This document shows positions 1 through 64,000 of a DNA stretch of 64,000 bases, piece after piece. Numbering within the stretch: the stretch's first letter is position 1; each line of letters starts with the position of its first letter. The DNA comes from Cellulomonas triticagri (GTDB lineage Bacteria > Actinomycetota > Actinomycetes > Actinomycetales > Cellulomonadaceae), in assembly GCF_003696205.1 (NCBI RefSeq), contig NZ_RFFI01000003.1:1-64000 (forward strand). The letters run 5' to 3'. The notes under the pieces were generated by a model. It saw only the letters and a program-made list of their open reading frames with translations, searched no databases and was not told where the DNA came from. The translations under genes and the position numbers were made by a program.

Positions 1-555
1 GCCGCGCAGCTCGCCCCGCTGCCCGTGCACGTCGTGGACTCCCGCAGCGCCGGCGCCGGGCTCGGGTTCGCCGCGCTCGCCGCCGCCGAGGTCGCCGCGG
101 GCGGCGTCTGGGGCCACGAACCCACCGGCGCCGAGGTCGCGGCCGTCGCCGCCGAGGTCGGACGCTCCACCGCCGCGTGGTTCGTCGTGGACTCCCTCGA
201 CCACCTGCGGCGCGGCGGGCGGCTCTCCGGCGCGGCCGCCGCCGTCGGCACCGTCCTCGGGCTCCGGCCCGTGCTCGTGCTCACCGACGGGCGGATCGAG
301 GTCGCCGAGCGGGTCCGCAGCCGCCGGCACGCCCGCGACCGGCTGCACGACCTCGCCGTCGCCGACCTCCGGGAGCGCGGACCCGGCGCGCGCGTCGCCG
401 TGCAGCACCTCGCGCGGCCCGACGTCGCCGAGGCGCTCGCCGAGCGCATCCGGGCCAGCAGCGGCACGGGTGACGTCGTCGTCCGGGAGGTGGGGGCCGT
501 GCTCGGCGGGCACCTCGGGGTGGGGGCGCTGGCGGTGGTCGTCACCGACCGGTGA
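1..555 (+). CDS. DegV family protein, C-terminal part (5' end outside window)
   Basis: The frame is open from the first base, so the start lies upstream and about 184 residues are visible. The fragment shows the DegV signature for the fatty-acid-binding fold: a DSRSAGAGLG segment near residue 12, then a DHLRRGGRLSG segment followed by LGLRPVLVLTDG and a basic VRSRRHARDR stretch. DegV (FakB) proteins bind acyl chains and in Firmicutes present them to the FakA kinase; that role in actinobacteria is inferred from the family. DegV next to comEA/comEC is a common actinobacterial arrangement. It ends with TGA about 200 bp before comEA, and I see no gene in that gap. Confidence 0.88.
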   Translation, partial: AAQLAPLPVHVVDSRSAGAGLGFAALAAAEVAAGGVWGHEPTGAEVAAVAAEVGRSTAAWFVVDSLDHLRRGGRLSGAAAAVGTVLGLRPVLVLTDGRIEVAERVRSRRHARDRLHDLAVADLRERGPGARVAVQHLARPDVAEALAERIRASSGTGDVVVREVGAVLGGHLGVGALAVVVTDR

Positions 556-758
556 GCGGGCTCCGCCGGGCAGGGGCTGGGCGTGGTGGGGTGACGTCGC
601 CCGAGGTGAGGTCCTCGGACCGTCGAGGGGCTTGCGAGCGCCCGGCGAGCGGTCGTGACCTGTCGCCGAACCGTCCACAGGGCGGCGGGGCGTGCACGGT
701 CCCCAGCGCGGGCGTCCGGCGTCGACGGCGGGGGAACCGCCGGACCTAGCGTCCCGGC

Positions 759-1967
759 ATGACCTGGTACGACGGCGCGGTCCGGCACGACCCGACGACA
801 CCCCGTCCGCACCACCCCGTCGCGCTCGGTGACGAGGTGGTGGCGGACGTGCTGGCGGACTTCACCGTCGGCACGCTGCCCGTGGACGTCGAGGGGCTCA
901 CGCGGGAGCAGGCGCGAGCCGTGCGGACCGCGCACCGGTCGCGGTTCCGGCGCGCGGCTTCCCCGGTGGAGGCGGACCCCGAGCGCTGGTCCGACCCGGG
1001 GGATCCCCGCCGGACAGGGTTGCTGGGCGCCTTCGGGCGGCCGGGCGCCCCTGGGTGGCCAAGCGGCCCTGGGCGGCCGGGCAGCCCGGGGGTGCCGAGC
1101 GCGCTCGACCGGGCGGGCGCCCCCGAGGGGCCGGGAGCCGCCGGGTGGCCGGGCGCCTCCGTCAGGGCCGTCGCCGACGAGTGGTCACGCACGTCCCCGC
1201 GCGCGGGTGCGCCTCGCGGACCCGACGAGCCCCTGACCGCGCCGGCACCCCCGAGCGGCCGACGACGGGCGCGCCCCCGACGCCGGACCGGGATCCCGCG
1301 CTGGCGGGTGTCGCCGCCCACCGCCGTCGCCGCTGTGGTCGTGCTCGCCCTGCTCGGCGGCGGCGTCGCGCTGCGCGCCGGACCGGGAGCGACCGGACCG
1401 GCCGTCGCGGTGGAGGAACCGCTCGCCTCCGGACCGGCCGCGTCGGGGAGCGCGGACGCGCCCGACCCGGGCGGTGCCGCGTCGGACGGCGACCCGGACG
1501 CGGACCGCGTGTGGGTGCACGTCGTCGGGCAGGTGCTCACCCCGGGCGTCGTCGCCCTGCCCGCGGGAGCACGCGTCGCCGACGCCGTCGAGGCCGCCGG
1601 TGGGGTGCTGCCCGGCGCCGACGTCGCCGCGCTCAACCTCGCCGCCGTCGTCCCGGACGGCGCGCAGGTCCGGGTCCCCGCACCGGGAGAGGAACCGCCC
1701 GTGGACGCCGCCCTCGTCACCACCGGCGTCGACGCGACCGGCGGCGCTCCCGCAGGCGGTCCGGCGAGCGGGTCGGGGACGGTCGACGTCAACCGGGCGA
1801 GCGCGGCGGACCTGCAGACGCTCCCCGGGATCGGCCCCGTCCTCGCGGACCGCATCGTCGCGTGGCGGACCGACCACGGCCCGTTCCCGTCGGTCGAGAG
1901 CCTGCGGGACGTGTCCGGGATCGGTCCGGCTCTGCTGTCCCGGCTCGCGGACCTGGTGCACGTGTGA
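759..1967 (+). CDS. comEA: ComEA-like DNA-uptake/DNA-binding protein
   Basis: A 402-residue protein. About 185 N-terminal residues are predicted cytoplasmic and contain a Gly/Pro/Ala-rich stretch (roughly 85-135) and a basic Arg-rich patch (about 165-180). One membrane segment follows near 186-207, then a SLBB-type domain (about 250-307) and a C-terminal double helix-hairpin-helix domain (about 341-402) with LPGIGPVLADRI and VSGIGPALLSRL. ComEA is the membrane-anchored receptor that captures incoming duplex DNA for ComEC. The ATG at 759 has no Shine-Dalgarno, but TAGCGT lies 6 nt upstream (747-752), which suggests a leaderless transcript. The long N-terminal extension is unusual compared with the roughly 200-residue Bacillus protein. 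Confidence 0.9.
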   Translation: MTWYDGAVRHDPTTPRPHHPVALGDEVVADVLADFTVGTLPVDVEGLTREQARAVRTAHRSRFRRAASPVEADPERWSDPGDPRRTGLLGAFGRPGAPGWPSGPGRPGSPGVPSALDRAGAPEGPGAAGWPGASVRAVADEWSRTSPRAGAPRGPDEPLTAPAPPSGRRRARPRRRTGIPRWRVSPPTAVAAVVVLALLGGGVALRAGPGATGPAVAVEEPLASGPAASGSADAPDPGGAASDGDPDADRVWVHVVGQVLTPGVVALPAGARVADAVEAAGGVLPGADVAALNLAAVVPDGAQVRVPAPGEEPPVDAALVTTGVDATGGAPAGGPASGSGTVDVNRASAADLQTLPGIGPVLADRIVAWRTDHGPFPSVESLRDVSGIGPALLSRLADLVHV

Positions 1968-3814
1968 CGACCCCGTCCGCCGTCCCCACCACGTCAGCCC
2001 TCGCCGCTTCGCCGGTGGCGGGCGCCGTGGCGACGTCGGCCACCTCGCCGGTGGCGGGTGCCGTGGCGACGCCAGCCACCTTGCCGGTGGCGGGCGCCGT
2101 CGCGGCACCGGCCGCCACGACGGCGACCGGCACCACGTCCGGCCCGGTGCCCACGGTGGCGCACGACGGCGAGGCCGTCGACGTGCGGCTCGTGCCCGCC
2201 GCGCTCGCCGCGTGGGCCGCCGCTGCCGTCGGGGTCACCGCTACGGCACCTGTCGCAGCGTGGAGCGGTGCGGCGTTCCTGATCGGTGCGGGCGTCGTGC
2301 TCGTCGCGCGCAGCCGCTCCGCGCCCCGCCACGTCCGCCCACCCGGTGGTCCCGCTCCGGGTGGCCCCGCTCCGGGTGGCCCGGCTCCGGAGCGGTGCGC
2401 TCCGGACGGCGCAGCACGTGGGCACGTCACCGGGCGTCCGGGCACCGGGCAGGCCGTGCTCGCGCTGGGTGTCGTCGGGGTGCTGCTGCTCACGCTCGCG
2501 GCGCAGGTCCGGGCGCGGGAGTCCGGGCACCTCCGGACGCTCGCCGAGGACGGTGCGCGGGTGGGGGTGACGGGCGTCGTGCGGTCGACGCCGCAGCCGG
2601 TGGGGGAGCGCCCGGCCGCCGACGACGAGCCTGCCCGGGTACCCCGGACGGTGCGGTTCCTGCTCGCCGCCGAGTCCGTCGGGACGCCGTCCGGCGCGGT
2701 GGTGGCGACCGGCGCGGCCGTGGAGGTGTACGCGCCGGCGTCCGCCGCGGGACTCTCCTACGGCACCCGGGTGGAGGTCGTCGCCCGCCTCGCCCCCGCG
2801 CGCGACCCCGCGGGCCGGGCGGTCGTCCGGGCGCGGGCGACCGAGGACGTCGTCGTGCGCGCGCCGCCCCCTGCGGTGCTGCGGGTCGCGGACGACCTCC
2901 GGGCCGGGCTGCGGGCGACGGCCGCGGGACTGCCGGGCGACGCGGGCCGGCTGCTGCCGGGGGTGGTCGTCGGGGACACCCGCGACCTCGGGGACCTCGC
3001 GGAGCCGATGCGGGTCGCGGGGCTCACGCACCTGACGGCCGTCTCGGGCCTGCACTTCTCGCTGGTCGGCGGCGTCGCGCTCGCGGGCACGCGGTGGTGC
3101 GGCGTACCGCGTCGGTGGCGGTGGCTGCCGGTGGGTGCGGTGATGCTCGGCTTCGTCGTCCTCGTGCAGCCGGGCGCGAGCGTCGTCCGCGCCGCCGTGA
3201 TGGGCGCCGTCGGACTGCTCGGGCTGGTCGCCGGGCGGCCCGCGCGGTCGGTGCCCGCGCTCGCCGTGACGGTGGTCGTCCTGCTCGTCGTGGACCCGTG
3301 GCTCGCCCGGGACGTCGGGTTCGTGCTGTCGGTCGTCGCGACGGCGGGCATCACCCTGCTCGCCGGGCCGCTGACCCGCCGGTGGACGGCGCCCGTCCGC
3401 GGCGCGGCGGCGGGCGGTCGGGGCCGGGACTCGCGGTCCGTGCTGGCGTCCGCGCTCGCGGTGCCCGTCGCGGCGCAGGTCGTGTGCGCGCCGGTGATCC
3501 TGGTGCTGCGCCCCGAGGTGCCCACGTACGGGGTGCTCGCCAACGTCCTCGTCGCCCCGGTCGTCGCCCCGGCGACGCTCGGCGGGCTGCTGGCGGTCCT
3601 GATCGGCCCGTGGTGGCCGGCTGCGGCCGCTCTCGGCGCGCGGGTCGCCGGGGCGGCGTGCTGGTGGGTCGCGGCGGTCGCGCGCACGACCGCCGCGGCA
3701 CCCGGGGCGCAGGTGCTGTGGGCCGACGGGTGGCTCGGTGTGCTGCTGCTCGCGGTCGCGGGCGCGGCGCTGCTGGTGCTGGTCCTGCGGCGTCGGTCCG
3801 ACGTGGCACCCTAG
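1964..3814 (+). CDS. comEC: ComEC/Rec2-type competence membrane protein without nuclease domain
   Basis: A GTG at 1964 overlaps the comEA stop by 4 bp, giving 616 residues and implying translational coupling. The N-terminus carries a 12-residue tandem repeat, then two membrane segments, a DUF4131-like soluble region (about 200-300) and the multi-helix Competence domain with the diagnostic TAVSGLHFSLVGG motif (near residue 355). The family forms the channel that passes single-stranded DNA across the membrane. The protein ends just after the last helix with RRRSDVAP, so the C-terminal metallo-beta-lactamase domain found in the roughly 770-residue Bacillus ComEC is absent here. A longer open frame upstream in the same phase is a comEA shadow. 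Confidence 0.88.
   Translation: MTTPSAVPTTSALAASPVAGAVATSATSPVAGAVATPATLPVAGAVAAPAATTATGTTSGPVPTVAHDGEAVDVRLVPAALAAWAAAAVGVTATAPVAAWSGAAFLIGAGVVLVARSRSAPRHVRPPGGPAPGGPAPGGPAPERCAPDGAARGHVTGRPGTGQAVLALGVVGVLLLTLAAQVRARESGHLRTLAEDGARVGVTGVVRSTPQPVGERPAADDEPARVPRTVRFLLAAESVGTPSGAVVATGAAVEVYAPASAAGLSYGTRVEVVARLAPARDPAGRAVVRARATEDVVVRAPPPAVLRVADDLRAGLRATAAGLPGDAGRLLPGVVVGDTRDLGDLAEPMRVAGLTHLTAVSGLHFSLVGGVALAGTRWCGVPRRWRWLPVGAVMLGFVVLVQPGASVVRAAVMGAVGLLGLVAGRPARSVPALAVTVVVLLVVDPWLARDVGFVLSVVATAGITLLAGPLTRRWTAPVRGAAAGGRGRDSRSVLASALAVPVAAQVVCAPVILVLRPEVPTYGVLANVLVAPVVAPATLGGLLAVLIGPWWPAAAALGARVAGAACWWVAAVARTTAAAPGAQVLWADGWLGVLLLAVAGAALLVLVLRRRSDVAP
2009..2116 (+). repeat. 36-bp tandem repeat, three copies, inside comEC
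   Basis: Three copies with a 36-bp period start at 2009, 2045 and 2081. Each encodes a 12-residue unit of the form (S/L)PVAGAVAxxAx at the cytoplasmic N-terminus of ComEC. Copies one and two differ at few positions; copy three is more diverged. The period is a multiple of three, so copy-number changes would keep the reading frame. Confidence 0.85.
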
Positions 3815-3818
3815 GGTC

Positions 3819-4853
3819 GTGCCTCCCGCTCCGTCCGCCGCCCGCCGCCCCGCCCGCGGGGGCGGCCGCTCGTCGGCCCCGGCCGGGCTCGCCTGGGACG
3901 AGGTCGGGCTGGCCCCGGTGGTGCTGGTCACCGGCACGGAGGACCTGCTCGCCGAGCGCGCCGTCGACCGCCTCGTGGCGCTCGCCCGGGAGCGCGACCC
4001 GCAGATCGAGCTCACCCGGGTCGACGCCGCCGCGTACGGCGCGGGCGAGCTCATGCTCGCCACGAGCCCGTCGCTGTTCGGCGAGGACAAGGTCGTCGTC
4101 GTCGAGGGCGTGGAGAAGGCCACCGACGACCTCATCCTCGAGGCCACCGACTACGTCGCGTCGCCGCAGCCCGACGTCGTCCTCGTGCTCCGGCACGGCG
4201 GCGGTCAGCGCGGCAAGCGGCTCCTCGACGCCGTCCGCGCGGCGAAGCACCCCGTCGCGGCGTGCGAGCCGATCAAGCGGGACGCGGACAAGGCCGCGTT
4301 CGTCACGCAGGAGCTCCGCCGGGCCGGACGACGCATGGAGGCGCGCGCGGTGCGGTCGCTGGTCGACGCGGTCGGCAGCGACCTGCGCGAGCTCGCCGCC
4401 GCGTGCAGCCAGCTCGTCGCCGACACCACCGGCGTCATCGGCGTCGAGGTCGTGGAGCGGTACTACGGCGGTCGGATCGAGGCGACCGGCTTCCGTGTCG
4501 CCGACGCCGCCGTGGACGGTGCGGCGGGGGAGGCGGTCGCGCTGCTGCGGCACGCGTTCGCCACCGGCGTCGACCCGGTGCCGATGGTCGCGGCGCTCGC
4601 GGCCCGGCTGCGCGTGCTCGCCAAGGTGTCCGCGGTCCGAGGTCGCGGCCCCGGTGCGGAGCGCGAGCTCGGGCTCGCGCCCTGGCAGGTCGACCGGTCG
4701 CGCAAGGAGCTCCAGCGCTGGACTCCCGAGGCGCTGGCGGCGGCGATCACCGCCGTCGCGCAGGCGGACGCCGAGGTCAAGGGCGCGAGCCGGGACCCGA
4801 AGTTCGCCGTCGAGCGGGCCGTGCTGCGGATCGCGGGCGCCGTCCGGAGCTAG
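3819..4853 (+). CDS. holA: DNA polymerase III subunit delta
   Basis: A 344-residue protein of normal HolA length. After a Pro/Arg-rich leader it shows the N-terminal VVLVTGTEDLLAERAVDRL segment, then the SPSLFGEDKVVVVEG core and a C-terminal collar domain containing ALAARLRVLAKV. Delta is the clamp-loader subunit that opens the beta sliding clamp. The clearest start is the GTG at 3819, four bases after the comEC stop; longer in-frame extension would run back into comEC. The comEA-comEC-holA order followed by rpsT nearby is the usual actinobacterial arrangement, although here an EAL gene, a peptide gene and a regulator separate holA from rpsT. Confidence 0.92.
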   Translation: MPPAPSAARRPARGGGRSSAPAGLAWDEVGLAPVVLVTGTEDLLAERAVDRLVALARERDPQIELTRVDAAAYGAGELMLATSPSLFGEDKVVVVEGVEKATDDLILEATDYVASPQPDVVLVLRHGGGQRGKRLLDAVRAAKHPVAACEPIKRDADKAAFVTQELRRAGRRMEARAVRSLVDAVGSDLRELAAACSQLVADTTGVIGVEVVERYYGGRIEATGFRVADAAVDGAAGEAVALLRHAFATGVDPVPMVAALAARLRVLAKVSAVRGRGPGAERELGLAPWQVDRSRKELQRWTPEALAAAITAVAQADAEVKGASRDPKFAVERAVLRIAGAVRS

Positions 4854-4912
4854 ATCCCGGGCGCGGGGCACGCGACCCGTCGAGGACCCCGTTCAGGCGC
4901 CGGTACGGCCGC

Positions 4913-5662
4913 TCAGAGGAAGCGCTGCCCCAGCGCGTCCGTGTCCGGCTGGAGCAGGGGAGCGGCCGAGCGGTCCAGCAGGAGGCTGCGCTCCAGCAGG
5001 TTGCCCTGGTAGAGGTCGAAGCCGAGACGCCGCCCGGCCTTGAGCTCCACGCTGGACTCCACGAACTCGGCGACCAGCAGCGCCCCGTGCGAGCGCGCCA
5101 GGTCGACGACGGGCTCGCCCTCGAGGTCGAGGTCGCGGGCGTCGATCTTCACGAAGTCGGCCTGGGGGAGCAGGGTGCGCTGGTCGGCGCGGGACACGAA
5201 CCCGGCCATCGCGACGCGGAAGCCCTGCTCGCGCAGGCGGCGGACACCGCGCAGGACGTCACCGTCGATGCGGGTGGTGCCGGGGACCTCGATCACGAGG
5301 CGGTCCGGGCGGGCCGGGAGGGCCAGCGCCCCGGTGAGGTAGGCGCGGGGGCAGCGGACGAACAGCCACCGCCCGTGGCCGACCTCATCCACGTCGGCGC
5401 GGCCGAACGTCGCGCGCAGGACGGCGGCGGTGGCGCGCTCGTGCTGCAGGTCGGACCAGGCGGCCGCGTCGGTGCTGGTCGCCCCCGGGGTCCGGAAGGC
5501 CAGCTCGTAGCCGAAGGGGTGCAGGCGCGGGGAGAAGATCCCCTGGCGACCCACGACCACCTGCTCGCGCGAGACGTGCCGCTCCCACTCCCGTCGCAGC
5601 TCGGTCGAGATCGCCGAGTCGACCTCGGCCGCCAGCTGCGCGTCGCCCTGTCCCCTGGTCAT
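4913..5662 (-). CDS. Degenerate EAL-domain protein, probably non-catalytic
   Basis: About 249 residues from ATG 5662; a GTG at 5698 would add 12. One EAL-type barrel is recognisable in order: FGYELAFR in place of the EALLR signature, LVIEVPG for the usual LEITE strand, VAMAGFVS where catalytic members have the DDFGTG loop, FVKIDARDL, LLVAEFVES and LYQGNLLERSL. Several metal ligands are gone: the Asp pair of DDFG is Ala-Gly and the first-shell Asn is replaced (FVRCPRAYL). The conserved Lys, the Glu of AEFVE and the Gln are kept. I infer a c-di-GMP-binding or protein-interaction role rather than phosphodiesterase activity. It is convergent with holA and divergent from the secreted-peptide gene. 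Confidence 0.75.
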   Translation of the reverse strand: MTRGQGDAQLAAEVDSAISTELRREWERHVSREQVVVGRQGIFSPRLHPFGYELAFRTPGATSTDAAAWSDLQHERATAAVLRATFGRADVDEVGHGRWLFVRCPRAYLTGALALPARPDRLVIEVPGTTRIDGDVLRGVRRLREQGFRVAMAGFVSRADQRTLLPQADFVKIDARDLDLEGEPVVDLARSHGALLVAEFVESSVELKAGRRLGFDLYQGNLLERSLLLDRSAAPLLQPDTDALGQRFL

Positions 5663-5745
5663 GTCGACTATGACACCACAGCGAAGCCGCCATGACACGA
5701 GCCCGATCGCGCCACCGGCGACGATGTCCGATTTTTCTGGGGCAG

Positions 5746-5766
5746 ACGGGTGGTGAATTCACCCGT
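5746..5766. promoter_or_regulatory. Palindrome between the EAL and peptide genes
   Basis: ACGGGT (5746-5751) and ACCCGT (5761-5766) form 6-bp inverted arms, and a perfect 12-bp palindrome GGTGAATTCACC (5752-5763) overlaps them. The site lies between divergent starts at 5662 and 5873 and could be an operator or activator site for either gene. No binding protein is assigned. Confidence 0.45.
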
Positions 5767-5833
5767 TCGGGCGGAGATCGTGCGGAAGTGCTCAACGGCT
5801 GGTGCGAAGCGCTCCGCGTCAGTCATCCTTTTC

Positions 5834-5861
5834 GTGACAGAGAGTCAATCCGCTGTGACAG
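5834..5861 (+). promoter_or_regulatory. GTGACAG direct repeats upstream of the peptide gene
   Basis: GTGACAG occurs at 5834-5840 and 5855-5861, exactly 21 bp apart, so both copies face the same side of the helix. The second copy abuts the AGGAG ribosome site (5860-5864) of the gene starting at 5873. Related GTGACA and GTCACAG sequences occur in front of the downstream HTH-TPR regulator (6099-6140), which suggests one protein binds both regions. Confidence 0.45.
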
Positions 5862-5872
5862 GAGACACCCCC

Positions 5873-6010
5873 ATGCGCACCACGATCAAGGCCCTCGCCA
5901 CCGCCGCCGTCGCTCTCACCCTGACCTTCGGCGCCTCGGGCGTCGCGAACGCTGCCGGCCTCGTCTCGATCCAGAGCGGCGCCACCGGCTGCTGCCGGAC
6001 CGCGGTCTGA
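5873..6010 (+). CDS. Small secreted prepeptide (45 residues), candidate signalling peptide
   Basis: The ATG at 5873 has a good ribosome site (AGGAG, 8-nt spacing) and encodes 45 residues. Residues 1-27 look like a Sec signal peptide: MRTTIK, a hydrophobic core (ALATAAVALTLTFG) and an ANA cleavage site. The predicted mature part is only 18 residues, AGLVSIQSGATGCCRTAV, with an adjacent Cys pair. Nothing suggests a lantibiotic or thiopeptide cluster, because no modification or export enzymes are nearby. A strong hairpin (6027-6069) ends the unit, and an HTH-TPR regulator follows on the same strand. Export with intracellular re-import, as for RRNPP propeptides, is inference. It could instead be a small cell-surface or antimicrobial peptide. 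Confidence 0.7.
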   Translation: MRTTIKALATAAVALTLTFGASGVANAAGLVSIQSGATGCCRTAV

Positions 6011-6026
6011 GCCCTCTCGGTGCCTC

Positions 6027-6069
6027 CCCGGCCCGCCCTGCTGGCTCTCGGTGACCAGGGCGGGTCGGG
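6027..6069 (+). terminator. Hairpin terminator after the peptide gene
   Basis: Positions 6027-6040 pair with 6056-6069 in a stem of about 14 bp with one G-T pair and no following T tract, as is usual in actinobacteria. It separates the peptide transcript from the regulator promoter. Confidence 0.65.
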
Positions 6070-6121
6070 ACGCCGAGGACCCCGGCGTGGCGGACGGGTG
6101 ACATGCTCGCCGTCACGAGCG

Positions 6122-6138
6122 GTCACAGGTACAGTGAC
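6122..6138 (+). promoter_or_regulatory. Operator-like inverted repeat over the regulator -10 box
   Basis: GTCAC (6122-6126) and GTGAC (6134-6138) are perfect inverted arms with a 7-nt spacer. They enclose a -10-like TACAGT at 6130-6135, which ends 7 nt before the ATG at 6143, so the transcript is probably leaderless and the repeat would block the promoter when bound. A second pair of arms in opposite order (GTGAC 6099-6103, GTCAC 6112-6116) lies just upstream. Autoregulation by the downstream HTH protein is the simplest reading. Confidence 0.5.
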
Positions 6139-6142
6139 ACCC

Positions 6143-7474
6143 ATGACGACCATTGCTGACCGCGTCCGCCAGGCGCGGTTGGCCGCTGGGCTCTCCCAGA
6201 CGGCCCTCGCCGGCGACGCCCTGTCGCCGAGCTACATCTCGCTGATCGAGTCCGGTCGGCGGGAGCCGACCGACGCCGCCCTCGGCGTCCTCGCCGAGCG
6301 GCTCGGCTCCACGGTCGAGTATCTCAAGCACGGCGACGAGGGTCCGGCAGAGGCGCGCGCGAAGCTTGCCCTGGACTACGCCCGCCTCGACCTCGTGTCG
6401 GGTGAGGCGTCCTCCGCCCGCGACCGCATCCTCGCGCTCGAGCTGGACTTCGTCACGCGCCAGGTGCGTGTCGAGGCACAGCTCGCCCTCGCGCAGGCGC
6501 ACGAGATGCTCGGCGACCTCGAGTCCGCCGTCGCCGTCCTCGAGCCGCTGCTCACGCAGGCGCGCGCGGAGTCCCACCACCTCGACGCCGCGGCCGCCGC
6601 CACGGCGCTGGTCGCGTCCTACGTCGAGTCCGGCGACCTCGGTCGGGCTATCGAGCTCGGCGACCGCCAGCTCGCGGAGCTCGAGGAGGCCGGTCTCACC
6701 GGCACCGACGAGCACCTGCGGCTCGGGTCGACGACGCTGTGGTCCTACGTGGAGCGCGGCGACCTCCTCTACGCGACGCACCGCGCCTCGGAGCTCATCC
6801 GGCAGGCCGAGTCCCTCGGCACGCCGCGCGGTCGCGGGTCCGTGTACTGGAACGCCGCGCTGGTGGCCGAGCAGCGCCACGACTACGCGCTCGCGAAGCG
6901 GTACACCGAGCGCGCGCTCGCCCTGCTGGGCGAGGGCGAGGTCAGCCGCGACATCCCGCGTCTGCGCCTCAACTACGCGTGGCTGCTGCTGCGCAGCGAC
7001 CCGGCGGAGCCCGTCGCGGCGCTGGAGCAGCTCGACCGTGCCGCCCCCGAGCTCGCCGTGTCCGGCTCCGAGGTGGAGATGGCGCGCCTCGACGTCGAGC
7101 GGTCCCGCGCGCACCTCATGCTCGGCGACCCCGTCGCCGCGGAGGGCTACGGCCGTGCCGCGCTCGACCGGCTCGGCGACGCCCCGCGGCTCGACGGCGC
7201 CGCCGCGCAGCTCGCGATCGGCGACGCGCTGCACTCGCGCGGCGAGACCGAGGCGGCGTCCCGCGCGTACCGCTGGGCTGCCGACATGCTCGGCATGATG
7301 TCCGCGTCGCGGCAGTCCGCGGCGGTGTGGCGCGAGCTCGGCGACCGGTTCCTCGGCAACGGGGACGTCACGGGTGCCGCGCAGGCGTTCGACCGGGCGC
7401 TGCGCGAGGCAGGGTTCCGGCCCGCGGTCCCCGCGGTGCTGTGGGAGGCGTGGAGCGTGGCCGCCCAGGACTGA
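6143..7474 (+). CDS. XRE-family HTH regulator with TPR domain
   Basis: A 443-residue protein. Residues 4-60 form an XRE/HTH_3 domain (ADRVRQARLAAGLSQTALAG, then SPSYISLIESGRREPTD). The rest, about 70-435, is helical with repeating TPR-like patterns such as AQAHEMLGDLESAVAVLEPLL, RAIELGDRQLAELEEAG and GDVTGAAQAFDRALREAGF. An N-terminal HTH with a C-terminal TPR array is the architecture of RRNPP peptide receptors (Rgg, NprR, PlcR, PrgX), and also of peptide-independent actinobacterial regulators. The adjacent upstream prepeptide gene and the operator-like repeats make a receptor-ligand pair plausible; binding is not shown by sequence. A hairpin at 7518-7551 ends the unit. Confidence 0.88.
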   Translation: MTTIADRVRQARLAAGLSQTALAGDALSPSYISLIESGRREPTDAALGVLAERLGSTVEYLKHGDEGPAEARAKLALDYARLDLVSGEASSARDRILALELDFVTRQVRVEAQLALAQAHEMLGDLESAVAVLEPLLTQARAESHHLDAAAAATALVASYVESGDLGRAIELGDRQLAELEEAGLTGTDEHLRLGSTTLWSYVERGDLLYATHRASELIRQAESLGTPRGRGSVYWNAALVAEQRHDYALAKRYTERALALLGEGEVSRDIPRLRLNYAWLLLRSDPAEPVAALEQLDRAAPELAVSGSEVEMARLDVERSRAHLMLGDPVAAEGYGRAALDRLGDAPRLDGAAAQLAIGDALHSRGETEAASRAYRWAADMLGMMSASRQSAAVWRELGDRFLGNGDVTGAAQAFDRALREAGFRPAVPAVLWEAWSVAAQD

Positions 7475-7517
7475 GCGACCGCGTTCCCATCGGAGACGGC
7501 GCGAGCCGTCCCGCGCC

Positions 7518-7551
7518 GAGGGCGTCACCCCGCAGGGGGGGTGACGCCCTC
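7518..7551 (+). terminator. Hairpin terminator after the HTH-TPR gene
   Basis: A perfect 14-bp stem (7518-7531 with 7538-7551) around a 6-nt loop, 43 bp after the regulator stop. Its arm shares the core GGGCGTCACCCC with the palindrome downstream of rpsT (8147-8184). Confidence 0.75.
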
Positions 7552-7724
7552 CGGCGTCTCCACCCCCGGGAGCGTCATCCTGTGCGGCTCCGGCCCCGGC
7601 CCCGGCTCAGTGACGACCTCGGGTGAGCCGCATCGCGTCGGGCGAGCGGCGTCACCTCGGGCGGGCGAGGGCGGCTCGCGCGAGCGGGTCCGTCGTGCTG
7701 ATGCGGGCGTGACGCCCGGTGCCG

Positions 7725-7793
7725 CGAGGTCGGGGGTTCCTGACGAGGTCGGTGGTTCGGTAGTACCTACCTCGTCAGGGACCCCCGACCTCG
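7725..7793. repeat. Large palindromic element, family member 1
   Basis: Arms 7725-7749 and 7769-7793 are 25 nt and inverted with one mismatch, around a 19-nt centre. The outer sequence CGAGGTCGGGGGTT matches the arms of two elements at 33082-33149 and 34119-34184 (CGAGGTCGAGGGTT). I read the three as one dispersed palindrome family, possibly REP-like. Confidence 0.7.
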
Positions 7794-7896
7794 GCGCGCT
7801 CCGCAGCGGAATCGCGCGTCCGTGCTCAGTCGGCGGGCTCAGACCGGCGGTGTCCGGCCTCGTCCGGACGCCTGCCTTCCCGCCGCGCGGCTCGTC

Positions 7897-7990
7897 CGCC
7901 TCCGCTCGCCGCCTCCGCTCGCCGCCTCCGCTCGCCCGCCTCCGCTCGCCCGCCTCCGCTCGCCCGCCTCCGCTCGCCGCCTGCGCTCCG
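7897..7990. repeat. Minisatellite with 13-14 bp unit, seven copies
   Basis: Seven tandem copies of CGCCTCCGCTCGC, some with an extra C, start near 7897, 7910, 7923, 7937, 7951, 7965 and 7978; the last copy is diverged. The run is strongly strand-asymmetric in pyrimidines. There is no spacer diversity, so it is not a CRISPR array. Confidence 0.85.
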
Positions 7991-8146
7991 GTCGCCGACT
8001 CCACTCGTCGCCGCGACTCGCTGATGTCGCGGCGAGCCGCGGCCGGGGCTCGGCGGGGTCGCTCCGACGGTTGCCGACGCCGTCCCCACCCGGCGTCCGT
8101 GCTGGGCGTCACCGCCGAGGCGGGGGAGGCGGGCCCCCGGGGCACG

Positions 8147-8184
8147 ACGAAGGGCGTCACCCCCGCGGGGGTGACGCCCTTCGT
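8147..8184 (-). terminator. Perfect 38-bp palindromic terminator after rpsT
   Basis: The 38 bp are a perfect palindrome centred at 8165/8166, starting 23 bp beyond the rpsT stop. It can form a stem of up to about 17 bp and would work in either direction. Its core recurs in the terminator at 7518-7551. Confidence 0.8.
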
Positions 8185-8206
8185 GGCGTGCTGCGGTGCG
8201 GTCGCG

Positions 8207-8467
8207 TCAGAGCGCGTTGACCGACTTCGCGAGCGCCGACTTCTTGTTGGCGGCCTGGTTGGCGTGGATGACGCCCTTGGAGACGGCCTTGTCGAGCTTC
8301 TTGCCCGCGACGACGAGCGCGGCGGTGGCCGCGTCCTTGTCGCCACCGGCGACGGCCTCGCGCACGCGGCGCACGAACGTCTTCAGCTCCGACTTGACGG
8401 CCTTGTTGCGCAGGCGCGCGACCTCGTTGGTGCGGATCCGCTTGATCTGGGACTTGATGTTGGCCAC
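8207..8467 (-). CDS. rpsT: 30S ribosomal protein S20
   Basis: An 86-residue, Lys/Ala-rich helical protein that begins [15 protein letters not shown] and ends [11 protein letters not shown], matching S20 in length and sequence throughout. S20 binds 16S rRNA early in 30S assembly. The ATG at 8467 is the only sensible start. As in most actinobacteria it lies between holA and lepA and on the opposite strand to lepA. A perfect palindrome just downstream is its terminator. A candidate promoter lies about 140 bp upstream. Confidence 0.97.
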
Positions 8468-8608
8468 GGTGTGGACTCTCTCGTGTGTTCGCCGGAGCGA
8501 AGGGAACAGGTCGTGAGGGCGCGTCCGGCGCCGGGACTGGGGCGTGGGGATACCCGCGGAGAGGCACCGGACTAGTGCCCGCCGACCCAGGCGGACACGC
8601 GACTGACA

Positions 8609-8614
8609 AGACTA
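8609..8614 (-). promoter_or_regulatory. Candidate -10 box for rpsT
   Basis: On the minus strand the hexamer reads TAGTCT, fitting TANNNT, in the locally least GC-rich part of the gap upstream of rpsT. It would give a leader of roughly 135 nt, long enough for autoregulatory structure. No convincing -35 box is seen. Confidence 0.3.
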
Positions 8615-8696
8615 CCAGCCGTGCCCCGCTCGCACGAAGTCCGGGTGGCTCGAAAGTCCTCGCCCCCGCGGGCCCCGGCGCCCTAGCGTGGCGCGC

Positions 8697-9542
8697 ATGA
8701 CCAGGACAGCACCGGAGCGGGACGACGTCGAGACCAACCGGCGCAGCTGGGACGCGGTCGTCCCGGGGCACCTGGTGGCCTACGGTGCCGAGGAGTTCGC
8801 GGCGGATCCCGCGCGGATCTCCTCGGTCGTGCGCGACGACCTGGTGGCGATGGCCCCGCACCTGCCGGGCGGGTCGCCCGAGGGGCTGGACCTGGTGCAC
8901 CTGCAGTGCCACATCGGCCTGGACACCCTGTCGTGGGCCCGGCTGGGCGCGCGCGTGACGGGGGTGGACTTCTCCCCGGCGGCGACGGCGGCGGCGCGGG
9001 ACCTCGCCCGGCGGGCGGGGCTGGACGCCTCGTTCGTGGACAGCGACGTCGAGGGGGCGGTCGCGGCCTGCGGGCGGCAGTTCGACGTCGTGTACACGGG
9101 CATCGGCGCGCTGTGCTGGCTGCCGGACCTGGCGGGGTGGGCGCGCACCGTCGCGGGGCTGCTGCGTCCGGGCGGGGTGTTCCACGTCCGGGACGCGCAC
9201 CCGGTGCTGCAGGCGCTGGACCAGGACCGCACGGACGGGGCGCTGGTGCTGACCCAGCCGTACTTCGCCGGGCCGCCGCAGCGGTTCGACCACGCGACGA
9301 CGTACGCGGGCGCGGCGGTCCCGGAGGACGCGGCGACGACGGTCGAGTGGCAGCACCCGGTGTCGGAGGTGGTGCAGGCGCTGCTGGACGCCGGGCTGAC
9401 GCTGGTCGCGCTGGCGGAGGGTCGGACGATCCCGTGGCCCGCGCTGCCCGGCATGGTGCGGGACGGCGCGTCGTGGGCGCTGCCCGAGGGGCGGGACCGG
9501 CTGCCGCTGACGTTCTCCCTCACGGCGACCCGCCCGCGCTGA
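8697..9542 (+). CDS. Class I SAM-dependent methyltransferase
   Basis: A 281-residue protein with a Rossmann-type methyltransferase core. Motif I reads LVHLQCHIGLDTLSWARLG (about residues 65-83), motif II GVDFSPAATAAA, and motif IV FDVVYTGIGALCWL, followed by LLRPGGVFHVRDAHPV. The N-terminal NRRSWDAVVPGH segment is typical of a group of actinobacterial methyltransferases with unknown small-molecule substrates. I prefer the ATG at 8697 to the GTG at 8688. TAGCGT at 8684-8689 ends 7 nt before the ATG, suggesting a leaderless mRNA. The substrate cannot be named. Confidence 0.85.
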   Translation: MTRTAPERDDVETNRRSWDAVVPGHLVAYGAEEFAADPARISSVVRDDLVAMAPHLPGGSPEGLDLVHLQCHIGLDTLSWARLGARVTGVDFSPAATAAARDLARRAGLDASFVDSDVEGAVAACGRQFDVVYTGIGALCWLPDLAGWARTVAGLLRPGGVFHVRDAHPVLQALDQDRTDGALVLTQPYFAGPPQRFDHATTYAGAAVPEDAATTVEWQHPVSEVVQALLDAGLTLVALAEGRTIPWPALPGMVRDGASWALPEGRDRLPLTFSLTATRPR

Positions 9543-9572
9543 GCGGCGGCCGCCAGCCGCCAGCCGCCAGCC

Positions 9573-10313
9573 TCAGGGTGTGAGCGCCCGCCCCAGCACG
9601 TCCGCCAGGGTCTCGGCGTCACCCGACACCGCGAGCCGGGGGTCCGCGGTGGTCGTGCGGCCCCACAGCAGCAGCGCGAGCGCGGCGGCCGGTCCCGTCA
9701 CGGTCGCGGCGACGGCGTCCTCGTCCGCCACGGGCCGACCCGGGGAAGCGAGCGTCCACGCGCACGGGAGGTCCGTGGCCGTCAGGCGCACGGGCGCCAC
9801 CCACGGCGTCGCGCGGCCCAGCCGCACCTGACGGGGCGCGAGGACGGTGACGACCTCGTCGACGGCGTCCGCCCAGGGCGTCGGGTCGGTGACGGGGTGG
9901 GGGACGCCGGTGGCGTCGGCGAGGTCGTGCAGGTGGACGAGGGTCTCGTGCAGCTGCCGCCGGTGCCAGAACGACGCGGGTCCGGGCCCGTTCAGCGTGA
10001 GCCCGGGGGCGTCCGCGGGGAGCGCCCGCAGGGTCGCGAGCAGGTCGGCGGCCTGCGCCCGGTAGGTGGCGCGCAGCGCGGCGGGCTCGCGGGGGCCGGT
10101 GCGGTCGTCGCCGCCGTCGTCGGTGCCCCGCGCCATCCCGGCCGCCCACGTGTGCACGCCGCCCAGGTGCAGGGCGAGGTCGGTGACGGTCCAGATGCCG
10201 CAGGCGGGGACGGGGGCGTCGGGGTCGGCGGCGTCGAGCAGCGTCGCGAACGCCTCCTGGGCTCGCGCGAGCGCGTCGAGGGTGGCGTCGGCTCGGGTCC
10301 GGGGCGCGGGCAT
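9573..10313 (-). CDS. Maleylpyruvate isomerase family mycothiol-dependent protein
   Basis: A 246-residue protein. The N-terminal half is a DinB-like four-helix bundle with [18 protein letters not shown], and the metal-ligand His pattern continues with [18 protein letters not shown]. The C-terminal half has the SCP2-like [26 protein letters not shown] segment seen in this family. Members use mycothiol, the actinobacterial thiol, as cofactor or carry out mycothiol-dependent transfer or isomerisation. Most, like this one, have no assigned substrate. It is divergent from lepA across 44 bp. Confidence 0.85.
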
Positions 10314-10357
10314 GGGACCATGGTGGCAGCCACGACCCAGCGAAACCGAGGGAGCAC

Positions 10358-12238
10358 GTGTCCCCGATCCCGAGCGCCGCCCAGAGCGCGCGCATCAGCC
10401 CCGCCGCGACGCCGCCGGAGCTGCTGCGCAACTTCTGCATCATCGCGCACATCGACCACGGCAAGTCGACCCTGGCCGACCGCATGCTCCAGCTGACCGG
10501 GGTGGTGGACTCGCGCGCGATGCGCGCCCAGTACCTCGACCGGATGGACATCGAGCGCGAGCGCGGCATCACCATCAAGTCGCAGGCCGTCCGCATGCCG
10601 TGGGCCGTCGGTGACACCCCGTACGCGCTGAACATGATCGACACCCCCGGCCACGTGGACTTCACGTACGAGGTGTCCCGGTCGCTGGCGGCGTGCGAGG
10701 GCGCGGTGCTGCTCGTGGACGCCGCGCAGGGCATCGAGGCGCAGACGCTCGCGAACCTGTACCTGGCGATGGAGAACGACCTCCAGATCATCCCGGTGCT
10801 GAACAAGATCGACCTGCCCGCGGCGCAGCCGGAGAAGTACGCCGAGGAGCTCGCCGGGCTGATCGGCGGCGACCCGGAGGACTGCCTCAAGGTCTCGGGC
10901 AAGACCGGTGAGGGCGTCGAGGCGCTGCTCGACCGGATCGTGCAGCTCGTCCCGTCGCCGGTCGGCGACCCGGACGCCCCGGCGCGCGCGATGATCTTCG
11001 ACTCCGTGTACGACACGTACCGCGGCGTCGTGACGTACGTGCGGGTCAAGGACGGCAACCTCAACCCGCGCGAGCGGATCGCGATGATGTCGACCAAGGC
11101 CACGCACGAGCTGCTGGAGATCGGCGTCATCTCGCCCGAGCCCGTCCCGACCAAGGGTCTGGGCGTCGGCGAGGTCGGCTACCTCATCACGGGTGTGAAG
11201 GACGTCCGGCAGTCCAAGGTCGGCGACACCGTCACGAACGCGAACAAGCCCGCGACGGACGCGATCGGCGGGTACTCCGACCCGAAGCCGATGGTGTTCT
11301 CGGGCCTGTACCCGATCGACGGCTCGGACTACCCGGCGCTGCGCGACGCGCTCGACAAGCTCAAGCTCAACGACGCCGCGCTGAACTACGAGCCGGAGAC
11401 CTCGGTCGCGCTGGGCTTCGGGTTCCGCGTCGGCTTCCTCGGCCTGCTGCACCTGGAGATCATCCGGGAGCGGCTGGAGCGCGAGTTCAACCTCGACCTC
11501 ATCTCGACCGCGCCGAACGTGGTCTACGAGGTGACGATGGAGGACCGCACGGTCGTCACCGTCACCAACCCGAGCGAGTTCCCGGGCGGCAAGATCCGCG
11601 AGGTCCGCGAGCCGATCGTGAAGTCGACGATCCTCGCGCCGAGCGAGTTCATCGGCGCGATCATGGAGCTCTGCCAGGGCAAGCGCGGCGACCTGCTGGG
11701 CATGGACTACCTGTCCGAGGACCGCGTCGAGATGCGCTACACGCTGCCGCTCGCGGAGATCGTGTTCGACTTCTTCGACCAGCTGAAGTCCCGGACCCGC
11801 GGCTACGCGAGCCTGGACTACGAGCCCGTCGGCGAGCAGGTCGCGGACCTGGTGAAGGTCGACATCCTGCTGCAGGGCGAGCAGGTCGACGCGTTCAGCT
11901 CGATCGTGCACAAGGACAAGGCGTACGCGTACGGCGTCATGATGGCGTCCAAGCTCAAGGACCTGATCCCGCGCCAGCAGTTCGAGGTGCCGATCCAGGC
12001 GGCCGTGGGCAGCCGGGTCATCGCCCGCGAGACGATCCGCGCGATGCGCAAGGACGTCCTCGCGAAGTGCTACGGCGGTGACATCTCCCGCAAGCGCAAG
12101 CTGCTCGAGAAGCAGAAGGAGGGCAAGAAGCGCATGAAGACCATCGGTCGGGTCGACGTGCCGCAGGAGGCCTTCATCGCCGCGCTGTCGTCCGACGCGG
12201 GCGGCGGCAAGGACGCCAAGGACGCGAAGAAGAAGTGA
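10358..12238 (+). CDS. lepA: Elongation factor 4 (LepA), ribosomal back-translocase GTPase
   Basis: A 626-residue protein starting at GTG 10358 with GAGGGAG upstream. The G domain shows G1 [15 protein letters not shown]2 [10 protein letters not shown]3 DTPGHVDF and G4 NKIDLP. EF-G-like domains II, III and V follow, and the LepA-specific C-terminal domain contains [20 protein letters not shown] and ends in a Lys-rich tail. LepA acts on stalled or misassembled ribosomes. The last 4 bp overlap the hemW start, so the two genes are translationally coupled. Confidence 0.97.
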
Positions 12239-13479
12239 GCCCCGCGCTCCCGGACGGCGACGCCGCCCCGGACGACGGCGCGCTCCCGGCCTCGGTGCTC
12301 GACGGCGCCGGGGACCGGGGGTTCGGCGTGTACCTGCACGTGCCGTTCTGCTCGGTGCGCTGCGGGTACTGCGACTTCAACACGTACACGGCCACGGAGC
12401 TCGGCGGCGGGGCGTCGCAGGCGTCGTACGCGGACACGGCGCTGACCGAGATCGCCCTCGCGGGCCGGGTGCTGCGCGACGCCGGGCTGCCGGAGCGACC
12501 GGTGCAGACGGTGTTCGTCGGCGGCGGCACCCCCACGGTGCTGCCCGCCTCGGACCTGATGCGGATGGTCGACGGCCTGCGCGACACCTGGGGCCTGGCC
12601 CCGGGCGCGGAGGTCACCACCGAGGCGAACCCGGACTCGGTGACCCCCGAGTCGCTGGCGGCGCTCGCGGCCGGCGGGTTCACGCGGGTGTCGTTCGGCA
12701 TGCAGTCCGCCGTCCCGCACGTGCTCGCCACGCTGGAGCGCACCCACGACCCGCGCCGCATCCCCGACGTCGTGCGCTGGGCGCGGGACGCCGGTCTGGC
12801 CGTGTCGCTCGACCTCATCTACGGCACGCCGGGGGAGTCGCTGGCCGACTGGCGCACCTCCCTGGAGACGGCCCTCGCCACGGGCGTCGACCACGTGTCC
12901 GCGTACGCGCTGGTCGTGGAGCAGGGCACGAAGATGGCCGTGCAGGTGCGGCGCGGCGACCTCACGCTGCCCGACGAGGACGACCAGGCCGCGAAGTACG
13001 AGCTCGCCGACGACCTGCTCACCGCCGCCGGGCTGCACTGGTACGAGGTCAGCAACTGGGCGCGCACCCCCGCCGACGCGTGCCGGCACAACCTCGCGTA
13101 CTGGCGCAGCGACGACTGGTGGGGGATCGGCCCCGGCGCGCACAGCCACGTCGGCGGCCTGCGCTGGTGGAACGTCAAGCACCCCCGCACCTACGCCGCC
13201 CGCCTCGCGGACGGGCTGAGCCCCGCCGCCGGGCGCGAGACCGTCGCGGACGACGCCGCGCGCCTGGAGCGGGTCATGCTCGGGGTGCGCCTGGACGAGG
13301 GGCTGCCGCTGGCAGCCCTGGACGAGCGGGCGCGGACGGCCGTCGCGGGTCTGGTGGCCGACGGCCTGGTGGACCCGGGTCCCGCCCTGGCGGGCGATGC
13401 CGAGGGCGACCGCCGGGTCCGGCTCACGCGTCGGGGGCGACTGCTGGCGGACACGGTCGTGCGGAGCCTCACGGCCTGA
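12235..13479 (+). CDS. hemW: HemW, radical SAM heme chaperone
   Basis: A 414-residue radical SAM protein. The cluster motif CSVRCGYC uses Cys39, Cys43 and Cys46 and is followed by DFNTY. Later segments [28 protein letters not shown] and [10 protein letters not shown] match the HemN/HemW family, and the C-terminal [20 protein letters not shown] is typical of HemW. HemW is a heme chaperone and not the anaerobic coproporphyrinogen oxidase it resembles; the distinction here rests on length and on the lepA-hemW linkage. GTG 12235 overlaps the lepA stop. Its transcript ends at the hairpin 13521-13566. Confidence 0.92.
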
Positions 13480-13520
13480 TCCCGGCTGCGGTCGGGTCGG
13501 GGCGGACGACCGCTGACGAC

Positions 13521-13566
13521 GGCGGGGTCCCGCCCGGGCACGTGGCGTGCCGGGCGGGACCCCGCC
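13521..13566. terminator. Bidirectional hairpin terminator between hemW and the DUF4870 gene
   Basis: Positions 13521-13536 pair perfectly with 13551-13566, and the inner GCACG/CGTGC adds five more pairs with one bulge. It lies between two convergent genes and can serve both. Confidence 0.8.
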
Positions 13567-13593
13567 GGTCCCGACCCCCTCAGGGGCGGGGCG

Positions 13594-13953
13594 TCACTTC
13601 ACCAGGCGCAGCGTGGCCGGGTAGCGGTACCAGGTGCCCTTGTTCACGGCGACGGCGGCGAGGATGCAGAACACGATGTTCGCGAGCCAGACCAGCAGGC
13701 CGATGGGCGGGATGATGAACGAGATGACGAACCCGACGATCGCGGCGATGGTCACGGTGATCTGGAAGTTCAGCGCCTCCTTGGCCTGGTCCTCCAGGAA
13801 GGGGCCGCGGCCCTTGAAGACGAGCCAGATCACCAGCGACGGGATGAACCCGAAGATGATCCCGCCGAGGTGGGACAGCAGGGACCAGGTGCGCTCCTCG
13901 TCGGGACGCAGCGGCGTCGGGCCGGCTGCGGGCGGCTGCGGGGCGTAGGACAT
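13594..13953 (-). CDS. DUF4870 (Tic20-like) membrane protein
   Basis: A 119-residue protein starting at ATG 13953, with GAGGAG just upstream. A short Pro-rich head (MSYAPQPPAAGPTPL) precedes DEERTWSLLSHLGGI and three hydrophobic segments, with the conserved loop GRGPFLEDQAKEALNFQI between the first and second. This is the DUF4870 pattern of small integral membrane proteins of unknown function. A longer in-frame extension to 14187 lacks a ribosome site. The gene is divergent from another membrane protein with a Pro/Gly/Tyr-rich head, and the two may share regulation. Confidence 0.85.
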   Translation of the reverse strand: MSYAPQPPAAGPTPLRPDEERTWSLLSHLGGIIFGFIPSLVIWLVFKGRGPFLEDQAKEALNFQITVTIAAIVGFVISFIIPPIGLLVWLANIVFCILAAVAVNKGTWYRYPATLRLVK

Positions 13954-14119
13954 GGGTCTCCTCGATCGGTGTCGTGATGCTACGGCGGTCGAAGCGTAGC
14001 GGGGTGACCGGGCCTTTTGTCCTAATCGTCCCTCGACCGTGTGGTGCTTGACACGGAGTCGTGCACTTCGGTTCGCTGGCGCGACGGGCGAACGGCGCCC
14101 GAGCTGGAGGGGGTAGCCC

Positions 14120-15250
14120 ATGTCCGAGAACACCGGCGGCGAGAAGCCGCGCGACGACGAGCCCGCGGCTCCGTCGACCCCGCCCACCCCGCCGCCGCCC
14201 GCACCCGAGGAGCCCGCGGCCCCCGTGCCTCCGGTCCCGCCGGTGCCGGGTCAGCCGGAACCGCCGAGCGCGCCGCCCGCGCCCGAGCCGCCGGTGCACC
14301 CCGGTCAGCCGGGTCAGCCCGGTCAGCCGGGCCAGCCGGCGGGTGGCTACCCGCCGCCGGGCCCCGGCGCCTACCCGCCGCCGCCCGGCTACGGGCAGCC
14401 CGGCGCACCGGAGCAGCCCGGGTACGGCCAGCCGGGCTACGGCCAGCCTGAATACGGCCAGCCTGGATACGGCCAGGCCGGGTACGGCGAGCAGCCTCCG
14501 CCGCAGCAGCCCTACGGCCAGCCGTACGGCGCTCCCGCCTACGGTGCTCCCGGCTACGCCCCGCCCGGCGGTGCGAGCACGAGCATCGGCGACGCGTTCT
14601 CCTGGGGCTGGACGAAGTTCACCCAGAACGTCGGCACGCTGCTCCTGGGCGTCCTGGCGTACCTCGCGGTGATCCTCGTGGTCTCGGTGGTCCTGTTCTC
14701 GGTGCTGATCGGCGGCGCGGCCGTCGGCGTCGACCCGGTGACGGGCGAGCTGCGCTCGGGTGCCGGGGTCGGCCTGGCGTTCGGGTACCTGCTGCTGATC
14801 GCGGTCTACCTGCTGCTGTCGGTGTTCATGCAGGCGGGCGTGCTGCGCGCGACGTTCGAGATCGCGAACGGCCGCCGGGTCGAGGTCGGGACGTTCTTCC
14901 GGTTCGACGACTTCGGCAAGATCCTGCTGGCCGCGCTGCTGGTCGGTGCGGGGACGGCCGTGGGTGCGCTGCTGTTCGTGATCCCGGGTCTGGTGTTCGC
15001 GTTCTTCGCGCAGTTCACGCTGCTGTTCGTCATCGACCGGCGCCTGTCCCCGGTGGATGCGCTGAAGGCGAGCTTCTCGCTGGTGAACCGGAACATCGGC
15101 ATCGTGTTCCTGCTGTTCCTGGGCGTGTACGCCGCGAACCTGGTGGGCTCGGCGCTGTGCGGCGTCGGCCAGCTGGTGTCGATCCCGGTGGGGCTGCTCG
15201 CGACGACGTACGCGTACCGCCGCCTGCAGGAGCAGCCGGTCGCGCCCTGA
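14120..15250 (+). CDS. Membrane protein with Pro/Gly/Tyr-rich cytoplasmic head
   Basis: A 376-residue protein from ATG 14120 with GAGGGGG upstream. Residues 1-150 are disordered: Pro/Glu-rich first, then repeats of GQP and of the form GYGQP or PGYGQ, about ten copies. The remainder begins with SIGDAFSWGWTKFTQNVGTLL and contains five or six hydrophobic segments, with a KASFSLVNRN loop near the end. The membrane part resembles the DUF7847/glycerophosphodiester phosphodiesterase membrane-domain type common in actinobacteria. Such low-complexity heads may drive membrane clustering; that is inference. It is convergent with the DUF3097 gene. Confidence 0.8.
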   Translation: MSENTGGEKPRDDEPAAPSTPPTPPPPAPEEPAAPVPPVPPVPGQPEPPSAPPAPEPPVHPGQPGQPGQPGQPAGGYPPPGPGAYPPPPGYGQPGAPEQPGYGQPGYGQPEYGQPGYGQAGYGEQPPPQQPYGQPYGAPAYGAPGYAPPGGASTSIGDAFSWGWTKFTQNVGTLLLGVLAYLAVILVVSVVLFSVLIGGAAVGVDPVTGELRSGAGVGLAFGYLLLIAVYLLLSVFMQAGVLRATFEIANGRRVEVGTFFRFDDFGKILLAALLVGAGTAVGALLFVIPGLVFAFFAQFTLLFVIDRRLSPVDALKASFSLVNRNIGIVFLLFLGVYAANLVGSALCGVGQLVSIPVGLLATTYAYRRLQEQPVAP

Positions 15251-15260
15251 CCCGCTGAGA

Positions 15261-15306
15261 CGCGCCGACGGCGCCGGTACCCCGAGGGTTCCGGCGCCGT
15301 CGCGCG
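15261..15306. terminator. Bidirectional hairpin terminator
   Basis: GACGGCGCCGG (15267-15277) pairs with its complement at 15291-15301, and outer CGCG/CGCG sequences can extend the stem across one bulge. It separates convergent genes ending at 15250 and 15309. Confidence 0.7.
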
Positions 15307-15308
15307 TG

Positions 15309-16163
15309 TCAGGGGGCGGTGACGAAGTCGATGAGCTCCTCGACCCGGCCCAGCAGGGACGGCTCCAGGTCGGCGAACGACCGGACGCTGCGCAGGATGC
15401 GCTGCCACGCCCGGGCGACGTCGGCCTGCTCGTCGGCGGGCCAGCCGAGCTCGCGCAGGATGCCGTGCTTCCACTCGGTGCCGCGCTCGATGGTCGGCCA
15501 CGCGGTGAGCCCGACGCGGGCGGGCTTCACCGCCTGCCAGACGTCGACGTAGGGGTGCCCGAGCACCAGCACGGTGCCGCGCGGGCAGGACCGCAGCGCC
15601 TCGTCGGCGATGCGCTGCTCCTTGGACCCCGGCACGAGGTGGTCCACGAGGACGCCGACCCGGCGACCGGGTCCGGGGGCGAAGTCGCGCAGGGCGTCCA
15701 CGAGGTTGTCGACGCCCTCCAGCAGCTCGACCACGACGCCCTCGGCGCGCAGGTCGTCGCCCCAGACCTTCTCGACCAGCTCGGCGTCGTGCTTGCCCTC
15801 GACCCAGATCCGCGACCCGATGGCGACGCGGGCCCGCTGGTCGGGGGCGGCGAGGGAGCCGGACGCGGTGCGGCGCGGGCCGGTGGCGGCGGGCGCGGCC
15901 TTCGGCGCGGTGAGCTCGACGGGCTGCCCGTCCACCCAGAACCCCGGGCCGAGCCGGAACGTGCGGGTCTTGCCGCGGCGGTCCTCCAGGACGACGACGT
16001 GCTCGCCGCCGGACTTCTCGACCCGGACGACGGCGCCGACCCAGCCGGTCGTGACCTCCTCCACCACCAGGCCGTGCTCCGCGGGCTGCGGGCGCGAGGT
16101 GGGTCGCCGGTGCGTGCGGGCGGAGCCGGAGGACAGGACGTCGGGGCCGTAGCGGTCGGTCAC
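15309..16163 (-). CDS. DUF3097 family protein
   Basis: A 284-residue protein from GTG 16163. It matches the actinobacterial DUF3097 family: an N-terminal YGPDVLSS segment, a small beta-rich part (LVVEEVTTGWVGAVVRVEKSGG, then VVLEDRRGKTRTFRLGPGFWVDG) and a C-terminal Toprim-like region with IWVEGKHDAELVEKVWGDDL, VELLEGVDNL and GVLVDHLVPGSKEQRIADEAL. The Toprim-like acidic residues suggest nucleic-acid processing, but no function is established. TAGGCT on the minus strand (16171-16176) lies 7 nt before the start, so the mRNA is probably leaderless. A longer ORF to 16640 is a shadow of the divergent MFS gene. Confidence 0.88.
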   Translation of the reverse strand: MTDRYGPDVLSSGSARTHRRPTSRPQPAEHGLVVEEVTTGWVGAVVRVEKSGGEHVVVLEDRRGKTRTFRLGPGFWVDGQPVELTAPKAAPAATGPRRTASGSLAAPDQRARVAIGSRIWVEGKHDAELVEKVWGDDLRAEGVVVELLEGVDNLVDALRDFAPGPGRRVGVLVDHLVPGSKEQRIADEALRSCPRGTVLVLGHPYVDVWQAVKPARVGLTAWPTIERGTEWKHGILRELGWPADEQADVARAWQRILRSVRSFADLEPSLLGRVEELIDFVTAP

Positions 16164-16212
16164 CCGCGGCAGCCTAGGTGCCGACCGGACGCGGCCGTGG
16201 TACGACACGACG

Positions 16213-17694
16213 GTGACGTCGAGCCCTGACCAGCAGCCCGCGACCGACCCCGGTACCCGCCCCGAGCCCCACCCCGACCGCTGGCGCGCGCTCGCGGTCT
16301 GCCTGTCCATCGGCTTCATCACGATGCTCGACGTCTCCATCGTCAACGTGGCGCTGCCGTCCCTGGAGCGGAGCCTGGACGCGGGCGCCAGCCAGCTGCA
16401 GCTCATCGTCGCCGGGTACACGCTGGCGTTCGGGCTGGTGCTGGTGCCCGCCGGCCGGCTCGGCGACGCGCGCGGGCGGCGGGGGCTGTTCCTGATCGGC
16501 CTGATCGGGTTCGCGCTGACCAGCCTCGGGGCGGGCTTCGCGCCGTCGGACGAGGTGCTGGCCGGGATGCGGCTGCTGCAGGGCGCCAGCGCGGGCCTGC
16601 TGAACCCGCAGGTGGTCGGGACCATCCAGCAGCTGTTCACGGGGTACGAGCGTGGGAAGGCGTTCGGCTACTTCGGGGCCACGATCGGCGTGTCGACGGC
16701 CATCGGCCCGGCGCTCGGCGGCCTGATCATCCAGGTCGCGGGCGCCGAGCACGGGTGGCGGTGGGTGTTCTTCGTGAACGTCCCGGTCATCGCGGTCGTG
16801 CTGCCGCTCGCGATCAGGTTCCTGCCGCGCCGCGCGCCGAGCACAGCCGCCGCCGCGACGCAGACCGGCCGCCCGCGCCTCGACGTCCCGGGGCTGGCCC
16901 TGATCGCCCTGACCACGACGGCGGTCATGGTGCCGTTCGTCACCACCACCGGGGAGTCCGGGGACGACTCGACGCGCTGGTGGTGGCTCGCGGTCGCGGC
17001 GGCGCTCGCGGTGACCACGGTGCTCTGGGAGCGCCGGTACCAGCGCCGCACGGGCGCGGCGGTGCTCGACCCGCGGGTGATCCGGGAGCCGTCGTTCCGC
17101 AACGGCGCCCTGCTGGGCATGGCGTACTTCGCGGGGTTCACGGCGGTGTTCCTGGTGGTGACGCTGTACCTGCAGCAGATCGCCGGGTTCACGCCGCTGC
17201 AGGCCGGGCTCGTGGGGATGCCGTTCGCGGTGGCGTCGGCGGTCGCGGCGCAGCAGTCGGGGCGGCTGGTGGCGGCGCACGGGCGCGCCGTCGTGGTGGT
17301 CGGCCTCGTGCTGGTGGTGCTCGGCCTGATCGGGACGGACGTCGTGATCCGGCTGGTCGACCCGCCCGCCGTGGCGTTCGCGGTGGCCGCGACGCAGATG
17401 GTCGCGGGCGCCGGCAGCGGCCTGGTGATCGCGCCGAACCAGACGCTCACGCTCGCCCGGGTGCCGCTGGACCGCGCCGGGGTCGCGGGCAGCATGCTGC
17501 AGGTCGGGCAGCGCGTCGGCTCGGCGCTGGGCGTCGCGGTGGCCCTGTCCACGTACTACGCGGCGCTCGCGGCGGGCGTCGAGGGCGGGGCGGCGGCGGG
17601 CCGCGCGCTGCTGCTCACCGTGGCGCTGGTCACGGTGGCCCTGGTGGTCGCGGTCGTGGACCTGCGCGCGCGCCGCGCCCCGGCCGCCGCCTGA
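16213..17694 (+). CDS. MFS drug:H+ antiporter, DHA2 (EmrB/QacA) family
   Basis: A 493-residue protein with about 14 hydrophobic segments. TM1 carries [16 protein letters not shown], typical of DHA2 (motif D1), followed by [22 protein letters not shown] (motif A) and [19 protein letters not shown] (motif B). Motif C reads [15 protein letters not shown]. The family exports hydrophobic cations and drugs using the proton gradient; the substrate cannot be read from sequence. The start is GTG 16213, divergent from the DUF3097 gene across 49 bp. No TetR- or MarR-type regulator lies alongside. Confidence 0.88.
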
Positions 17695-17720
17695 GCCGCC
17701 CCGCCGGGAGGCGCGTAGGA

Positions 17721-17747
17721 TTGGCACTCGGGTCAGGGGAGTGCTAC
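17721..17747. promoter_or_regulatory. CIRCE operator upstream of hrcA
   Basis: TTGGCACTC (17721-17729) and GAGTGCTAC (17739-17747) are separated by exactly 9 nt. This matches the CIRCE consensus TTAGCACTC-N9-GAGTGCTAA at 16 of 18 positions. HrcA binds CIRCE, so hrcA-dnaJ is expected to be autoregulated and heat-inducible. Confidence 0.93.
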
Positions 17748-17791
17748 CCGCCCCGCGCACGCCGCGGCGCGGACGGGACCGGGAGGTGACG

Positions 17792-18832
17792 ATGAGCGAG
17801 GACCGCAGGCTGGACGTGCTGCGCGCGATCGTGGAGGACTACGTCGCGACCCGGGAGCCCGTCGGGTCCCGCGCCCTCGTGGAGCGGCACTCGCTCGGGG
17901 TGTCCCCGGCGACGATCCGCAACGACATGGCGGCGCTGGAGGACGCGGGCTACATCGTGCAGCCGCACACCTCCGCGGGCCGCGTGCCCACGGACAAGGG
18001 CTACCGGCTGTTCGTGGACCGGCTGGCGACCATCAAGCCGCTGTCCTCGCCCGAGCGCCGCGCGATCGAGACGTTCATGGAGGACGCGGCCGACCTGGAC
18101 GACGTCGTCGACCGGGCGGTCCGGCTGCTCGCGCAGCTCACGCACCAGGTCGCGGTCGTGCAGTACCCGTCGCTGCGGCGCACGGCCCTGCGGCACGTCG
18201 AGCTCGTCCCCGTGGGCGACCGGCACCTGCTGGTCGTCATCATCACCGACCACGGCCGGGTCGAGCAGCGCACGCTGGAGCTCGCGCAGCCGCTCGACGT
18301 CGGCACCGTGGCCCGGCTGCGCACCCGCCTGAACACCGCCGCGGCGGGCCGCCGGCTCGCCGAGCTCGGCAGCGCCCTGCACGACCTCGCGGACGACTTC
18401 GTCCCCGCCGACGGACCCCTGGTGCACGCCGTGGTCGCCGCGGTGGAGGACACGCTCGCGCAGGAGAGCGAGGAGCGCGTCGTCCTCGCGGGCACCGCGA
18501 ACCTCGTGCGCGGCGGCGGTCCCGAGTTCGCCCGGCACGTCAGCCCGGTCCTGGAGGCGCTGGAGGAGCAGGTCGTCCTGCTGCGCCTGCTGACCGAGAT
18601 GGCCGAGGACGAGGGCACGGTGTCCGTCCGCATCGGCCGCGAGACCCAGCACGAGGGCCTCGTGGAGACCAGCTTCGTGACCACGGGCTACGGCGGCGCG
18701 GACGGGGGTGCCGCCCCCGGCGGTGCCGTCGCCCGCATCGGCTCCGTCGGCCCGCTGCGCATGGACTACCCCGGGACGATCGCGACCGTGCGCGCCGTCG
18801 CGCGGTACCTGTCCCGGATCCTCGCCCAGTGA
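17792..18832 (+). CDS. hrcA: Heat-shock repressor HrcA
   Basis: A 346-residue protein starting at ATG 17792 with GGGAGG upstream. The N-terminal winged helix reads [24 protein letters not shown], then [35 protein letters not shown]. The C-terminal GAF-like domain includes [13 protein letters not shown] and ends with [29 protein letters not shown]. HrcA represses groE/dnaK-class genes through CIRCE, and a near-perfect CIRCE site precedes this gene. dnaJ follows after 94 bp. Confidence 0.97.
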
Positions 18833-18926
18833 CCGCACGCCGGGCACTCATCCGGGCCCGCGCACGTTCTCCCCACAGCCCCGACCCGCGCAGGCGCGCG
18901 CGACCGACCCGCACAGGAAGTGACGA

Positions 18927-20063
18927 GTGAGCGACTACTACGAGGTCCTCGGCGTCGACCGCGACGCCACGCCCGAGCAGATCAAGAAGGCGTACCGCCG
19001 CCTCGCCCGGGAGCTGCACCCGGACGTCGCGGGTGCGGACGCCGGCTCGGAGGACCGGTTCAAGGACGTCTCGCGCGCGTACGACGTGCTCTCCAACCCC
19101 GAGAAGCGCCGCATGTACGACATGGGCGCGGACCCGTCGTCGCCCGGTGGCGGCATGGGCGGCGGGGCTGGGGGCTTCGGGTTCCAGGACATCTTCGAGA
19201 CGTTCTTCGGCGCGGCCGCGGGCGGCACCGCCCAGCGCGGCCCGATCCCGCGCGCCCGGCGCGGGCAGGACGCCCTGGTCCGCCTCGACATCGACCTCGC
19301 CGAGGCGACGTTCGGCACGCACCGCGAGGTCCCGGTCGAGACGGCCGTGGTCTGCCCGACCTGCGACGGCTCCTGCTGCCGCCCGGGCACCTCGCCGCGC
19401 ACCTGCGACGTGTGCGGCGGCCGCGGCACCGTGCAGCGGGTCGCGCGATCCTTCCTCGGCCAGGTCATGACCTCGCAGCCGTGCGCCGCGTGCCACGGCT
19501 TCGGCACCGTCATCCCCGAGCCCTGCACCGAGTGCGCGGGCGAGGGCCGGGTCCGCTCGCGCCGCACGCTCGAGGTCGACGTGCCCGCCGGCGTCGACAC
19601 GGGCACCCGGATCAAGCTCACCGCGCAGGGCGAGGTCGGCCCCGCCGGCGGTCCCGCGGGCGACATCTACCTCGAGGTGCGCGAGCGCCGCCACGAGACG
19701 TTCGTCCGCGAGGGCGACGACCTGCACTGCACCCTCCAGGTGCCCATGACGGCCGCCGCGCTCGGCACCGTCCTCACCCTGGACACCCTGGACGGACCGC
19801 AGGAGGTCGACCTGCGCCCGGGCACGCAGCCCGCGCAGGTCGTGACGCTGAAGAACCTCGGCGTCGGCCACCTGCACGCCGGGGGTCGCGGCGACCTGCA
19901 CGTGCACGTCGACGTCCAGGTGCCCACCGGCCTCGACGACGCCCAGTCAGAGCTGCTGCGCCAGCTCGCGACCCTGCGCGAGGAGGAGCGGCCCGAGGCG
20001 CGGCTGTCCGCCCAGAACGGCGGCGTGTTCGCGAAGCTCCGCGACAAGCTCGCCGGGCGCTGA
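18927..20063 (+). CDS. dnaJ: Chaperone DnaJ (Hsp40)
   Basis: A 378-residue protein. The J domain (1-70) contains YYEVLGVDRDATPEQIKKAYR and the HPD triad, followed by a short Gly-rich linker and the zinc-binding Cys-rich region (about 143-210) with four motifs: CPTCDGSC, CDVCGGRG, CAACHGFG and CTECAGEG. The first motif has Cys where the final Gly of CxxCxGxG usually sits. The C-terminal substrate-binding domains are complete. DnaJ stimulates DnaK ATP hydrolysis and delivers substrates. It starts at GTG 18927 downstream of hrcA and is followed after 2 bp by rsmE, so the three probably form one CIRCE-controlled operon. Confidence 0.96.
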   Translation: MSDYYEVLGVDRDATPEQIKKAYRRLARELHPDVAGADAGSEDRFKDVSRAYDVLSNPEKRRMYDMGADPSSPGGGMGGGAGGFGFQDIFETFFGAAAGGTAQRGPIPRARRGQDALVRLDIDLAEATFGTHREVPVETAVVCPTCDGSCCRPGTSPRTCDVCGGRGTVQRVARSFLGQVMTSQPCAACHGFGTVIPEPCTECAGEGRVRSRRTLEVDVPAGVDTGTRIKLTAQGEVGPAGGPAGDIYLEVRERRHETFVREGDDLHCTLQVPMTAAALGTVLTLDTLDGPQEVDLRPGTQPAQVVTLKNLGVGHLHAGGRGDLHVHVDVQVPTGLDDAQSELLRQLATLREEERPEARLSAQNGGVFAKLRDKLAGR

Positions 20064-20065
20064 GG

Positions 20066-20839
20066 GTGACGGCCCCGGTCTTCCTGGCGGAGCCGGGCGC
20101 GCTGGACGCGCTCGCCGCCGGTGACGCCTACCTGCTCGACGGCACCGAGGGACGGCACGCGGGCGTCGTGCAGCGCAAGTCCGTCGGCGAGCGCGTCGAC
20201 GTGGTCGACTGCGCCGGGGTGCGCGTGGTCGGCGAGGTCGAGTCCGTCGGCGCCGAGGGCGTGCACCTGCGCGTCCGGGAGGTCGTGCGCGAGCCCGCCC
20301 CGGCGCCCGCGCTGGTGCTGGTGCAGGCGCTCGCCAAGGGCGACCGGGACGAGATGGCGATCGAGGCCGCGACCGAGGTCGGCGCCGACGGCGTCGTGCC
20401 GTGGCAGGCCGAGCGGTCCATCGTCGTGTGGCGCGGGGACCGGGCGGCGAAGAGCCGCGCCCGCTGGCTCGGCACCGTCCGGACCGCCGCGAAGCAGGCC
20501 CGCCGGGCGCACGTCCCCGAGGTGGCGCTCGCGCTCGACTCGGGTGCCCTCGCCCGGCGCACCCGCGAGGTCGTGGCCGCCGGGGGAGCGGTGCTCGTCC
20601 TGCACGAGGAGGCGACGACGCCCATCGCGGCCGCCGCCGTGCCCGCCGCCGGGACGACCGCCGAGGTGCTCGTGGTCGTCGGCCCCGAGGGCGGGATCTC
20701 CGCCCGCGAGCTGGACGCGCTGGTCGACGCCGGTGCGCAGCCGGTGCTGCTGGGCCCGCACGTGCTCCGCACCTCCACCGCCGGGCCCGTGGCGCTGGCC
20801 CTGCTGGCGCAGTCGCTCGGCCGCTGGTCCGGGGCTTGA
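20066..20839 (+). CDS. rsmE: 16S rRNA (uracil-1498-N3)-methyltransferase RsmE
   Basis: A 257-residue SPOUT methyltransferase beginning at GTG 20066, two bases after the dnaJ stop. The N-terminal PUA-like part includes GRHAGVVQRKSVGERVDVVD. The knot region shows ALAKGDRDEMAIEAATEVGAD, VVGPEGGISARELDAL and the SAM-binding loop LLGPHVLRTSTAG. RsmE methylates U1498 in the 30S decoding region. An apparent 639-residue frame reaching back to 18920 crosses dnaJ out of phase and is not real. Confidence 0.94.
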   Translation: MTAPVFLAEPGALDALAAGDAYLLDGTEGRHAGVVQRKSVGERVDVVDCAGVRVVGEVESVGAEGVHLRVREVVREPAPAPALVLVQALAKGDRDEMAIEAATEVGADGVVPWQAERSIVVWRGDRAAKSRARWLGTVRTAAKQARRAHVPEVALALDSGALARRTREVVAAGGAVLVLHEEATTPIAAAAVPAAGTTAEVLVVVGPEGGISARELDALVDAGAQPVLLGPHVLRTSTAGPVALALLAQSLGRWSGA

Positions 20840-20876
20840 CCCCGCCCCGCCGGGGGCGGGAGGCTGAGGGACCGTC

Positions 20877-21254
20877 GTGCGACGAGGCACCGTCTGGGGG
20901 GACGTGGACATGAGGCGCACCGGGTTCGTGGCGTTGCTGCTCGCCGTGCTCGCCGCCCAGGTCTGGGTGACGCTGCGGGCGCAGGTGGTGCTGGCCGTCG
21001 AGGCCGCCGTCGTGCTGCTCGCCCTCGCCGGGTGGGGGCTGATGGCGTACGCCCGCGGGCGCCGGCGTGCGCAGACCGCCGCCGACCGCGGCCGCGCTGG
21101 TGTGCGCGGCACCGCCGCCCCGCAGGGCACCCCGGTCGCGATGCCGCTGCTGCCGTCCGTCACGTACGGCACGGGGTCCGAGCCCGTCGCGACCGTGGTG
21201 GACGATCGCGACGCCGACGGCGACCCGCGGACCCGGCCGCTCACGGGCGTCTGA
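20877..21254 (+). CDS. Small membrane protein of unknown function
   Basis: From GTG 20877 the protein has 125 residues; an ATG at 20910 would give 114. Both starts have purine-rich sites upstream (GAGGGA and GGGGGGA). Two hydrophobic segments (about 16-32 and 36-55) are followed by a basic stretch ARGRRRAQTAADRGR and a polar tail containing PVAMPLLPSVTYGTGSEPV, presumably cytoplasmic. I recognise no family. It lies 37 bp after rsmE and is convergent with pgi. Confidence 0.7.
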   Translation: MRRGTVWGDVDMRRTGFVALLLAVLAAQVWVTLRAQVVLAVEAAVVLLALAGWGLMAYARGRRRAQTAADRGRAGVRGTAAPQGTPVAMPLLPSVTYGTGSEPVATVVDDRDADGDPRTRPLTGV

Positions 21255-21286
21255 CCGGCGCGGGCCCGCGCGCGGGCTGAGACGCA

Positions 21287-21327
21287 CCGCGGGCCCGCCC
21301 CGACCGAGGTCGGCGACGGGCCCGCGG
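21287..21327. terminator. Branched hairpin terminator between convergent genes
   Basis: CCGCGGGCCCG (21287-21297) pairs with 21317-21327, and an inner CGACC/GGTCG hairpin (21301-21312) sits within the loop. It separates the small membrane protein gene from pgi. Confidence 0.7.
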
Positions 21328-21353
21328 GTGCGACGTGCGCGGTGGGCGCGACG

Positions 21354-23036
21354 TCAGACGGTGCGCAGCTCCAGGTACTTCGCGATGAGCGCCTGCGTCG
21401 ACGGGTCCTGGCCCGCCAGCGCGGCGGCGTCGCCCTCGACCGCCGGGGCGATCTCGAGCGCGAGCTTCTTGCCGAGCTCCACGCCCCACTGGTCGAACGA
21501 GTCGATGCCCCAGACCACGCCCTGCACGAACGTGATGTGCTCGTACAGCGCGATGAGCTGGCCGAGCACGGACGGGGTGAGCGACGGCGCGAGGATCGAC
21601 GTCGTCGGGCGGTTCCCGGAGAACACCCGCGCGGGGACGATCTCCTCGGCGGTGCCCTCGGCGCGGACCTCGTCGGCGGTCTTGCCGAACGCCAGCGCCT
21701 TGGTCTGCGCGAAGAAGTTCGCCAGGAACAGCGCGTGCACGTCGGTGCCGCCGTCCTTGAGCGGGTGCGCGGGGTTCGCGACGGCGATGAAGTCCGCCGG
21801 GATCAGCCGGGTGCCCTGGTGGATCAGCTGGTAGAACGCGTGCTGGCCGTTGGTGCCGGGCTCGCCCCAGAACACCTCGCCGGTCTGCGTGGTGACGGGG
21901 GTGCCGTCCCAGCGGACCGACTTGCCGTTGGACTCCATGGTCAGCTGCTGCAGGTACGCCGGGAACCGGTGCAGGTACTGGGCGTACGGCAGGACGGCGT
22001 GGGTGTGCGCGTCGAGGAAGTTCACGTACCAGACGTTGAGCAGGCCCATGAGGACGGGCACGTTCTGCTCGAACGGCGTGGTGCGGACGTGCTCGTCGAC
22101 GACGTGGAAGCCCTCGAGGAACTCCCCGAACGCGTCCGGGCCGATCGCGATGGCCAGCGACGTGCCGATGGCGGAGTCGACGGAGTACCGGCCGCCGACC
22201 CAGTCCCAGAACCCGAACGCGTTCTCCGGGTCGATGCCGAACGCGGCGACCTTGTCCAGCGCGGTCGACACGGCGACGAAGTGCTTCGCGACGGCGGCGG
22301 TGCGTGCCTCGTCGGTGTCCTCGATGGCACGGGAGACGACCAGGCCCTGCCAGAGCCAGTCGCGGGCGAGCCGCGCGTTGGTCAGCGTCTCCAGCGTGCC
22401 GAACGTCTTGGACGCGACGATGAACAGCGTCGTCGTCGGGTCGAGGTCCTTGACCTTCTCGGCCAGGTCGGTCGGGTCGATGTTCGACACGAACCGCACC
22501 TCGAGGCCGTCCTGCACGTACGGCTTCAGGGCCTCGTACGCCATGACGGGGCCGAGGTCCGAGCCGCCGATGCCGATGTTGACGACCGTCTCGACGCGCT
22601 CGCCGGTGACACCGGTCCACTCGCCGGAGCGGACCTTCTCCGCGAAGGCGGCGACCTTGGCGAGCACCTCCTGCACGTCGGCGTCGACGTCCTGGCCGTC
22701 CACGACCAGCGGCGGCTCGGCGTCGGCCGGGCGGCGCAGCGCGGTGTGCAGCACGGCGCGGTCCTCGGTGACGTTGATGTGCTCGCCCGCGAACATCGCG
22801 GCCGTGCGGGTCTTGAGGTCCACCTGCTCGGCCAGCGCGACCAGCAGGGCCAGGGTCTCGTCGGTGACGAGGTTCTTCGACAGGTCGACGGTCAGGTCGC
22901 CCAGCTGCCGGGTCAGGCGGGTCGCGCGCTCGGCGTCCGCGGCGAACCAGGCCCGCAGGTCCGGGGTCAGCGCGTCGCGGTGCGCGGTCAGGGCGGTCCA
23001 GGCGCCGGTGGTGGTGGCGTCCACGGGAGTGCTCAC
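21354..23036 (-). CDS. pgi: Glucose-6-phosphate isomerase
   Basis: A 560-residue protein from GTG 23036 with GAGAGGG upstream. Characteristic segments are [40 protein letters not shown] (sugar-phosphate site), the [11 protein letters not shown] substrate loop, [20 protein letters not shown] with the catalytic Glu and His, and [11 protein letters not shown] near the end. It interconverts glucose-6-phosphate and fructose-6-phosphate, the point where the amino-sugar operon further along the window also delivers its product. A much longer frame extending upstream is a shadow of the divergent kinase gene. Confidence 0.97.
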
Positions 23037-23147
23037 AGTCGTCCCTCTCGAGATCTCAGGTCTACAGAGGACACCGTATCGAGTCCGCCACCGGGGGCGG
23101 ACGGGACGTCGGCCCTGGCGCCCCCGCGTCGCGGGCAGGATGGGGGC

Positions 23148-24245
23148 GTGGACTCTCCGGTGCTGGTGTGCTGCGGCCTCGTCACGCTCGACGTCGTCCA
23201 GGTGGTCGACGCGGTCCCGGGCCCGAACCAGAAGGTCGTGGCGGACGGTCTGGACGTGCGGTTCGGTGGGCCCGCCGCGAACGCCGCCGCCACGGCGGTC
23301 GCCCTCGGGGTGCGGACCCGGCTGGTCACGGCCATCGGCTCGGGCCCGGTGGCGGACCTGGTGCGGGGCGGGCTGCGCGACGCGGGCGTCGAGGTCGTGG
23401 ACCTCGCGGCGGGGACGGCGGCGACCCCGCCCGTGTCGACGGTCCTGGTGACGCGCGGCACCGGGGAGCGCGCCGTGGTCTCGGTGAACGGCGCGGGCAC
23501 CCCGGACCTGACGGTCGCGGTGGGTGCGGCGCTCGCGGGCGGGGTCCCGCACGCCGCCGGTGCCCGTCCGGGTGATGCCGCCGTCCGCCCCTCCGACCCG
23601 GTGCCGGGAGGGCCCGGTGTGCTGGCCGGGGCGACCGCCGTGCTGGTCGACGGCCACCACCTCGGGGCGGCGGTCCCGCTGGCGGCGGCGGCCCATGCGG
23701 CCGGGGTCCCGGTGGCGCTGGACGGCGGCTCGTGGAAGCCCGGTCTCGGCGACCTGCTGGCGCACGTGGACCACGCGGTCGTGTCGGCCGACTTCCGGCT
23801 GCCCGACGTGCCCGGACCGGCCCACGACGTGAAAGCCGCCGCGACGGCGCCTGAGGCGGGCCGCCCCGCAGGACCCGACCCGGACGCCCTGCTCGCTGCC
23901 GTGCTCGCCCGCTGGCCGGTGCGCTCGGCCGCCCGGTCCGCGGGCGGCGGCCCGCTGCGCTACGTCGAGCGCGGCGGCGAGGTGCGGGAGGTGCCGGTCG
24001 AGGAGGTCCCCGCGGCGGAGGTGGTGGACACCCTCGGCGCGGGCGACGTCCTGCACGGCGCCCTGGCGGCGTCCCTGGCGCGCGGTGCCGGCGTCGCGGA
24101 GGCCCTAGCCGAGGGTGTCCGGGTGGCGACCCGCTCGGTGCGGTACCCAGGCGCGCTCGGTTGGGCCGAGGAGCGTGGTGGCGACCGCCTCACCAGGACC
24201 GATACGGCTGAAGGTGCGGCTCGTACGCGAACGTCGGGGGTGTGA
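23148..24245 (+). CDS. PfkB-family carbohydrate kinase
   Basis: A 365-residue kinase. N-terminal [20 protein letters not shown] and [16 protein letters not shown] are the first PfkB signature, and [22 protein letters not shown] is the second, holding the catalytic Asp. The substrate is unknown; sugars, fructose-1-phosphate or nucleosides are all family options. The GTG at 23148 is divergent from pgi, with CAGGAT ending 6 nt upstream. The domain should end near YPGALGW, but the frame continues about 25 residues and its last 56 bp overlap the 3' end of the opposite-strand gene at 24190. The tail looks acquired from the neighbouring cassette. Confidence 0.87.
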
Positions 24246-24897
24246 GCGTCCATCCGTGCGCTTCGAGCACGGCAGCAGCCTCGTCCTGGAGATCGCGTAC
24301 CGAGGTCCGGAACTGTCGTCGGCGCCACCGCTCTCGTCCGGCTGTCAGCGCGGACTGCCACCCGGGTGCGGCATCCACGCCGCAGTCCCGGATCAGCATC
24401 TCGACGAAGTCCTCCAGGCACGGGCGGAAGCGCTCGCCACCCACAGGTAGGTGCACCTTCGACAGGTCGTGCGGGCTCGGCACACGACGTGCGTCGGAGG
24501 AGTTCGCGATCGACAGAAGGTGCGTGAACGCTCCACGTTCCGCGTGGAACTGCCAGTGGCAGACCGGGTCCTCCCGCATGTCGCTCCGGTACTCGAGCCT
24601 GAGTAGTGGTGTCCGATCGAGGGTCGAGAACACGCCGAAGTCCGTGCGGGTCGTCTTCAGATGGGCGCCGGAGTGATCGAGGGTCTGGTAGAGCGCAACC
24701 GCGAGATCGGCAAGATGCTGGCCGTTCACGGTCAGCGGGATCCGACGTTCAGCAGGCGTCTCGCCTGCCGGTCGGATGGCGTACCGATCGCCGTACCGGA
24801 TCGAGACGATCTGCGTGTCCGTGCCGAGCGAGTCCTTCAGCACGCTTCCGATCTCGCCGGCGAATGCCTTGGAGCGGACCTCCAGCTCAGAAGTCAT
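24190..24897 (-). CDS. Uncharacterised 235-residue partner protein of a two-gene cassette
   Basis: ATG 24897 gives 235 residues. I recognise no catalogued domain. Visible features are an N-terminal helix (MTSELEVRSKAFAGEIGS), an alternating strand region with YGDRYAIRPAGETPAERRIPL, ALYQTLDHSGAHLKTTRTDF, LLRLEYRSDM, CHWQFHAERG, and a C-terminal basic stretch GRERWRRRQFRTSVRDL followed by LQDEAAAVLEAHGW. There is no signal peptide or membrane segment. It overlaps the upstream 65-residue gene by 11 bp, so the two are co-translated. Third codon positions are less GC-rich than in the neighbours, suggesting transfer. I recall similar small/large pairs as hypothetical proteins in actinobacteria; a toxin-antitoxin role is only inference. 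Confidence 0.72.
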   Translation of the reverse strand: MTSELEVRSKAFAGEIGSVLKDSLGTDTQIVSIRYGDRYAIRPAGETPAERRIPLTVNGQHLADLAVALYQTLDHSGAHLKTTRTDFGVFSTLDRTPLLRLEYRSDMREDPVCHWQFHAERGAFTHLLSIANSSDARRVPSPHDLSKVHLPVGGERFRPCLEDFVEMLIRDCGVDAAPGWQSALTAGRERWRRRQFRTSVRDLQDEAAAVLEAHGWTLTPPTFAYEPHLQPYRSW

Positions 24898-25084
24898 CGG
24901 CGGAGTCGTCGAGCAGGAAGCTGATCTCCTCCAGGTCGGCGATCGCCTCCCACTCCTCCGCGGACGGGCTGCCCGACTCTGCCCGCTCGCGGAGGGCCTC
25001 GATCGAGGTGCCGAGCGACTGCAGGATGCGGTTCCGGCGCGCGACCAGTTCGTCACGCGTCACCACGATGGTCATCGGTGTCAT
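24887..25084 (-). CDS. Small acidic protein, first gene of the two-gene cassette
   Basis: From ATG 25084, with GAGGAGGAG just upstream, the protein has 65 residues; a second ATG at 25075 is possible. It is helical and acidic: VTRDELVARRNRILQSLG, IEALRERAESG, then EEWEAIADLEEISFLLDD. The size, charge and 11-bp overlap with the following 235-residue gene resemble an antitoxin or a small regulatory partner. I know of no assigned function. Confidence 0.7.
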   Translation of the reverse strand: MTPMTIVVTRDELVARRNRILQSLGTSIEALRERAESGSPSAEEWEAIADLEEISFLLDDSADDF

Positions 25085-25150
25085 CGGCTCCTCCTCGCCG
25101 TCCTGCACCAGATCTTGCCTCATGCCTCCGACATCAGCCGCACCCTGGAG

Positions 25151-26200
25151 TCACCTACCCAGCGCCGCGCGGACGAGCGGGGCGACCTCCGTGCCGAGGA
25201 GCTCGATGGCGCGCAGGGACTCGCGCTGGGGGACCCCAGAGAGGTCCATCTGGAGGATCTGGCGGTCGTGGCCGAGGACGCCGTGCAGGGCGACGATGCG
25301 CTCGGCGACCTCCTCCGGGCCGCCGACGAGGAACGCGCCGCCCTTCGCCGAGCCGGACTCGAAGGCGATCCGGTTCGGGATGGCGAACCCGCGCTCGGCG
25401 GCGATGCGGCGCATCGAGTCCAGCCAGTAGGGGAAGAAGAAGTCCCGGGCCGCGCGCCCGTCGTCGGCGACGAATCCCATCCCCGCGACCTCGACCCGGC
25501 GGGTGGCGGGGTCGTGCCCGGCCTCCTCGTGCGCGCGCCGGTACAGCCGCACGAGCCCGGCGAAGTCCGCGGGCCGCCCGCCGATGATCGCGTACGACAC
25601 CGGCAGGCCGAGCCGTCCGGCGCGCTCGGACGAGGCCGGGTTGCCGCCGGTGGCAAGGGCGATCCGCAGGTGCTCGCCGAGCCCGGGCTTGTCCAGCGGC
25701 CGGGGCAGCACCTCCGCGGCGTGCAGGGCGGGGCGGAACCGGCCCGACCAGGTGACGGGGTTGCCGCGGTCGATCCGCAGCAGCAGCCGGATCTTCTCGT
25801 CGAACAGGTCGTCGTAGTCGTCCAGCGAGGCACCGAACAGCGGGTAGGACTCGATGAACGAGCCGCGCCCGGCCAGCAGCTCGACGCGGCCGCCGGACAG
25901 CAGGTCCATCGTGGCGAACTGCTGGTACACGCGGACGGGGTCCTCGGTGGACAGCACGGTGACGGCGCTGCCGACGCCGATCCGCGACGTCTGGGCGAGC
26001 GCGGCGGCGATGACGGTCGCGGGGGAGGAGATCGCGTAGTCGGGGCGGTGGTGCTCGCCGATGCCGACGTGGTCGAGGCCGACCTCCTCGGCCAGGCGCA
26101 CGCGCTCCAGCACGTCGCGCAGCCGCTGCGCGGGGGAGGTCACCGCGCCGGTGACGGGGTCGGGGTGGACGTCCCCGAACGTGTACAGGCCGAGCTCCAT
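25151..26200 (-). CDS. LLM-class flavin-dependent oxidoreductase
   Basis: A 349-residue luciferase-like TIM barrel. Typical segments are MELGLYTFGDV, LAEEVGLDHVGIGEHHRPDYAISSP, RIGVGSAVTVLSTEDPVRVYQQFATMDLLSGGRVELLAGRGSF (read in two parts in the sequence), ALATGGNPASSERAG and AFLVGGPEEVAERI. The family uses FMN (or F420 in some actinobacteria) for monooxygenase or dehydrogenase reactions; the HHRPDY and atypically long early loop fit the FMN-type atu2307-like group. The substrate is unknown. It is divergent from the ROK repressor gene across 132 bp. Confidence 0.87.
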   Translation of the reverse strand: MELGLYTFGDVHPDPVTGAVTSPAQRLRDVLERVRLAEEVGLDHVGIGEHHRPDYAISSPATVIAAALAQTSRIGVGSAVTVLSTEDPVRVYQQFATMDLLSGGRVELLAGRGSFIESYPLFGASLDDYDDLFDEKIRLLLRIDRGNPVTWSGRFRPALHAAEVLPRPLDKPGLGEHLRIALATGGNPASSERAGRLGLPVSYAIIGGRPADFAGLVRLYRRAHEEAGHDPATRRVEVAGMGFVADDGRAARDFFFPYWLDSMRRIAAERGFAIPNRIAFESGSAKGGAFLVGGPEEVAERIVALHGVLGHDRQILQMDLSGVPQRESLRAIELLGTEVAPLVRAALGR

Positions 26201-26297
26201 GCCGGTCCCAGCGACCGGACCGGGCGGCGCATTCCCGGCGTCGATGTCGGGCTCGTGAACCCCCGGTCACGATGTGGTCACGGTCACACGAACTCCT

Positions 26298-26327
26298 TGA
26301 CGGCCATTAGTAAGGAAGGTCTACTAA
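26298..26327 (+). promoter_or_regulatory. Promoter and ROK-type operator of the amino-sugar regulator
   Basis: A -35-like TTGACG lies at 26298-26303. TTAGTA (26307-26312) and TACTAA (26322-26327) are perfect inverted arms with 9 nt between them, and the second arm occupies the -10 position. The ATG at 26333 begins 5 nt later, so the message is probably leaderless. The AT-rich inverted repeat over the promoter resembles sites of ROK repressors; autoregulation is inferred. Confidence 0.65.
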
Positions 26328-26332
26328 CAAAC

Positions 26333-27535
26333 ATGTCAGCCACCGAGACGACGCGGTCGTCCCGCCCCGGGGCCCCGGCCCTGCGGGGAGTGGGACGCGC
26401 GCTGCGCCCGACCGCGAAGGTGCTCCCCGAGCACGCGCGGGCGCACAACCGCGCGCTCGTGCTGCAGCACCTGTTCCACCAGGGCCCGTCGTCCCGCGCC
26501 GACCTCGCGCGGGCCACCGGGCTCACCCGGGTCACCGTCTCCGACCTGGTGTCCGTGCTCATCGCCGAGGGCCTCGTCGCCGAGCTGGGCGTCCGCCCCG
26601 AGGGCCGGGTCGGCAAGCCCGCGACCCTCGTCGGGATGCGCACCGAGGACCTGCAGGTCGTCGCCGTCGACCTCGCCGACGACGCCAGCCTGCGCGGCGC
26701 CGTCATGACGCTCACCGGCGTCGTCGTCGCCCGACGCACCGCCGCCCTCGACGGCCGCACCGGGGACGACGCCGTCGCCGTCCTCGAGGACCTCTGCCGC
26801 GACCTGCTCGCCGCCGCCGACCGCCCCGTCGTCGGCGTCGGCATCGGCTCGCCCGGCGTCATCGACTCCACCGGGTTCGTCGTCGAGGCCCCCAACCGCG
26901 GCTGGTACGACCTGCCGCTCGCCGAGCACCTCACCACCCGGCTCGGCCTGCCCGTGCACGTCGCCAACGACGCCAACACCCACGCGCTGGGGGAGTACAC
27001 CTACGGCGGCGCCCCCGGCGACGGCCTCATGGTCGTCACCGTCGGCCAGGGCGTCGGCGCCGGGATCGTGCTCGACGGCTCCCTCGTGCGCGGCCGCGCC
27101 GACGCCGCCGGGGAGATCGGCCACGTCACCGTCGTGGACGACCGCGACGTCCGCGCCGGGGACCCCCAGCCCCGGCCCTGCGCCTGCGGGCGCGCCGGGT
27201 GCCTGGAGACGCTGCTCTCCCTGCCCGCGCTGCGCCGCGCCACCGCGGGCACCACCCCCGAGGAGTCCGACGCCGTGCTCGCGTCGGTCGGACGGAAGCT
27301 GGGCCTCGCCCTCGCTCCCGTCGTCAGTGCGCTCAACCTCGCCGAAGTCCGGCTCTCCGGACCCGCCGAGCTGCTGGACGGAGCCCTCAGAGCCGAGGCG
27401 CTCGCCACCGTCCGGGCCCGGACGATGCCCCTGCTGGGGCAGGACCTCGCGCTGGGCATGAGCTCGTTGGACGAGGACGGTGCGCTCTCCGGCGCCGCCG
27501 CCCTCGTGCTGTCCGGTCAGCTCGGGGTCACGTGA
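26333..27535 (+). CDS. ROK-family transcriptional repressor (NagC/XylR type)
   Basis: A 400-residue protein. An N-terminal winged helix (about 35-95) reads NRALVLQHLFHQGPSSRADLARATGLTR in two parts and VSDLVSVLIAEGLVAELG. The ROK domain has GVGIGSPGVID, VHVANDANTHALGEYTYG, VVTVGQGVGAGIVLDGSL, AGEIGHVTVVDD and the zinc motif CACGRAGCLE. The ATP-binding DxGxT loop is degraded (VDLADDAS), as expected for a repressor that binds sugar but does not phosphorylate it. It heads the cluster ending in nagB and is the obvious controller, probably sensing an amino-sugar. No Shine-Dalgarno precedes ATG 26333. Confidence 0.92.
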   Translation: MSATETTRSSRPGAPALRGVGRALRPTAKVLPEHARAHNRALVLQHLFHQGPSSRADLARATGLTRVTVSDLVSVLIAEGLVAELGVRPEGRVGKPATLVGMRTEDLQVVAVDLADDASLRGAVMTLTGVVVARRTAALDGRTGDDAVAVLEDLCRDLLAAADRPVVGVGIGSPGVIDSTGFVVEAPNRGWYDLPLAEHLTTRLGLPVHVANDANTHALGEYTYGGAPGDGLMVVTVGQGVGAGIVLDGSLVRGRADAAGEIGHVTVVDDRDVRAGDPQPRPCACGRAGCLETLLSLPALRRATAGTTPEESDAVLASVGRKLGLALAPVVSALNLAEVRLSGPAELLDGALRAEALATVRARTMPLLGQDLALGMSSLDEDGALSGAAALVLSGQLGVT

Positions 27536-27623
27536 CGACCCCGAGCCGACCGCCTGCAGTGCCGGTACCCCCACCCCAGGCGGGTCTTGCAGGACCCGTC
27601 TTCTCCCAGGGAGGAACACCCAC

Positions 27624-28934
27624 GTGAAGATCGTACGGATCGCGGCCGCCGGTGCGGCCGTCGCGCTCGCCCTCACCGCGTGCTCGTCAGGTGACGACGG
27701 CGGCTCGTCCGGGTCGGACGGCACCGCCGAGGCCGCCGACATCACCCTCTGGCTCGCCGGGGCGGACACGCCCGACGAGCTGCGGGACTACCTCAAGACG
27801 ACCTTCGAGGAGGAGAACCCCGGCTCGACGCTCACCATCGAGGAGCAGGACTGGAACGACCTCGTCACCAAGCTCACGACGGCCCTGCCGGACGAGAACA
27901 ACACCCCCGACGTGGTCGAGATCGGCAACACCCAGTCGCCGACGTTCACCACCATCGGCGCGTTCCGCGACCTGACCCCGCTGTACGACGAGCTCGGCGG
28001 CGACGACCTGCTGCCGTCCTTCGTCGAGGTCGGCCAGGCCGACGGCAAGAACTACGCGCTGCCGTACTACTTCGGCTCGCGCTACATGTTCTACCGCCCG
28101 GACGTCTGGTCCGCCGCGGGCGTCGAGAAGCCGACGACCCTCGCCGAGTTCGGCGACGCCGTGACCGCGCTGAACAACGGCACGCAGTCCGGGTTCGCCA
28201 TCGGCGGCCAGGACTGGCGCAACGGCATCTCCTGGGTGTTCGCGAACGGCGGCGAGCTCGCCACCGAGGACGGCGGCGAGTGGACCTCCACGCTCTCCGA
28301 CCCGAACACCATCACCGGGCTCGAGCAGTGGCAGGCCGTCTACGAGGGCGCGTCCAACGTCCCCGCCACCGAGCGCGACGTCGCCTACTGGGACTTCCTC
28401 AACGACGGCACGGACGGCGCCGCCCCGGCTGCCGCGACGATCATGGCCCCGGGCTGGGCCCGCTGGTCCATCGGCGACCTCACCACGAACGACGACGGCG
28501 AGGAGGTGCGCGACGGCATGGCGGACACCAGCAAGTTCGGCATCTTCGCACTGCCCGGCACCGACGGCGGACTCGCCCCGGTGTTCGCCGGCGGCTCCAA
28601 CATCGCCATCTCGGCGAAGTCCCAGCACCCGGAGCTCTCCGAGAACCTGCTGCGGATCATCTTCTCCGAGGAGTACCAGACGATGCTCGGCGAGAACGGG
28701 CTCGGCCCGGCCAACGCCCAGTACGTCGACTCGCTCGGCGACGACGAGTTCGCCACCACGATGATCGAGACCGCCGCGGCGTCCAAGCTCACCCCGGCCG
28801 CGCCGGGCTGGGCCGCCGTCGAGGCCGCCTTCGTCTACGAGGAGCTGTTCCAGGCGATCGCCGAGGGCGGTGACGTGACCGCGCTGGCCGCCGAGTACGA
28901 CGAGCGCATCACGCCGATGCTCAACGGCAGCTGA
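27624..28934 (+). CDS. ABC transporter sugar-binding lipoprotein (NgcE/DasA-like)
   Basis: A 436-residue protein from GTG 27624 with GGGAGGAA upstream. A lipoprotein signal peptide ends in LTAC with the lipidated Cys at residue 20, followed by a Ser/Gly/Asp-rich linker. The mature part is a family-1 sugar-binding protein: ITLWLAGADTPDELRDYL, DVVEIGNTQSPTF, ALPYYFGSRYMFYRPDVW, ANGGELATEDGGEW and PVFAGGSNIAISAKS. Context with two permeases, a ROK kinase and nagB points to GlcNAc or chitobiose uptake; similarity to NgcE is judged from context more than from specific residues. Confidence 0.9.
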   Translation: MKIVRIAAAGAAVALALTACSSGDDGGSSGSDGTAEAADITLWLAGADTPDELRDYLKTTFEEENPGSTLTIEEQDWNDLVTKLTTALPDENNTPDVVEIGNTQSPTFTTIGAFRDLTPLYDELGGDDLLPSFVEVGQADGKNYALPYYFGSRYMFYRPDVWSAAGVEKPTTLAEFGDAVTALNNGTQSGFAIGGQDWRNGISWVFANGGELATEDGGEWTSTLSDPNTITGLEQWQAVYEGASNVPATERDVAYWDFLNDGTDGAAPAAATIMAPGWARWSIGDLTTNDDGEEVRDGMADTSKFGIFALPGTDGGLAPVFAGGSNIAISAKSQHPELSENLLRIIFSEEYQTMLGENGLGPANAQYVDSLGDDEFATTMIETAAASKLTPAAPGWAAVEAAFVYEELFQAIAEGGDVTALAAEYDERITPMLNGS

Positions 28935-29026
28935 CGCACCCCGCACCGCGCCGGCCGCGGGGCCACCCGCCCCGCGGCCGGCGACGTCGCACCACCCGCA
29001 CCCCCGGAGAGCCCGGAGACCCCCGC

Positions 29027-29983
29027 ATGCCCAGCACCGAGGCGCCCACCGCGCCGCCCGCCGCGCCCCCCGCGCGGCCCACCCCGCGCCGACGTCGCCG
29101 CGGCCCCGGCGCCGCCCCGTACGTCCTGATCGTCCCCGCGCTCGCCGTCCTGCTCGCGGGCCTCGGCTACCCGCTGTTCTGGCAGGCCGTGACCTCGCTG
29201 CAGGAGTTCGGCCTCGCGCAGCAGTTCGGTCAGCCCCCGACCTTCGTCGGCCTCGACAACTACGCCCGGATCTTCTCCGACGAGCGGCTGTGGGCCGTCG
29301 TCGTCCGGTCGATCCTGTTCTGCCTCGTCAACGCGTTCGCCACCGTCGGCATCGGCGTGCTGCTCGCGCTGCTCATGAAGGCCGTGCACCCCGCGATCCG
29401 GATCGTGCTGCAGATCGGCCTGCTGCTCGCCTGGGCCATGCCGATGGTCGCGGCCGTCACCGTCTGGAAGTGGCTGTTCGACTGGCGCACCGGCGTCATC
29501 AACTGGGTGCTCGTCCAGATGGGCTTCGACCGGTACGAGGGGCACACCTGGCTCGCGCAGCCGCTGTCGTTCTTCTTCGTCGCCACCGTGATCATCGTGT
29601 GGATGTCGGTGCCGTTCGTCGCGCTGTCCGTCTACGCCGCCCTCACCCAGGTGTCCGACGAGGTCCTCGAGGCCGCCCGCATCGACGGCGCCGGGCCCAC
29701 CCGGATCTTCTGGCACATCACGCTGCCGCTCGTGCGGCCCGTGCTGTCCATCGTGCTGCTGCTGCAGATCATCTGGGACCTGCGGGTGTTCGCCCAGATC
29801 CGGCTGCTCCAGGACGCCGGGGCACCCGTGTCCGAGACGAACCTGCTCGGCAACTTCATCTTCGAGCTCGGCATCGGGCGCCAGGACTTCGCCGGGGCCG
29901 CGGCCGTGTCGATCTTCGTGCTCGCCCTCACCGTGCTCATCAGCTGGCCCTACGTCCGCAACCTGCTCAAGGAGGACGCATGA
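29027..29983 (+). CDS. ABC sugar permease, first subunit (NgcF/DasB-like)
   Basis: A 318-residue integral membrane protein with six predicted helices after a Pro/Arg-rich head. The first periplasmic part contains FVGLDNYARIFSDERLW, and the EAA loop that contacts the ATPase reads LEAARIDGAGPTRIFWHITLPL. It is the MalF-type half of the importer. It overlaps the next permease by 4 bp. The operon has no ATPase gene, so a shared MsiK-type ATPase encoded elsewhere probably energises it, as in Streptomyces Ngc and Das systems. Confidence 0.92.
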   Translation: MPSTEAPTAPPAAPPARPTPRRRRRGPGAAPYVLIVPALAVLLAGLGYPLFWQAVTSLQEFGLAQQFGQPPTFVGLDNYARIFSDERLWAVVVRSILFCLVNAFATVGIGVLLALLMKAVHPAIRIVLQIGLLLAWAMPMVAAVTVWKWLFDWRTGVINWVLVQMGFDRYEGHTWLAQPLSFFFVATVIIVWMSVPFVALSVYAALTQVSDEVLEAARIDGAGPTRIFWHITLPLVRPVLSIVLLLQIIWDLRVFAQIRLLQDAGAPVSETNLLGNFIFELGIGRQDFAGAAAVSIFVLALTVLISWPYVRNLLKEDA

Positions 29984-30909
29984 GCGCCACCGTCGCCGCG
30001 CCCGCCACCCCCGCCCCGCCGTCGGCCGGTGCGCGGGGGACCGACGCCCGCGCGCCACTCACCGGGGCGCGCGTCGCCCGCCGGGTGCGCGGCGTGCTGC
30101 TCGGCCTGCTCGCCGTCGTCATCGCCCTGCTCTGGGCGTTCCCCGTCTACTGGATGGTGCTGTCGTCGCTGCTGCCCAACGCGCGGCTGCGGTCCACCAC
30201 CCCGACGTTCTTCCCGACCGGCGCCACCCTCGGCAACTACCGGTCCGTGCTGTCCGGCGACTCCTTCACCTCCGCGCTCGGCATGAGCCTGGCGATCACG
30301 GGGCTCACCGTCGTCGCCGTGCTGGTGTTCGCGTTCTTCGCGGCCCTCGCGATCAGCCGGTTCCGGTTCCGCGGGCGGCTGACCTTCGTCGTCGCGGTGC
30401 TGTTCGTGCAGATGCTGCCCGCCGAGGGGCTGTTCATCGCCCAGTACCGGATGCTGTCGTCGGCGAACCTGCTGAACAGCGTCGTCGGCGTCTCGATCCT
30501 CTACACCGCCGCCGTCGTCCCGTTCACGATCTGGATGCTGCGGGGCTTCGTCGCCGGGGTGCCGATCGAGCTCGAGGAGGCCGCCATGGTCGACGGGCTC
30601 AGCCGCACCAAGGCGTTCCTGCGGATCACGTTCCCGCTGCTCGCTCCCGGGCTCGTCGCCTCCGGGGTGTACGCGTTCCTGCAGGCGTGGAACGAGTTCA
30701 CCGTCGCGCTCGTCGCGCTGCCCGCCGAGTCCGCGCGCACCCTGCCGCTGTGGTTGCGCTCGTTCCTCGCGTCGTCCGCCAGCCGCGGCGTCGACTGGGG
30801 CGAGGTCATGGCCGCGTCCACCCTGATCGCCGTGCCCGTCATCGTGTTCTTCCTGCTCGTGCAGGGCCGGATGACGTCCGGGCTGGTGTCCGGAGCGGTG
30901 AAGGGCTGA
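29980..30909 (+). CDS. ABC sugar permease, second subunit (NgcG/DasC-like)
   Basis: ATG 29980 overlaps the previous stop and has GGAGGA upstream; the protein has 309 residues. It is a MalG-type permease with six helices: AFPVYWMVLSSLLPNARLRS near the start, PTFFPTGATLGNYRSVL, and the EAA loop LEEAAMVDGLSRTKAFLRITF. The end, LVQGRMTSGLVSGAVKG, is the usual MalG terminus. It pairs with the preceding permease to form the membrane channel. Confidence 0.92.
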   Translation: MSATVAAPATPAPPSAGARGTDARAPLTGARVARRVRGVLLGLLAVVIALLWAFPVYWMVLSSLLPNARLRSTTPTFFPTGATLGNYRSVLSGDSFTSALGMSLAITGLTVVAVLVFAFFAALAISRFRFRGRLTFVVAVLFVQMLPAEGLFIAQYRMLSSANLLNSVVGVSILYTAAVVPFTIWMLRGFVAGVPIELEEAAMVDGLSRTKAFLRITFPLLAPGLVASGVYAFLQAWNEFTVALVALPAESARTLPLWLRSFLASSASRGVDWGEVMAASTLIAVPVIVFFLLVQGRMTSGLVSGAVKG

Positions 30910-30910
30910 C

Positions 30911-31906
30911 GTGGACGAGCTGATCACGGTCGCGCCCGTCGCGGCACCGGTGGCGCGTGCCGGGCGGCACGCCGCCGGGGGGGCGGGCGGCTGGTCCGTC
31001 GGGCTCGACGTCGGCGGCACCAAGACCCTCGGCGTCCTCGTCGCCCCCGACGGCACCGCCGGCCCGGGGCTGCGGCTGCCCACCACCCGCGGCGCGGACG
31101 CCGTCGCCGCCACGGCCGCCGCCGCCGTCCACCGGCTGCTCGCCGACGCCGGGCTCGCCACCACCGACCTCGTCGGCGTCGGCCTCGGCCTGCCGGGCAT
31201 CGTCGACACCACAGCCGGCCGCGTCGAGCACGCCGTCAACCTCGGCATCGACGCGGGCGTCCCGCTGGCCGACCTCGTCTCCGGCGCGGTCGGCGGCGTG
31301 CCCGTCGCGCTGGAGAACGACCTCAACGCCGCCGCGCTCGGCGCCGCGCACCTGCTGCCCGAGCCCGAGCCCGACCTCGCGTTCCTCGCGCTCGGCACCG
31401 GGCTCGCCGCCGGGCTCGTGCTCGACGGACGCCTCCGCCGAGGGGCGTCCGGCGCCGCGGGGGAGATCGGGCACCTCGTGCACGTCATCGACGGGCTGCC
31501 CTGCCCCTGCGGGCAGCGCGGGTGCCTCGAGCAGTACGCGTCCGGCGGGGCGCTGACCGCCGCGTGGCCCGGCCCGGGGGACCGCCCCGGACCGGTGGCC
31601 CTGTTCCAGGCCGCCGCGGCAGGGGATGCTGGTGCTGTCGCCGTGCGCGACCGGTTCGCCGACGCCGTCGCGGCCGCCGTGCGGGTGCTCGTCCTGACCA
31701 CCGACGTCGCTCACGTCGTCGTCGGCGGCGGGGTCAGCGAGCTCGGCACGCCGCTGCTCGACGTCGTGCGCGCCGCGCTGGACCGTGCGGCCCGGGACTC
31801 CGCGTTCCTGGCCGCGATGCACATGGCGGAGCGGGTGACCCTCGCCCCGCCCGGAGTGCCGGTGGGTGCCGTGGGCGCCGCGCTGGCCGGACGGAAGGAG
31901 ACCTGA
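30911..31906 (+). CDS. ROK-family sugar kinase, probable N-acetylglucosamine kinase
   Basis: A 331-residue protein from GTG 30911, one base after the permease stop. Unlike the repressor it keeps the phosphate-binding GLDVGGTKTLGVLVAPDG and lacks an HTH. Further motifs are GVGLGLPGIVD, VALENDLNAAALGAAHLL with the catalytic Asp of END, LALGTGLAAGLVLDG, AAGEIGHLVH and the zinc motif CPCGQRGCLEQY. ROK kinases phosphorylate glucose, GlcNAc or ManNAc; the adjacent nagB favours an amino-sugar. The stop overlaps the nagB start by one base. Confidence 0.9.
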   Translation: MDELITVAPVAAPVARAGRHAAGGAGGWSVGLDVGGTKTLGVLVAPDGTAGPGLRLPTTRGADAVAATAAAAVHRLLADAGLATTDLVGVGLGLPGIVDTTAGRVEHAVNLGIDAGVPLADLVSGAVGGVPVALENDLNAAALGAAHLLPEPEPDLAFLALGTGLAAGLVLDGRLRRGASGAAGEIGHLVHVIDGLPCPCGQRGCLEQYASGGALTAAWPGPGDRPGPVALFQAAAAGDAGAVAVRDRFADAVAAAVRVLVLTTDVAHVVVGGGVSELGTPLLDVVRAALDRAARDSAFLAAMHMAERVTLAPPGVPVGAVGAALAGRKET

Positions 31907-32703
31907 TGGAGGTCGTCATCGCCCCCGGACCCGAGCTCGCGCGGCTCGCCGCCGACGCCGTCGAGGGCGTCGTGCGCGCCCACGCCGCGGCGGGGGACCG
32001 GCCCGCCGTGCTCGGCATCGCGACCGGGTCCAGCCCGCTCGCCGTGTACGACGAGCTCGCGCGGCGGCACACCGAGGAGGGGCTGTCCTTCGCGGGCGTC
32101 CGCGCCTTCATGCTCGACGAGTACGTCGGCCTGCCCGCCGAGCACCCCGAGCGGTACCGCAACGTCATCGAGACGGAGTTCGCGTCCCGCGTCGACATCG
32201 ACCCCGCCGACGTGCACGGCCCCGACGGCCTCGCGACCGACATCCCCGGCGCGTGCGCGGCCTACGAGGCGGCCATCGCCGAGACCGACGGCGTCGACGT
32301 GCAGATCCTCGGCGTCGGCACCGACGGGCACATCGCGTTCAACGAGCCCGGGTCGTCCCTCGCGTCGCGTACCCGCATCAAGACGCTCACCCGGCAGACC
32401 CGCGAGGACAACGCCCGGTTCTTCGACGGCGACGTCGCCCAGGTCCCCACGCACTGCCTCACCCAGGGGCTCGCGACCATCATGTCCGCCCGGCACGTCG
32501 TGCTGCTCGCGCAGGGCAAGCACAAGGCCGAGGCCGTGCACCAGCTCGTCGAGGGCCCCGTCAGCGCCATGTGGCCCGGCACCGTGCTGCAGCACCACCC
32601 GCACGTGACGATCCTCGTGGACGAGGCCGCCGGGGGCCGCCTGCAGCTCGGCACCTACTACCGTGAGACCTTCGCCGCCAAGCCGTCCTGGCAGGGCATC
32701 TGA
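31906..32703 (+). CDS. nagB: Glucosamine-6-phosphate deaminase
   Basis: A 265-residue protein starting at ATG 31906 with AAGGAG upstream. It shows ATGSSPLAVYDEL, FMLDEYVGLPAEHPERYR with the catalytic Asp, ILGVGTDGHIAFNEPGSSL and VHQLVEGPVSAMWPGTVLQHH. It converts glucosamine-6-phosphate to fructose-6-phosphate and ammonia. No nagA deacetylase is present in the window, so either imported GlcN is used directly or deacetylation is encoded elsewhere. A longer frame to 31522 lies out of phase over the kinase gene. Confidence 0.96.
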   Translation: MEVVIAPGPELARLAADAVEGVVRAHAAAGDRPAVLGIATGSSPLAVYDELARRHTEEGLSFAGVRAFMLDEYVGLPAEHPERYRNVIETEFASRVDIDPADVHGPDGLATDIPGACAAYEAAIAETDGVDVQILGVGTDGHIAFNEPGSSLASRTRIKTLTRQTREDNARFFDGDVAQVPTHCLTQGLATIMSARHVVLLAQGKHKAEAVHQLVEGPVSAMWPGTVLQHHPHVTILVDEAAGGRLQLGTYYRETFAAKPSWQGI

Positions 32704-32720
32704 CGCACCGGGAGCACAGC

Positions 32721-33071
32721 GTGGCCGAGCACCGCATCTACGGCACGAGCTTCGCGAGCATCTACCCGCTCTACGTGACGAAGGTCGAGCGCAAGGGGCG
32801 TGAGCGCGCGCAGGTCGACGAGGTCATCACGTGGCTCACGGGCTACGACGCCGACGGCCTGGCGGCGGCGGTCGCCGACGAGCGCGACCTGCGCGCGTTC
32901 TTCGCGCAGGCCCCCGCGATGAACCCGGCGGCGGACCTCATCACCGGCGTCATCTGCGGCATCCGCGTCGAGCAGATCGAGGACACCCTCATGCAGCAGA
33001 TCCGCTGGATGGACAAGCTGGTCGACGAGGTGGCGAGAGGCAAGCGCATGCAGTCCATCCTCCGCGCGTAG
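32721..33071 (+). CDS. DUF2200 domain protein
   Basis: A 116-residue protein beginning at GTG 32721 with GGGAG upstream. It matches DUF2200 along its whole length: HRIYGTSFASIYPLYVTKVERKGR, VDEVITWLTGYD, FFAQAPAMNPAADLITGVICGIRVE and MQQIRWMDKLVDEVARGK. The family is small, cytosolic and widespread but has no established function. It follows nagB by 17 bp and may be read through from the operon. A palindromic element starts 11 bp after its stop. Confidence 0.9.
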   Translation: MAEHRIYGTSFASIYPLYVTKVERKGRERAQVDEVITWLTGYDADGLAAAVADERDLRAFFAQAPAMNPAADLITGVICGIRVEQIEDTLMQQIRWMDKLVDEVARGKRMQSILRA

Positions 33072-33081
33072 CCCGTGCCCG

Positions 33082-33149
33082 CGAGGTCGAGGGTTTGCCC
33101 GGAAATCGGGCCTGGGAACCCTCGATCTCGCCGCAAACCCTCGACCTCG
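33082..33149. repeat. Palindromic element, family member 2
   Basis: Arms 33082-33098 and 33133-33149 are 17 nt and perfectly inverted (CGAGGTCGAGGGTTTGC). The centre contains a small CCCG/CGGG hairpin and a second partial copy of the right arm (33117-33130). Its arms match element 3 on the far side of the DUF559 gene and the outer arms of the element at 7725. Confidence 0.85.
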
Positions 33150-33218
33150 GCCTCACGCTGTCCACAGGGGGAGGGGTGAGCTGGGAGTGCGGGCGCGGGA
33201 GCGGGCAAGGTGGGGGGC

Positions 33219-34163
33219 GTGACCGTTTCCGAGGTGCTGCCCGAGGTCCTGCTCGCGCGCCACGGCGACCCCGCACGGCTCGCGAGCCTGCACGCCCGTG
33301 GCCAGGTCGAGCGCGTGCGGTGGGGTGCCTACGCACCGACAGCGCCGTCCCAGGGACCTGCTCGCGACCTGCGGCGGCGCGTCATCGCCCGGACGCTCGC
33401 CGTGCACGCGCAGCTGCAGGTGCCGCACTGGTTCAGCCACGAGACGGCCGCGGTGCTCTGGGGCTGCGCGACGTACCGGCTCGCGGACGCCGTTCACCTG
33501 GTCCAGGAGACCCGACCCTCCCGGCGTGGGCGCGACCCGGTGGTGCGGCACCACGGCGAGGTCGCGCCGCTCGAGCGCGCCTGGCAGCACGAGGTGCCGG
33601 TGACGAGCCTGGAGCGGACCGTCGCCGACTGCGCGGCCGCCCTGACCCGGGACCGCGCGCTGGTCATCGCGGACTCCGCGCTGCGTCGCGGCGCGGACGG
33701 CGACGCGATCACGGCGCTGATCGCCTCGCGAGCGGGCCGCCGGGGGTCCGCGCGGGCCCGATCGGTGCTGGCGCTGGCCGACGCCCGGGCCGACTCGCCG
33801 GGCGAGACGCTCGTCCGGCTCGCGCTGCACGAGCACGGGCTGCCGTCCCCGGAGCCGCAGGTGGAGGTCGCGACCCGACGCGGCCGGTTCCGGGTCGACC
33901 TCGGCTGGCGCGACGCCCGGGTCGCGGTGGAGTTCGACGGGTTCGTGAAGTACTCGGGGGAGCTCGGCAGCACCGCGGCGGAGGCCGTGTTTGCGGAGAA
34001 GCAGCGCCAGGACGCGCTGGAGGAGGCCGGCTGGCGGATCCTCCGCACCACCTGGGACGACCTGCGCTCACCCGTGACGCTCGCCACCCGAGCGGCCGCT
34101 GCCCTGCGTCGCACCAGTGAGGTCGAGGGTTTGCCGAGAGTTCGAGGGGTTCAGGCCGCGTGA
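33219..34163 (+). CDS. DUF559 (VSR-like) endonuclease-fold protein with AbiEi-type N-terminus
   Basis: Starts at GTG 33219 (GTG 33210 also possible), giving about 314 residues. The N-terminal quarter resembles AbiEi-type winged helices (VLLARHGDPARLASLHARGQVERVRWGAYAP). The C-terminal domain has a PD-(D/E)XK pattern: FRVDLGWRD, VAVEFDGFVKYSGE and EAGWRILRTTWDDL. Many actinobacteria carry such genes as accessory singletons with no known role; a nuclease or toxin-antitoxin-related function is inferred from the fold. Its final residues and stop are encoded inside a palindromic element, and a related element lies upstream. Confidence 0.8.
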   Translation: MTVSEVLPEVLLARHGDPARLASLHARGQVERVRWGAYAPTAPSQGPARDLRRRVIARTLAVHAQLQVPHWFSHETAAVLWGCATYRLADAVHLVQETRPSRRGRDPVVRHHGEVAPLERAWQHEVPVTSLERTVADCAAALTRDRALVIADSALRRGADGDAITALIASRAGRRGSARARSVLALADARADSPGETLVRLALHEHGLPSPEPQVEVATRRGRFRVDLGWRDARVAVEFDGFVKYSGELGSTAAEAVFAEKQRQDALEEAGWRILRTTWDDLRSPVTLATRAAAALRRTSEVEGLPRVRGVQAA

Positions 34164-34184
34164 TCCGAGCAAACCCTCGACCTC
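34119..34184. repeat. Palindromic element, family member 3, overlapping a gene end
   Basis: Arms 34119-34134 and 34169-34184 are 16 nt and perfectly inverted (GAGGTCGAGGGTTTGC). The left arm and centre are read as the last 15 codons and stop (34161-34163) of the DUF559 gene. The element may also act as that gene's terminator. Confidence 0.85.
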
Positions 34185-34228
34185 GTGCACGGAAGGGCAC
34201 GTCGGTGGGGGCGCGTATCGTGGGCGGC

Positions 34229-34612
34229 ATGAGTGAGCCTCTGCCGCCGAGCACCGAGCCCGACCGGCTCTCCGACCCCGGGACCGCCGGGTCGACCGGG
34301 CTCCTCGAGCGGCCGGAGGAGCAGCTCGGCGAGCCGGGCGACCACGAGCGCTTCGCGCACTACGTGCGCAAGGAGAAGATCATGGAGTCGGCGATGTCCG
34401 GCAAGCCCGTGGTCGCGCTCTGCGGGAAGGTCTGGGTGCCGGGCCGCGACCCGAACAAGTTCCCGGTCTGCCCGGTCTGCAAGGAGATCTTCGAGGGCCT
34501 CCGGGAGCCGCAGGACGGCGGCGACGGGGACTCCGGCAAGGGGTCCGGCGGCGGTCGCCGCTGGGGCTTCGGCCGTGGCAAGGGTTCCGGCGACTCCTCC
34601 GGCGGACAGTGA
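34229..34612 (+). CDS. DUF3039 family protein
   Basis: A 127-residue protein from ATG 34229. The conserved core is DHERFAHYVRKEKIMESAMSG, PVVALCGKVWVPGRDPNKFP, then CPVCKEIFEGL, with three Cys in a zinc-ribbon-like pattern; the tail is Gly/Ser/Lys-rich. DUF3039 is actinobacterial and always small; function unknown. It is commonly found directly before this type of helicase, and here the stop overlaps the helicase start by 4 bp, implying joint function. TATCGT at 34216-34221 lies 7 nt before the ATG, indicating a leaderless transcript. Confidence 0.9.
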   Translation: MSEPLPPSTEPDRLSDPGTAGSTGLLERPEEQLGEPGDHERFAHYVRKEKIMESAMSGKPVVALCGKVWVPGRDPNKFPVCPVCKEIFEGLREPQDGGDGDSGKGSGGGRRWGFGRGKGSGDSSGGQ

Positions 34613-36414
34613 GCGCCGCGGACCGCCCGCACTCCGCACCCACCACGCACGCGTCGACGTCGGCAGCATCGCAGCTGCCGCCGGCGTTCCCGTCGCGTGC
34701 GCCGTGGGGGACGGCGGGCAAGCTGCGCGCCTGGCAGGCGCAGGCCCTGGAGCAGTACCTGACGACCGCGCCGCGGGACTTCCTCGCGGTGGCGACGCCG
34801 GGCGCGGGCAAGACGACGTTCGCGCTGCGGATCGCGACCGAGCTGCTGCAGGCGGGCATCGTCCGCCGGGTCACGGTGGTCGCCCCGACCGAGCACCTCA
34901 AGCACCAGTGGGCGGACGCCGCGGCGCGCGTCGGCATCAAGCTCGACCCGAACTTCAAGAACTCCCAGGGCCGCCACGGTCACGGGTTCGACGGCGTCGC
35001 GCTGACCTACGCCGGTGTCGCGTCGAAGCCCGCGCTGCACGCCGCGCGCACCACGGCCGCCCCGACGCTGGTCATCCTCGACGAGGTGCACCACGGCGGT
35101 GACGCCCTGAGCTGGGGCGACGCCGTGCACGAGGCGTTCGAGGGCGCGACGCGCCGCCTGTCGCTGACGGGCACGCCGTTCCGGTCCGACACCGCGCAGA
35201 TCCCGTTCGTGCAGTACGAGCGCGGGGCCGACGGCATCCGCCGCAGCAAGGCGGACTACACGTACGGCTACTCCGAGGCGCTGCGCGACCACGTCGTGCG
35301 GCCCGTGCTGTTCCTCACGTACTCGGGGGCGATGCGCTGGCGCACCAAGGCGGGCGACGAGGTCAGCGCCCGCCTCGGCGAGCCGCTGACCAAGGACATG
35401 ACCGCCCAGGCGTGGCGCACCGCGCTGAACCCGGACGGCGAGTGGATCCCGTCGGTGCTGGCCGCCGCGGACCGCCGCCTCACCGAGGTGCGGCGCAGCG
35501 TCCCCGACGCGGGCGCCATGGTCATCGCGACCGACCAGACGGACGCCCGCGCGTACGCCGGGCACCTCGCCCGGATCACCGGGACGTCCCCGACGGTCGT
35601 GCTGTCCGACGACGACGGGGCGAACGCCCGCATCGACGAGTTCTCCGCGGACGACTCCCGCTGGCTGGTCGCGGTGCGCATGGTCTCCGAGGGCGTCGAC
35701 GTGCCCCGCCTCGCGGTCGGCGTGTACGCGACCAGCACCTCGACGCCGCTGTTCTTCGCGCAGGCCGTCGGCCGGTTCGTCCGGGCCCGCAAGCGCGGCG
35801 AGACGGCCTCGGTGTTCCTGCCGAGCGTCGCGCCGCTGCTCGGGCTCGCGAACAGCATGGAGGTCGAGCGCGACCACGCCCTCGACCGGCCGCTGACCGC
35901 CGAGGAGCAGGGCGAGGGCTACAACCCCGAGGACGCCCTGGTCGCGGAGGCCAACCGGTCCGAGAAGGGCTCCGACGCGCTCCAGGGCACGTTCGAGGCG
36001 CTGGAGGCGCAGGCGTCGTTCGACCGCGTGCTGTTCGACGGCGGCGAGTTCGGCACCGGCGGCGACGTCGGCTCGGACGAGGAGCTGGACTTCCTGGGCC
36101 TGCCCGGGCTGCTCGACCCCGACCAGGTGACGACGCTGCTGCGGCAGCGGCAGGCCAGTCAGCAGAGCGCGAAGAAGACGAAGGCGCAGGCCCTGGAGGA
36201 CCTCGCCGAGATGGACCACCGCAAGCAGGCCGAGCTGCGCAAGGAGCTCGCGACGCTGGTCGGTGCGTGGTCGCGCAAGAGCGGGCAGCCGCACGGCGCG
36301 GTGCACGCCGAGCTGCGGCGCCGGTGCGGCGGACCCGAGGTGGCGCTGGCGGACCCCGCGCAGCTGGAGCAGCGCGTGGCGATGCTCCGCCGCTGGTTCG
36401 TCGGCCAGCGCTGA
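34609..36414 (+). CDS. DEAD/DEAH-box superfamily 2 helicase
   Basis: A 601-residue protein from GTG 34609, coupled to the DUF3039 gene. Motif I is ATPGAGKTTFALRIATELL (about residue 60), motif Ia VVAPTEHLKHQWADAA, motif II VILDEVHHGGD, motif III LSLTGTPFRSD, motif V RMVSEGVDVPRLAVGVYAT and motif VI QAVGRFVRARKRGE. The RecA-like pair is followed by a charged helical C-terminus (KKTKAQALEDLAEMDHRKQAE). This resembles an actinobacterial XPB/RadD-like group; whether it acts on DNA or RNA is not clear. Confidence 0.92.
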   Translation: MSAADRPHSAPTTHASTSAASQLPPAFPSRAPWGTAGKLRAWQAQALEQYLTTAPRDFLAVATPGAGKTTFALRIATELLQAGIVRRVTVVAPTEHLKHQWADAAARVGIKLDPNFKNSQGRHGHGFDGVALTYAGVASKPALHAARTTAAPTLVILDEVHHGGDALSWGDAVHEAFEGATRRLSLTGTPFRSDTAQIPFVQYERGADGIRRSKADYTYGYSEALRDHVVRPVLFLTYSGAMRWRTKAGDEVSARLGEPLTKDMTAQAWRTALNPDGEWIPSVLAAADRRLTEVRRSVPDAGAMVIATDQTDARAYAGHLARITGTSPTVVLSDDDGANARIDEFSADDSRWLVAVRMVSEGVDVPRLAVGVYATSTSTPLFFAQAVGRFVRARKRGETASVFLPSVAPLLGLANSMEVERDHALDRPLTAEEQGEGYNPEDALVAEANRSEKGSDALQGTFEALEAQASFDRVLFDGGEFGTGGDVGSDEELDFLGLPGLLDPDQVTTLLRQRQASQQSAKKTKAQALEDLAEMDHRKQAELRKELATLVGAWSRKSGQPHGAVHAELRRRCGGPEVALADPAQLEQRVAMLRRWFVGQR

Positions 36415-36551
36415 CACCGGCCCCGTAGCACCGGGAGGTGGTTCCCGCACCTCGGCGCTCGACGTGCGGAACGGGTGAACCGGTGTCAGTGTCGTCGCTG
36501 TGAGCAGGGCATTCGTGACCCTGCTGGTTCGACGAAAAAGGGAGCCGTCAG

Positions 36552-36707
36552 ATGCCCACGTGGCTGATCCTCATCATCCTGGGTGCCGTCCTGCTCGTGG
36601 TCGGCGTGGCGGTCGAGGCCGCCAAGATCCTCATCTGGATCGGTATCGCCGTGCTCGTGGTCAGCCTGATCCTGGGCCTGCTGCGACGCGGCAAGGCGAG
36701 CGTGTAG
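36552..36707 (+). CDS. 51-residue two-helix membrane protein
   Basis: ATG 36552 with AGGGAG upstream encodes 51 residues ending at TAG 36707. Nearly all of it is two hydrophobic helices (MPTWLILIILGAVLLVVGV and ILIWIGIAVLVVSLILGLL) with an acidic-free short turn and a basic RRGKASV tail. Small proteins of this type are common in actinobacteria and have no assigned role. It stands alone between the helicase and pncB. Confidence 0.75.
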   Translation: MPTWLILIILGAVLLVVGVAVEAAKILIWIGIAVLVVSLILGLLRRGKASV

Positions 36708-36780
36708 CGACACGCGCTCCAGACGTCGCCGACGCCCGCACCGCCTCCCGGTGGTGCGGGCGTCGTCGTGCGTGGGGGTT

Positions 36781-38106
36781 CTAGACGGTGCGGGTCTCGG
36801 TCGTCAGGGCGGCCTCGTCGGCGGACAGCCGGCGCGCGCCGCGGGGGAGCTCGTCCCGGGAGGCGGCATGACGGACCGTCGCGGCAGCGACGCCCTCCGC
36901 ACCCGTCCACCCCGGCTGGACCACGCCGTCGACCACGAGCGGCACGACGAGCCCCCGCAGGCCCGCGCCGGGCTGCCACGCGGTGACCGCGGCGTCGTCG
37001 CCGGTGACGACGACCTCGGCGACGGCGCGCCCGGTCGCCGGGTCGAGGCGGCGCGCGGCGGTCTTGCGCCCCCCGACGGAGGTCTTCTGGGTGGACGCCT
37101 TCGCCACGGGGGCGAGGCGGCCGTCCGCGCCCTCGCGGGCGACGAGCTTGTAGACCATGCCGCAGGTCGGTGCGCCGGATCCGGTCACCAGCGACGTGCC
37201 GACGCCGTAGGAGTCGACGGGCGCGACCGCGAGGGCGGCGATGGCGTACTCGTCCAGGTCGGACGTCACGACGATCTTCGTGTCGCGGGCGCCGAGGCCG
37301 TCGAGCTGCGCGCGCACCTCCTGCGCGAGCACCCCGAGGTCCCCGGAGTCGAGCCGCACCGCGCCGAGGCCGGTCCCGGCGGCCGCGACGGCCCGCTCGA
37401 CCCCGCGCTTCACGTCGTACGTGTCGACCAGCAGCGTCGTCCCGGGGCCCGCGGAGGCGACCTGCGCGGCGAACGCCGTCTCCTCGTCGTCGTGCAGCAG
37501 CGTGAACGCGTGCGCGGCGGTCCCGATCGTCGGGATGCCGTACCGGCGGCCCGCCTCCAGGTTCGACGTCCCGGCGAACCCGGCGACGGCGGCGGCGCGC
37601 GCGGCGGCCACGGCGGCCTGCTCGTGCGCGCGCCGCGCCCCCATCTCCAGCACGGGACGGCCGATCGCGGCGCTGGTCATCCGGGACGCCGCCGACGCGA
37701 TGGCCGAGTCGTAGTTGAGCACCGACAGCACCAGGGTCTCCAGCAGCACGGCCTCGGCGAAGGTCCCCTCGACCGTGAGCACGGGGGAGTGCGGGAAGAA
37801 GATCTCGCCTTCGGCGTACCCCGTCATGCTGCCGGTGAACCGGTAGTCCGCGAGGAAGGCCAGCGTGCGCTGGTCGACGACATCCTCGCGCTCCAGCCAG
37901 GAGAGCTCCTCGTCGCCGAACCGGAAGTCCGCCAGGGCCTCCAGCACCCGCCCGGTCCCCGCGAGCACGCCGTACCGGCGGCCGTGCGGGAGCCGCCGCG
38001 TGAACACCTCGAAGACGCAGCGGCGGTCGGCGGTGCCGTCGGCCAGCGCGGCCCCCAGCATGGTCAGCTCGTAGCGGTCGGTCAGCAGCGCGGTGCTCGA
38101 CGTCAT
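36781..38106 (-). CDS. pncB: Nicotinate phosphoribosyltransferase
   Basis: A 441-residue protein from ATG 38106. It shows [56 protein letters not shown] with the phosphorylated His, [29 protein letters not shown] and [22 protein letters not shown]. It converts nicotinate and PRPP to nicotinate mononucleotide in NAD salvage. TACGGT on the minus strand (38113-38118) ends 6 nt before the ATG, so the mRNA is probably leaderless. It is divergent from clpS, the usual actinobacterial arrangement. Confidence 0.95.
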
Positions 38107-38163
38107 GCGCACACCGTAAGCGGCACGCCCGCCGGGGTCCCGCCGGGCACCTAGAGTGGACGG

Positions 38164-38451
38164 GTGTCCGTGGAGATCGCACCCGAGGAGACCGCCCACG
38201 CGGAGGGCGCCCTCGCCGACGTCTGGGTCACCGTCGTGTGGAACGACCCGGTCAACCTCATGTCGTACGTCACGTACGTGTTCCGGTCGTACTTCGGGTA
38301 CCCGCAGGCCAAGGCCGAGAAGCTGATGATGCAGGTGCACGAGGAGGGCCGGTCCGCGGTGTCGACGGGCAACCGGGAGCAGATGGAGGTGGACGTGCAG
38401 GCGATGCACTCCTTCGGCCTGTGGGCCACGCTGCAGCGGGCGGACGACTAG
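38164..38451 (+). CDS. clpS: ATP-dependent Clp protease adapter ClpS
   Basis: A 95-residue protein with the ClpS core [35 protein letters not shown] and [17 protein letters not shown]. The N-degron pocket residues (Asn-Asp at WNDPVN, Met/His later) are present. ClpS delivers N-end-rule substrates to ClpAP or ClpCP. GTG 38164 follows TAGAGT (38152-38157) by 6 nt, a leaderless layout. The next gene begins directly after the stop. Confidence 0.95.
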
Positions 38452-39240
38452 GTGCGCGCCTTCCTCCGCGAGGGCGACGCGCTGGTCGCCGAGGTCGACC
38501 CGGGCGAGCGCGAGGTGCTCGCGACCGTGGTCGCGGACGTCGCCGAGCTGCTGGGCGGCGGCCGGTTCGAGGAGCGCGCCCGGGAGACCGGGCGGGCGCA
38601 CCGCGCCGACGCCTCGGCCGACGCCGAGGCGTCCCTGCTGATGCGGCTGCGGCTGGAGCCGCTGCCCTCGCCCGACGACCCCGCCGTGCACCGGCTGTTG
38701 CCCGACGCGTCGCGCGACGACGCCGCCGTGTCGCAGGAGTTCCGGCGGCTGACCGAGGACGACCTGCGGCAGCAGAAGATCGACCGGCTCGCGGAGCTGT
38801 TCGACGCGCTCGCGGTGGACGCGCTGGCGAACGGCGCGGACGCCGGGGACGGTGCGGCCGGCTCGCGCCGGTCGCGGCGCACCCGGGGTCGGCACGAGGC
38901 CGCCGCGGTGGTCCGGGTGGACGTCGCGCGTGCGCCGGCGCTCGCGGCCACGCTGACCGACGTGCGCCTGGTGCTCGGCGAGCGGCTCGGCGTCACCGAC
39001 GAGGAGGCGAGCGCCCGGCTGGAGGACGAGGTCGTCGCGACCCGCCCGGGCGCCGACGACCACGCCGCGCAGGCCCGGCAGTACCTCGGCTCGGTGTTCC
39101 TGGCCCTGGGCTGGTGGCAGGAGACGCTGATGGCCTGCCTGCTCGCGGACCTCCCCGAGCTGCCGGACGACGCCGGTCCGGACCTGCCGGACCTTCCCGG
39201 ACGTGCCGGTCCCGCCGGAGGTCTAGGCTCGACGTCGTGA
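38452..39240 (+). CDS. DUF2017 family protein
   Basis: A 262-residue protein from GTG 38452, immediately after clpS. It is acidic and helical: [24 protein letters not shown], a linker, [25 protein letters not shown], and a C-terminal part with [21 protein letters not shown] and [19 protein letters not shown]2017 is an actinobacterial family that regularly lies between clpS and murI; function unknown. Its last 4 bp overlap murI. Confidence 0.9.
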
Positions 39241-40052
39241 ACGACGCTCCCATCGGGATCTTCGACTCCGGGGTGGGAGGTCTGACGAACGCCCGCGCGA
39301 TCATCGACCAGCTGCCCCACGAGTCGGTGCTCTACATCGGCGACACCCTCAACACCCCCTACGGCCCCAAGCCGCTGGCGGCCGTGCGCGCCCACGCCCT
39401 CGAGGTGATGGACGACCTGGTCGACGCCGGGGTGAAGATGCTGGTCATCGCGTGCAACACGGCGTCCTCGGCGGTGCTGCGCGACGCCCGCGAGCGGTAC
39501 ACGCTGCGCAAGGGCATCCCGGTGGTCGAGGTGATCCTGCCCGCGGCGCGCCGCGCGGTCGCCGCGACCCGGTCCGGGCGGATCGGCGTGATCGGCACGA
39601 AGGCCACGGTGGAGTCCCGGGCGTACGACGACGCGTTCGCCGTCGCGCCCGGCGTGCACCTCACGACGCAGGCGTGCCCGCGGTTCGTGGAGTTCGTCGA
39701 GGCGGGCGTGACCTCCGGGCCCGAGCTGCTGAGCGTCGCCGACACCTACCTGGCGCCGGTCAAGGACGCGGGCGTCGACACCCTCGTGCTCGGCTGCACG
39801 CACTACCCGCTGCTGACCGGCGTCATCTCCTACGTCATGGGCGAGGACGTCACGCTGGTGTCCAGCGCGGAGGAGACCGCCAAGGACGTCTACCGCACGC
39901 TCGTCGCGCACGACCTGGAGCGCGACCCCGCCGCCGGGGCGCCCGAGCACCGGTTCCTCGCCACCGGCGACCCCGAGCCGTTCGCCGCGCTCGCCCGCCG
40001 GTTCCTGGGCCCCGAGGTCCGGCACGTGGAGGCGCGCGGCGCGCTGCGCTGA
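39237..40052 (+). CDS. murI: Glutamate racemase
   Basis: A 271-residue protein from GTG 39237. It begins [19 protein letters not shown] and has [14 protein letters not shown]. The two catalytic Cys are visible: Cys73 in [12 protein letters not shown] and Cys187 in [11 protein letters not shown]. It makes D-glutamate for peptidoglycan. Besides coupling to DUF2017, TAGGCT at 39224-39229 ends 7 nt before the start, so a leaderless internal promoter is also possible. A hairpin at 40064-40102 terminates the unit. Confidence 0.96.
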
Positions 40053-40063
40053 GCCGCTCGCGC

Positions 40064-40102
40064 CGCCCGGCGGGGTGACGAGCGACACGTCACCGCCGGG
40101 CG
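40064..40102 (+). terminator. Hairpin terminator after murI
   Basis: CGCCCGGCGG and TGACG (40064-40080) pair with CGTCACCGCCGGGCG (40088-40102) with a small bulge, giving a stem of about 15 bp around a 7-nt loop. Confidence 0.65.
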
Positions 40103-40191
40103 CAACGGCCCGGCACGGTCCGGGCGGGCACGGCATCATGAACCCGGGTCACCGTCGCCGCGTCGGTGCCCGACTCAGGGGAGAGGTGCCG

Positions 40192-40995
40192 ATGAGGCTG
40201 GTCGTCGTGGGCAGCGCGGGCTCGTTCCCGGGCCCGGACTCCGCCGCGTCCTGCTACCTGCTGCAGGCGGACGGGCCGGACGGTGCGGGCGGGACCCGCA
40301 CGTGGAACCTGCTGCTCGACCTGGGCAACGGGGCGCTGGGACCGCTGCAGCGGCACCTGCCGCCCGCGGACCTCGACGCGGTCGCGATCAGCCACCTGCA
40401 CGCCGACCACGTCGCCGACGTCGTGGTGCTGGGCGTGATGCTCCGGTACGACCCGCGCGGGCTGCGGGAGCAGCCGCTGCCGCTGCACGGCCCCGAGGGC
40501 GTGCGCGAGCGGCTCGCGCAGCTCTCCGGGCACGACCCGGCCACCGACACCGCCGAGCACCTCGCGCTGGGCACCTGGCGGGCGGGCGAGGCCGTGCGGG
40601 TCGGGCCGTTCACGGTCGAGCCGGTGCCGGTGGAGCACCCGGTCCCGGCGTTCGGGTTCCGGGTCACCGGGCCGTCGTCGGTCGAGCCCGGGCGCACCGT
40701 GACCCTCGCGTACACCGGGGACACCGACGAGTGCCCCGGTCTGGACGACCTCGCGCGCGACGCCGACCTGCTGCTCGCCGAGGCGGCGTACGTGGAGTCG
40801 CTGCCCGCCGCGCCGCGCGGTGTGCACCTCACGGGCCGCCGGGCGGGCCTGGCCGCCGAGCGCGGCGGGTCGCGCCGCCTGCTGCTCACGCACCTCGTGG
40901 CGTGGAACGACCCGCAGGAGAGCCTGGACGAGGCCCGCGCGGTCTACGGCGGGCCGGTCGACCTGGCCGTGCCGGGGATGGTCGTCACGCTCTGA
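40192..40995 (+). CDS. Metallo-beta-lactamase fold hydrolase (RNase Z-like)
   Basis: A 267-residue protein from ATG 40192 with GAGAGG upstream. The fold begins MRLVVVGSAGSFPGPDSAASCYLL, includes LLDLGNGALGPLQRH, the metal motif SHLHADHVADV, LAYTGDTDECPGL and a late LLLTHLVAWNDP His. This matches the actinobacterial phosphodiesterase-like MBL group that follows murI and precedes rph in Mycobacterium and relatives. Likely substrates are cyclic nucleotides or RNA ends, which I cannot decide. Confidence 0.88.
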   Translation: MRLVVVGSAGSFPGPDSAASCYLLQADGPDGAGGTRTWNLLLDLGNGALGPLQRHLPPADLDAVAISHLHADHVADVVVLGVMLRYDPRGLREQPLPLHGPEGVRERLAQLSGHDPATDTAEHLALGTWRAGEAVRVGPFTVEPVPVEHPVPAFGFRVTGPSSVEPGRTVTLAYTGDTDECPGLDDLARDADLLLAEAAYVESLPAAPRGVHLTGRRAGLAAERGGSRRLLLTHLVAWNDPQESLDEARAVYGGPVDLAVPGMVVTL

Positions 40996-41008
40996 CTCGA
41001 CGCGGCCG

Positions 41009-42334
41009 TCAGAGCACGACGGCGCCGATCGCGAACCCGAACGCCACGGACAGCGTGATGGCGATCATCCCGGGCGCCAGGAACGGGTGGTCGAAGACGT
41101 ACTTCCCGATCCGCGTGGTGCCGGTGTCGTCCATCTCGACGGCGGCGAGCAGCGTCGGGTAGGTGGGCAGCACGAACAGCGCGGACACGGCCGGGAACGC
41201 CGCGACGGCCGCGGGGGCGGCGACGCCCATCGCCAGGGCGGTCGGCATCAGGGCGCGGGCCGTGGACGCCTGCGAGTACATGAGCGCCGACGCGAGGACC
41301 AGGGCGACCGCCAGCAGCCAGGGCTGCCCGGCGAGCACGTCCCCGGCGGCGTGCTGGATCGCGTCCTCGTGGGCGGCGAAGAACGTCAGCCCCAGCCAGG
41401 CGACGCCGAGCACGCAGAGGCAGGCGCTCGTCCCGGAGCGGAAGGTCGACGCGGTGAGGACCTGCGCGGGCTCGACCCGGCAGGTGAGGACGATCACCGC
41501 CGCGACGCTCAGCATGATCGCGATGATCGCCTGGTCCCGACCCATGACCGGGTCCGTGATGACGCCGGCCTTCTCGGAGATCAGGGTCGCGTACGCCATC
41601 ACCGCGAGCAGGCCGACCCCGAACACGGCGACCGACAGCCGGGCGCCCGGGCGCACCTCGCGCGCCTGCCCGGCGGGTCGGGGCGGGACGACCGTGCCCG
41701 CGGCGAGCCGCCGCTGGTACTCGGGGTCGTCGGACAGCCGGGTGCGGCCCCGGGCGCGGTCGACGACGGTGAGGACCGCCGCCGTCGCCAGGCACGCCAA
41801 GAACGTCGACGGGATCGCCACGGCCAGGAGCCCGAGGTAGTCGACCCCGGTCCCGCTCTCCTCCAGGAGCCCCGAGAAGAACAGGACGGCCGCGGAGATC
41901 GGGGACGCCGTGATGGCGATCTGCGAGGCGACCACCGCGATGGACAGGGGCCGGGCGGGCCGCAGGTCGTTCTCCTTCGCGACCTCCGCGATCACGGGCA
42001 GCGTCGAGAACGCCGTGTGCCCCGTCCCCGCCATCACGGTCATGAGGAACGTCACGACGGGGGCGAGGAAGGTGAGGTGCCGGGGGTTGCGCCGCAGCAG
42101 CCGCGCGGCGACGTCGACCAGCCAGTCCATGCCGCCCGCGACCTGCATCGCGGCGATGGCCGCGATCACGGCCATGATGATCGACACGACGTCGAGGGGC
42201 ATGTCGCCGGGCGTGACGCCGAGCACCGCGAGGGCGAGGACGCCGAGGCCGCCCGCGTAGCCGATCGCGATGCCGCCGAGCCGCGCGCCGAGCAGGATCG
42301 CCCCGAGGACGACGAGCAGGTGCAGCCAGATCAT
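41009..42334 (-). CDS. Dcu-type anaerobic C4-dicarboxylate transporter
   Basis: A 441-residue membrane protein from ATG 42334 with GAGGAG upstream. It has about 11 hydrophobic segments and the Dcu pattern: GGIAIGYAGGLGVLALAVLG, MAVIAAIAAMQVAGGMDWLV, VVTFLMTVMAGTGHTAFSTLP and a C-terminal VFDHPFLAPGMIAI. DcuA/DcuB exchange fumarate or aspartate for succinate under low oxygen. It stands divergent from rph and convergent with the MBL gene, interrupting an otherwise conserved murI-MBL-rph-rdgB order. Confidence 0.9.
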   Translation of the reverse strand: MIWLHLLVVLGAILLGARLGGIAIGYAGGLGVLALAVLGVTPGDMPLDVVSIIMAVIAAIAAMQVAGGMDWLVDVAARLLRRNPRHLTFLAPVVTFLMTVMAGTGHTAFSTLPVIAEVAKENDLRPARPLSIAVVASQIAITASPISAAVLFFSGLLEESGTGVDYLGLLAVAIPSTFLACLATAAVLTVVDRARGRTRLSDDPEYQRRLAAGTVVPPRPAGQAREVRPGARLSVAVFGVGLLAVMAYATLISEKAGVITDPVMGRDQAIIAIMLSVAAVIVLTCRVEPAQVLTASTFRSGTSACLCVLGVAWLGLTFFAAHEDAIQHAAGDVLAGQPWLLAVALVLASALMYSQASTARALMPTALAMGVAAPAAVAAFPAVSALFVLPTYPTLLAAVEMDDTGTTRIGKYVFDHPFLAPGMIAITLSVAFGFAIGAVVL

Positions 42335-42489
42335 GCGGGGGTCTCCTCGGGGTGCCGGCGGCCGCACCGGACCGGTGGTGCGGCTCGCGTCCCGCAGCGT
42401 GGCAGCCCCGCGACCACCGAGGGTGCCCGTCCGGCCCCGGCTGAGTGGTGCTGGCGGGCCTACCTGAGTGGTGTCGTTAGGCTCGGGGG

Positions 42490-43284
42490 ATGACCTCCGA
42501 CTCCGCCCGCACGCCCGCCCGCGCCGACGGCCGCGCCGCCGACGCCCTGCGCCCGATCTCGATCACCCGCCGCTACCTGGACGCGGGCGAGGGCAGCGTG
42601 CTCGTGGAGTTCGGCGGCACCAAGGTGCTGTGCGTGGCGTCGTTCACCGCGGGCGTGCCCCGGTGGCGCAAGGGCTCCGGCGAGGGCTGGGTGACCGCGG
42701 AGTACGCGATGCTGCCGCGCTCCACCACCACCCGCTCCGACCGCGAGTCCGTGCGCGGCAAGATCGGCGGCCGCACGCACGAGATCTCCCGGCTCATCGG
42801 CCGCTCGCTGCGCGCCGTCATCGACGTCGCCGCGCTGGGCGAGAACACCATCGTCCTCGACTGCGACGTGCTGCAGGCCGACGGCGGCACCCGCACCGCC
42901 TCGGTGACCGGCGCCTACGTGGCGCTCGCGGACGCCGTCGCGTGGGGCATCGCCCAGGGCTCGGTGGACGGCCGCCGGTCGGTGCTGCGCGACTCCGTGT
43001 CCGCGGTCAGCGTCGGCATCGTGGACGGCCACCCGGTGCTGGACCTGCCGTACGTCGAGGACGTGCGCGCGCAGACGGACATGAACGTCGTCGTCACCGG
43101 CTCGGGCGACTTCGTCGAGGTGCAGGGCACGGCCGAGCACGCGCCGTTCAACCGCACCGAGCTCGACGCGCTGCTCGACCTCGCCCTGGTCGGCACCAAG
43201 GAGCTCGCGCGCGTGCAGGACGAGGTCCTGGCCCTGCCCGCGGTCGGCGGCCCCGTCACGGTGCGCGGCGGGTCGGACGCGTGA
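42490..43284 (+). CDS. rph: Ribonuclease PH
   Basis: A 264-residue protein from ATG 42490. Typical segments are [23 protein letters not shown] (read in parts), [38 protein letters not shown] and [19 protein letters not shown] with the catalytic Asp. It trims tRNA 3' ends phosphorolytically. TAGGCT (42478-42483) ends 6 nt before the ATG and there is no Shine-Dalgarno, so the mRNA is probably leaderless. A direct repeat CTGAGTGGTG (42441-42450 and 42464-42473) lies just upstream. The stop overlaps rdgB by 4 bp. Confidence 0.96.
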
Positions 43285-43895
43285 CCGCGCGGCTCGTCCT
43301 CGCGACGCACAACGCGCACAAGCTCGGCGAGCTGCGCGCGATCCTCGTCCCCGCTCTGCCGGGCCTGGACCCGGAGTCCGTGGTCAGCGCCCGCGACGTC
43401 GGCGCCCCGGAGCCCGTCGAGGACGGCGTGACGTTCGCCGAGAACGCCCTGATCAAGGCCCGGGCGCTCGCCCGCGCCACCGGGCTGCCCGCCGTGGCCG
43501 ACGACTCCGGGCTGTCCGTCGACGTGCTCGGCGGGGCCCCGGGCATCTTCTCCGCCCGCTGGGCGGGCCGGCACGGCGACGACCGCGCGAACCTCGACCT
43601 GCTGCTCGCGCAGCTGTCCGACATCGCGCCCGAGCACCGCGCCGCGCGGTTCACCTGCGCCGCCGCGCTCGTGACGCCGGACGGCGCCGAGCACGTCGAG
43701 CTCGGGCACCTGGAGGGCACCCTGGCGACCGCGCCGCGTGGCGAGCACGGCTTCGGCTACGACCCCGTGCTCGTCCCGGCGGGCGGCGCGCTCACCTGCG
43801 CGGAGCTCGCGCCCGAGGAGAAGAACCGCATCTCGCACCGCGGGCAGGCGTTCCGCGCGCTCGTCCCGGTCGTCGTCGCGGCCCTGCGGGGCTGA
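43281..43895 (+). CDS. rdgB: dITP/XTP pyrophosphatase (RdgB/HAM1)
   Basis: A 204-residue protein from GTG 43281, overlapping rph. It begins [18 protein letters not shown] and has [56 protein letters not shown], and [10 protein letters not shown] with [16 protein letters not shown]. It hydrolyses non-canonical purine triphosphates such as ITP and XTP before they reach DNA. The rph-rdgB pairing is conserved in actinobacteria. Confidence 0.96.
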
Positions 43896-43902
43896 GCGCG
43901 GC

Positions 43903-45591
43903 GTGCCCGGTCCCTCGGTCCCGTCGTCGTCCCCCCGGCCCCCGGCCGGCCGGGACGCGGCCCCGGTCGGCGCCACGGGACGGGTGCACCTCGTCGCCGA
44001 CGCGCTGACCTTCGGGTACCCGGGGCGGCCCGTGCTCAACGCCGTCGGGCTGTCCGCGTCGGCGGGGGACCGCGTCGGCGTGGTGGGGGAGAACGGCGCG
44101 GGCAAGACCACGCTGCTGCGGCTGCTCGCCGGCGACCTCGTGCCCACCTCGGGGGAGGTCCGGCGGGCCGGGACCGTCTCGGTCGTCCCGCAGCAGCTCG
44201 ACGTCGAGCCCGGCACCACCGTGGGCGACCTCGTGCGCCGCACCGCGGGCCACGTGCGCGCGGCCGCGGAGCACCTCGACGAGGTCGTCGCCGGGTTCGA
44301 CCACGACGCGGGCGACCTCACCGCGCTCGCCGAGGCCATCGCCGCCGCCGAGCACCTGGCCGCGTGGGACGTCGACCGGCGCGTGGACGAGGCCCTGACC
44401 CGGTTCGGCGCCCCGCGCGACCCGGACCGCCGCCTCGACACGCTCAGCGTCGGCGAGGCGTACCGCGCCCGGCTCGCGTGCCACGTCGCCGAGCGGGCCG
44501 ACGTCCTGCTGCTGGACGAGCCCACGAACCACCTCGACGCCGCCGGGATCGACTACCTCACCGCGCAGCTGCAGGACTGGCCGGGCGTCGTCGTGATCGT
44601 CACCCACGACCGCCGGCTGCTGGACGACGTCATGACGGCGATCCTCGACCTCGACCCGTCGATGGACGGCCGCCCGGTGCTGTACGGGGCGACCCGGTAC
44701 GCGACGTACCGGTTCGCGAAGGACCAGGCGCTGCGCCGCTGGCGCGCCCGGTACGCGCAGGAGCGCAAGCGTGCCGAGAAGCTCGCCCGGCGGCTGGACG
44801 AGTCCTACGAGGGGCTGTCCGACGAGTGGCGGCCCGCGAAGGGCTCGCAGAAGCACCGCCGCGCCACCCGCGCGCGCATCCACGTCAAGGCCGCCGACCG
44901 GCTGGTGCAGAAGCTCGAGGCCGAGGCCGTCGAGGTCCCCGTCCCGCCCCCGGCCCTCGCGTTCCCGGACCTGCCGAGCATCCCCACCGGGTACACCGGT
45001 GGTCCGCTGCTGGAGGTCCGCGCCCCGCGCGTCGCCGGTCGCCTCGACCTCGCCGGGGTCCGCGTCGACCTGCCCCCGGCCGGGCGGCTGCTCGTCACCG
45101 GGGCCAACGGCGCGGGCAAGTCCACGCTGCTCGCCGCGATGACGGGACGGCTCGACCTGGACCGCGGCCACCGCGCCGTCGCGCACGGGGTCCGCCTCGG
45201 CGTCCTCACGCAGGACGACGACAGCCCCGAGCGCCGCCGGATGACGGGGTTCGAGGCGGCAGCCCGGCGCGCGCTCGACCTGCTGGAGGCGGGCGCGCTC
45301 GACCCCGCGCACGTGCTGCCCGTCGCCGCCCTCGGCCTGGTCGAGGAGACCGACCTGGACCGGCCGCTCGGCGAGCTGTCGGTCGGGCAGCGGCGCCGGT
45401 TCGAGCTCGCCGCCGCCCTGGTCGCCGCGCCGCACGTGCTCGTGCTGGACGAGCCGACGAACCACCTGTCCATCGCGCTGGTGGACGCGCTCACCGAGGC
45501 GCTGCGGCTGACGTCGGCGGCGGTCGTCGTCGCCACGCACGACCGGGCGATGCGCGCCGACCTGGCGGACTGGCCGACGCTGGACCTCTGA
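43903..45591 (+). CDS. ABC-F family ATPase, ribosome-associated
   Basis: A 562-residue protein without membrane segments. ABC1 has Walker A GENGAGKTTLLRLL, signature LSVGEAYRARL and Walker B VLLLDEPTNHLD; ABC2 has GANGAGKSTLLAAM, LSVGQRRRFEL and VLVLDEPTNHLS. The interdomain linker (about 270-370) is Arg/Lys-rich with coiled-coil character (RYAQERKRAEKLARRL). ABC-F proteins act at the ribosomal E site, and many actinobacterial members confer resistance to macrolides, lincosamides or pleuromutilins. Whether this is a resistance or a housekeeping member is undecided. GTG 43903 is 8 bp after rdgB. Confidence 0.9.
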   Translation: MPGPSVPSSSPRPPAGRDAAPVGATGRVHLVADALTFGYPGRPVLNAVGLSASAGDRVGVVGENGAGKTTLLRLLAGDLVPTSGEVRRAGTVSVVPQQLDVEPGTTVGDLVRRTAGHVRAAAEHLDEVVAGFDHDAGDLTALAEAIAAAEHLAAWDVDRRVDEALTRFGAPRDPDRRLDTLSVGEAYRARLACHVAERADVLLLDEPTNHLDAAGIDYLTAQLQDWPGVVVIVTHDRRLLDDVMTAILDLDPSMDGRPVLYGATRYATYRFAKDQALRRWRARYAQERKRAEKLARRLDESYEGLSDEWRPAKGSQKHRRATRARIHVKAADRLVQKLEAEAVEVPVPPPALAFPDLPSIPTGYTGGPLLEVRAPRVAGRLDLAGVRVDLPPAGRLLVTGANGAGKSTLLAAMTGRLDLDRGHRAVAHGVRLGVLTQDDDSPERRRMTGFEAAARRALDLLEAGALDPAHVLPVAALGLVEETDLDRPLGELSVGQRRRFELAAALVAAPHVLVLDEPTNHLSIALVDALTEALRLTSAAVVVATHDRAMRADLADWPTLDL

Positions 45592-45666
45592 GGCCGGCCG
45601 CCCCGGGGTCGGCGCTCGGGGGCGGCGTGGCGTCCACCCCTTCCGCGCCGTCGGCGCGCGTGCGGG

Positions 45667-48273
45667 TCAGGCGGAGAACGCGCTGAGGTCGCCGAGCGAG
45701 GTGCGGTCGGTGGCGCCGGTCTTGCGGCGGATCTGGCGGATGTGCCCTTCGACGGTGCGCACGCTGATGAAGAGCACCCTGGCGATCTCGGGGTTGGTGC
45801 GGCCCTGGGCGATGAGGTGGATGATCTCGGTCTCGCGCTTGCTGAGCCGGTGCCGTGGGCGGGCGGTCAGGGAGGCGAGGGCGGTGTGGTGCAGGGCGGC
45901 CGCGGAGGCCGTGGCCTGGGCGGTGCGGTCCGGCTGGTCGGCGTGGTGGAACAGCTCCGCCGCCGAGGTGTAGCACCGGGCCGCCTCCACGGGGATCTCG
46001 AGCAGCTCGAACTGCGCGCCCGCCGAGAGCAGCATCTCGGGGTCCTCGCGCGTGAGCGCGGTGCGGGCGGTGAGCAGGGCCCGCAGGTAGGGACCGGCGA
46101 TGCGCGAGGGGCCCGAGCCGGTCGGGTCGGGGATGGCCGCCTCCCGGTCGATGAGGAGCCGGGTGAGCTCCAGGGTCTCCGCCGGGAGCACCAGCCCGCC
46201 CCGGCGCAGGTCGTCCGCGCTGCGTCGGAGAGCCGTCGCGGCGGAGGCGACGTCGCCCTGCGCGTACGCCCTCATCGCGTGGAAGAACGTGCTCCCGCTG
46301 CAGGGCAGGGCGTGGCCCTGGTGGGTGGCCGACGTGGCGCTCTCGACGAGTCCCGGCGCGAGCGCGCTGTGGGACGTCAGGACGGACAGCAGGACGAGCA
46401 TGCTGCGGCTGGCCTGCTGGGCGGGCAACGGGTCGGTCCACGAGTGCGGGACGGAGAGCAGGCCGAGCAGGTGCCCCCGGGCGTCGTCCATCCACCCGCG
46501 GGCGGCCAGTCCGAGGGCGGCGACGTAGGTGCCGTGGGCCCAGGACGACGTCGACAGGTCGCGCTTGGCGCGGATGCGCATGGCGATGCCGTGCTCGATC
46601 GCTCCCGCGAGGTCTCCCGTGGCGTACGACGACAGGCCGAGCAGCAGCTGGGCGGTCCGGTCGAGCCAGTCGGGCCAGCTCGAGCGGTCGACGTCCAGCA
46701 GGCTCCGCGCGGGAGGCTGGCGTCCGGCGAGCGTGTGGCAGGCCGCGAGGACAAGGCGGGCCGTCGCGGCCCCGGAACCGTGTCCCCTCACGTACGGGGC
46801 GAGCGTGCGCTCGTACTCCTCGGGCAGGATGCCGAACTCGACGTCGAGCAGGTAGCCCAGCAGCCACAGCGACTCGCGGACGGCGGCCTCGGGCTCGTCG
46901 GCCTCGCGGAGCCGGTCGGCGACGGCGTGGGGATCGTCGCCCTGGATGATCGACCACCGGGCGGCGGCGTACCGGAACTCGACGTGGGCGGATGCCGATC
47001 GCTCGGTGGCGGTGTCCGTCTTCGCGAACACGGACTCGACGATGCCCGCCCCGCGGGGGTCCGGGGTGGTCAGGCGCAGCAGCCTGAGCGCGTCGCGCAG
47101 TCCGTGCGAGCGCTGCCAGGCCTCGACGGCGGAGGCGAGGTCGTGGCGGACGACCGGGCCCTCGGTGTCCAGCCCGGTGAGCGCGAGCGGCATGCCCGAG
47201 GGGTGGTGGGCGTGCGAGGGCGCGGGTCGGGGCGCAGGGCTGGTGAGCCGGTCCGCGACGCGGGCGCGGCGGACGTCAGCGGCACCGGAGGACTGGGCCG
47301 CCCGCGCCGCCTGGGACGCCGCGACGGCCAGGCGAGGATCGACCTGGCTCAGGAGGTGCGACGCCAGGCCCGGGGGGAACAGGGAGATCGGGGTGCCCTC
47401 GACCGCGGTGGACGTGTGCAGCAGACCGTGGTCGTGCAGGGCCGCGACCGCGTCCGGGGTCAGCACTTCCCCGGCGAGGTCGGCGGGCAGGGCGCCGGTC
47501 CGGGCCAGGACGGCCGCGGCCCCGCGCTGCTCGGCCGTCAGCGGGTCGAGCAGCAGGGCGAACATGGCGCTCAGCTCGCGCTCCCACCCCGCGGTCCCCT
47601 CCCAGAGGCCGTCCGAGCGACGCACACGCCCGTGAGCCAGGGCGGCGTCGAGCACCGCGATGGCCAGCCCGGGCAACCCTCCCGACTCGTGGAGGATCTC
47701 GGCCGTGACCTCCGGCGACAGCGTGTCCCCGAGCCGCTCGCTGAGCAGACGGTGCAGGTCCTCGAAGGCCAGGGGGTCGAGGTCGACCTGGACCCAGGTG
47801 GACGACGTGCTCAGGTCGGACTCCATCCCGGAGCCGGGGTCCCGCGGCAGCCGGGAGACGAGGACCGGGACCCCCGTGCGGCGCGCGAGGTTGCCGAGCA
47901 CCTGCGCCGTGCGCGCGCCGAGGTGCTCCAGGTCGTCGACGACCAGCACGTCGGTCTGCGGGGAGCCCAGGTCCATCACCTCGCGGACGTCGAGCTGGTC
48001 GAGGAAGGACTCCAACGACGCCCCGGCCGGCGGCGCGTGGGTGGGTCGCGGGCGCGACCAGCGCCAGGACGCCGGGAGCAGGTGCGTGTGGCGTCCGGTG
48101 TCCTCCAGCGCACGGCACACCACCTCGAGCACGGTGGTCCTCCCGGACCAGTGCGGCCCCACCAGCGCGACGTTCTGCGTCTGGCCGACCAGGTCCACGA
48201 CCCGCCCGACCTCGAAGTCCCTGCCGACCAGTCCGCCCGGGGGTGGGCCCCACACGCGCGGACGCGGCTGCAT
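45667..48273 (-). CDS. Large LuxR-family (LAL-type) ATPase transcriptional regulator
   Basis: An 868-residue protein from ATG 48273, chosen because AAGGGGG lies 7 nt upstream; an in-frame ATG at 48327 lacks a ribosome site. It begins with GGLVGRDFEVGRVVDLV and a P-loop-like VGPHWSGRTT in which Arg45 replaces the usual Walker A Lys; Walker B is DVLVVDDLEHL. A long helical, TPR-like middle follows. The C-terminal LuxR HTH (about 805-865) reads LSKRETEIIHLIAQGRTNPEIARVLFISVRTVEGHIRQI in parts. LAL (MalT-type) regulators couple nucleotide binding to a ligand signal. It is divergent from the Lsr2-like/RCC1 unit and is the likely regulator of it. Confidence 0.87.
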   Translation of the reverse strand: MQPRPRVWGPPPGGLVGRDFEVGRVVDLVGQTQNVALVGPHWSGRTTVLEVVCRALEDTGRHTHLLPASWRWSRPRPTHAPPAGASLESFLDQLDVREVMDLGSPQTDVLVVDDLEHLGARTAQVLGNLARRTGVPVLVSRLPRDPGSGMESDLSTSSTWVQVDLDPLAFEDLHRLLSERLGDTLSPEVTAEILHESGGLPGLAIAVLDAALAHGRVRRSDGLWEGTAGWERELSAMFALLLDPLTAEQRGAAAVLARTGALPADLAGEVLTPDAVAALHDHGLLHTSTAVEGTPISLFPPGLASHLLSQVDPRLAVAASQAARAAQSSGAADVRRARVADRLTSPAPRPAPSHAHHPSGMPLALTGLDTEGPVVRHDLASAVEAWQRSHGLRDALRLLRLTTPDPRGAGIVESVFAKTDTATERSASAHVEFRYAAARWSIIQGDDPHAVADRLREADEPEAAVRESLWLLGYLLDVEFGILPEEYERTLAPYVRGHGSGAATARLVLAACHTLAGRQPPARSLLDVDRSSWPDWLDRTAQLLLGLSSYATGDLAGAIEHGIAMRIRAKRDLSTSSWAHGTYVAALGLAARGWMDDARGHLLGLLSVPHSWTDPLPAQQASRSMLVLLSVLTSHSALAPGLVESATSATHQGHALPCSGSTFFHAMRAYAQGDVASAATALRRSADDLRRGGLVLPAETLELTRLLIDREAAIPDPTGSGPSRIAGPYLRALLTARTALTREDPEMLLSAGAQFELLEIPVEAARCYTSAAELFHHADQPDRTAQATASAAALHHTALASLTARPRHRLSKRETEIIHLIAQGRTNPEIARVLFISVRTVEGHIRQIRRKTGATDRTSLGDLSAFSA

Positions 48274-48934
48274 CGCGAACCCCCTTGCTCCATCGCCAAG
48301 CACGAGCTTCTCCTTCGCCGAGAGCATGAGCGGCCGGGACCCGCACCGGGGGCGCCAGGTCGATCCACGGGGGTGGCGGTCTGCCCCCCCCGAGCGGCGG
48401 GGTCGGGCCGGTCTCGGGTCCGAACCGGGGGCGCAGCCGCCAGGGCGCGGCCGGTGGTTGCGGGGCAGGACGCCCGATGTGCAGGTGCACGTCAACGACA
48501 GACTGGACCACGGTCGCCGGGGGTGAGTGACACGTCCACGCGTGACACGTGGACCACTCCGCGATGCGCACGTGCCGGGGGCCGCGGCCAGGTGCGCACC
48601 CGCTGTCGCGCACGCTCGCCCCGTGGGCCGTAGGTCCCGGCGGCCGAGGGCGCGGACCGCGCGCGTCGGGGAGCTGGTCGTGCACGGCGGCCACTCCCGG
48701 GGGACGGCTCGACGAGCGGCGCAGGGGCGCTGCGGTGATCCCGCATCGTGAGATGCACGGGTCGGCCGCAGGCCCTAGGTCCCGGGTGTGCGGCGTGGCG
48801 ACGCGGCGAACTCGCGCTGTTCTCCGCGAGCGGTACCTGATTCTCGGCCGTGCGCGCGCTGGGGGGTGCGCCTGCGCACGTGGTCGCCACCGGGCCGGTT
48901 CGAACCTGGTCTGGCACGACGAGGGGAGAAGCCG
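48274..48934. other. Long divergent intergenic region
   Basis: About 660 bp separate the LuxR-type gene from the first small ORF of the surface-protein unit. Frames here are low-complexity and lack ribosome sites. A repeat cluster at 48527-48554 is the only structured site I can support. A less GC-rich stretch near 48830-48860 (GCGGTACCTGATTCTC) could hold a promoter, but no clear box pair is visible. Confidence 0.5.
48527..48554. promoter_or_regulatory. Operator-like repeats upstream of the LuxR-type gene
   Basis: GTGACACGT occurs twice, 15 bp apart (48527-48535 and 48542-48550). Overlapping these, GTCCACG (48534-48540) and CGTGGAC (48548-48554) are perfect 7-bp inverted arms with 7 nt between. 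The site lies in the divergent gap and could bind the LuxR-type regulator. Confidence 0.4.
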
Positions 48935-49105
48935 GTGAACCGACCGGTCCGAGCTCGGAGTGCCACCCGGGATGCGTGGGCGCGTCGCGGAGGCGGGCCC
49001 GACGTGATCGCCGCCCCGGACGGGCCGAGGCCGGAGGTCGACCGGAACGCCGCTCGACGCGATCTGCGGCGCGCACGGAGGTCCGCCCTGCCGGTGACGG
49101 ACTGA
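48935..49105 (+). CDS. Small basic ORF, 56 residues, uncertain
   Basis: GTG 48935 is preceded by AGGGGAG with suitable spacing and encodes 56 residues rich in Arg, Ala and Pro (VNRPVRARSATRDAWARRGG at the start, RRDLRRARRSALPVTD at the end). No family is recognised. It ends 16 bp before the Lsr2-like gene. Good ribosome site and operon-like spacing support it; composition alone would not. Confidence 0.4.
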   Translation: MNRPVRARSATRDAWARRGGGPDVIAAPDGPRPEVDRNAARRDLRRARRSALPVTD

Positions 49106-49121
49106 GGAGATCGAGGAGCAG

Positions 49122-49478
49122 ATGGCGACGCGACATTGTGACTGCCCGGCCGCGCTGATCCGGGCGTGGGCACGGAGAACCGGCCACTCCGTGGCCGACC
49201 GTGGAGAGCTGTCCTGGCAGATCCACGACCTCTACCACGAGGCGTTCCCCCGGCGCCCCGACCCCAGGGACGACGGCGCCGACGGGTGCGAGGCCCCGGG
49301 GGACGGTGCGGCGCTCGAGACCCCGTCGACCGCTCCCGCAGCGGAGACGTCCGAGGCGCCGATCGTGGTGGTGCCGGTCGCAGCGCCGTCGGGTGACCCG
49401 CCCGGTGCGACGGTGCCGGCTGCTGCGGGCCCGGACGGTTTGTCGCCCGGTGCGACAGGGCTCGTGCCTGCCTCCTGA
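49122..49478 (+). CDS. Lsr2-like protein reduced to the C-terminal DNA-binding domain
   Basis: A 118-residue protein from ATG 49122 with GAGGAG upstream. Residues about 10-42 (ALIRAWARRTGHSVADRGEL, then SWQIHDLYHEAF) align with the Lsr2 C-terminal DNA-binding domain. The N-terminal oligomerisation domain is missing. The AT-minor-groove RGR motif of Lsr2 reads RGE here, which should weaken or change binding. The remaining 75 residues are an Ala/Pro/Gly-rich disordered tail with two GAT repeats. It immediately precedes the giant RCC1 surface-protein gene and may regulate it; it might also be an anti-silencing derivative. Confidence 0.65.
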   Translation: MATRHCDCPAALIRAWARRTGHSVADRGELSWQIHDLYHEAFPRRPDPRDDGADGCEAPGDGAALETPSTAPAAETSEAPIVVVPVAAPSGDPPGATVPAAAGPDGLSPGATGLVPAS

Positions 49479-49533
49479 GCCGCCGCGGTCGGAGACCACC
49501 CTTCCCATGTCCACTCGCACAGAAAGCTGACAG

Positions 49534-52500
49534 ATGCTCGACAGCACACACCTCAGAACGCTCCTCCCAGCACGCGCGCGCGGGACGGTGGTCCTCCTCG
49601 TCGTGCTCGCGCTGCTGCTCTCCCCGCTGCTCGCGCTCGCGCTCGTCCCCTCACCTGCCGCGGCGGACGACACGCAGCTGCCGCTCACACCCCGCTCCGG
49701 ACCGACGCAGGGGGGAACAGTCGTGACCCTCGAGGGCCCGGTGGGCTTCGCGCACGTCGCGTCGGGCGCGAGCGCCGCCCACGCCCTCGGCCTCACCACC
49801 GACGGTCGGGTGTACGCGTGGGGCAGCAACACCAGCGGCGAGCTGGGTATCGGCTCCGCCCTGGCCTCCGTCCCCAGCCCGACCCCGGTGGTGGGCCTGG
49901 ACGGGGTCACCGTCGTCCGTACCGCGGTCGGGGGCGGGTTCTCCCTGGCGCTGGCGGACGACGGGTCCGTCTACTCCTGGGGCGACAACGGCTCCGGGCA
50001 GCTGGGCAACGGGGCGACGGGGAGCTCGAACGTCCCCGTGGCCGTCGCGGCCGGTGCGAGAACCGGGAAGCGGCTGGTCGAGATCGCCGCCGGGCACCAG
50101 CACGCGCTGGCGCTCGCGGAGGACGGCACCGTGTACGCCTGGGGCAGCAACGCGCACGGGCAGCTCGGCAACGGTGATCTCGGCGTCACCGAGGCCCGCA
50201 CGCCGGTGGCGGTCGCGACGACGTGGCAGCTCGGCCCGGGCAGCACCAACGGGACCGTCGTGCAGATCTCGGCGGGGCAGTTCCACTCGGTGGCCCTGGC
50301 GGCCTCCGGGGTCCCGTTCACCTGGGGGATGGGCGACCTGCTCGGCTCGGGCCTCGGCCTGCGGCCCACGGACTCCCAGGCCACCCCCGGCATCGTCGAC
50401 ACGGCGCCCCTCGTCGCGGGCGAGGGCTACAGCCGGATCACCCAGGTGTCCGCGGGGTGGACGCACACGCTCGCCGTGACCGACCTGGGCCACCTCTACG
50501 GATGGGGGAGCAACTCGTCCGGGCAGCTGGGAGATGACGCGTCGGTCGCCGACGGCGGCACCGCGCAGAGCCCGGTGCGGATCCGGCGGCTGGGGACGTC
50601 GCAGGCCGGGGTGCCGCTGCTGAGCGCGGTGGAGGCCGTCGTGGCCGGGGCCGACTACTCGCTGGCGGTCGGCCCGGCCCTGAACGCCGGGACCCGGACC
50701 TGGCACGTCTTCGGCTGGGGGGACAACCGCCAGGGACAGCTCGGTGGTGACTACGGCACGGGGACCGACCGTCCGGAGTGGGTCACGACGTCGGCCGTGG
50801 CGGAGCCGGACGTGAGCAACCCGCACGTCCTGCCGATCGCGGCGTCCTCCGGCGCCGCGTACGCACTGAACCCCGATGGTTCCGTGCAGGCGTGGGGCGC
50901 ACAGCACAGCGGTCAGCTCGGCAACGGAGTCATCTCGAGCACGCAGAGCGCGCCCTGGGGCCCGGTGGACATGCCCGATCTCGACGTCCGGTTCGACGGG
51001 ACGTCCGCGACCGACGTGACGCGGGTGGACGCCGGCACCGTGCGTGCCGTCACCCCCGCGCACCCGGGTGGGACCGTCGACGTCGAGCTGCGGGTGGGCG
51101 GAGCAGGGAGCTACCCGCTGGTCACGCGAGACGGTCGGGACGCCTACACCTTCGGGATCGGCCCGGTCGTGCGTGAGCACCCCGTCGCGCCCCTCGGGGC
51201 GCTCGTCGGGCAGACCGTCGAGCTCACGGCGGCGGCGTCGGGTGACCCGGTGCCGGAGGTCGAGTGGGAGGTCGAGCGCGCGGGCACCTGGCAGCCCCAG
51301 GAGGACGCGGACCGGGTGACTTGGGCGCACGAGGGTGAGGTCACCACCACGACGCTGGCCCTCGACCTGACCGCGACCGGCACGGAGACGTACCGCGCCG
51401 TGTTCAGCAACGCCAACGGCGAAGCCGCCACGGACCCGGTGACCGTCACCGCGGAGGCGGTGACGGTGGGTCCGTCGCTGGTGGGTTCTCCGCCGTCCGG
51501 TGTGGTGGGGGACGCGTACCGGTTCGTGTTCGCGGTGGCGGGTGAGCCTGCTCCGACGGTGGCGGTGTCGTCCGGTGTGCTGCCGGCGGGTCTGTCGCTG
51601 TCGGTGGAGGGTGTCCTGGAGGGGACTCCGGAGGTGGTGGGTGAGTTCCCGGTGCGGGTGTCGGCGACGAACGTGGTCGGGACCGAGCACCTGGACGTGG
51701 TGCTGGTCGTGCAGAGCCGCCCGACCCTGGGTGGTGTGCCGGGTGCGGCCGTGGTCGGTGAGGTGTACGCGTTCGACTTCGACGTCGAGGGCGTTCCTGC
51801 TCCGGTGGTCTCGGTCGTCGGGGGGGACCTGCCCGGTGGGCTGGTGCTGTCCGCGGGTGGGCGCGTGACCGGGACCCCGACCGAGGTCGGTGTGTTCGCG
51901 TTCGACGTCGAGGCGACGAACTCGGTGGGCACGGCTCGGCTGTCGACGAGCATCGAGGTGCAGGTCGACGGGTCGCAGCCGGTCGGGGTCGCGCCGGTGC
52001 TGGGTGGTACGCCGGTCGAGGCGGTGCTGGGTGAGGCGTACTGGTTCGCGTTCGACGTGGCGGGGGAGCCGTCGCCGTCGGTGACGGTGGCCGAGGGTGT
52101 CGTGCCGCCGGGTCTCGACCTGTCCGCCGAGGGGGTCCTGTCCGGGACCCCGGGCGAGGTGGGCGAGTTCACCTTCCTCGTCCACGCCGAGAACACGGCC
52201 GGGACCGCCACGCACGAGGCGACGGTGCTGGTCCGGGCGGCCGAGGTGCCGACGGTGGGTCCGTCGCTGGTGGGTTCTCCGCCGTCCGGTGTGGTGGGGG
52301 ACGCGTACCGGTTCGTGTTCGCGGTGGCGGGTGAGCCTGCTCCGACGGTGGCGGTGTCGTCCGGTGTGCTGCCGGCGGGTCTGTCGCTGTCGGTGGAGGG
52401 TGTCCTGGAGGGGACTCCGGAGGTGGTGGGTGAGTTCCCGGTGCGGGTGTCGGCGACGAACGTGGTCGGGACCGAGCACCTGGACGTGGTGCTGGTCGTG

Positions 52501-53364
52501 CAGAGCCGCCCGACCCTGGGTGGTGTGCCGGGTGCGGCCGTGGTCGGTGAGGTGTACGCGTTCGACTTCGACGTCGAGGGCGTTCCTGCTCCGGTGGTCT
52601 CGGTCGTCGGGGGGGACCTGCCCGGTGGGCTGGTGCTGTCCGCGGGTGGGCGCGTGACCGGGACCCCGACCGAGGTCGGTGTGTTCGCGTTCGACGTCGA
52701 GGCGACGAACTCGGTGGGCACGGCTCGGCTGTCGACGAGCATCGAGGTGCAGGTCGACGGGTCGCAGCCGGTCGGGGTCGCGCCGGTGCTGGGTGGTACG
52801 CCGGTCGAGGCGGTGCTGGGTGAGGCGTACTGGTTCGCGTTCGACGTGGCGGGGGAGCCGTCGCCGTCGGTGACGGTGGCCGAGGGTGTCGTGCCGCCGG
52901 GTCTCGACCTGTCCGCCGAGGGGGTCCTGTCCGGGACCCCGGGCGAGGTGGGCGAGTTCACCTTCCTCGTCCACGCCGAGAACACGGCCGGGACCGCCAC
53001 GCTCCCCGCGACCCTGGTCGTCCGGGAGGCCGACCAGGTCACGGAACCCGACCCCGGTGAGGACGGCGGCCCGGGTGAGGACGGTGAGCCGGCTGGGGAC
53101 GGCGGCCCGGGTGAGGGCGGTGAGCCGGGTGGGGACGGTGAGCCGGGTGGGGACGGCGGCCCGGGTGCGGACGGCGACCTCGGTGAGGGCGGCGGCCCCG
53201 GTGAGCAGACCGGCGTCGACAGGGTCGACACGGGCGGACACGGTGGCGTCCTCGCGCTGACCGGTGTCACCGGCCTCGTGCTGGCCGCTGCTGCTGCTCT
53301 GCTGCTCGTGACGACGGGGACGACCCTCCGTGTCGGACGGTCGGTCCTCCGACCCCGGCGCTGA
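49534..53364 (+). CDS. Giant cell-surface protein: split TIG domain, RCC1 propeller, Ig repeats, LAxTG anchor
   Basis: A 1276-residue protein. A signal peptide ends near residue 44 (PAAA/DD). TPRSGPTQGGTVVTLEG (about 51-67) is the first half of a TIG domain; seven RCC1 blades follow, each with a core such as VYAWGSN or GQLGNG; then FDGTSATDVTRVDAGTVRAV and TPAHPGGTVDVELRV (about 487-525) complete the TIG domain. An Ig-like domain and six putative Ig (He_PIG) repeats follow, arranged as two identical 250-residue blocks. A Gly/Asp/Glu/Pro linker leads to LALTG (about 1239), a helix and a basic RPRR tail, which fits a class E sortase (LAxTG) signal. Adhesion or carbohydrate binding is inferred. 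No sortase gene is in the window. Confidence 0.85.
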   Translation: MLDSTHLRTLLPARARGTVVLLVVLALLLSPLLALALVPSPAAADDTQLPLTPRSGPTQGGTVVTLEGPVGFAHVASGASAAHALGLTTDGRVYAWGSNTSGELGIGSALASVPSPTPVVGLDGVTVVRTAVGGGFSLALADDGSVYSWGDNGSGQLGNGATGSSNVPVAVAAGARTGKRLVEIAAGHQHALALAEDGTVYAWGSNAHGQLGNGDLGVTEARTPVAVATTWQLGPGSTNGTVVQISAGQFHSVALAASGVPFTWGMGDLLGSGLGLRPTDSQATPGIVDTAPLVAGEGYSRITQVSAGWTHTLAVTDLGHLYGWGSNSSGQLGDDASVADGGTAQSPVRIRRLGTSQAGVPLLSAVEAVVAGADYSLAVGPALNAGTRTWHVFGWGDNRQGQLGGDYGTGTDRPEWVTTSAVAEPDVSNPHVLPIAASSGAAYALNPDGSVQAWGAQHSGQLGNGVISSTQSAPWGPVDMPDLDVRFDGTSATDVTRVDAGTVRAVTPAHPGGTVDVELRVGGAGSYPLVTRDGRDAYTFGIGPVVREHPVAPLGALVGQTVELTAAASGDPVPEVEWEVERAGTWQPQEDADRVTWAHEGEVTTTTLALDLTATGTETYRAVFSNANGEAATDPVTVTAEAVTVGPSLVGSPPSGVVGDAYRFVFAVAGEPAPTVAVSSGVLPAGLSLSVEGVLEGTPEVVGEFPVRVSATNVVGTEHLDVVLVVQSRPTLGGVPGAAVVGEVYAFDFDVEGVPAPVVSVVGGDLPGGLVLSAGGRVTGTPTEVGVFAFDVEATNSVGTARLSTSIEVQVDGSQPVGVAPVLGGTPVEAVLGEAYWFAFDVAGEPSPSVTVAEGVVPPGLDLSAEGVLSGTPGEVGEFTFLVHAENTAGTATHEATVLVRAAEVPTVGPSLVGSPPSGVVGDAYRFVFAVAGEPAPTVAVSSGVLPAGLSLSVEGVLEGTPEVVGEFPVRVSATNVVGTEHLDVVLVVQSRPTLGGVPGAAVVGEVYAFDFDVEGVPAPVVSVVGGDLPGGLVLSAGGRVTGTPTEVGVFAFDVEATNSVGTARLSTSIEVQVDGSQPVGVAPVLGGTPVEAVLGEAYWFAFDVAGEPSPSVTVAEGVVPPGLDLSAEGVLSGTPGEVGEFTFLVHAENTAGTATLPATLVVREADQVTEPDPGEDGGPGEDGEPAGDGGPGEGGEPGGDGEPGGDGGPGADGDLGEGGGPGEQTGVDRVDTGGHGGVLALTGVTGLVLAAAAALLLVTTGTTLRVGRSVLRPRR
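51462..52213 (+). repeat. 752-bp perfect direct repeat, copy 1
   Basis: Identical to 52251-53002 at every position I compared, at an offset of 789 bp (263 codons). Encodes three He_PIG-type Ig domains. Its codon use has more GGT, GTG and TCT-type codons than the flanks, which hints at recent acquisition or expansion. Confidence 0.93.
52251..53002 (+). repeat. 752-bp perfect direct repeat, copy 2
   Basis: Second identical copy; divergence begins at 53003 (C-T versus C-A after copy 1). A 37-bp non-identical spacer separates the copies. Recombination between them would delete or add three Ig domains in frame. Confidence 0.93.
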
Positions 53365-53517
53365 GCACGACGCACCGGCCACCCCGAGGGGACCCTCCCG
53401 GACGGGTGGTCGGTGCGTCATCACGACGTCCGGGCTGCGGCTCCGCGGGCCGCGCCACCGCCGCGCCCGGACCACCGCCACCGGGTGGCGGGTGCGCCGC
53501 CCGGTGGTGACGACCGG

Positions 53518-54243
53518 TCACCCCCGTCCGCGCCCCCGGGGATCGGAGGGACCTCGCCCGGTCGGCCCCGGCGTCGCGGGCAGGACGCGCTCCAGCAGCC
53601 GCACCAGCAGCGCGAGCACCAGGAACCCGACCGCGACCAGCGCGGTGTTCCGGGCCGCGGCCGCCAGCCCGAGGGCGCCCGCGTCGAGGAACGGGTACGG
53701 GTACCACCCGGTGATCCCGCCGCGCACGAACGTGTACGCGATCCAGCCGAGCGGGTACACGACCGACCAGGCCACCGTCGCGGTGCGGAACCGCGGGCGC
53801 GGCCCGACCAGCAGCCACACCACCCACGTGCCGATCGGGGAGACGGTGTGCAGCAGGAAGTTCGCGAGGTCACCCGACGGCGTGAGGTCAGCCCCGGCGT
53901 CGGCGAGCACCGCGTGGTAGACGACGCCGGTCACGGCGATGCACAGCAGCGCGTCGAGGTGCAGGACGGCCATCACGCGCCCCGCCCGCGCCGGGCGGAG
54001 GGCCAGCAGGGCGGAGGCGACCAGCACCAGCAGGTTCGACTGGATGGTGAAGTACGAGAACAGCCGGACCAGCCGCTCGGTGCCGCTCAGGTCCGTGGTG
54101 GGCTCGAACGCCAGGGCCCGGCTGACCTCCAGGGCGACGCCGGTCAGCGCGGCGAGCGCCAGCAGCGCGTGCAGCACCCGGGCGGACGCGGTCCAGCCCC
54201 GGCCGACGGCGTCGGGGGTCGCGGGAGCGGCGTCGGTGGTCAC
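53518..54243 (-). CDS. Pr6Pr family integral membrane protein
   Basis: A 241-residue protein with six hydrophobic segments. Characteristic stretches are ERLVRLFSYFTIQSNLLVLV, VVYHAVLADAGADLTPSGDLANFLLHTVSP, and YPLGWIAYTFVRGGITGWYPYPFLD. This is the Pr6Pr (FAR-17a/AIG1-like) pattern of actinobacterial membrane proteins with unknown activity. Start GTG 54243 is 7 bp after the stop of the DUF4916 gene, so the two form an operon. The strongly charged C-terminal tail (PTGRGPSDPRGRGRG) is cytoplasmic. Confidence 0.85.
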   Translation of the reverse strand: MTTDAAPATPDAVGRGWTASARVLHALLALAALTGVALEVSRALAFEPTTDLSGTERLVRLFSYFTIQSNLLVLVASALLALRPARAGRVMAVLHLDALLCIAVTGVVYHAVLADAGADLTPSGDLANFLLHTVSPIGTWVVWLLVGPRPRFRTATVAWSVVYPLGWIAYTFVRGGITGWYPYPFLDAGALGLAAAARNTALVAVGFLVLALLVRLLERVLPATPGPTGRGPSDPRGRGRG

Positions 54244-54250
54244 CGGATCC

Positions 54251-54805
54251 TCAGGGCATCCGGCCGACGTGCGCCATCGCCTGGCGCAGCAGCAGGCCCT
54301 GGCCGCCGTTCATCTCGATCTGCACCTGCTCGCTGCACGCCTCCTCCGGCGTCAGCCAGGCCAGGTCGAGGGCGTCCTGCTGGGGCCGGCAGTCGCCGGT
54401 CACCGGCACGACGTAGGCGAGCGACACCGCGTGCTGCCGGGGGTCGTGGTACGGCGTCACGCCGGGCGTCGGGAAGTACTCCGCGACGGTGAACGGCTGC
54501 GGCGTCGGCGGGACCTGCGGCAGCGCCACCGGTCCGAGGTCCTTCTCGATGTGCCGCAGCAGGGCGTCCCGCACCCGCTCGTGGTACATCACGCGGCCGG
54601 AGACGAGCGCCCGCGACATGACGCCCTCGGGCGTCACCCGCAGCAGGAGGCCGACGGCGACGACGTCGCCGGAGTCGTCCACCCGCACCGGGACCGCGTC
54701 GACGTACAGCAGCGGGAGCGAGCGGCGCGCCGCCGCGATGCCCTCGGGACTCAGCCACCCGGAGGGGCGCTCGGGCTCGCGGGGCAGGTCAGCCGTGTCG
54801 GTCAC
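54251..54805 (-). CDS. DUF4916 NUDIX-like family protein
   Basis: A 184-residue protein from GTG 54805. It matches DUF4916, a NUDIX-related actinobacterial family: GWLSPEGIAAARRSLPLLYVDAVPV, VGLLLRVTPEGVMSRALVSGRVMYHERVRDALLRHIEKDLG in consecutive parts, FTVAEYFPTPGVTPYHDPRQHAVSLAYVVPV, and LAWLTPEEA. The Nudix box is not canonical (no GX5EX7REUXEEXGU), so nucleotide hydrolysis is doubtful. It is upstream of the Pr6Pr gene and divergent from the thioredoxin gene. Confidence 0.87.
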   Translation of the reverse strand: MTDTADLPREPERPSGWLSPEGIAAARRSLPLLYVDAVPVRVDDSGDVVAVGLLLRVTPEGVMSRALVSGRVMYHERVRDALLRHIEKDLGPVALPQVPPTPQPFTVAEYFPTPGVTPYHDPRQHAVSLAYVVPVTGDCRPQQDALDLAWLTPEEACSEQVQIEMNGGQGLLLRQAMAHVGRMP

Positions 54806-54980
54806 CTGGCAGTTGTACCCCGGTCACCGGGCCCGGCGACACCCCGACGCGCGGGACGGCGCTTCCCGGCTGGTGCGCGGGCGCGCGGGCGGCCCCGGCG
54901 GCGGGGTGCGCGGGCAGCGGGAATACTGGAGGGCGGACGGGCGCTCTACTGGCGTCAATCACGACAACAGGAGGCGACTG

Positions 54981-55352
54981 ATGGCCACGACCGAGCTGAC
55001 GGCCGACACCATCCAGAAGACGATCACCGAGAACGACATCGTTCTGGTCGACTTCTGGGCGGACTGGTGCCAGCCGTGCAAGCGCTTCGGCCCGATCTTC
55101 GAGGACTCGTCGGACCAGCACCCCGACATCGTCCATGCGAAGGTCGACACCGAGGCCGAGCAGCAGCTGGCGGCCGAGCTGCAGATCACGTCGATCCCGA
55201 CCCTGATGGCGTTCCGCGAGGGCGTCCTGGTGTTCAACCAGGCGGGTGCCCTCCCGGCCCCGGCGCTGCAGCAGGTCGTCGACGCGGTCAAGGCGCTGGA
55301 CATGGACGACGTCCGTGCGCAGATCGCCGCGGCGGGCGCCGCGCAGGGCTGA
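54981..55352 (+). CDS. Thioredoxin
   Basis: A 123-residue protein from ATG 54981 with GGAGG upstream. The active site is VDFWADWCQPCKRF with Cys30 and Cys33; the usual WCGPC Gly is Gln here. ITSIPTLMAFREGVLVFNQAG supplies the cis-Pro loop. About 15 extra C-terminal residues follow the fold. It is a cytosolic thiol-disulfide reductant. The CQPC variant is common among actinobacterial secondary thioredoxins and may tune redox potential. Confidence 0.93.
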   Translation: MATTELTADTIQKTITENDIVLVDFWADWCQPCKRFGPIFEDSSDQHPDIVHAKVDTEAEQQLAAELQITSIPTLMAFREGVLVFNQAGALPAPALQQVVDAVKALDMDDVRAQIAAAGAAQG

Positions 55353-55368
55353 CCGCCCACGAAGCCCC

Positions 55369-55401
55369 GAGGCCCCCGCACGCCGAGCGTGCGGGGGCCT
55401 C
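55369..55401. terminator. Bidirectional hairpin terminator
   Basis: A perfect 14-bp stem (55369-55382 with 55388-55401) with a 5-nt loop, between the convergent thioredoxin and chemoreceptor genes. Confidence 0.85.
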
Positions 55402-55418
55402 GTCGTGTCCGGGGGCGG

Positions 55419-57086
55419 TCAGTGCCGGAACTGCGCCACCCGGCTGCGCAGGTCGTCGGCCTCGCGGGCGAGCTCGGCGATGGCCGTGCTCATCTGCCCG
55501 ATCACCTCGGTGCTGGTCGCGGCGGCGGTCGCCACACCGGTGATGGTGGTGGCGATCTCGCCGGAGCCGCTGGCGGCGTCCGCCACCGACCGGGACATCT
55601 CCGAGGTCGTGGCGGTCTGCTCCTCGACGGCCGACGCGATCGTCGTCTGGTAGTCGTCGATCTGCGCGATGACGTGCCCGATCTCCGCGATGGCGGCGAC
55701 GGCGCCCTCGGTGTCGGCCTGGATCGCCTCGACGCGGCGGGCGATGTCCTCCGTCGCCTTCGCGGTCTCGGAGGCGAGCTCCTTGACCTCCCCGGCGACC
55801 ACGGCGAAGCCCTTGCCCGCCTCGCCTGCGCGGGCGGCCTCGATGGTGGCGTTCAGCGCGAGCAGGTTGGTCTGCTCCGCGATGCTGGTGATGACCTTGA
55901 CGACGTTGCCGATCTCCGCCGACGAGACGCCCAGGCGCGCGACCTGCTCGTTGGTCGTGGCCGCCGCGGTGGTGGCCCGGCCCGCGACCTGCGCGGCCTC
56001 GGCGGCGTTCCGGGCGATCTCCCGGATCGACGCGCCCATCTGCTCGGCACCGGCGGCCACGGTGTGCACGTCCCGGTTGACCTGCTCGGCCGCCGAGGCG
56101 ACGACCCCGGCCTGCCCGGACGTCTGGTCGGCCCCGGCGACGACCTGCTGCGCCGAGCCCTCGAGCCGGCCCGCGGCGTCCGCGACGGTCTGCGCCGTCA
56201 GCACGATGCCGCTCACCGTGTCCCGCAGGGCGGAGGTCGCGGTGTCCAGCGCGGCCGCGGTGCGGCCGATCTCGTCCGCCCCGGTGACCTCGCTGCGCAC
56301 CGTGAGGTCGCCGCCCGCGAGGGCCTGCGCGGTCGTCGCCACCCGGTCCAGGCGCCGGCTCAGGCGCCGCGCCACGACCACGCCCACGACGGCGGGCAGC
56401 ACGGCCGCGACACCCAGCGCGATGAACTCGATCAGCACGCTGCGGTCGCCCGCCGCCGTCGCCTCCCGCGCCGCCTCCCGCGCCAGACCCGCCTGGGCGG
56501 TGATGAGGTCGTCGATCCGGTCCGCGGCGGCCTGCGCGGCGGTGTCCGCCGCCTCCGAGGCGCCTGCGAGGCTCTGGTAGGTCGTCAGCGCCGTGCGCAC
56601 CAGGGCGGTCGCGGCCTGCTGGTCCTCGGTCAGCGACGGCATCGCCGCGTACTCGTCCAGCGTCGCCACCGCCTGTGCGACCGCGTCCTGCTGGTCCGAC
56701 GCCAGGCCCTCGGCCTTGAACGGGTCGCCGTTCTCCACCGCGATCCGGGTCGCGGTGCCGAGCTCCTGCGCACCGCCGAGCTCCGAGCGCACCTGGCTCG
56801 CCAGGGTCAGCCCCGCGACGTGCTCGGAGTACATCCGCTCCGTGCGGTCCGTGCTCTGCCAGAGGGTCAGGATCGACACCCAGCCCAGCAGCCCCGTCAT
56901 CGCGACCGCGATCGACACCGTCAGCAGGATCTTGCCGGTGAAGCCCAGACCGCGGTCCCGGCGGGCCGTGGTCGGCGCCGCACCAGGAAGGCGGTCGTGG
57001 CCGCCCGCCGCCGGGGTCGGCAGGGTGTCGAGCCCGCCCACCCGGGGGAGCGCTCGCGTCGTCGCGTGGTCGTGGGTCGCCGTCAT
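55419..57086 (-). CDS. Methyl-accepting chemotaxis protein (chemoreceptor 1)
   Basis: A 555-residue protein from ATG 57086. After a Thr/Ala/Arg-rich head (about 1-48) come TM1 ([20 protein letters not shown]), a periplasmic four-helix-bundle-like region (about 75-190), TM2 ([19 protein letters not shown]), a HAMP domain with [20 protein letters not shown], and the coiled-coil signalling domain. The hairpin tip reads [40 protein letters not shown] in consecutive parts, where CheA and CheW bind. No ligand-specific domain is recognised. CTTCACCCGGG lies about 165 bp upstream, as also seen before chemoreceptor 2. Confidence 0.94.
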
Positions 57087-57339
57087 CGACCGGCCTCTCG
57101 TCGTACCGCCGCAGCCGTCGTCGCCCGCGCGGGAGGCAGACACCTCCCGAGGTTCCGGTCGAACGGGCGAGCCGTTGCCTGAGGAGACGGCGCTCGCGTC
57201 ACCCGGTCGGACCGCGTCGGTCGGCGCATCCGGGTGGTGAGTGGTCCACCCGGGTGAAGCGACTCTCGTGCACACCTGAGTGGGTGCGGGTCGCTACTGT
57301 CGTCGGCGGACCGAGCGGTGGAGGAGGAGGTGGAACGCG

Positions 57340-57905
57340 ATGTCGTTCCCTGCTGACCTGACCGCCGTCCTGACCGGCGCCACCCGGTACCAGCTGCGCA
57401 ACTGGCGTGCGACCGGCCTGCTCGTCCCGGAGGCGAGCCCCGCTCGGCGACGTCGCCCCAGAAGATCAGGGCGGCCTTCTCGGCGCTCCCGGAGTTCGAC
57501 CTGACCGACCACCCCGCTCAGTACCGCTTCGCCACCGACGGCAGGTCGGTGGCCGTCGAGACGGACGACGGCTATCTCGACCTCGTGGCGAACAAGGGCT
57601 CGGTCCAGCTCTTCACACTGGCGGACATCTACGAGTCGTTCACGACCAAGCAAGGTGTCCAGGTCGTCGACTTCCTGCACCCGCGCCCCCGGCTGCACGT
57701 CAGCGCGCGCCGCATGGGTGGCTGGCCGACCGTGGACGACACCCGCGTGACGTTCGACGTGATCGCCCGCGCCGTCGACGGCGTGACGCTCACCGCGGAC
57801 GACGTCCCCCGCTTCTACCCGGGGGTCAGCCCGGACGGTGCCCACGACGCCGTGGAGCTCGCCTCTGCCGTGGCGGCTGCGGGACGCAGAGCGGTGAGCG
57901 GATGA
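57340..57905 (+). pseudogene. VapB45-like antitoxin gene (DUF433) with internal deletion and frameshift
   Basis: From ATG 57340 the N-terminal MerR-like helix is normal: MSFPADLTAVLTGATRYQLR, then NWRATGLLVPEASP. After about residue 34 this frame becomes Arg/Ser-rich and stops near 57503. The matching C-terminal part continues in another frame: SPQKIRAAFSALPEFDLTD begins near 57453, and VETDDGYLDLVANKG, FTLADIYESF and GGWPTVDDTRVTFDVIA (DUF433) run on to 57905. Compared with the family (about 240 residues), the helices between VPEASP and QKIR are missing. The C-terminal fragment might be translated alone from GTG 57549. It overlaps the intact toxin gene by 4 bp. Confidence 0.75.
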
Positions 57906-58309
57906 GGTTCCTGCTCGACCAGAACGCGAACACCGGCAGCCTCCCGTCGCTCAGGACGTTCTTCGCCGACCACCACGTCGCCCACGCGAGCGAGCGCGGG
58001 TGGGGTGCGCTGGAGGACGTCGACCTGTTCGAGGCGATGGCCGAGGACGGGTTCACGCACCTCATCACGCGGGACCGGAACCAGCTGCGCGATCCCGACG
58101 AGCGCGCGGCTCTCCGGGCGCACGACCTGACGTGGGTGGGGGTACGCGACACCCGTGCCGGAGGGCTCCTCGGCCTGTCGATCGAGACGGCGACGCTGCT
58201 GACCGGGCTGCCGCACGTGCTCGCCCGGTCTGCGGAGCGAGGCCTCGCCTTCGCGCTGCGCACGATCCCCGCCGAGCCGGCGCAGCGGGTCAAGGTCATC
58301 GCGCTCTGA
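57902..58309 (+). CDS. VapC45-like PIN-domain toxin
   Basis: A 135-residue protein from ATG 57902, overlapping the antitoxin remnant as ATGA. The PIN-like acidic residues are seen in MRFLLDQNA (Asp6), DLFEAMAEDG, LITRDRNQLRDPDER and VGVRDTRAGGLLG. This matches the Mycobacterium VapC45 type in length and in its VapB45 partner. PIN toxins cleave tRNA or rRNA. The gene looks intact although its antitoxin gene is damaged, and it ends 20 bp from a tRNA-Leu gene. Confidence 0.82.
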   Translation: MRFLLDQNANTGSLPSLRTFFADHHVAHASERGWGALEDVDLFEAMAEDGFTHLITRDRNQLRDPDERAALRAHDLTWVGVRDTRAGGLLGLSIETATLLTGLPHVLARSAERGLAFALRTIPAEPAQRVKVIAL

Positions 58310-58329
58310 CCGGAGCGCGTGACCTCCGG

Positions 58330-58412
58330 TGCGGGAGACGGGAGTCGAACCCGCACGCCCTCTCGGGCACCAGGACCTAAACCTGGCGTGGCTGCCGTTA
58401 CACCACTCCCGC
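58330..58412 (-). tRNA. tRNA-Leu (anticodon UAG)
   Basis: On the minus strand the 83-nt gene starts GCGGGAG and ends CTCCCGCA; the 7-bp acceptor stem is perfect. The anticodon stem-loop CCAGG-TTTAGGT-CCTGG gives anticodon UAG, a long variable arm with TGCCCGAGAGGGCG marks a class II tRNA, and the T arm contains GGTTCGA. CCA is not encoded. It sits between the VapC45-like gene and bcp. Confidence 0.95.
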
Positions 58413-58444
58413 CGGCCGCCCCGGGAGGTCCCGGGGCGGGTGGA

Positions 58445-58915
58445 TCAGGCGTCGACGCCGAGCTCGCGCCGCAGGCGGGCGACGTGGCCGGTGGCCTTGA
58501 CGTTGTACTGCGCGAGCTCCACGGTGCCGTCGGGGGCGACGACGACCGTCGACCGGATGACGCCGGTGACGGTGCGGCCGTAGTTCTGCTTCTCGCCCCA
58601 GGCGCCCCACGCCTCCAGCACGGTCTTCTCCGTGTCGGACGCGAGCGGGAAGGGCAGGTCCTGGTCGCGCGCGAACGCGGCGAGCTTGTCGACGCCGTCC
58701 GGGGAGACCCCGACGACCCGGTAGCCGTGCGCCGTCAGCGACGCGAGCGAGTCCCGGAAGTCGCACGCCTGGGTGGTGCACCCCGGGGTCGCGGCGGCGG
58801 GGTAGAAGTACACGACCACGTGCTCGCCGCGCAGGTCCGACAGCGTCACCGTGCCGCCGTCGGCGGTGGGCAGCGTGAAGTCGGGCGCGGTGTCGCCGAC
58901 GGCGAGGCGGGGCAT
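58445..58915 (-). CDS. bcp: Peroxiredoxin Bcp
   Basis: A 156-residue protein from ATG 58915 with AGGAG upstream. It shows LAVGDTAPDFTLPTADGGTV, YFYPAAATPGCTTQACDFRD with peroxidatic Cys46 and resolving Cys51 (the atypical 2-Cys BCP pattern), VVGVSPDGVDKLAAF, DLPFPLASDTEKTV and GVIRSTVVVAPDG. The usual PKAxTPGCT reads PAAATPGCT. Bcp reduces hydrogen peroxide and organic hydroperoxides using thioredoxin; a thioredoxin gene lies 3.5 kb away. Confidence 0.95.
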   Translation of the reverse strand: MPRLAVGDTAPDFTLPTADGGTVTLSDLRGEHVVVYFYPAAATPGCTTQACDFRDSLASLTAHGYRVVGVSPDGVDKLAAFARDQDLPFPLASDTEKTVLEAWGAWGEKQNYGRTVTGVIRSTVVVAPDGTVELAQYNVKATGHVARLRRELGVDA

Positions 58916-59008
58916 GTCGTCTCCTGTGCGGGTTCGGGCGCGCGGGTATCGCGTGCGCGGCGGACGGGCGCCGCCAGCGTACGACGCCCGGGCGGTACCG
59001 TCTGCCGG

Positions 59009-59344
59009 GTGAGCCCTCGCGAGACCGACGCCCCGCTGCCGATCCGGATGCTGAACGACCGCCTGCTGGTCGAGCTCGACGCGGACGCGTCCGAGCGCCG
59101 GTCCTCGGCGGGCATCGTCATCCCCGCCACGGCGGCGGTGGGGAAGCGGCTCACGTGGGGCGCGGTGGTCGCGGCGGGGCAGCACGTGCGCCAGGTGGCC
59201 GTGGGGGACCGGGTGCTCTTCGACCCGGACGAGCGCGCGGAGGTCGAGCTGGAGGCCCGCACGTACCTGCTGCTGCGGGAGAAGGACGTGCACGCCGTGG
59301 CGGCGCCGCGCGACGGCGGGCAGGGCACCGGTCTGTACCTCTGA
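59009..59344 (+). CDS. GroES-like (Cpn10) co-chaperone family protein
   Basis: A 111-residue protein from GTG 59009. The Cpn10 fold is recognisable: PIRMLNDRLLVELDADASERRS, SAGIVIPATAAVGKRLTWGAVVAAG, VAVGDRVLFDPDERAEVEL and LLLREKDVHAV. The mobile loop and termini differ from housekeeping GroES, and no groEL is adjacent, so this is the second, divergent Cpn10 found in many actinobacteria; its partner is unknown. TACCGT (58996-59001) lies 7 nt before the start, a leaderless layout. Confidence 0.88.
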   Translation: MSPRETDAPLPIRMLNDRLLVELDADASERRSSAGIVIPATAAVGKRLTWGAVVAAGQHVRQVAVGDRVLFDPDERAEVELEARTYLLLREKDVHAVAAPRDGGQGTGLYL

Positions 59345-59457
59345 CCTGCACGGAAGCGCCGACCGGGTGCGGTCGTGTTCGCCCTCGGCGTGCACTGTTG
59401 CGCGGCGGTGGCGCGGGTGTTCCCATGGTCGCAGGAACGATCGGGGGAGCAGCCGTG

Positions 59458-59715
59458 GTGGACGACGAGGCGAAGACGGCCGACGGGCGTGACGTGCCCG
59501 CGCAGGACGCCGCTGCGGTGATGGACCTGCTCGCCGAGCACGTCCCGCTGACCCTGCTGGCGGACCTGGCCGTGGCCGAGCCCCGGTCGGAGGCGATCCT
59601 GCGGGCCGAGGGCCTGCCGGACGACGCCTGGTGGGAGGGCGACGACGCCACCGCGCCGCGCGACGCCGACGTGCCCGTCGACCCGGACGCCACGGCGGAC
59701 CCGCACCGGGCGTGA
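59458..59715 (+). CDS. Small conserved actinobacterial hypothetical protein
   Basis: GTG 59458 with GGGGGAG upstream gives 85 residues; GTG 59455 and ATG 59425 are alternatives. The recognisable core AVMDLLAEHVPLTLLADLAV is followed by SEAILRAEGLPDDAWWEG and a very acidic disordered tail. I recall this short pattern from other actinobacterial genomes, always as a hypothetical protein. It stands alone upstream of the tRNA-Lys pair. Confidence 0.65.
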   Translation: MDDEAKTADGRDVPAQDAAAVMDLLAEHVPLTLLADLAVAEPRSEAILRAEGLPDDAWWEGDDATAPRDADVPVDPDATADPHRA

Positions 59716-59791
59716 CCTGCGCCACGACGGCCCTCCGGGGCGGTCGTGGATTGGCCTCGGGCGGCCGGGCGGTGCTACCGTTCTCAACCGC

Positions 59792-59867
<76 letters not shown>

Positions 59868-59974
59868 CGCACGAGGCCCCGGCCGACGCTTGACGTCGGA
59901 CGGGTGCCGTCGTCGTGCGGTGGGGTGACCCGGGTCCGGACCACCCCGCTGACGGTGCTAGCGTTCTGCACCGC

Positions 59975-60050
<76 letters not shown>

Positions 60051-60056
60051 CCCACG

Positions 60057-60092
60057 AGGCCCCCGGCCGGCGCACGACGCCGACGGGGGCCT
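60057..60092 (+). terminator. Hairpin terminator after the tRNA-Lys pair
   Basis: AGGCCCCCG (60057-60065) pairs perfectly with CGGGGGCCT (60084-60092), with a smaller inner hairpin in the 18-nt loop. Confidence 0.65.
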
Positions 60093-60280
60093 TCGTCGTC
60101 CCTGGGTCGTCCGCCGCGCACGCGGGCGAGGGCGCGGCTCGGGTCGCCGTCGCGGACACGGGTGCCCGGTTCAGGTAGCACCTTTCACCCGGATGGGGGC
60201 TCACCCGGCGGCACCGCCGTCCGATCCGACGAGTGGGCCGCAGGACGCGGCCCGCCCCGCTCACGGATGGAGAACCGCCC

Positions 60281-61888
60281 ATGCCCGCTCCCGGTACGAC
60301 CGCCGCCCCTCGTGCGCGACGGCTCGTCGCGGACCTGCCGATCGGCGCGCGCATCGCCGCCGTGCTCGGCATCCTGGTGGTCGTCGTCGTCGCCATCGCG
60401 ACCCTCGGCATCGTGCGGCTGGGCGGGCTGCAGACCTCCATCGACAGCCTCGGCCGCGAGGCCATCGAGCCGCAGACCTACCTGGTGAACACGCAGCGCT
60501 GGTTCCAGGCGAGCCGCGCGCGGGTGCTGGAGTACGGCATGGTCGCCGAGGCGGACCGCGCGGACATCGCGCAGCAGCGCGCGGACTTCGACGCGGACGC
60601 GCTGGAGAACATCGCGGCGTACGAGCCGTTCGTGCTGGACGACGCGGCGTACGCGGCGCTGCAGGACGCCTACGGGCGCTACCAGGCGGCGTCCGCCGAC
60701 ATCCAGGAGTTCGCCGCGGACGGCGCCACGGCGTACCACACGGCCTACGCCGAGCAGGTGCGGCCGATCACCACGGAGATCGGCGACGCGCAGCAGGCGC
60801 TCACCGACTCGGTGGCGGCGCAGGCGCAGCAGGGCGTGGCGGACAGCTCCGCGGCGGCGTCCGCGGCGAGCGTGCAGATGATCGTCATCGGCGTGATCGG
60901 GGCCATCGCGGCGGCCGCGCTCGGTGTGGTCCTGGTGCGCCGGATCGTCCGCGACCTGGCCCGCGTGCAGCACACGGTCGAGGCGATGGGCGACGGTGAC
61001 CTGACGGTCGCGGTGGACCTGGACTCGCGGGACGAGCTCGGCCGCATGGCGACCTCGCTCAACGGGGCGCAGGACAAGCTGCGCGCGCTGATGAGCGGCG
61101 TCGTGGAGACCTCCCAGACGGTCGCTGCGGCGGCCGAGGAGCTCTCCGCCGCGTCCACCCAGGTCGTCGCGGGCTCGGACGAGACGTCCGCGCAGGCGGG
61201 GGTGGTCGCGGCTGCCGCCGAGCAGGTCTCCCGCAACGTGCAGACGGTCGCGGCGGGTGCCGAGGAGATGGGGGCGTCGATCCGGGAGATCGCGCAGAAC
61301 GCCTCGCAGGCGGCGAAGGTCGCGGGTCAGGCCACGGACGTCGCGGTGGCGACGAACGACCAGGTGACGCGCCTGGGTGAGTCGTCGCAGGAGATCGGGA
61401 ACGTCGTCAAGGCGATCACGAGCATCGCGGAGCAGACGAACCTGCTGGCGCTCAACGCGACCATCGAGGCCGCCCGGGCGGGCGAGGCGGGCAAGGGCTT
61501 CGCCGTCGTGGCCGGTGAGGTCAAGGAGCTGGCGCAGGAGACGGCCAAGGCGACCGAGGACATCGTGCGCCGGGTCGAGGCCATCCAGGCGGACACGGGT
61601 GCGGCGGTGGTCGCGATCGGCGAGATCAGCCACATCATCGCGAGCATCAACGACTACCAGCTCACCATCGCGAGCGCGGTGGAGGAGCAGACCGCCACGA
61701 CGACCGAGATGTCCCGGTCGGTCGCCGAGGCCGCCACCGGGTCGGGGGAGATCGCCACGAACATCACCGGCGTCGCCTCCGCCGCCGCGGAGTCCTCGCA
61801 GACGCTCAACCAGATGGGCGGCGCGGTCGCCGAGCTCGCCCGGATGTCGGAGAACCTGCGCGGGCAGGTGTCGCGCTTCCGCTACTGA
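60281..61888 (+). CDS. Methyl-accepting chemotaxis protein (chemoreceptor 2)
   Basis: A 535-residue protein from ATG 60281, with GATGGAG upstream. TM1 is [20 protein letters not shown], the periplasmic part (about 50-195) fits a four-helix bundle, and TM2 is [24 protein letters not shown] ([19 protein letters not shown]) and a signalling domain follow, with a hairpin tip nearly identical to that of chemoreceptor 1. The two signalling domains are close paralogues and the sensor halves are not. TTTCACCCGG lies about 97 nt upstream, repeated as TCACCCGG 16 bp later. A perfect hairpin ends the unit. Confidence 0.94.
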
Positions 61889-61904
61889 GCACCGTCCCAC
61901 GCGT

Positions 61905-61934
61905 GAGGCCCCGGACCGTCTGGTCCGGGGCCTC
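61905..61934 (+). terminator. Hairpin terminator after chemoreceptor 2
   Basis: A perfect 13-bp stem (61905-61917 with 61922-61934) with a GTCT loop, 16 bp after the stop codon. Confidence 0.85.
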
Positions 61935-61990
61935 GCTGCGTCGTGCGGGGTGCGCGGCCGGTGCGCGGACCGGGTCGCGGGTGCGGGGGC

Positions 61991-62206
61991 TCAGTCGCCC
62001 TCGGGGGCGGGCGCGGACGTGCGGGTCCGCGCGCGGACGTCGTCGGCGATCTGCTGGGCCTGCGCGCTCACGAGCCGGCGCAGGTCCTCGTACCGGCGGT
62101 CGACCTCCGCGTCGGTGGCGTCGCTGTCGCGCGCCGCGATCCACGCACGCTTCGCGACGCGGATGTCGGCGTCGGTCACGTCGACGCGCCAGGGGTCGGT
62201 GTTCAT
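61991..62206 (-). CDS. Small conserved hypothetical protein, 71 residues
   Basis: From ATG 62206 the protein has 71 residues; the longer frame to 62242 lacks a ribosome site. It is helical and charged: VDVTDADIRVAKRAWIAARDSDATDAEVDRRYEDL in consecutive parts, then VSAQAQQIADDVRAR and a short acidic tail. No family function is known to me. It is convergent with chemoreceptor 2 and divergent from the flavoprotein reductase. Confidence 0.65.
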   Translation of the reverse strand: MNTDPWRVDVTDADIRVAKRAWIAARDSDATDAEVDRRYEDLRRLVSAQAQQIADDVRARTRTSAPAPEGD

Positions 62207-62300
62207 GGACCCAAGGTCCCACCCGGGTGTGTGCCCAAGCACCGGTTTGGCCCGTTTTCACCCGGTACCGCCACCCTCAAAGGGCTCAATTCACCTGATA

Positions 62301-62337
62301 GCCGGTCGAAGGAGACATCCTTCAAGTGCCGGTCGAA
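62301..62337 (+). promoter_or_regulatory. Direct repeats and a small hairpin upstream of the reductase gene
   Basis: GCCGGTCGAA occurs at 62301-62310 and 62328-62337, 27 bp apart. Between them GAAGGA (62308-62313) and TCCTTC (62318-62323) form a perfect 6-bp hairpin with a GACA loop. The cluster lies in an AT-richer stretch about 105-140 bp before the ATG at 62442 and is a candidate operator or leader structure. Confidence 0.45.
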
Positions 62338-62441
62338 TGATAGGGGCGTCACGTCCCGCACCGCCCTCGACCTGCCGGGAGCGCGCGGAGCGACCACGAT
62401 GGAGGCACCGCACGCGGATCCCGGACGAACGGAGCGAGGAC

Positions 62442-63929
62442 ATGAGCGAGCCCACCCCCCACGACGGCGCCACGCCGGACACCGTCACCTACGACGTCGT
62501 CGTGCTCGGCGCCGGTGCGGTCGGGGAGAACGCCGCGGACCGGGCCGGACGGCTCGGGCTGTCGGTCGCCGTCGTCGAGCACGAGCTCGTGGGCGGCGAG
62601 TGCTCGTACTGGGCCTGCATGCCCTCCAAGGCGCTGCTGCGCCCCGGAGCGGTGCTCGCAGCCGCCCGCGCGGTCCCCGGTGCTGCCGAGCTCGTCCAGG
62701 GCACCCTCGACCCCGCGGCCGTGCTCGCGCGCCGCGACGTGTTCACGTCGCACTGGGACGACCACGGCCAGGTCGAGTGGCTGGACTCCGCCGGCATCGC
62801 CCTGCTGCGCGGCACCGCCCGGTTCACGGGCCCGAAGGAGCTGCTGGTGTCGGGGGAGGGCGGCGACACCCGCCTGATCGCCCGGCACGCCGTCGTCGTC
62901 GCCACCGGCAGCGAGGCCGTGGTGCCGCCGGTCGCCGGGCTCGCGGAGGCGCAGCCGTGGACCTCCCGCGAGGCGACGGCCGTCGAGGACGTCCCGGCGC
63001 GGCTCGCGATCCTCGGCGGTGGCGTCGTCGGCGTCGAGATGGCCGTCGCGTACCGCGACCTCGGCGCCGAGGTGACCCTGCTGGTCCGCGGCGACCGGCT
63101 GCTGACCGCCGCCGAGCCGTTCGCGGCCGAGGAGGTCGCGGCCGGGCTGCGGGACCTCGGCGTCGACCTGCGGTTCGGCACGTCGGCCACGGCCGTGCGG
63201 CGGGACGCCGACGGCGTGCACCTGACCGTCACCGGCCCGCAGGGCGACGGCCAGGTCGACGCGGACGAGGTGCTGGTCGCGACCGGACGCCGGCCCCGCA
63301 CCGCGGACCTCGGGCTGGACGTCCTCGGCCTCGACGCCGGGGGCGCGCTCGAGGTGGACGACGCTCTGCAGGTGACCGGGGTGGCGGACGGCTGGCTGTT
63401 CGCCGTCGGGGACGTCACCGGGCGCACCGCCACCACGCACCAGGGCAAGTACGACGCGCGCGTCGTCGGGGACGTGGTCGCGGCCCGGTTCTCCGGCGAG
63501 GACGCGGCCGAGCAGGCGGCGGCGGAGCGTGACGCGGGGGAGTGGACCCGGTACCGGGCGACCGCCGACCACGCCGCCGTCCCGCAGGTCGTGTTCTCCC
63601 GGCCGGAGGTCGCCTGGGTCGGCCGCACCGAGCAGGAGGCCCGCGACGCCGGGCTCCAGGTCCGCGCGGTGCAGTACGCCATCGGGTCGGTCGCCGGGGC
63701 GTCCGTCGCCGCCGACGGCTACGCCGGGACCGCGCAGGTGGTGCTGGACGAGGACCGCGGCGTCATCGTCGGCGCCACGTTCACCGGGCCTGACGCGGCG
63801 GAGCTGCTGCAGGCCGCGACGGTCGCCGTGGTCGGCGAGGTGCCGCTGGACCGGCTGTGGCACGCCGTCCCCGCCTACCCGACGGTCAGCGAGGTCTGGC
63901 TGCGGCTCCTGGAGACCGCGGGCCTCTGA
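62442..63929 (+). CDS. Pyridine nucleotide-disulfide oxidoreductase (class I flavoprotein)
   Basis: A 495-residue protein from ATG 62442 with GGAGCGAGGA upstream. It has the FAD motif VVVLGAGAVGENAADRAG, the redox pair in GGECSYWACMPSKALL (CxxxxC), VVVATGSE, the NAD(P) motif AILGGGVVGVEMAVAYRDLG, DEVLVATGRRPRTADLG, LFAVGDVTGRTATTHQGKYDAR and a C-terminal dimerisation domain from PQVVFSRPEVAWVG. The normal C-terminal HAHPT-type His region reads HAVPAYPTVSEVW, where the first His of the catalytic dyad is altered. It may be a mercuric- or dihydrolipoamide dehydrogenase relative of unknown substrate. Confidence 0.9.
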   Translation: MSEPTPHDGATPDTVTYDVVVLGAGAVGENAADRAGRLGLSVAVVEHELVGGECSYWACMPSKALLRPGAVLAAARAVPGAAELVQGTLDPAAVLARRDVFTSHWDDHGQVEWLDSAGIALLRGTARFTGPKELLVSGEGGDTRLIARHAVVVATGSEAVVPPVAGLAEAQPWTSREATAVEDVPARLAILGGGVVGVEMAVAYRDLGAEVTLLVRGDRLLTAAEPFAAEEVAAGLRDLGVDLRFGTSATAVRRDADGVHLTVTGPQGDGQVDADEVLVATGRRPRTADLGLDVLGLDAGGALEVDDALQVTGVADGWLFAVGDVTGRTATTHQGKYDARVVGDVVAARFSGEDAAEQAAAERDAGEWTRYRATADHAAVPQVVFSRPEVAWVGRTEQEARDAGLQVRAVQYAIGSVAGASVAADGYAGTAQVVLDEDRGVIVGATFTGPDAAELLQAATVAVVGEVPLDRLWHAVPAYPTVSEVWLRLLETAGL

Positions 63930-63947
63930 CCGACCGCGGGCACGACG

Positions 63948-63980
63948 GAGGGGGCGGACCCGCGACGGGTCCGCCCCCTC
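63948..63980 (+). terminator. Hairpin terminator after the reductase gene
   Basis: A perfect 15-bp stem (63948-63962 with 63966-63980) with a CGA loop, 18 bp after the stop codon; GCACG and CGTGC flank it and could extend the structure. Confidence 0.85.
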
Positions 63981-64000
63981 CTGCCGTGCGTGCCGCTCAG

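Follow-up and report, generated by a model that had tools for sequence, protein, structure and literature searches.

In Cellulomonas triticagri, the gene for a short peptide with a Sec-type signal and the neighbouring gene for an HTH-TPR protein probably form an autoregulated peptide–receptor switch, which works like RRNPP signalling and which controls an EAL-domain protein. The pairing recurs in many actinobacteria, where it is probably an undescribed peptide-signalling system; peptide–receptor signalling of the RRNPP sort is best known from, for example, Bacillus and Streptococcus. A first-pass annotation of the window (the whole 64-kb stretch of DNA that was analysed) had proposed such a pair, and this observation is right and larger than could be seen from the window alone.

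The peptide gene lies at 5873–6010 on the + strand (ATG at 5873, stop codon at 6008–6010), with a Shine–Dalgarno sequence, AGGAG, at 5860–5864, 8 nt ahead of the ATG. Its translation, MRTTIKALATAAVALTLTFGASGVANAAGLVSIQSGATGCCRTAV, bears out the annotated prepeptide of 45 aa, in which a Sec-type signal of about residues 1–27 (MRTTIKALATAAVALTLTFGASGVANA) is followed, downstream of an ANA site, by a mature part of 18 aa (AGLVSIQSGATGCCRTAV) ending in SGATGCCRTAV; the signal of this and the other peptides was judged by hydropathy and A-x-A-like sites. A comparison of 13 close relatives (78 pairs) gave a dN/dS of 0.27 for the ORF overall, 0.17 for the signal, and 0.50 for the whole mature part. 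The most conserved portion of the mature peptide is its C-terminal core, SGATGCCR (codons at 5975–5998, + strand), which is unchanged in 13 of the 13 relatives with a dN of 0.000 and a dS of 0.50, so that only synonymous sites vary. By these rates, the ORF is under purifying selection across the close relatives, and sequence comparison shows the peptide gene to be genuine and maintained by selection, with its Sec-type signal and with a C-terminal core around Cys-Cys that does not vary.

The peptide gene stands directly upstream of the receptor gene, as annotated, with a gap of 132 nt. Within the family, the peptide was matched in 26 of 221 genomes, and it lies 90–164 nt upstream of the receptor gene in all 26. 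A strict rule (an ORF of 34–75 aa with an N-terminal basic residue, a hydrophobic 12-mer, a Shine–Dalgarno sequence, and CC in the last 12 aa) picks out one ORF in the whole window, namely the peptide gene itself, and no ORF either in 42 control loci (130 kb, 12 receptor-less loci included) or in the remaining 60.4 kb of the window, this control DNA of about 190 kb coming from Cellulomonas and a near genus only. Receptors with at least 56% identity have a strict ORF of the short exported type adjoining them in 91 of 93 cases, and the remaining two (loci L086 and L097) have an adjoining ORF under a relaxed rule. The first-pass annotation had made its reading depend on this co-occurrence with HTH-TPR orthologues and on a peptide C-terminus conserved across species, and both were found. 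Among distinct receptors, 123 of 129 have a strict peptide within 1.5 kb. A wider set of 212 non-redundant receptors takes in relatives on plasmids, in phage, and in other classes, and some of its loci have short flanks; here, a strict peptide lies within 1.5 kb of 158 receptors if each peptide is assigned to its nearest receptor and of 162 without this assignment. The latter count follows the receptor score: 121 of 128 at 450 bits or more, 38 of 58 at 300–450 bits, 0 of 6 at 200–300 bits, and 3 of 20 below 200 bits. Receptors without a strict peptide of their own number 54 of the 212, and just 3 of the 26 below 300 bits had one nearby. By these counts, the peptide goes with a single subfamily of HTH-TPR proteins; a class-level profile search (E ≤ 1e-40) found receptors in 75 of 394 genomes, the window genome included.

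One simple explanation would be that an ordinary small ORF lies by chance beside an ordinary regulator, short ORFs being common in G+C-rich DNA. Its probability is negligible, and it was rejected on the pairing counts set against the control DNA (158 of 212 receptors versus none in 190 kb), on the receptor-less Cellulomonas genomes (a CC peptide beside the EAL gene in 0 of 12), and on the conserved motif of the peptide ORF and the selection acting on it.

Gene order shifts among the 158 receptors, and the pairing is kept: the peptide gene is upstream on the same strand in 93, divergent in 33, downstream on the same strand in 20, and downstream on the opposite strand in 7, and there are copies both divergent and downstream-opposite in 5. 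These positions bear on the possibility that the short ORF regulates the receptor gene in cis, as a leader peptide of the cysteine-codon attenuator type. Like such leader peptides in actinobacteria, the present ORF is short and has tandem Cys codons, and these adjacent codons come shortly ahead of a strong G+C-rich hairpin (6027–6069, + strand) and of the receptor gene. This hairpin between the two genes could be a terminator, without a T-run (the fold of 6011–6075 has −40.3 kcal/mol and a z of −3.36); a terminator scan did not list it and, over 5600–6300, gave one terminator-like site, at 5797–5824, upstream of the peptide gene. An attenuator would be in cis, upstream, and co-transcribed. In the window and its orthologues, the ORF does precede the receptor gene on the same strand, but outside the nearest relatives it is often divergent (33 of 158) or downstream (27 of 158), so a leader peptide acting in cis fails as an explanation. 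The ORF also differs from cysteine attenuators in having a Sec-type signal, a protein sequence conserved in signal and core, and trans arrangements. Moreover, the receptor gene seems to have its own promoter, since a TACAGT box at 6130–6135, 7 nt ahead of the receptor ATG, is by eye the presumed −10 of a leaderless promoter; a sigma-70 consensus scan of 5600–6300 gave no promoter-like site. The attenuator is thus highly improbable and was discarded.

The peptides of the family resemble one another in their C-terminal ends. In 170 distinct peptides of 38–61 aa, there are exactly two Cys, adjacent to one another, in 166, and the tail beyond CC is 0–6 residues long in 168. The residue preceding CC is Gly in 88 and Pro in 37, that following it is Lys in 67, Arg in 48, and a stop in 39, and an A-x-A-like site, which is a loose pattern, is present at residues 17–36 in 169. 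Seven family peptides were tested and had no Pfam or NCBIfam model above the cut-off, which holds for the window peptide as for six further ones. We are inclined, without strong confidence, to see here a class-wide actinobacterial pheromone family of peptides that are exported by Sec, have a vicinal Cys-Cys at or near their end, and are read by HTH-TPR receptors; this would be RRNPP-like intracellular signalling outside Firmicutes, in which the thiol pair may redox-gate the signal and, in Cellulomonas, the output would be an EAL-domain (c-di-GMP-type) protein.

Several more distant groups were seen. A second receptor group of about 40% identity, present in many Cellulomonas genomes (L120–L136, L157, L161), is accompanied by one to four peptides, encoded downstream, that carry an (S/A/Q)PCCK motif. 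At the loci of f38, one family within the class (L165–L171, L175–L187), the peptides found are divergent, about 100–120 nt from the receptor, and end exactly in CC-stop, as in ..SPGDFCC. In two order-level genomes, G359 and G294 (L147, L158, L150, L159), the receptor gene is present as two or three adjacent copies, some of which have CC peptides. A phylum-wide search gave a strict peptide at 0 of 19 receptors (17 beyond the class; L366 and L367 within it), and two loci from this search (L364, L365) have a shorter ORF that ends in CC or CCG. Among plasmid and phage relatives of the receptor, 17 records were matched and 7 examined (five from Streptomyces, one from Nonomuraea, and one phage), of which 2 (L371, L372) have CC ORFs in a scan without the Shine–Dalgarno requirement. 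A Streptomyces goshikiensis plasmid (L368, 4586–4801) encodes a hypothetical protein of 71 aa, WP_008741297.1, which ends in ..KDIPLCC and whose gene is just downstream of a receptor relative of about 36%. Phage and viral collections yielded one unannotated phage record and one weak viral match and, on that evidence, the family is not phage-borne.

The receptor gene (6143–7474, + strand) encodes a protein of 443 aa without Cys, in which an XRE HTH (residues 8–61) is combined with a TPR superhelix. Its nearest named relatives, at 94–95%, include those of Cellulomonas sp. IC4_254, C. hominis, and C. pakistanensis. Pfam gave HTH_3 (4.2e-10) and several TPR models, with TPR_2, TPR_12, and TPR_14 at or above the cut-offs and TPR_MalT and TPR_16 below them; among the Pfam and NCBIfam matches at E ≤ 1, there was no RRNPP-specific model. 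The structure model (pLDDT 91.9) consists of helix pairs throughout, and its best structural match is LGN (Z 26.5), with Rap 4gyo (Z 21.7 over 339 residues, rmsd 6.5) and NprR 5dbk (Z 20.7) among the next; TPR superhelices look alike in general. A profile of the receptor matched PlcR at 2e-8 across the HTH and the first TPRs, designed TPRs and generic TPR or HTH proteins scoring higher.

In a model of peptide, linker, and receptor in one chain (a natural in-frame read-through), the peptide had a pLDDT of about 26–46 and no confident placement. The conservation of the TPR groove is that of the other receptor positions (0.598 versus 0.598, p 0.50), though single groove-type positions such as R397, D401, D361, and R193 are conserved at 0.91–1.0. 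Given the low pLDDT of the peptide and the ordinary conservation of the groove, the binding of the peptide to the receptor does not gain computational support.

A palindrome, GTCA-N9-TGAC, recurs at three genes of the locus. One copy, GTCACAGGTACAGTGAC at 6122–6138, overlaps the TACAGT box of the receptor gene; a second, GTCATCCTTTTCGTGAC at 5822–5838, lies in the peptide promoter; and a third, GTCATGTCGACTATGAC at 5658–5674, lies across the start of a divergent EAL-domain gene (4913–5662, − strand), the predicted target. The EAL protein matches the C-terminal half of PF00563 (3.3e-12), and a DDFG-type motif is not apparent in it by eye, so it may bind c-di-GMP rather than cleave it. The exact palindrome is found at −21/−22 in the receptor promoters of 76 of 87 unique orthologues (mean of shuffles 0.22) and, mostly at −48 to −51, in the peptide promoters of 63 of 91 (mean of shuffles 0.60). 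The copy at the EAL gene is present in 69 of the 77 receptor-bearing loci with an EAL match in the fetched DNA, an exact copy being absent from the other 8. In 16 of 93 loci, the fetched DNA has no EAL match, and 14 of these belong to the 16 loci of genus g2 (Actinotalea and relatives). None of the 12 receptor-less Cellulomonas genomes has the palindrome at the EAL gene. On this distribution, GTCA-N9-TGAC goes together with the receptor, and each of the three genes (peptide, receptor, and EAL) has it at its start. In an EAL tree, the 12 receptor-less genomes form one clade, and loci L118 and L119 another, which means that about two independent losses, and not fourteen, are behind the link between operator and receptor.

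At L118 and L119, a receptor that has diverged to 47–50% stands beside the EAL gene without a strict peptide and without the operator, and it has apparently been freed of its peptide. Most loci of genus g2 (L097, L100–L102, L104–L108, L110, L112, L114) have a GTCA-N9-TGAC about 180–225 nt upstream of the peptide, which persists there though the EAL gene is mostly not found, and which perhaps marks another divergent target.

Beyond the orthologues, the palindrome occurs in 6 of 18 receptor promoters and 0 of 27 peptide upstream regions of the 40% paralogues and in 4 of 13 and 4 of 10, respectively, of the order-level relatives. The two remaining groups lack it altogether, with 0 of 20 and 0 of 28 for the receptor promoters and 0 of 20 and 0 of 16 for the peptide upstream regions. 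The f38 pairs (0 of 20) probably use another operator. Within the C. triticagri genome, a loose form of the palindrome has 37 sites compared with 3 for a reversed control, and three of the 37 are in this locus. A crude check of the context of palindrome sites (loci L293–L334) gave no convincing further target, with sites in L297, L300, and L303 near candidate starts. The regulon that we claim comprises the three local genes only; a wider one is neither claimed nor excluded.

The location of the palindromes is also relevant to an explanation in which the short exported protein is an antimicrobial or another secreted effector (or a surface or metal-binding peptide), regulated by the HTH-TPR protein in response to another signal and not sensed by it. 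A bacteriocin, too, would be expected to be exported and closely linked to a regulator; tandem copies of the peptide (two to four) are present at 14 of 212 receptors, mostly in the paralogous group, and the linked peptide–receptor model has no docking signal. We nevertheless consider an effector unlikely, since the palindrome marks the receptor's own gene and the EAL gene too, and since the mature part has just 18 aa with only two Cys. Moreover, by Pfam, the six neighbouring genes examined in the window include no immunity, modification, or peptide-export gene, save for a methyltransferase beyond rpsT (in the relatives, this check covers EAL and rpsT only).

In the peptide–receptor switch that we favour, the prepeptide would leave the cell by Sec, be cut after A-N-A, and be trimmed to a short Cys-Cys peptide. 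An Opp/Dpp-type ABC transporter, for which the genome has 12 SBP_bac_5 proteins, would re-import this peptide; once inside, it would bind to the TPR groove and alter DNA binding at three operators, the receptor being the putative GTCA-N9-TGAC-binding protein. One palindrome overlaps what is presumed to be the −10 box of the receptor gene, and the others are close to the two remaining gene starts, so the simplest and most likely logic is repression by the receptor that the peptide relieves. Such a release would create a positive feedback and would switch on the EAL-domain protein at high density; here, both the direction of the switch and c-di-GMP as the output are what we infer. The Cys pair would be oxidised outside the cell and reduced inside it, which could let it serve both as an address and as a redox gate.

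Another possibility is that the receptor senses the unexported or cytoplasmic prepeptide, in which case the pair would report Sec capacity or the internal thiol or redox state rather than cell density. The receptor and the prepeptide meet in the cytoplasm, which would make an import step unneeded, the invariant pair of neighbouring Cys lends itself to a redox or metal role, and palindromes lie near both genes. This possibility is distinctly unlikely given that purifying selection acts on the signal part (dN/dS 0.17) and that the N-terminal part of the mature peptide varies while its C-terminal core does not, which is the pattern of exported, trimmed pheromones.

The exported-peptide switch has its closest parallels in PlcR-PapR and NprR-NprX of Bacillus, with which it shares an XRE-type HTH plus a TPR array and an adjacent gene for a short exported propeptide and, in the case of PlcR, a profile match over the HTH and the first TPRs. 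In systems of the PapR and NprX type, the active part is at or near the C-terminus of the propeptide, and it would be placed likewise here. The Cellulomonas pair differs from these systems in being actinobacterial, in its invariant Cys-Cys and its palindrome GTCA-N9-TGAC, in a peptide gene that may be upstream, divergent, or downstream, in the EAL-domain neighbour as predicted target, and in a receptor with no RRNPP-specific model among its Pfam matches listed at E ≤ 1. The streptococcal ComRS/XIP system shares a doublet motif in a short C-terminal pheromone and an HTH-TPR reader (putative in our case). The doublet of ComS is WW; the present peptide has Cys-Cys instead of Trp-Trp and, in addition, a Sec-type signal.

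The first-pass annotation had assigned the pair the layout and receptor architecture of RRNPP systems. According to the accessible part of PMC10075063, these are detected by an adjacent gene for a propeptide of 10–100 aa with a Sec signal; such a gene adjoins the receptor here (signal by the hydropathy rule), and the receptor, at 443 aa with TPR repeats, falls within the RRNPP(A) range of about 250–500 aa. Size and neighbour are therefore as in RRNPP systems, membership by sequence is only a possibility, and the fair wording is that the pair works like RRNPP, without its being filed as a member. The large RRNPP survey in the same accessible text covered Firmicutes and viruses, and its introduction states that actinobacterial quorum signals are typically small molecules made by enzymes. 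Actinobacteria go unmentioned (by two word-stems) in the accessible text of PMC9765709, and that of PMC13220807 describes RRNPP for Gram-positive bacteria and Firmicutes and brings in Streptomyces only for gamma-butyrolactones. No actinobacterial RRNPP-like system was recognised in the open-access PMC literature searched, a partial body without preprints, in which the Cys-Cys peptide family appears to be undescribed. If the pair signals, a bacterial class with antibiotic producers among its members has a language of gene-encoded peptides, open to prediction from genome sequence, to inexpensive tests with synthetic peptides, and to use in gene switching; Cys-Cys would offer a simple way of finding more family members, and the conserved palindrome would be a ready reporter.

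The wider neighbourhood contains comEA- and holA-type genes upstream, with a comEA/comEC-like pair upstream of holA (the comEC-like gene by eye), and rpsT, the methyltransferase gene, an MDMPI-domain gene, and lepA downstream. A competence link, as might be expected by analogy with ComRS from the comEA and comEC-like genes, is not claimed; the neighbourhood looks simply conserved, with rpsT as a common neighbour in 64 of the 66 loci with enough DNA. Downstream of the receptor gene, at 7725–7795, there is a long, near-perfect inverted repeat, gaggtcgggggttcctgacgaggt...acctcgtcagggacccccgacctc, and the intergenic region before rpsT contains, at 7900–7990, head-to-tail copies of a unit like cctccgctcgcc.
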